IMG/VR virus record: IMGVR_UViG_3300018080_000708
Coordinates: 1 to 20,002 of that record
DNA length: 20,002 nt
Source of the DNA: a virus
Direction: 5' to 3' (one strand)
The notes under the pieces are model-generated. The model was not told the origin of the DNA. It was given only the letters and a program-made list of their open reading frames with translations, and ran no database searches. Of the stretch, positions 1-20,002 are shown one piece after another. Position 1 is the stretch's first letter. Every line of letters starts with the position of its first letter. Made by a program: the position numbers and the translations under genes.

Positions 1-68
1 ACCTTCATAGCTTTTTCGAGATTTATTATTTTTGTTCTCGGTGTTTCTCCAAAGCGGTTTCTAAACAT
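1..68 (-). CDS. Start of a truncated downstream gene, possibly winged-helix
   Basis: The ATG at 68-66 overlaps the TAA of the methyltransferase gene in a TAATG arrangement, and the frame stays open to the window edge (22 codons). An AAGGG sits about 9 nt upstream. The visible peptide begins MFRNRFGETPRTKIINLEKA. The segment FGETPRTKII is reminiscent of the first helix of small winged-helix regulators (FGxTPrxkIL), but 22 residues are too few for a firm assignment. Its overlap makes it the next member of the leftward operon. Confidence 0.5.
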   Translation of the reverse strand, partial: MFRNRFGETPRTKIINLEKAMK

Positions 69-568
69 TACATATTCCCTTCATACACCTGGACAAGCCG
101 GTGTCGCTTTCTTCCGCGAACAATTATTGAGGCGATTGGAATTTTACCGAACCAGGTTTCCATGTCTTCCTCAGAAACCGGATCTTGAATATGCTCTGAG
201 CATAATCCATCTGGCCATTCATATGGCACTGAAACAACAATGATCTTTCCAATTGAAAGTAACTTCGCCGCAAACGCCGATGGATCGGGCACATGCTCGA
301 GCACCTGAAGGCACATAACGCAGTCGAAGATTGTTGTAGGATCCCAGTCCATAAATTCTTCATGAATGGTTTCCGCTTGATCGAAATGGTTGACTTTAGG
401 ATTTGGATCAAGAACGAGTTTACTTACGAAGGGTAGTTCATAAATATACTCGCATTGTCCGCCACCTACATCCAGAAGATCTCCGAAGTCTTCGCAGAAC
501 TCCATAACGAACTCCTTAGCCACTTTGTAATAATCCAAAGTTTTTCTTCTATCCCAATAACTCGCCAT
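68..568 (-). CDS. Class I SAM-dependent methyltransferase
   Basis: A 166-residue protein with the Rossmann-type methyltransferase core. Motif I is LLDVGGGQCEYI near residues 31-42. An acidic residue (LVLDPNP, about residue 54) would bind the ribose. The post-II/motif IV segment DCVMCLQVLEHVPDP follows near 82-96, and IIVVSVPYEWP is the next beta strand. This is the Methyltransf_11 type of layout; substrate cannot be read from sequence. It is short for the family, with little room for a substrate domain. The ATG at 568 has GAGGAGG seven to nine bases upstream and overlaps the end of the FAD/dUTPase gene by 20 nt, so the two are probably translationally coupled. Neighbouring glycosyltransferase and oxidoreductase genes suggest it modifies a sugar, nucleotide or DNA base, which is inference. 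Confidence 0.8.
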   Translation of the reverse strand: MASYWDRRKTLDYYKVAKEFVMEFCEDFGDLLDVGGGQCEYIYELPFVSKLVLDPNPKVNHFDQAETIHEEFMDWDPTTIFDCVMCLQVLEHVPDPSAFAAKLLSIGKIIVVSVPYEWPDGLCSEHIQDPVSEEDMETWFGKIPIASIIVRGRKRHRLVQVYEGNM

Positions 569-1763
569 CGAAAAATTCCTCCTCTACTTTCTTTGATTTT
601 TTATGAAACATATCACTTATTTCTTCTATTGAGAATCCCCATAAGGATCCTATTGACAATAGAAATTTAAAGGCATCGATGTACTCTTCAAGAACTCTTT
701 CCCTATCAACTTTTATCTTTTGATCCTTCCACTTTTTACAGTTCAACTCACGAAGCATCTCGTGTAGTTCTTCTTGAACACAGGTTATGAAGTATATGGT
801 ATCGCCGATCAGTTCCGATGTTGGCCGATCGAAATCTAAGAAGTGAGTTTCAAAGAAGGCCTGCCTATTCCACATCTGCTCAAGTGCAAATCGGGATCTT
901 GCCATCTTAACCGTGTGCTCAATTTTCCACCAATGCCTCCAAGTCGCAACCCGCCCGGCAAACAGAACATTCGGTGGCGGTACATTATGAGGGCAGGTTT
1001 TGAATTGCGCTAAACGCTGAATGGAGGAATTTGGAAAAGTTTCGTGTATTCCAGTAAACTCGTAAATATATTTATCTGGTGACATATGTGAAACGCGATG
1101 ATAAGGCCTATCATCTACAAAATACATGAGTCCAAAATCATCATCTTTTGATACTCCTCCCGGAGGTTCTTTTTCTACAAGAAAAGTTGAGGACAAAAAT
1201 TCTAATTCAAGTTTGTCAGGTTTTACCCCTGCCCACTTTTCCCAAAACACCGGAGCCGGAAGTGTACTAACTAAAAGCTCATAGGAATATGCAGTTCCCC
1301 TATCGACTACAATGTGACTGGACTTTATTCCATTAATATTGTCACACTCAATAATTCTATCTTCTACACTTTTCCGCAATACCCGGTACACGGTTTCAAG
1401 ATTGCAATTCAGAACTTTAAATCTTGAAGAAGCTTGGGTCAAAGTTCTATCTTCGGTCAGCATGTGTTTATTGTTTCCGAGTTTCTTTAGAACATATTCT
1501 GTTACCAATGGCTCCGGACACGAATCATATATTTTACCATTGAAGAAATATTTGATGTCGCGGACCTTCGGACTATAAGCGATCTTGAGATCATCCAACA
1601 GGATTCTGTTCTCCTTAGTATCATGGAGTTGAACCATAACGTCCCGCGTTTCTGGAGTCCAATGGTCTTTTGCTTTTGGTGGTTTGATATCAATGACTTT
1701 AAAATCAGGATTATAATAAGCCATGATTAGTCCATTAAGACCGCCTCCTAAGATATATCGCAT
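549..1763 (-). CDS. FAD-dependent oxidoreductase (UGM/amine-oxidase-like) fused to all-alpha dUTPase-like domain
   Basis: A 404-residue apparent fusion. The N-terminus has an FAD-binding Rossmann start (G6-x-G8-x-x-G11, then VIDIKP near 23-28), and the closing flavin motif NVLFAGRVATWRHWWKIEHTV lies around 265-285. That arrangement resembles UDP-galactopyranose mutase and related amine oxidases. Residues about 300-395 look like a dimeric dUTPase/MazG-like all-alpha NTP pyrophosphatase: E332-x-x-E335, then a KKWK segment, then E360-x-x-D363 followed by a helix, matching the ExxE...ExxD metal-ligand pattern of that fold. Seen: one uninterrupted frame, ATG at 1763 with GAGGAGG 7 nt upstream. It overlaps the glycosyltransferase gene by 16 nt. 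Inferred: a nucleotide or sugar modification role; the pyrophosphatase half could clear dUTP or another dNTP. The substrate of the oxidoreductase half is unknown. Confidence 0.75.
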   Translation of the reverse strand: MRYILGGGLNGLIMAYYNPDFKVIDIKPPKAKDHWTPETRDVMVQLHDTKENRILLDDLKIAYSPKVRDIKYFFNGKIYDSCPEPLVTEYVLKKLGNNKHMLTEDRTLTQASSRFKVLNCNLETVYRVLRKSVEDRIIECDNINGIKSSHIVVDRGTAYSYELLVSTLPAPVFWEKWAGVKPDKLELEFLSSTFLVEKEPPGGVSKDDDFGLMYFVDDRPYHRVSHMSPDKYIYEFTGIHETFPNSSIQRLAQFKTCPHNVPPPNVLFAGRVATWRHWWKIEHTVKMARSRFALEQMWNRQAFFETHFLDFDRPTSELIGDTIYFITCVQEELHEMLRELNCKKWKDQKIKVDRERVLEEYIDAFKFLLSIGSLWGFSIEEISDMFHKKSKKVEEEFFDGELLG

Positions 1764-2746
1764 TTTAATTCCTCCTCAATTATTCTGTTGACTACACTTG
1801 AAACTGATTCCTTAAAATATTCACCAAGGTAATGCTCCCTTTGGAAATCTAAAAGTTTGTGATAGGTATGATACCTAGATATTGACTTTACTTTTTCTTT
1901 TAGTTCTTTTAAAGTTTTCCAAACGAATCGATCATCTACGGGTAGATCGGGCGTTGTAGCGATTTGACTTTCATGGATCATTACAAGGCGGCTTGCATAA
2001 ATTGACTGGGCCACCCTTGGAGTCATGTAGTGAAAATGATGCCATCTATGATCAGTTATATGAATTTGAAAGGCTCCCAATCTAAACATATTCAAAAGGT
2101 CAATTGGGTAGGTGAATTCCCTATAAGCATAAACAGGATATTCGTTCCATTTTGCCCCTACAAATACTATGTTTTCCATATCCGTAATTCCAAGATCTTT
2201 TAGAACTCTAAATCTTCTGGACTTTCTATCACCAACATAGCAGAAATCGAAGGAAGCTCCAGGATCTTGTACGAGATTAATCCATTCTAGATTAGCATAG
2301 CTACTTTGCAACACATATCTAAATTCAGCTTCCGGGTAATCCCTATTCACATAGTACATCGGATAAAATTGATTTGTAAGAATTCCAAAATTCTTTATTG
2401 TTTCCGGATGGTACATAAATAATTTCCTGAAATCAATTCTCAAATCATCCTCATCAATCGTTAAGAGCCGCACAGGATGCGTGCTTCCGAGCTTTCCAAG
2501 TTTGATCAACGAGTCCTGCTGCTGTTTAAAATAGAATCCGCCTTTTATCAAAACCAGACCATCTTTTATTGAGTCAATATTTTGTTGGGTTACACAGGAG
2601 CATTCGAATCCCCGTCTTTCAAATTCCCTATAAATACTTATAGCCTTTAATCCTTGATTTTTTATTTTATGTAGACCCTTCCAAGTTTGAATATAATTAT
2701 AGATATAGTTATTGTCCAAACTTACAAGAGTCAATTTAGATTTCAT
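1748..2746 (-). CDS. GT-B-type glycosyltransferase, CgeB-like
   Basis: A protein of about 332 residues with a C-terminal half like CgeB/GT-B glycosyltransferases: a [20 protein letters not shown] segment opens the nucleotide-sugar-binding Rossmann domain, followed by IVFVGAKW, a [13 protein letters not shown] stretch and the [19 protein letters not shown] segment typical of the donor-binding site. The sugar donor and acceptor are unknown. I chose the start at 2746 rather than 2767: GGAGG lies exactly 6 nt before it, inside the end of the primase gene, whereas the upstream ATG has no ribosome site. The gene overlaps the primase stop. Its place between a primase and a fused oxidoreductase/dUTPase suggests DNA or nucleotide glycosylation, but capsid or host-surface glycan work is also possible. 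Confidence 0.7.
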
Positions 2747-5558
2747 CATCTTCCTCCATCCCTTCATTAGTCAATTCATCACTGCGATCTAACATTTTGA
2801 GCAAGGCTATAAATGCGGGTGTCTTCGAATACCCACGCCGTGCTTTTTTGACCGCATTTTTCCTTACGAAGATTCCCATAATCACTCTAGTTTGGTCCAG
2901 CGACATGTCAGTCCAATCGCTTAAATCAAAATGAGTGAAAGTCGCGGACTCCAACATAGACTTTACCACATCCTTAGCATAAGGAAGTTCCTTCAACTTC
3001 GAAATAATTTCATCGCTATCCCTAAGTTCTGTTTCGCTCTTTATCATTCTTGAGTAATCATAATAGCCCATGACATCATTTGAATAGATAGCATTTAAGA
3101 ACTTCGAAACAAATTCAACGTGGCATCTTCTTATGATCAGGGTTACTCCATCCTTATCGGTCGAGAAAGTTCGCACTGCAAGCGCACTTGCGAGCCTCGC
3201 TATTTTAAGTCTTTGATCCGCGGCCTCTACTAAGGGGATATTTGACACATAGGTGGCTCCCATCTGCGACGCAGTTTCCAGGATCTCTGTAACTGCATCA
3301 TCTTCGAATTTTATTTGATCTATCTTTCTTGACCAGCCCCATAAAATCAAATTTTTACAAAGCTCTGAAGTATGCGTATGATCCGACTTTGGTCGATCCG
3401 CATCGCTGATATTTATCATGGATTTTGAAACTTCACCACTTGCTACCAAGATAGCCATGTCAAATCTTCGAATGTCCTCCAAAGATCCAATCAACTCTTT
3501 AACTGCCTCAACCCCATAATTGTAGGCCAGCAACTTCTTGTCGGTTCGTGGGTTTGAAATCCACAATAATCTTGTTCGTGCATTTGTTCGGGCCTTCTCA
3601 ACTTTTGAAACTTCCGCGATTCCACTCGACCTAGTTTCTGTCAATTTTCCGATGATCTCTGTTGAAAGGCCCTTGACTTCTTCAAGAATTACGAGTCGTT
3701 GGTCATTCAACGTAATCACACCCCAAGTCACGAACCATCTTTTTGAAACTTCCTGGAGCCCTCCGATCAAGCCGGCTACTGATGCACCTTTCGCGTCAAT
3801 TTTTTCTCCAAGCCCATAGTGATCCTTTAATCTGGAAACGCACTCTGATTTCCCTTGCCCAGAATCACCGAGTACCAACCCTTCAGCCCATCCTTTGATT
3901 CGTCGTCCTTGAAATGGAAGATAGAGAACTGAATGGTAAATCAGATCGTAGAACAAATGGAGCGAACCTCTTTGATAGATTCTTGTCACGTTCGCTTCTA
4001 GATCCAAATAGAGTTGATCGAGCTTTCTATTGATAGCATCTTCAGTCCAGTCATCTGGTTTAAAAATATCTAGTTCTTTCTTCATTCTCGGAGTTAGCTC
4101 AAAGCAAGCTAAGGAGTCAAGGGATGCCTCGGCGTCATACATAAGGAGCGTAGCATACTGTGTCTTTGGTTCAGGAACAACGCGAGCTTTGATTTTGTAA
4201 GTGATGTTCGTTTCCAGTTCACCGCCAATATAAAAGGCTCTCCTTACGACGTATTCATCATCCGGAGAACCTATTTGAATTTGCGGAATCAATCGAACCT
4301 CTTCAATGTTCACAGTTTTAGTTATCTTTAAAGCGGCACCAGGGCACAAGGCCGGAATCCGTGCGGCTTTCCGCAATACCTTGTGAAGGGCTTCCGTTGA
4401 AATTCCAATCAGCTCGAGCAAAATTGGATGGCGATCTTTGATCACTATTTCGGACTTACCCTTCATCAAATTGATTGGACAATATCCGCAACAATCCTTG
4501 GACCCCTTATCACAGGTAACTGCAAAAGACTGCGGAATTAAATACGGGGCTGTGTCCTTCGCTGATACAACGACTTCGCACGATACCAATTTTAGGTAGT
4601 ATTCTGCTCTTGAAGTTTTCTGAAGACTTATTTCAATCGGGTCATCATCTTCCGCGAACTCGTCTTCAAGTTGCTGGACCTCCTCTGGTTTCCACTCGGT
4701 GGCCTCATTCAAAAGCTGTTGGATATCGGTGGCCGTATGCCCGAGCTCAATAATGTAATCAGTGATATCTCCATTTGGAATTTTCTTTGGATCAATTGGA
4801 AGGTCTACGATCTTCACGGAAGTGGCAAGATCATAAATTTCCTTAGCAACCCTTTTGGCACCGTTGATTCCAGCTTGATCAATATCATACATGATATAGA
4901 CTTGTTTATCTTTAAATAGATTATTCCAATCATGTGACCAGGTACTCGCACCGCCGGTAGGAGCGATAGCATTGAATCCAAGTTGATTTAATAGCAGTGC
5001 TTTAAATTCCCCTTCAGCAATTATTATAGGATCGCTCTCAGCCGCACGGATCGGATACAAGCGGCGTTCACCAAAACCCTTTTCATTGATCATTTTGTAT
5101 TGCTTGGACTTGGCTGACCATTTCCTTATGTTCAATACATTTTCATTTTGATCAAAAATTGGGATAGTGAATCTCGTCCCGTCGAAGCCTATCAAATATT
5201 TTATTACTGTGTCTTTATTTAAACCTTGTCTTTCTTCAAGAGTTTTTAATGCTGAAGAATTCCTAAGGAGATCGCCATGCGCTGTGTATACAGCATCCTG
5301 CGGAATTCCACCACCTGCCCCAGTTTTATTAGCGTGAGCTACGATCACCTTTCGAGTGGTTTTCATAGCCCCCGCTAATAAAGTAAAAACATCGCCTTTT
5401 GAATTGCAACCAAAACATCTGAATACCGCCTTGTCCTCATTTACAAAACAGCTTGGGTCTTCTTCGTCATGGAATGGACAGGAGACTCTAAGTTCTCCTC
5501 CGCCCATGTCTTCATAAGAAACTTCGTATTCTTCAAGTAATGCTTTTACGTTTGGCAC
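2736..5558 (-). CDS. DNA primase (CHC2 + Toprim) fused to MCM-like AAA+ helicase
   Basis: A 940-residue replication protein. Residues 27-51 hold a CHC2 zinc ribbon (C27, H30, C48, C51). The Toprim domain shows E182 in AEGEFKAL and the D225-x-D227 pair in MYDIDQAG. Residues about 320-490 look like an MCM N-terminal/OB region with a zinc cluster (C349, C356, C357, C360). The AAA+ part has Walker A GDSGQGKS at 564-571, an AGLIGG segment at 595-600, Walker B LVILEE at 622-627, sensor SNPR at 668-671 and an RRFD motif at 697-700, the MCM order rather than the DnaB/RecA order usual in phage primase-helicases. It should prime and unwind at the fork. The start is GTG with GAGG 7 nt upstream, overlapping the Cys-rich gene by 26 nt. 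Confidence in primase is very high, in MCM-like good. Confidence 0.93.
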
Positions 5559-5832
5559 GCCGCTTCCTCATATATTCTTTCATGTACTCGTTTCGGTCTT
5601 CAGGGGAGTCCCAATCAATTCCAGATAAATTAGGTCTGCCCTCACCGGGCCATGACTCCTCCCTGTGTACACAGAACTCACAAGCCGATCGCGGAAGGTC
5701 GCATGTGATGCGGCTTTGGTAATATCGAGAGCACCAATAATATTTCGATCTTCTCGATGGTGTCCAGTATACACAGAGAGGGCATTCTTTAGGCCCGCGC
5801 TCCCTGCATCCTCCTTGAGAGCAGTTCTTCAA
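5533..5832 (-). CDS. Small cysteine-rich, likely zinc-binding protein
   Basis: A 99-residue protein with eight cysteines (C4, C9, C17, C20, C34, C44, C51, C54), including CPLC and CEFC pairs, and a very basic C-terminal tail ([10 protein letters not shown]). This pattern fits one or two zinc knuckles and nucleic-acid binding. I do not recognise the family. The only plausible start is TTG at 5832, 3 nt after the upstream TAG, with GGAG about 11 nt before it, so the start is uncertain; a downstream start would lose the first cysteines. It overlaps the primase GTG by 26 nt, so it may cooperate with the primase-helicase, which is inference. Confidence 0.65.
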
Positions 5833-5835
5833 TGC

Positions 5836-6549
5836 CTAGATTTCTCCGTCGTCGTGAGGAATCTCATCATCAGGATCATCGATCTTGACATCAGCGGTTC
5901 CCAAGGTGACAAAGATCTCCTTAGCAGTTTCGAACTCGTCGGACTCGACCCACCCAGCGTTCTCAAACTGGAACACGTAATAACTCTGTCCCGATTTGTT
6001 CGTTTCAACCTGGGCTTCGACGGTGTAGAGGCCAGCGTACAGGGGATAGTTTCCACGGTATTTTGCAAGGCCGAGAAGGGCTCTCGCTTTCTTGTGGTTG
6101 GTACCCTTGCACGAGATCAGCACCGGTTTCTTCGGCCCGTGATCCCTTGTGATTACGATGAAATTGTGGTACTCGTGAACTTCGCTGTCACGATCGTGGG
6201 AAAGCCGGGCCAGTTCCGATTTTGGATCATTTGACCTTGCGACTATCCCGCCGCCTTCTTCTCTTGGAGCCCACTGAATCCATTCCTTGTAGTGCTTGAT
6301 AGGAATGAAGTGGAGCAGGTCCCCTCTTTTGGCCCACATTTTCCCGGTAAGGGAATTCACAATGTCGCCGGACTTGAAGAGTTCCTCCTGGACCTCCGGT
6401 GACAAGGCCTGCATCAGCTTTAATCGGGGAACTATTAAGTCGTTAGACGTGACTTCTTCTAGTCCTTCACCTCCTTCTTCGATGTAGTTTGGCGCTTCAT
6501 CCGTTGGATCAGTTTTCACCATTTCCGTTGTTTCTTTTTTCTTTGCCAT
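5836..6549 (-). CDS. Phage protein with acidic tail, candidate ssDNA-binding protein
   Basis: A 237-residue protein from the chosen ATG at 6549; AAGGAGG precedes it by 9 nt, whereas the longer frame to 6597 has no ribosome site and would overlap the neighbour. It begins with a Lys/acidic disordered stretch, then DLIVPRLKLMQALSPEV followed by a GDIVNSLTG segment, a pattern I associate with conserved phage proteins near replication genes. The beta-rich middle ends in an aromatic YYVFQFENAGWV stretch and an acidic tail (DDPDDEIPHDDGEI). An acidic C-terminal tail is the hallmark of phage ssDNA-binding proteins such as T7 gp2.5, and the gene sits just upstream of the primase-helicase. Family name uncertain; ssDNA binding is inferred. 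Confidence 0.75.
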   Translation of the reverse strand: MAKKKETTEMVKTDPTDEAPNYIEEGGEGLEEVTSNDLIVPRLKLMQALSPEVQEELFKSGDIVNSLTGKMWAKRGDLLHFIPIKHYKEWIQWAPREEGGGIVARSNDPKSELARLSHDRDSEVHEYHNFIVITRDHGPKKPVLISCKGTNHKKARALLGLAKYRGNYPLYAGLYTVEAQVETNKSGQSYYVFQFENAGWVESDEFETAKEIFVTLGTADVKIDDPDDEIPHDDGEI

Positions 6550-6554
6550 TTGTT

Positions 6555-6785
6555 TCATCCTCCTTGTTTTATTTCCTCTCCTAGGGAGAGGTTGCATAGC
6601 TTGTTCAATTCCTTTAATTCAGAATTTTCAAGCGTAAGCGCAAGATTTTCCATTTTAATTCCAGCTATGTGGGCCATAATCGGTTTTAATTCTTTTACCT
6701 TAAATGATAGGGAAGTATCCCCACGCTTAACGGCCTCGACTACTCGATCAACAAATTCCATTATCACTTTTTCTTCAGAATTCAT
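6555..6785 (-). CDS. Hypothetical small protein
   Basis: A 76-residue, mostly helical and charged protein (MNSEEKVIMEFVDRVVEAV...). No recognisable domain. The ATG at 6785 overlaps the preceding TGA in an ATGA and is preceded by GAGGA 7 nt upstream, which together with conserved operon spacing supports it as a real gene. It ends inside the ribosome site of the next gene. Confidence 0.7.
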   Translation of the reverse strand: MNSEEKVIMEFVDRVVEAVKRGDTSLSFKVKELKPIMAHIAGIKMENLALTLENSELKELNKLCNLSLGEEIKQGG

Positions 6786-7261
6786 TTTGTTTTCCTCGTG
6801 CGGACTTGAGCCATGATATGGCGGTTGATAAACTTAGGGAGCGGATTGCCGGACTGGAGCACGCTTTCCGCGAACTGGTTAACAGACTCCTTCACGGGTT
6901 GAACCTGGAATAATCTCAATTCCGGATTTTGAGCGTCAAATTTCTTTGCCTCTTTAAGGCTGGCCTCATCCTTCTTGATACTGAAGTACCCCTTAGCTGA
7001 AGGGAAATAGGAAATCCCGTTGTACGTGAATTTGTCGAGGTCTGTATCTACCAATGCGGTGCAGAACTTCATGTTGTGAATTTCAAGAATTCTATTCACG
7101 GTCTTTTTCGTTGATTCCAGTACGTCCTTGATATCCTTTAGCTCTGCGTGGAACTCGGCCATCTCATCAAGTACCATGGTTTCGATAGCTCGCTTGCTCG
7201 CTTCCAGTGCGGCTTCGAGATCACCAGTTAAATTTTTCCATTTTTCTATTTCTTTATTCAT
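6782..7261 (-). CDS. Hypothetical protein with N-terminal coiled coil
   Basis: A 159-residue protein. Residues 1-65 are strongly charged and helical (ALEASKRAIETMVLDEMAEFHAELKDI...) and likely form a coiled coil; the middle has a short beta segment (KFTYNGISYFPSAKGYFSI), and the tail PLPKFINRHIMAQVRTRKTK is basic. This resembles the general layout of small phage recombination or host-nuclease-binding proteins (Gp157/Gam-like), but no motif settles it. The ATG at 7261 shares ATGA with the preceding gene and has GAGGAG 9 nt upstream. Confidence 0.75.
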   Translation of the reverse strand: MNKEIEKWKNLTGDLEAALEASKRAIETMVLDEMAEFHAELKDIKDVLESTKKTVNRILEIHNMKFCTALVDTDLDKFTYNGISYFPSAKGYFSIKKDEASLKEAKKFDAQNPELRLFQVQPVKESVNQFAESVLQSGNPLPKFINRHIMAQVRTRKTK

Positions 7262-7569
7262 ATGTCAATTCTCCTCTTGATATATTTTCCAGTCTTAGCG
7301 TCAAATAACAGCATTATGACCCTGTTATAGGTCCCCATAAAAAATTCATAGGCTATCATGTTAAAGGTCAAGGGTCCGGAGGGAAGAAGGATATCATGTT
7401 CGCTTATAGAGCCATCTTCCTCCAGCTCAATAAGATGCTGATACATTTCTTCGAGACTAAAACCTCGGATATGTTTCGGGAAAAGTTCTTTTATCTCCCC
7501 ATACATTTCAGCCTCTTCGTAGGAGTGACCTGAAGAGCGCGGTACCCATATTGTTACTTTTGTAGACAT
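7258..7569 (-). CDS. Hypothetical protein
   Basis: A 103-residue mixed alpha/beta protein (MSTKVTIWVPRSSGHSYEEA...) ending in a basic KRRIDI. I do not recognise it. AAAGGA stands 6 nt before the ATG, which overlaps the end of the preceding gene by 16 nt; its own stop overlaps the next start in ATGA. Both overlaps argue for a genuine coding frame. Confidence 0.75.
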   Translation of the reverse strand: MSTKVTIWVPRSSGHSYEEAEMYGEIKELFPKHIRGFSLEEMYQHLIELEEDGSISEHDILLPSGPLTFNMIAYEFFMGTYNRVIMLLFDAKTGKYIKRRIDI

Positions 7570-8126
7570 CCTGAATCCTTTACTATTTTGAAAGCTTTAA
7601 ACCAGATCGATCCTAAGGAGACGTGTTTTAGTTCGTCCTTTTTGAACTGCATCTTTATTTCGAGGTCTCCGTTCTTCTTAATAATCCATACATTACCGGA
7701 CATTGGATTTCCCTCCTTGGAGTTGAAGGGAATTTTTGTGGAAATAGACGCATTTGGCAGATCCTTACGTAAGTAATTAATTTCCCTTTCCATCCCCTTT
7801 ATCCTAACATAGGAGTTGTGGCAGTCCGTGATCAGATCATCGGTCACCGAGTGGTGAACATACCCAAGTTTGAGCATGATTTTACGAGTTAGACTTATTC
7901 TTTTCTTTTCATATTTTAATACCTCTCTTGTTACGAAGATTGCATAATCCATGATTATTTTTTCAATCTTCTGTTTTTGTTTTCCGGAAACTTTCCTCAA
8001 GCCAAGTTCGGACAGAATCCGGCTCCTAGTGCCCTTTAAAGTTTGGTAATTAATTGGTTTTGGTTTAGAAGGTCTCTTCAAGGTCTTCGTCGGGTTTCGA
8101 TCCTCATATTTTTCATCAGTACTCAT
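7554..8126 (-). CDS. Hypothetical basic protein
   Basis: A 190-residue basic protein from the chosen ATG at 8126. That start forms ATGA with the upstream stop and has GGAGG 10 nt upstream; the alternative at 8165 has no ribosome site. The N-terminus is disordered and lysine-rich (KTLKRPSKPKPINY), the middle helical and Lys/Arg-rich (KQKQKIEKIIMDY, YEKKRISLTRKIMLKLG). High basicity and its place between the helicase and primase genes are compatible with nucleic-acid binding, but no family was recognised. Confidence 0.72.
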   Translation of the reverse strand: MSTDEKYEDRNPTKTLKRPSKPKPINYQTLKGTRSRILSELGLRKVSGKQKQKIEKIIMDYAIFVTREVLKYEKKRISLTRKIMLKLGYVHHSVTDDLITDCHNSYVRIKGMEREINYLRKDLPNASISTKIPFNSKEGNPMSGNVWIIKKNGDLEIKMQFKKDELKHVSLGSIWFKAFKIVKDSGCLQK

Positions 8127-8314
8127 ACTATATAATCCTCCAATCCTTTTTCTATCAGGATCCATTTTTCAACAGTTATCCTTTTATTTTTTTCGTCGAT
8201 CTCTTCAATTAGAGATATTGGAATCCAGTATTTTTTATCCTCTATTTTTAATAGGATTGCTGAATCCGTATTGTGCTCTATAGAATCATATTTTATTGTT
8301 TCAAATTCTAACAT
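8123..8314 (-). CDS. Small phage protein of the helicase-adjacent WIP type
   Basis: A 63-residue protein: an N-terminal segment, AILLKIEDKKYWIPISLI, a turn, then KRITVEKWILIEKGLEDYIV. The order W-I-P-x-S followed by I-T-V-x-x-W-x-x-x-K-G-L is a pattern I know from small phage proteins often next to SNF2/DEAD helicases; no activity is established. I chose ATG 8314, which overlaps the helicase stop by a few bases (caATGTTAG), because the longer frame to 8401 lies inside the helicase with no ribosome site. The ribosome site is weak (GAGAG), suggesting coupling to helicase translation. Confidence 0.72.
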   Translation of the reverse strand: MLEFETIKYDSIEHNTDSAILLKIEDKKYWIPISLIEEIDEKNKRITVEKWILIEKGLEDYIV

Positions 8315-10251
8315 TGCCGTTTCTCTCTTTCTACGACTTCGTGAAGGGTACAAAATTTCTCTGAAACAGTCGAATCGACCAAACGTTCGCATAGTGCGCA
8401 TTTCCGGCCCTTTGGTTGGTTAATCCCATATTCTTCACCAAGTAAAATCGCTTTTATAGATTCAACATCTTTTATTTCTTCAGAAAGATCCCGCTTAGCC
8501 TGCAATCTTGAAATGATGTGCTCGTCAACTGAATTTTCACAAACTAAATCTATGTAGGTCACCTTATTAGTTTGGCCAATTCTGTGACAGCGATCTTCTG
8601 ACTGCACGCGTTTTTCTAAGGAGTAATCGCTGCTATAATAGACCACCGTGTTACATTGACGGTCATCGGGGCCGAGCAGTGTGAGTCCTATTCCGCCTGT
8701 ACCCGGTTCCCCGATTAACACGTCAATGTTTCCAGAGTTGAAATCTTGAACCGCTTTATCGCGAGCACCTGCGGTGGTTCCTCCGTAGATCGAAGCAACA
8801 CGATACCCTAAACGCTCAAGTTCGCTCTGGATGCCGTTTATATCGTATCGGAATCTCGCCCACACAAGTACCGGACGCTCTTTTCCGACCTCTTCAAGAA
8901 TTTCTATTAACGCCTGCATTTTTCCATTGCCGCCAGGTATCGCCTGTTCCCGCCTTTCGCCCTCAGTGTGTACAACAAATCCGGAACTCACTTGGGCAAG
9001 TCTAAGTAAAAGGGCGATCATTGCCCGGGCCACCATCATAGCAGGCTGATCTTGATCTTCCAAAGTTGCCATGTGAAGGTTTATCAATGAATCATAAATC
9101 TCTCTTTGCTCTTTAGACATTTCCACGAATCGCGTAGAGTACACTTTATCCGGTAAATCAAGGCATTGATCTTTAGTGACAATAAATGAGTAGCGAGCCA
9201 ACCGCTCTTTAAGTTCGTCAAGTCTTTGATACCCAGTTACCTTGGTATAGTTCTTGCCGGCTATTTTCGCGACTCGTAAGTACCGCGATTTAAAGGCATT
9301 GTAGTTTGACATTCCTAAGGTTCCAGGATTTAAGAATTCAGTTTGTGAGAATAAATCCATTATTGAGTTAACCACGGGAGCACCGGATAATACAAATCTT
9401 CTTTTCGCGTGCTCGGCTAGCTCAAGTACGGACTTAGTGCGGCGGGCAGAAGGGTTCTTTATTTTGGTTGACTCATCACACACCATCATGTCAATTCCAA
9501 TTTTTGAAAAGGCCGCGCCCATTGTGTGAACCCTGTCGTACGTTGTGATAAAAACCTTTAACGCAGTCTTAGATCTAATACCCTTTAAAATGTGATCCAT
9601 GCCCTGGGTCTGGGTCCCTATCAAAGATACCCACATTGGGATTTTAGGATCTTTGTGTTTCCTAAACTCTGATTCCCATACCTGGCGTATAGTCTTCGGG
9701 CAGACTATTAAGACCTTATAAGGAGCCACGTTCTTTCCTTCGGCTCGCTGCTCGATCCTAAGTCTCGCCTGCCAAAAGGCTTCGTCCACGATCACCTTAG
9801 TTTTCCCAGTTCCCATTTCCATAAACAGCCCAAAGAACTCTACGTTGTGAATCGCATCCAGTGCGACTGTCTGATGCTTGTATGGGACAGTGATTGATCT
9901 TTCATCTTTTACATAGGAAACTTCCGGGACTTCATCTTCAAAAATGTACTGCCATCTCCGAGTTTCCCTTTTCGTAGCAACCTTATCAGTGAGCTCCGAG
10001 TGCCTCAGGAAAACAGCGGCCTCATCGTCTAAGGAGATTTGATCTTCTTGCCACGTGTTACGGAGATAGGTTACATTAGGTTCTGTGATAGGGACACGCC
10101 ATATGGATCCATACTTTTGATAGTACCGGCGTTCTGGGAACTCCTTGATTTTATCAAGGTGCTCATTGAATATTACCAGAGGTAATCGCGGATCAAGTTT
10201 AATCGATAAGGCTCTATCGTCAAACATTGATATTAAAAGGATTGTGGACAT
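8308..10251 (-). CDS. SNF2-family DNA helicase/translocase
   Basis: A 647-residue ATPase. The N-terminal ~100 residues contain an aromatic RRYYQKYGSIWRVPI segment like the HARP-type accessory domain of SMARCAL1-like proteins. The RecA-like core has Q motif YKHQTVAL, Walker A MGTGKT at 146-151, LIVCPKTI (Ia), DEST at 259-262 and SGAP at 289-292. The second core has IYGGTTAGARDKAV, a GIGLTLLG segment and the RCHRIGQTNKV motif VI, diagnostic of SNF2 proteins. A C-terminal zinc knuckle is formed by C618, C621, C634 and H637. Such phage proteins act in replication or recombination as branch migration or remodelling motors. It is the first gene of the leftward operon, with AAAGGAA about 10 nt upstream of the ATG, behind a structured leader. 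Confidence 0.95.
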   Translation of the reverse strand: MSTILLISMFDDRALSIKLDPRLPLVIFNEHLDKIKEFPERRYYQKYGSIWRVPITEPNVTYLRNTWQEDQISLDDEAAVFLRHSELTDKVATKRETRRWQYIFEDEVPEVSYVKDERSITVPYKHQTVALDAIHNVEFFGLFMEMGTGKTKVIVDEAFWQARLRIEQRAEGKNVAPYKVLIVCPKTIRQVWESEFRKHKDPKIPMWVSLIGTQTQGMDHILKGIRSKTALKVFITTYDRVHTMGAAFSKIGIDMMVCDESTKIKNPSARRTKSVLELAEHAKRRFVLSGAPVVNSIMDLFSQTEFLNPGTLGMSNYNAFKSRYLRVAKIAGKNYTKVTGYQRLDELKERLARYSFIVTKDQCLDLPDKVYSTRFVEMSKEQREIYDSLINLHMATLEDQDQPAMMVARAMIALLLRLAQVSSGFVVHTEGERREQAIPGGNGKMQALIEILEEVGKERPVLVWARFRYDINGIQSELERLGYRVASIYGGTTAGARDKAVQDFNSGNIDVLIGEPGTGGIGLTLLGPDDRQCNTVVYYSSDYSLEKRVQSEDRCHRIGQTNKVTYIDLVCENSVDEHIISRLQAKRDLSEEIKDVESIKAILLGEEYGINQPKGRKCALCERLVDSTVSEKFCTLHEVVEREKRQC

Positions 10252-10388
10252 TCTATTTCTATTCCTTTCCCGGGAAGACTGCTGAATGAACGATTGTTCA
10301 ATCTGCAGGCTACCAGAGCCGCATGGTTAGCGGCGATCCCGCTTTGTTGAATAATTCATTCTTCAAAGCGATGTGCTTGTGTAGCATT
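10252..10388 (-). promoter_or_regulatory. Structured 5' leader RNA of the early operon
   Basis: Between the predicted transcription start (~10388) and the helicase ATG the minus-strand RNA folds compactly. P1 pairs 10381-10385 with 10309-10313 (GCTAC/GTAGC). It encloses P2 (10364-10370 with 10340-10346, seven pairs, a symmetric 2x2 loop, then 10358-10361 with 10349-10352) and P3 (10330-10334 with 10318-10322, GCCGC/GCGGC with a 7-nt loop). P4 (10279-10282/10305-10308, then 10284-10291/10296-10303 with loop 10292-10295) abuts P1 directly. Together this is a three-way junction plus a stacked hairpin just upstream of the ribosome site. No U-tract follows P4, so it is not an obvious terminator; control of translation or mRNA stability is more likely. 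I do not recognise a known riboswitch class. Confidence 0.6.
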
Positions 10389-10394
10389 AGGTGC

Positions 10395-10423
10395 ATTATA
10401 GCATAAAGAAAAACATTTGTAAA
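10395..10423 (-). promoter_or_regulatory. Early leftward sigma70-like promoter
   Basis: On the minus strand -35 TTTACA (10423-10418) and -10 TATAAT (10400-10395) are separated by exactly 17 nt, and TGC directly before the -10 gives an extended -10. Expected start is near 10388, so the RNA would begin just before helix P1 of the leader. It should drive the whole leftward operon. Confidence 0.85.
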
Positions 10424-10463
10424 GCATTAAATTTCGATTCTGAAAATTATTTTTTATGGTGAT

Positions 10464-10475
10464 CCAACACGTTGG
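10464..10475. repeat. Short palindrome, candidate operator
   Basis: CCAAC-AC-GTTGG is a perfect 5+5 dyad about 40 bp upstream of the early promoter -35. Its half CAACACG (10466-10472) recurs inverted as CGTGTTG at 10513-10519. It could bind a dimeric regulator or initiator; there is no direct evidence. Confidence 0.4.
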
Positions 10476-10480
10476 TTATT

Positions 10481-10509
10481 TCGTAGATTTTAACCTAATA
10501 TAAATGATA
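10481..10509 (+). repeat. Direct repeat copy A flanking the large inverted repeat
   Basis: The sequence TCGtaGATTTT-AACCtAATA-t-AA-a-TGATA matches a second copy at 10691-10719 with two 1-base gaps and a few mismatches. The copies are 210 bp apart and bracket the inverted repeat at 10535-10675. They could be initiator sites or remnants of a duplication. Confidence 0.55.
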
Positions 10510-10534
10510 TACCGTGTTGTATTTTCAGAAAAAC

Positions 10535-10675
10535 TGCAAGAACGGCATATGTGTTAAAATAGGTGCACCTCGGCCGGTTTAGCATTTTAAGCCGAAATCG
10601 GGTTTTTGCATCTCCGGCTCTGAGCTCGAGCGGACGGCGAGGTGTACATATTTTAACACGGGGGCCGTTCTTGCA
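10535..10675. repeat. Large imperfect inverted repeat, 38-bp arms
   Basis: The left arm 10535-10572 pairs with 10638-10675: 12 perfect pairs (TGCAAGAACGGC), a 4x4 internal loop, 11 perfect pairs (GTGTTAAAATA), one mismatch, then 10 pairs including one G-T. The 65-nt middle holds smaller dyads such as GCTC...GAGC near 10617-10631. The arms extend weakly outward through GAAAA/TTTTC. Candidate roles: cruciform replication origin, paired protein-binding sites, a structured RNA, or a non-autonomous mobile element. An open frame lying across it (minus strand, 10708 to 10490) has an unnatural composition and I do not accept it as a gene. Confidence 0.85.
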
Positions 10676-10690
10676 AATTTTCGCGTTTTT

Positions 10691-10719
10691 TCGCCGATTT
10701 TTAACCAATAGAATTGATA
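10691..10719 (+). repeat. Direct repeat copy B flanking the large inverted repeat
   Basis: Second copy of the repeat at 10481-10509, on the other side of the inverted repeat, in the same orientation. Confidence 0.55.
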
Positions 10720-10882
10720 AGTCGGAATCCTAAGGAGTAGGAGGTGGAATATAATAATTAGTTCTGGGCCTTTTCTTATCTCTTATCTTATTGTTCTTCT
10801 TAGCTTATACTACTTTTCAAAACGCAAACTTTTTGCCATTTCTTTTTGTTCAAAATTATTTTGTAAAATCGAAATTTAAAGC
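10720..10882. other. AT-rich non-coding stretch, possible unwinding element
   Basis: No plausible gene. It contains one copy of the over-represented octamer (10730-10737), a purine-rich GGAGTAGGAGGTGG run without a usable ORF behind it (GTG gives only five codons), a pyrimidine tract with tandem TCTTATC (about 10774-10787) and very AT-rich DNA up to 10880. This would suit duplex opening next to an origin. A weak plus-strand promoter (TTGCCA 10833-10838, 17 nt, TTATTT) is possible. Confidence 0.4.
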
Positions 10883-10911
10883 TTGCTAACTGTGCGGCTT
10901 TGTGCTATTAT
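10883..10911 (+). promoter_or_regulatory. Rightward promoter of the head-gene operon
   Basis: -35 TTGCTA (10883-10888), 17-nt spacer, -10 TATTAT (10906-10911) preceded by TGC (extended -10). The predicted start near 10918 lies only about 6 nt before the terminase ATG, so transcripts from it would be nearly leaderless. Alternatively the true late promoter lies further upstream. Confidence 0.65.
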
Positions 10912-10923
10912 AAGCTTAGGGCA

Positions 10924-11379
10924 ATGAGAAACCAAGACACACATAAAATTGATAACGATGCTCGTCTAAACATGTTCCGCATGTACGCGACGGGGTCAAC
11001 CATGAAGGAGATCGCTGAGTATTACGACGTCACGGAAACCTCAGTTAGGAACTATAGAAAGAAAGATTCATGGGACGACCGAGTGGAGCGTATCCGCGAG
11101 AAGGCATTTAAGAAGGTTGAGAAAAAGATTGTCCTCGACACGGCCGTGACAACCCAGAACACCTTAGGCATAATTCAAAAATTCAAGGACAAGCTCAACG
11201 AGCGGTTGATGAACATAAAGCCCTCGTCCATTCCAGTAAATCTAATAGGTCAAATCGTGGCGATGAGCGAACACGAGACCGAGTTAATTAATAAGTTAAA
11301 GACAATCGAGGATACGGGCCCAGTTAGCGAACTTAGCGACGCCAAGCTGGCCATGATATTGGGTGATGTAGATGAATAA
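10924..11379 (+). CDS. terS: Terminase small subunit
   Basis: A 151-residue DNA-recognition subunit of the packaging motor. Residues about 18-50 form a helix-turn-helix (MYATGSTMKEIAEYYDVTETS) followed by the YRKKDSWDDR segment common to phage small terminases; helical residues 60-130 would oligomerise. I chose the ATG at 10924 because an upstream in-frame TTG at 10900 falls inside the promoter. It has only a weak AGGG two bases before the ATG, so initiation is unusual. The end overlaps the large-terminase ATG by 8 nt, and the assignment is confirmed by that neighbour. Confidence 0.88.
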   Translation: MRNQDTHKIDNDARLNMFRMYATGSTMKEIAEYYDVTETSVRNYRKKDSWDDRVERIREKAFKKVEKKIVLDTAVTTQNTLGIIQKFKDKLNERLMNIKPSSIPVNLIGQIVAMSEHETELINKLKTIEDTGPVSELSDAKLAMILGDVDE

Positions 11380-12085
11380 ACATCAAGCAGCAATGGAAAT
11401 TGCACGCAGGCATCCAACTGCGTTCGCGGCTACTGTGGATCCTGCCCACTGTCGTGACTACCGACCAGCTTGGTATCACTATCTCCTTGGTGATGATCTA
11501 AAACGAGTCGCTTTGACTGCTGCGGGAATACCCTGTGAAAATCCAATTGATAGATTGATTGTTGTAATGCCTCCTCGACATGGGAAAACCGAGACTGTCA
11601 CGGTCCGCTTTCCTGTATGGGCGATGTCCGAGTTTGGACTCGACATAATGGCACTTACCTATGGAGCGTCCTTAGCGGTTGAGTTTGGAACAAAGGGAAG
11701 GAACGTAGTTGAATCTCCGATGTACCAAAAGTTATATCCGCATCGCCTCAAGTACGGATCCAGTGCGAAAACGGATTGGCGGCTGGACAACTATGCCAGG
11801 TACACTTCAATTTCTTTAAAAGGTTCGGTCACAGGGAAAGGTGCCCCGTTATTAATCCTTGATGATCTTTATAAGAACTCGGAACAAGCTGATTCAGCAG
11901 TGTATCGTGAATGGGTAAAGGATCAGTATTCAGCGGTTGCTTACACTCGCTTGGAACCGCCAGGTTGCATCGTCGCTTGCATGACACATTGGCATAATGA
12001 TGATTGGATCGGATGGCAACTTCGTGAGTTTGAAGATGAGGGTTGGGTCATCCGGCATCTGTGCGCACTTCAGGAGGCGGCGTGA
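11372..12085 (+). CDS. terL: Terminase large subunit, ATPase half (split gene)
   Basis: A 237-residue ATPase domain that powers DNA packaging. Walker A is PPRHGKT at 67-73, Walker B with catalytic acid is LLILDD at 160-165, and a coupling-type motif CMTHWHNDDW lies at 203-212. It ends at TGA 12083-12085, just where terminases usually continue into the linker before the nuclease; the nuclease follows at once in another frame. A normal protein of this family has both domains in about 480-540 residues, and the two frames together would give about 512. See the junction feature for how the halves may be joined or coupled. Confidence 0.93.
   Translation: MNKHQAAMEIARRHPTAFAATVDPAHCRDYRPAWYHYLLGDDLKRVALTAAGIPCENPIDRLIVVMPPRHGKTETVTVRFPVWAMSEFGLDIMALTYGASLAVEFGTKGRNVVESPMYQKLYPHRLKYGSSAKTDWRLDNYARYTSISLKGSVTGKGAPLLILDDLYKNSEQADSAVYREWVKDQYSAVAYTRLEPPGCIVACMTHWHNDDWIGWQLREFEDEGWVIRHLCALQEAA
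12072..12085 (+). promoter_or_regulatory. Ribosome site and GTGA stop/start at the terL split
   Basis: AGGAGG at 12072-12077 stands 4 nt before GTG 12082-12084, which overlaps TGA 12083-12085 of the ATPase frame. The layout fits reinitiation of a separate nuclease protein, or an SD-stimulated -1 frameshift that would join the halves. There is no classical X-XXY-YYZ slippery heptamer here. A single-base sequencing or assembly error is the third possibility. Confidence 0.6.
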
Positions 12086-12906
12086 CACTTCAACTAAAAT
12101 ACAGGGCGGATGGATTCTACGCACCCTTCGTGGAAGATTACGAGGACGTGCGGCCCTATCCGGCTTTGTGGCCACAGCGATTCAATGAAGAACAGCTGAG
12201 AAAAATTCGACGTGGTGTTGGACCAAGAACTTGGGATGGTCTATATCAAGGAAGGCCCTCGGGAAAAGGATCCAAAATGTTTCCCATGGAATGGTGGGAA
12301 TATTATGATCAAATTGAAATCGAGGAAGTCGGCTCTACGCCCGAAGCTCTCCGATTCAAGGAAATAGGACTTTCCTGGGACACCGCATTTGAAAAAGGGG
12401 AAGCTAATGACTACAGTGTATGCTCAATTGTGGGATTTACAGGATACTATTGGTATCTTCTCAATGTTGTCCGCGGCCGGTATAATTTCCCAGAACTAAA
12501 AGCACGATCGAAGGATCTATATGAATTTTGGAAAAATTGGGCAACCATACGAGATGGAAAACTGGCGAGCCATAGAGTTTCTCACGAAACAAAAGTGAAG
12601 GTTCTTATCGAGAAAAAATCTAGTGGACATTCCCTAATCCAAGAGTTGCGGTTAATCTTTGGGAAAAATATCATAGCCTATACCCCAAAAGGATCGAAAG
12701 AGGTTCGAGCCGCAAGTACACAAGGAATACTTGAAGCGGGCCGAGTTAAACTTCCGATGAGTGCCGCATGGGTTCCGACCTTCACAAATGAGTTTGATGA
12801 ATTCCCGAACGGAGCGCACGACGATCAAGTTGACTCCTTAGTACAATATCTAAGATGGACTCGTCGAGGTGGAAAAGCCGCGATTGGTTCTGGAGCTGGA
12901 GGATAA
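12082..12906 (+). CDS. terL: Terminase large subunit, nuclease half (split gene)
   Basis: A 274-residue RNase H-like nuclease that cuts concatemeric DNA. Near the start, ALWPQRFNEEQLRKIRRGVGPRTWDGLYQGRP is the usual linker between ATPase and nuclease. Catalytic acids fit D100 (SWDTAFEKG), E177 (VLIEKKSSG) and the HDDQVDSL cluster at 246-253. I take GTG 12082 as start, with AGGAGG 4 nt upstream; TTG 12043 is possible but lies wholly within the ATPase frame and has no ribosome site. It is intact and conserved throughout, so it is not decaying, which favours a functional split or a frameshift over a pseudogene. Confidence 0.88.
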   Translation: MTLQLKYRADGFYAPFVEDYEDVRPYPALWPQRFNEEQLRKIRRGVGPRTWDGLYQGRPSGKGSKMFPMEWWEYYDQIEIEEVGSTPEALRFKEIGLSWDTAFEKGEANDYSVCSIVGFTGYYWYLLNVVRGRYNFPELKARSKDLYEFWKNWATIRDGKLASHRVSHETKVKVLIEKKSSGHSLIQELRLIFGKNIIAYTPKGSKEVRAASTQGILEAGRVKLPMSAAWVPTFTNEFDEFPNGAHDDQVDSLVQYLRWTRRGGKAAIGSGAGG

Positions 12907-12909
12907 AAT

Positions 12910-14418
12910 ATGGGAGATAAAACTCCATTTGCTGTAGGGACCGATAGATTAGAGGTTGTTAGGTGGGCTGATTTCCAGAAACATGCAATGAAGGAAAGCG
13001 GCACAGAATCCGGCTCCCGCAGCATGAAGAATGATTCCTTCGCTGAGGTCTATTCCACTTACGAATTGGTTCAACCTCCACGTGATTTAACTACGTTAAC
13101 AAGTTTGATTGAGATCAATACGTGGCATATGCGAGCTGTGAAAACTCGAGCGGCTGACACTGTTGGTTTGGGATGGGGATTAAGAGCAAAGAAAGAAAGT
13201 GCCAGCGAAGTTGATAAGGAGCGAGCGGAACAATTCCTTAAGTCGCGATCCTTCGTCAACTTCAAACCCGAAGGTCTCGATCGAATGCTACGGATGGTCC
13301 AGCAAGATTTAATTTCAAATGGGAATGGGGCTCTTGAGTTTGTCTATGAAGATTACCTTGAGGACAATGAACTCGATTCTTTAAACTATATTCCGTCACA
13401 CACAATCCGGGCCCACAAGGACATGAATAAGTACTGCCAAATAAGGGCCAACAAAAAAGTGTGGTACAAAAAGCCCGGGTACATGTATGATGTGGATTAC
13501 CGAGATGGGACTGAGCACCCACTCGGATCGCTGGAAGCCGCATATAGAGCTAGCATCCTGCTTTTCATAAATGAGCCAACTTTCAGGTCCTCTTATTATG
13601 GATTACCGGATATCATTCCAGCACTCGGCGCAATCTATTCCATGATATCAATTCGGAATTACAACAACTCATTTTTTGAGAATCATGGGGTACCAGAGTA
13701 TGCTATCTATATTACTGGCGATTATGACCTTGGTGATGTTGACCCTGATAGCGGAGAGTATCAAATCATAACAACGATCAAGGATCACCTCGCACTATTA
13801 GCGGCTAACCCGCATTCTCCTTTGATCCTTGCGCTGCCATCTCAATCACCGGAAGGGAAAGTTGACATTGAGTTCAAACCGCTTTCGGTTGAAGTGAAAG
13901 ATGGATCTTTCTCAATTACAAACAAAGATGACCGCGATGAGATTCTATCTGCTCATGGAATTCCACTGTATAGATTAGGAATCGTGGAAACGGGCTCACT
14001 GGGCGGCTCAACGGCTGAGGAATCTACTGACATTTACAAACAATCAGTAATTGCCCCAGATAAAAACCGGATGGAGACTATTGTTAATCTAATGGTCCTA
14101 ATCCAAGGGTTGAAAATAGAGGGCTGGGATTTTTATCTCGAAGAGATTGATACATCAGATGAGGATCAGGAATTAAAGGTCGGAGAATTCCTATGGACCA
14201 AGGGTGGGATAACTCCTAATGAATTGAGAGTTATATTTGGTGGAAGGTTTAACTTGGAGGCTGTTGAAGGAGTCCTTGGAATGGATTACCATTACGTGAA
14301 TAATGTTCCTCTAGAATCCGGACCAGTAATGCAGGACGAAGTTATAGAAGCTGTAAAAGATTTCCACGGAGAACTACTCGGCATGGCAAGGAAGGAAAGA
14401 CATGATAGACTTATTTAA
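12910..14418 (+). CDS. Portal protein (PBSX/HK97-type)
   Basis: A 502-residue portal, the dodecameric channel at the capsid vertex through which DNA enters and to which the terminase docks. It follows the PBSX-type pattern: an N-terminal YELVQPPRDLTTLTSLIEIN segment, KTRAADTVGLGW, then a long middle with LLFINEPTFRSSYYGLPDI and a GVPEYAIYITG segment, and the C-terminal ILSAHGIPLYRLG and GGSTAEESTDIYKQSVI. Length and position directly after the terminase are typical. GGAGG stands shortly before the ATG, 4 bases after the terminase stop. Confidence 0.93.
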   Translation: MGDKTPFAVGTDRLEVVRWADFQKHAMKESGTESGSRSMKNDSFAEVYSTYELVQPPRDLTTLTSLIEINTWHMRAVKTRAADTVGLGWGLRAKKESASEVDKERAEQFLKSRSFVNFKPEGLDRMLRMVQQDLISNGNGALEFVYEDYLEDNELDSLNYIPSHTIRAHKDMNKYCQIRANKKVWYKKPGYMYDVDYRDGTEHPLGSLEAAYRASILLFINEPTFRSSYYGLPDIIPALGAIYSMISIRNYNNSFFENHGVPEYAIYITGDYDLGDVDPDSGEYQIITTIKDHLALLAANPHSPLILALPSQSPEGKVDIEFKPLSVEVKDGSFSITNKDDRDEILSAHGIPLYRLGIVETGSLGGSTAEESTDIYKQSVIAPDKNRMETIVNLMVLIQGLKIEGWDFYLEEIDTSDEDQELKVGEFLWTKGGITPNELRVIFGGRFNLEAVEGVLGMDYHYVNNVPLESGPVMQDEVIEAVKDFHGELLGMARKERHDRLI

Positions 14419-14686
14419 TTGGATAGGAGAAGATCCTGAAAAAGCGATGATCGTATTTACAACGATAGTAGCAATGCTGCTATATGTGATTAAAGCCATC
14501 GCCAATATAAACAAGGTGATGAGCGATGTAATTGAGGAACGTGAACCACCTGGAACAAAAACTTTTAAGAAACCGATCAAGTCGGCTATCCAAGCGGCTG
14601 AGCTCGTTTCAAAAGATCCACTCACTAGGTTATTTTTCAAACGCATGGCTAAAAAGGCCAAGCAGAGGTTCGATGTAAAGAAATAA
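14402..14686 (+). CDS. Small protein with one membrane segment
   Basis: A 94-residue protein. Residues about 15-37 (AMIVFTTIVAMLLYVIKAIANI) form a likely transmembrane helix; the rest is basic (KRMAKKAKQRFDVKK). I do not recognise it. GGAAGGAAAG precedes the ATG, and it overlaps the portal end by 17 nt, so it is read with the head genes. A membrane protein between portal and minor head genes is uncommon. Confidence 0.75.
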   Translation: MIDLFNWIGEDPEKAMIVFTTIVAMLLYVIKAIANINKVMSDVIEEREPPGTKTFKKPIKSAIQAAELVSKDPLTRLFFKRMAKKAKQRFDVKK

Positions 14687-16246
14687 ATGTTCGACTTGTA
14701 CACAGCTTTAAACCAAACCGCGGATTTCATCGCTGAAAAGCAAATGAACGTGACGGAGGCCACCAAACTCCAAACCCTCCTTAGCAAGAGGATCAAAACT
14801 CTATTTGATTCCGCGGCCAAGGATACAATTAAGGAGCTACGGAAAAGATCCGTACTTGATCCGGCCACTGGTAAGCAAGTTGCAACAAGGATGAAACAAC
14901 TTCAAAGTGGAATAGCAGAACAGGTATATGAGCAGATAAAAAAAGAAATGAATATGCCTTTACCAGCGACACAGGAATTAAGGCAGAAAGTTTTTCAAGC
15001 ATCTGAGCGAACAATGGACGCTGCTATAGGAGATGTAACTAAGACATTAGCTAAAGCATACGAAGATGGTGTTGGTGTAGCGGAAGCGGCTAATAGGTTG
15101 AAAAAAGATTTTAATCACCTTTCCAATTTCCAATTAAAGGTAATAGCTCGCACTGAGATGCACGGGGCTCAGAATGTCGCACGGTTAGCGAACATGCAGA
15201 ACAGCACAGCAGAATATAAGCAGTGGGTAGCTGAAGAAGATCCGGAAAGAACTCGGCCTTCTCATTTATACACAATGGATGGTCAAATAGTTCGAGTAGG
15301 GGATCTTTTTAGTAATGATCTTAGGTATCCAGGTGATACCAATGGTGATATAGATGAGTGGATAAATTGCAGATGTCGGATGGTGGCTTTTGTAATGCCA
15401 TTAGGGTTTAAAGCCCCAAATCAATCCTGGTTCTATGAGGAGGATTTGATAGAGATTGATGAAAAAGGAGATAAAGAATTTAAGTTGGAAGATGAAGAAT
15501 TAGTTCCTAGTGATCCAAAGAAGGTGAATTCTTTAGTAAAGAAAATTTCAAAGGATAGAATAAAGGTTAAAGGTTCTGATATAGAGGAAAAAGAATTAAA
15601 AAGAAAAATTAGTTCTTGGCTTGGAGATGGATCAGAAAAGAGTCTCACAGCTTTAAATAAAAATAAGGTTAATTTTTCTACTGAGAAAAAAGGATCTTTA
15701 GGTACTAATATTGGTGGGCATTATAGACCAGCTACAAAAACTGTGTCCTTTGTGGACTACGATAATGATATTCTTACTAGAGCAATATTTAATCATGAAA
15801 CTTTCGGTCATGGATTAGATGACGCTCTTCAAATAACTGGTAAAATTAAAAGTGGATCCGGAAGTAGACCTAAGGCTGGAAAAGGAAAGGCTATGAATGA
15901 TCTAAGAGCCTCTTTTAGAAAAGCCTGGAAAACACAAATAAAGGCGATAGAGAATACGGAAGCCTATAAATTGAAACCGGCTGAAGGGATTACTGGAAGA
16001 GTACGATCGAGGAAAGCCGGACTATCAGCCGATGCAAAAAGGGATCTCAAATGGTGGAAAAAGTTAGATCCTGAAAAAGCATTTATTTCTAGATACGCCT
16101 GTTTAAATGAGTCTGAATTTTTCGCCGAAGCTATGAAGGATTATATGAACGGCGGAAGTAGATTAAAAAATAAATTTCCTGACTTGTATAAGAATATAAA
16201 AGATGCTTTAATGCAGGGTAAAGAGTTCGAAGAGGTTTTATATTAA
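14687..16246 (+). CDS. MuF/SPP1 gp7-type minor head protein with C-terminal lethal-factor-like zincin domain
   Basis: A 519-residue fusion. Residues 1-235 are the head-morphogenesis domain: VIARTEMHGAQNVARLANMQ (152-171), R190-x-SH193 with MDGQIVRVGDLF, and INCRCRMVAF (226-235), the usual MuF ending. Residues 250-330 are a charged linker. Residues 345-510 look like a zinc peptidase: H370-E371-T-F-G-H375 followed by GLDDAL, then Y470 and N474-E475-S-E477-F-F-A-E481. The last block strongly resembles the anthrax lethal factor segment carrying its Tyr and third zinc ligand, with the same Tyr-to-Glu spacing. The zinc motif has one extra residue (HExxGH, as in dipeptidyl peptidase III) compared with HExxH. 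From about 15440 on, G+C drops to around 25-30%. The pattern is that of MuF polymorphic toxins carried in virions. The start ATG follows the preceding TAA directly, with no strong ribosome site. Confidence 0.88.
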   Translation: MFDLYTALNQTADFIAEKQMNVTEATKLQTLLSKRIKTLFDSAAKDTIKELRKRSVLDPATGKQVATRMKQLQSGIAEQVYEQIKKEMNMPLPATQELRQKVFQASERTMDAAIGDVTKTLAKAYEDGVGVAEAANRLKKDFNHLSNFQLKVIARTEMHGAQNVARLANMQNSTAEYKQWVAEEDPERTRPSHLYTMDGQIVRVGDLFSNDLRYPGDTNGDIDEWINCRCRMVAFVMPLGFKAPNQSWFYEEDLIEIDEKGDKEFKLEDEELVPSDPKKVNSLVKKISKDRIKVKGSDIEEKELKRKISSWLGDGSEKSLTALNKNKVNFSTEKKGSLGTNIGGHYRPATKTVSFVDYDNDILTRAIFNHETFGHGLDDALQITGKIKSGSGSRPKAGKGKAMNDLRASFRKAWKTQIKAIENTEAYKLKPAEGITGRVRSRKAGLSADAKRDLKWWKKLDPEKAFISRYACLNESEFFAEAMKDYMNGGSRLKNKFPDLYKNIKDALMQGKEFEEVLY

Positions 16247-16518
16247 TGTATAAAATATATAAAAATAAAGGTTTTGTAGGAGAAGTAGAATTTAATCCGG
16301 AAGGATTTGAGTTTTCAACTTCTAATCGTAAACTGGAATCTTTTCTAAGTGACATAAAAAAATCTGGGATATTAGATATTGACCTAGGATCTAACTATGA
16401 TGAAGAAAATAATCTATCCGATGATATAGAAGTAATCTATATAAATAAAGAAAATAGAAAAGAGCTATTAGATAGACTACGAAAAAATGGGTTTGTAATA
16501 AAGGGGAAACAAAAATGA
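16246..16518 (+). CDS. Small AT-rich protein, candidate immunity protein for the MuF toxin domain
   Basis: A 90-residue acidic/basic mixed protein (MYKIYKNKGFVGEVEFNPEGFEFS...) with no recognised domain. Its ATG overlaps the toxin-gene stop as TAATG, and its stop overlaps the protease start in ATGA. G+C is about 23-30% in sampled lines, as in the toxin domain and unlike the ~50% protease and capsid genes after it. Immediate downstream position, small size and shared base composition are what one expects of an immunity gene of a polymorphic toxin; there is no sequence proof. It could instead be an unrelated small cargo protein. Confidence 0.75.
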   Translation: MYKIYKNKGFVGEVEFNPEGFEFSTSNRKLESFLSDIKKSGILDIDLGSNYDEENNLSDDIEVIYINKENRKELLDRLRKNGFVIKGKQK

Positions 16519-17549
16519 GTGAAACCGCATTGGCAGGACCGTTCGCTTTTAAGAACAGCAAGAAACAAATTGCAACTGCTCCGGTACTCGTTCCAGGAGA
16601 GCCGGACTCTGACGGCGAAATAGTAACTGCTGAAAAGATCGAGGAAATTTCTTTAAAGTTCATGGAGGAGTATCAGATGATTGATGGCCTCCATACTTTC
16701 AATCGGGTGGCCGTTCCAGTTGAGAGCTGGACTTTGAGAAAACCGGAAACCTTTACATCGGTCAAAGGTGATCTGCTGGAATTACCCGCTGGCACTTGGA
16801 TGATGTCAGCTAAGGTGAAGGATAAACGAATTTGGGAAGGAATCGAGTCAGGAGATTTTCAAGGCTTCTCCATAGCCGGAATCCGTGCGGCTGACCTCGA
16901 ATCCGCATTAAAGAGCCAAACCCCGGTTCAAAATCTTGAGTCTGCCTTCAAGGGCAAAACTCTGTTGAGTGATCTTGGACCGGATTGGATAGCGGCCGCG
17001 GTATCAGTCGTAGATGAACCTGCGGTTTTTAAATCAAAATGGATAGCGATCAAATCAGCAAAAAAGAGCCCGCGTGCTATAACGTGGCTCACAGATCTTG
17101 TCAAAAAAGGCAAACAGGAGGATGAAATGAAAGAAGAAGATGTCAAAGCGATCGTGAATGAAGCGATCAAAACTGCTCTTGAGCCGGTCGCCGGATTAGG
17201 TGAATCAATCAAGAGTGTCACGGAAAAAGTGGATGCGATGCAGGCGTCAATGAAGGCGGCTGATCCTCCTGAGAAAAAGGAAGAGGACCCGCCCAAGAAA
17301 AAGGAAGAGGATCCAAAAAAGGAAGAGGATCCCTCTGCGAAAAAATCGGAAGACGGCTCAGAATCCGAACTTGCGGCAGTCAAAGAACAGCTCGAGAAAC
17401 TTTCCAGTAAACTCGATGCGGCCACCAAGTCACGGTCCCTTCCGGGGCAGGACTCAAATGACAATGAGGAGCCGGCCTTCAAATCGAGAACTTCAAACGC
17501 TCCCGACCGCGATCTTTTCGGGTGCGCAATCAATAGAGGAGGGAACTAA
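16515..17549 (+). CDS. XkdF-type prohead protease with C-terminal scaffold
   Basis: A 344-residue protein. Residues 20-125 match the XkdF-like serine protease: VLVPGEPDSDGEIVTAEKIE, H60 in DGLHTFNR as likely catalytic His, and S119 in GDFQGFSIAG as likely nucleophile. It would process the capsid and scaffold during head maturation. From about residue 205 it becomes a scaffold: helices with heptad-like pattern (ESELAAVKEQLEKLSSKLDAATKS) and a Lys/Glu/Pro repeat region (EEDPP, EEDPK, EEDPS, bases about 17281-17335). Overlap with the preceding gene is ATGA, and capsid follows at once. An internal start for the scaffold is listed separately. Confidence 0.88.
   Translation: MSETALAGPFAFKNSKKQIATAPVLVPGEPDSDGEIVTAEKIEEISLKFMEEYQMIDGLHTFNRVAVPVESWTLRKPETFTSVKGDLLELPAGTWMMSAKVKDKRIWEGIESGDFQGFSIAGIRAADLESALKSQTPVQNLESAFKGKTLLSDLGPDWIAAAVSVVDEPAVFKSKWIAIKSAKKSPRAITWLTDLVKKGKQEDEMKEEDVKAIVNEAIKTALEPVAGLGESIKSVTEKVDAMQASMKAADPPEKKEEDPPKKKEEDPKKEEDPSAKKSEDGSESELAAVKEQLEKLSSKLDAATKSRSLPGQDSNDNEEPAFKSRTSNAPDRDLFGCAINRGGN
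17127..17549 (+). CDS. Internal in-frame start: separate scaffold protein
   Basis: AGGAGG at 17116-17121 stands 5 nt before ATG 17127, in frame with the protease gene (residue 205). It would make a 140-residue protein (MKEEDVKAIVNEAIK...) comprising only the scaffold helices, the KEEDP repeats and the coiled coil. The same arrangement is known for lambda C/Nu3, where a scaffold is translated from inside the protease gene. The site is as strong as the real starts around it, and it sits exactly at the domain boundary. Expression is not shown. Confidence 0.6.
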   Translation: MKEEDVKAIVNEAIKTALEPVAGLGESIKSVTEKVDAMQASMKAADPPEKKEEDPPKKKEEDPKKEEDPSAKKSEDGSESELAAVKEQLEKLSSKLDAATKSRSLPGQDSNDNEEPAFKSRTSNAPDRDLFGCAINRGGN

Positions 17550-17551
17550 TT

Positions 17552-18757
17552 TTGCCTGATAATGACATACTGGCGAAAATCGACGCGGCCATAAAAAGCA
17601 TAACCTCAACCGGGACACTTCCCGGCGGGTTGATGAACACCAAACAGCGGGATCGGTTTGTTCGCATGGCCCAGAACAACACCGTGGTTCTACCCGCTGC
17701 TCGGTTCCAGTTGATGGAAGCTTTCAAAGAGGAAATCAACAGAATCGGGTTTGTTGGAAGAATTCTAGGACCTCCCAAAACGGAGGGAACGGCTCTGGAT
17801 CCGGCCACGGACGGCAAGACTCCCACTGAGCGAATCATAAATCTGGAATCAACTGAGGCCCAGTCCATCGTGCGACTGACAGACAAACTCCTTAGGAGAA
17901 ATATCGAGAAGCAGAACTTCGAGTCCACTCTCGTGGATATGATCGGAGAGCGTGGCGGCCTCGATATTGAGGAGTGGGGAATCAACGGCGATGTTGGATC
18001 TTCGGATCCCTTGTTCGCTCTCAACGACGGCTGGCTGAAACTTGCGGAAAGGTATGTGCTGGAAGATGCCGCAGCCTCAGTTTCTTTAACCGCTAAATTC
18101 GTAACCGGGGTTGGCGAAACTACCCAGTCCGTGGATCATGGCCAAGACGGAGTCCCGATTACTCCTTCGACCTACATAATTGAGGTTAGCTCTACTCAGG
18201 TTGCTCACGATGACGGCGCCGGGAATATCGTTCAGGATGCGGCTTCCGGAATAGCGGGAACAATTGACTACGAGCAAGGCAAAGTTGTCTTGACCGGATT
18301 AACCGCTTCAACCTCTTACGACGTGGCCTACACCGCTGAGACCTTCGACGAAAACGGGGACAACTTCCCTGAGGACATGTTCGATCTTCAGATCGGGATC
18401 ATCGCTGATACTCCTTACTTCGTTCGCCGGAACGAGTGGAGAATCTACGTCCCCTTCTGGGTAGAGGATGCCTACCGTGATCTCCTTAGGGCCCGCGGAA
18501 CCGCACTCGGTGACTCGGCCCAGACCTCGGCTGGAAAATTGGTATACAAGGGTGTACCGATTGAAATGGTTCCTTCAATGCCGAAGAACAAAGCGTGGAT
18601 GACACATCCCAACAATACTGTATGGGGCGTGTTCATGGAAATGTTCCTTGAGCGTGAGCGTGAAGCCAAGGCCAAGAGTACAGACTTCATTCTTAACGGC
18701 GAATGGGATTTCAATTATGAGAATCCCGAAATTGCGGTAACAGCTACAATCCGCTAA
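17552..18757 (+). CDS. Major capsid protein (HK97 fold) with inserted beta domain
   Basis: A 401-residue capsid protein of the type that accompanies XkdF proteases. The N-terminal segment precedes a core with ESTEAQSIVRLTDKLLRRNI (99-118) and DMIGERGGLDIEEWGINGD; the C-terminal half has WRIYVPFWVEDAYRDLLRARGTALGD, KGVPIEMVPSMP and HPNNTVWGVFMEMFLEREREAKAKST, usual for this family. Residues about 178-263 are a beta-rich, Thr/Ser/Gly-rich insertion (STYIIEVSSTQVAHDDG..., GTIDYEQGKVVLTGLTASTSYDVAYTA) that looks Ig-like and may be exposed on the capsid. The start is TTG (17552) with GAGGAGGG upstream, two bases after the protease stop. G+C-rich third positions suggest high expression. Confidence 0.92.
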   Translation: MPDNDILAKIDAAIKSITSTGTLPGGLMNTKQRDRFVRMAQNNTVVLPAARFQLMEAFKEEINRIGFVGRILGPPKTEGTALDPATDGKTPTERIINLESTEAQSIVRLTDKLLRRNIEKQNFESTLVDMIGERGGLDIEEWGINGDVGSSDPLFALNDGWLKLAERYVLEDAAASVSLTAKFVTGVGETTQSVDHGQDGVPITPSTYIIEVSSTQVAHDDGAGNIVQDAASGIAGTIDYEQGKVVLTGLTASTSYDVAYTAETFDENGDNFPEDMFDLQIGIIADTPYFVRRNEWRIYVPFWVEDAYRDLLRARGTALGDSAQTSAGKLVYKGVPIEMVPSMPKNKAWMTHPNNTVWGVFMEMFLEREREAKAKSTDFILNGEWDFNYENPEIAVTATIR

Positions 18758-18773
18758 TCGCGGTAAGTCGCAC

Positions 18774-18813
18774 TGGGAGGGCGTGTCCTCCATTACTCAT
18801 ACACGCCCTCCCA
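18774..18813 (+). terminator. Strong hairpin after the capsid gene
   Basis: TGGGAGGGCGTGT (18774-18786) is a perfect 13-bp complement of 18801-18813, with a 14-nt loop. It is followed only by ATTTAT, not by a real T-run, so termination may be partial; it may also protect the capsid mRNA 3' end. The next gene's AAGGAG begins a few bases later. Confidence 0.7.
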
Positions 18814-18834
18814 ATTTATAAGGAGATTTTTTAA

Positions 18835-19347
18835 ATGGCAACTTATCCAGTTGGGGTATCGAGAGCGTTCAAGCAATCCTTGCCGAACGGTCAAGAATTA
18901 AATCTAATTGCCATTCAATATAATAACTCTCTGGTAGGAGATGAAGATTCAGGGGTTATTCCGGTAAAACTAAACATTGATGGCAATATAGTCGGCTTGT
19001 CCGCTTTATGCGAGTCCGAAGATTGGGATTTAATGCTGGGTGTATCTCCTTACATGAACTGGGCTCCAGATCCCCAAGCGGTAGGGGCAATAATAACTGA
19101 GGTTGGGATTGTTCAAGCTCTTCCACCTAAGTTCGATATCGGAAGCCCTTTGGTTGGTGCTCCATGTTTCAATTTTTTCCAGGGAGCCCTTCCTCAAACT
19201 AAGGAGTCCCTTTTCCTTCGGTTCTTGAATAATGACACCACAAATGATACCGGTGTAATCTATCTTTATCTGTGGATGATCGAGAGCTCTTGGGAAACGA
19301 TTGGGGTTGAGGTCGCACAGCCGGACTGGCCGGTGTGGCCAGCGTAA
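18835..19347 (+). CDS. Hypothetical structural protein
   Basis: A 170-residue, mainly beta-looking acidic protein (MATYPVGVSRAFKQSLPNG...) with many aromatics and a Trp/Pro-rich end (QPDWPVWPA). No recognised family. Position just after the capsid gene suggests a head decoration or completion protein, which is inference. AAGGAG stands about 9 nt before the ATG, beyond the hairpin. Confidence 0.78.
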   Translation: MATYPVGVSRAFKQSLPNGQELNLIAIQYNNSLVGDEDSGVIPVKLNIDGNIVGLSALCESEDWDLMLGVSPYMNWAPDPQAVGAIITEVGIVQALPPKFDIGSPLVGAPCFNFFQGALPQTKESLFLRFLNNDTTNDTGVIYLYLWMIESSWETIGVEVAQPDWPVWPA

Positions 19348-19358
19348 GGAGTTAGAAA

Positions 19359-19595
19359 ATGGCTTTTCCAGTTGGCTTGATCCCGGATACTTCCGGGTAC
19401 CCGGTTGCTGCTCCGGCAGTTAGTGTATCCCAGTTAATAGTTGAACTAGAGAACGCTGGGTTAACAATTCCGGAGTCGGCAAGTAAGAAAACCGCTGAGG
19501 AGATCATATCCACTTTCGTTAAATCAAACTACCCAAGATCCTTTCCAAACAGGAAAATGGATAGAGTGATGGATCTTCTCAATCTTTTAACTTAG
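19359..19595 (+). CDS. Hypothetical small protein
   Basis: A 78-residue protein. The N-terminus MAFPVGLIPDTSGYPVAAPA is extended and hydrophobic and recalls the MATYPVGVSR start of the preceding protein; the C-terminal half is helical and basic (KKTAEEIISTFVKSNYPRSFPNRKMDRVMDLLNLLT). No family recognised. TAAGGAG stands about 7 nt before the ATG, in line with the head operon. Confidence 0.75.
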   Translation: MAFPVGLIPDTSGYPVAAPAVSVSQLIVELENAGLTIPESASKKTAEEIISTFVKSNYPRSFPNRKMDRVMDLLNLLT

Positions 19596-19605
19596 GAGAA
19601 AAATT

Positions 19606-20002
19606 ATGGCAGTATGGGAATATGGTCCGGGGAAAGTTTATGCTGATCCGCAATCGGCTATCGACGCCTTGTTCGCTGCGGTTGGGTCTACTCCTTTCGC
19701 TGAGCCGCACTATGTGCGAGGGTCCGCCGGCCAATATGGACAACAGAACACCCCGGACCTAGTCCCTACCCATAAGAATAGACTTATTTTTGATAAGTTC
19801 AATGAGACTGATGTCGTCGAATTCTCACAATTGATATCCGGTAACGGGGCTGTTGATGCAGAAAGTTTTGTTACCGTTGATGGGATTAAGTTCAATAACT
19901 GGAATTCTACTGGAGCATTGTCCTACTTGATCATATCTGGTATTGCAATTAGGACCGGATGGATTTTAAAGAATTGTATATTTGAGGATGGTCGAGAATA
20001 TG
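19606..20002 (+). CDS. Beta-helix-like protein, open at the window end
   Basis: ATG at 19606 with TAGGAG upstream; 132 codons are visible and no stop is reached. The peptide starts MAVWEYGPGKVYADPQSAID and includes a DPQSAIDALFAAVG helix typical of the entry to phage right-handed beta-helix proteins, then repeating short strands with FVTVDGIKFNNWNS, YLIISGIAI and GWILKNCIFEDG, the Val/Ile-x-Asn-Cys/x-x-Phe rhythm of pectate-lyase-like beta-helix coils. It is probably a virion surface or tailspike-type protein; its place next to the capsid genes also allows a capsid decoration role. Confidence 0.75.
   Translation, partial: MAVWEYGPGKVYADPQSAIDALFAAVGSTPFAEPHYVRGSAGQYGQQNTPDLVPTHKNRLIFDKFNETDVVEFSQLISGNGAVDAESFVTVDGIKFNNWNSTGALSYLIISGIAIRTGWILKNCIFEDGREY

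Follow-up and report, generated by a model that had tools for sequence, protein, structure and literature searches.

In the DNA of a tailed virus analysed here, 20,002 nt of the IMG/VR record IMGVR_UViG_3300018080_000708 (the window), the large terminase (TerL) is encoded by two genes instead of one. The ATPase core lies in a first open reading frame (ORF1), and the lid helices and the nuclease lie in a second (ORF2) that overlaps it. Sequence comparisons and predicted structures indicate that this two-gene terminase is real, that it is derived, and that it is probably functional.

Organization of the terminase genes

The packaging region of the window contains the following features:

10924..11379, + strand: probable small terminase (TerS; Phage_terminase small subunit, 1.2e-05), whose 3' end shares 8 nt with the start of ORF1
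11372..12085, + strand: ORF1, gene for the TerL ATPase core (ASCE), from profiles, motifs and model
12072..12077, + strand: AGGAGG, Shine-Dalgarno (SD) site for ORF2, 4 nt before the GTG
12082..12085, + strand: GTGA, overlap of the ORF2 start and the ORF1 stop, from the sequence
12082..12906, + strand: ORF2, gene for the TerL lid helices and RNase H-like nuclease, from profiles, alignment and model
12163..12258, + strand: stretch of ORF2 (residues ~28-59) matching the TerL lid subdomain, from comparison with D6E TerL and alignment
12910..14418, + strand: portal protein, intact (Phage_portal, 2.3e-19), 3 nt after ORF2

According to the sequence and the list of open reading frames, ORF1 extends from an ATG at 11372 to the TGA at 12083-12085 (237 aa), and ORF2 from the GTG at 12082-12084 to a stop ending at 12906 (274 aa from the GTG). 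The mechanically defined frame of ORF2 opens earlier, at a TTG at 12043 for which a well-spaced SD is absent. The locus thus lacks a continuous frame for a one-chain TerL: the ATPase and nuclease domains are in different frames, ORF2 being in the -1 frame relative to ORF1, with a stop between them. The original prediction had described these coordinates, frames, overlap and SD site, all of which were confirmed, and its length of about 512 residues for a fused product agrees with the ~511 aa computed for the two parts combined. The neighbouring packaging and head genes are all open and intact.

Both halves were identified by profile searches. ORF1 matched phrog_4758 (1.2e-40) and phrog_38 (4.6e-38), with only a sub-threshold match to Pfam Terminase_6N. 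ORF2 matched phrog_38 (2.2e-50), phrog_5573 and, above cut-off, Terminase_6C (1e-14) and TIGR01630 psiM2_ORF9 (1e-16). Since ORF1 covers positions 258-470 of phrog_38 and ORF2 positions 480-707, together they make up one ordinary TerL. ORF1 carries a Walker A motif (PPRHGKTE), a Walker B motif (LLILDD) and the motif CMTHWH. Among 30 aligned sequences, the Walker A/B residues K72, D164 and D165 are invariant, as are the nuclease metal ligands E177, D248 and D251, while D100 is nearly so. The claim that both halves are intact with all catalytic motifs therefore holds: they are complete by profile and their catalytic residues are kept.

Structure predictions gave the same picture. The ORF1 model (pLDDT 92.7) superimposed on the ATPase parts of PhiV-1 TerL (Z 21.4, rmsd 3.0, 216 aligned residues) and T4 gp17 (Z 17.6, rmsd 3.8, 207 aligned residues), and the ORF2 model (pLDDT 80.6) matched the TerL nucleases of D6E, herpesviruses, RB49 and G20c at Z 15-16. 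ORF1 is the ATPase core, and ORF2 the nuclease part, of a Terminase_6/psiM2-type TerL.

The break separates the ATPase core from the lid and nuclease

Alignment with fused relatives places the break directly after the last strand of the core (LPAL/LPAI), in a linker of variable length that precedes LWPxRF and that is, in the window, among the longest of the aligned set. In the ORF2 model, pLDDT is below 50 for nearly all of residues 1-24; helices are then predicted at 36-46 and 48-56 with pLDDT of about 60-80, and the nuclease fold starts at about 61-65. The positions of the lid and linker have been described for D6E TerL (PMC5727402), and in a structure comparison D6E residue 199 aligned with residue 28 of the ORF2 model. 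The model and this residue correspondence indicate that the lid helices travel with the nuclease. ORF2 begins before the lid helices, and the cut separates the ATPase core from the lid plus nuclease. The original prediction had placed the split between ATPase and nuclease; the division into two genes stands, but the boundary is not quite there, the lid helices of the ATPase domain sitting in ORF2.

In D6E TerL, Y213 of the lid is in contact with the arginine of the P-loop, and the lid also contacts the ATP site in other terminases (PMC5727402). If a contact of the Y213 type holds here, ORF2 would have to dock on ORF1 for normal ATPase coupling.

A sequencing error at the junction is unlikely, and nothing is inserted there

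One missing or extra base in the assembly, an option raised from the outset, would account for everything if the real TerL were continuous, as it is in distant relatives. However, a second contig, IMGVR_UViG_3300017963_001408, is identical to positions 10700-17067 of the window (100% over 6,368 bp, junction included), which makes a sequence error unlikely. An IMG/VR scan for both junction flanks with 8-24 bases between them found this contig only. The ORF1 frame is still conserved at about 12063 (RHLCAL, for RLPAL in relatives); a frame-restoring indel would be confined to about 12063-12085, where no base run is longer than two. We consider an assembly error highly improbable.

An intron or intein at the junction found no support either: nothing is inserted, the two genes overlapping by 4 nt, and neither an Rfam match nor repeats were detected there.

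Probable reinitiation rather than frameshifting

The overlap of stop and start, with an SD site before the second start, has the anatomy of coupled termination-reinitiation, which appears to be the simplest reading of the junction. SD-like sites and short overlaps are common among the genes of this virus. In a set of 170 fused relatives, an SD-like 5-mer followed 4-9 nt downstream by a start, in any frame, occurs in the linker-coding stretch of only four; the start shares the TerL frame in one of these, and one carries AGGAGG in that stretch. The comparison was set up once the window had been seen and is supportive only.

The alternative is a programmed -1 frameshift near 12082, in which the internal SD would act as the stimulator and a fused TerL of normal length would result. 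The -1 relation of the frames fits such an event, the SD sits upstream, and the fused product would align well with relatives. However, none of the 14 heptamers in the ORF1 frame starting at 12043-12082 (region to 12088) is of the slippery type X_XXY_YYZ, and the 121-nt junction RNA is no more stably folded than shuffled sequence (z 0.0), so that programmed frameshifting is unsupported. The last codons, GCG GCG, would re-pair poorly one base back. The SD spacing of 4 nt is typical of initiation, whereas at SD-stimulated -1 sites such as dnaX it is about 10 nt or more. Frameshifting, which the original prediction had listed among its options, is therefore very unlikely.

The split is derived in this lineage

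Relatives were collected by three protein scans of IMG/VR, giving 180 loci in all, including the window and its twin contig. TerL is uninterrupted and in a single frame in 169 of them, and the split at this junction is present only in the window and the twin. The fused relatives are distant (about 26-40% identity), and the loci were chosen by similarity, so that the count shows that the split is derived and does not give its exact rarity. Single-protein queries of IMG/VR with the portal and with the ATPase, in search of closer relatives, returned only the identical contig; among IMG/VR matches, no diverged relative shares the split. Relatives with one continuous frame, proposed beforehand as a refutation, were thus found in number, but all are distant; because the only close relative shares the split, it is derived rather than false. 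From these comparisons the split appears real but derived in this lineage, and confined so far to one virus population. The portal protein is nearest to those of the methanogen viruses Drs3, PhiF3 and psiM2/psiM100 (30-36%), followed by Streptomyces phages.

Several other loci were considered as possible splits. In locus L125 the break is inside the nuclease domain, on a contig with ambiguous bases, and is probably an assembly error. Eight of the 180 loci matched the nuclease part only, and those that were opened proved fused, chimeric or intein-bearing. Locus L008, which is the same contig as L042, has a different type of ATPase fused to the nuclease, in L028 the nuclease is joined to a diverged ATPase, and L083 carries an intein; L019, L023, L085 and L086 have little or no upstream sequence.

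Two of these loci are of interest in themselves. The L008 protein (4380-5564) is a chimeric TerL, in which an unrelated-looking ATPase half is joined to a nuclease half that closely resembles the window's; it is evidence that the two TerL halves recombine. Related TerLs with large intein-like inserts in the ATPase domain, at two different places, were found in L073 (1147-3732) and L083 (2-1906).

Comparison with other split or interrupted terminases

TerL genes in two consecutive overlapping parts have been described in Arthrobacter cluster AY phages (PMC12820723). In BillyTP, BlueShadow and RadFad, as in the window, complete ATPase and nuclease parts are encoded by consecutive overlapping genes of the packaging module, between TerS and the portal gene; in BillyTP the ATPase gene is at 600-1679 and the nuclease gene at 1663-2259. 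The proportions differ, the cluster AY ATPase gene encoding 359 aa and the nuclease gene 198 aa. The cluster AY halves match phrog_19179, phrog_21277 and phrog_9, whereas those of the window match phrog_4758, phrog_5573 and phrog_38, which denotes a different TerL lineage. The cluster AY cut apparently falls after the lid, a helix-like stretch preceding the nuclease staying in the ATPase gene, whereas the window is cut before the lid. When the two cluster AY halves were searched against PDB sequences, no TerL was matched, and their break point is therefore a reading of the sequence. The fused TerL of Streptomyces phage Dubu is 48% identical to cluster AY over the nuclease part. Because cluster AY and the window belong to different TerL families and are cut differently, the split arose more than once, with different break points. 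A two-gene TerL is thus already known from a few phages; what differs here is the place of the cut and the TerL family.

Single-chain TerLs of the psiM2_ORF9/Terminase_6 type (Drs3, PhiF3, Pam1, phiAO1 and the 169 loci) agree with the window in their domains, in their motifs and in the order of genes beside the portal, but are in one continuous frame; several named phage TerLs that we inspected are annotated as single genes. Interrupted TerL coding sequences are also known from Jug phages, with group I introns (PMC12363816), and from Mic1, with an intein (PMC7156551). Those pieces are rejoined by RNA or protein splicing, in contrast to the window, which has no insert and no match to an Rfam family. 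A literature search on split terminases found only the intron-interrupted case.

Two protein families resemble the separate halves. PHROG 4758 (243 positions, ATPase only) matches ORF1 residues 6-234, and PHROG 5573 (250 positions, nuclease only) matches ORF2 residues 28-265, both nearly end to end. Their members may be TerL genes split at about the same place, or fragments.

In Streptococcus phage CHPC926, two adjacent features (12-206 and 282-1415) are both named terminase large subunit. The window ATPase matches across both (42-719), with the break near the N terminus, and this TerL gene may have a broken frame or a wrong annotation close to its start.

A probable two-chain terminase

We infer that two proteins are made from one mRNA by coupled translation and assemble into a working, non-covalent TerL, which we consider likely. 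A single-chain TerL of the psiM2_ORF9/Terminase_6 type would have been divided by a change of frame within the flexible segment that follows the last strand of the ATPase core. Ribosomes would end ORF1 at the TGA and, helped by AGGAGG, the same ribosomes or fresh 30S subunits would start ORF2 at the GTG, the overlap of stop and start coupling the output of the two genes. The two chains would then assemble on the portal: through the lid helices near its N terminus, the ORF2 protein would dock on the ATPase core, and the nuclease would be carried along. Each half models as the expected fold, and the break lies in an indel-rich linker in which chain lengths differ; two-gene TerLs are present in isolated cluster AY phages. 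Against this reading, the core is cut from the lid, so that function requires docking in trans. Of the three options first proposed for the junction, a true two-protein terminase is the best supported, its separate products being predicted from the gene arrangement.

A recent inactivating frame change could also have produced this locus. The terminase would then be broken, the population or provirus defective, and the SD and GTG coincidental, in keeping with a split that is confined to one near-identical population when all other relatives are fused. However, every catalytic residue is kept in both halves, the neighbouring genes have stayed open, the break is located in the only tolerant linker, beside a strong SD and start, and the same allele occurs in two contigs. 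We therefore regard inactivation as unlikely.

There is still debate over how TerL transmits force from ATP hydrolysis and alternates between cutting and translocation, and several models give the lid a central role (PMC5727402). With a natural TerL divided between core and lid, the need for a covalent link could be tested directly. More tentatively, this virus might possess a working motor with the ATPase core on one chain and the force-transmitting lid element, together with the nuclease, on another. The coupling of ATP hydrolysis would then cross between chains that are not covalently joined, and core and lid-nuclease chains might be present on the portal in a ratio other than 1:1. For annotation and for phylogeny based on TerL, half-length TerLs need not be errors.

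Other features of the window

A very strong hairpin with 45-nt arms (10528-10682; 82% complementary, -74.6 kcal/mol, z = -10.2) is located just upstream of TerS, within the 670 bp that separate the divergent replication and packaging blocks. It has no Rfam match and is possibly a packaging site, a regulatory RNA or a terminator pair. It is flanked by a 60-nt inverted repeat (10395-10454 / 10852-10911, 73% complementary), each arm of which has an outward sigma-70-like promoter (TTTACA-17-TATAAT on the - strand and TTGCTA-17-TATTAT on the + strand). The two divergent promoters look as if they were mirror copies.

On the - strand, 2736-5558 encodes a primase-helicase in which a DnaG zinc ribbon and Toprim are joined to an MCM-type P-loop domain. 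On the + strand, 14687-16246 encodes a MuF head protein. Its C-terminal part bears a weak resemblance, below cut-off in both cases, to Peptidase_M90 and to an ATLF-type (zincin-like) domain; a zincin-like effector domain fused to MuF is possible.
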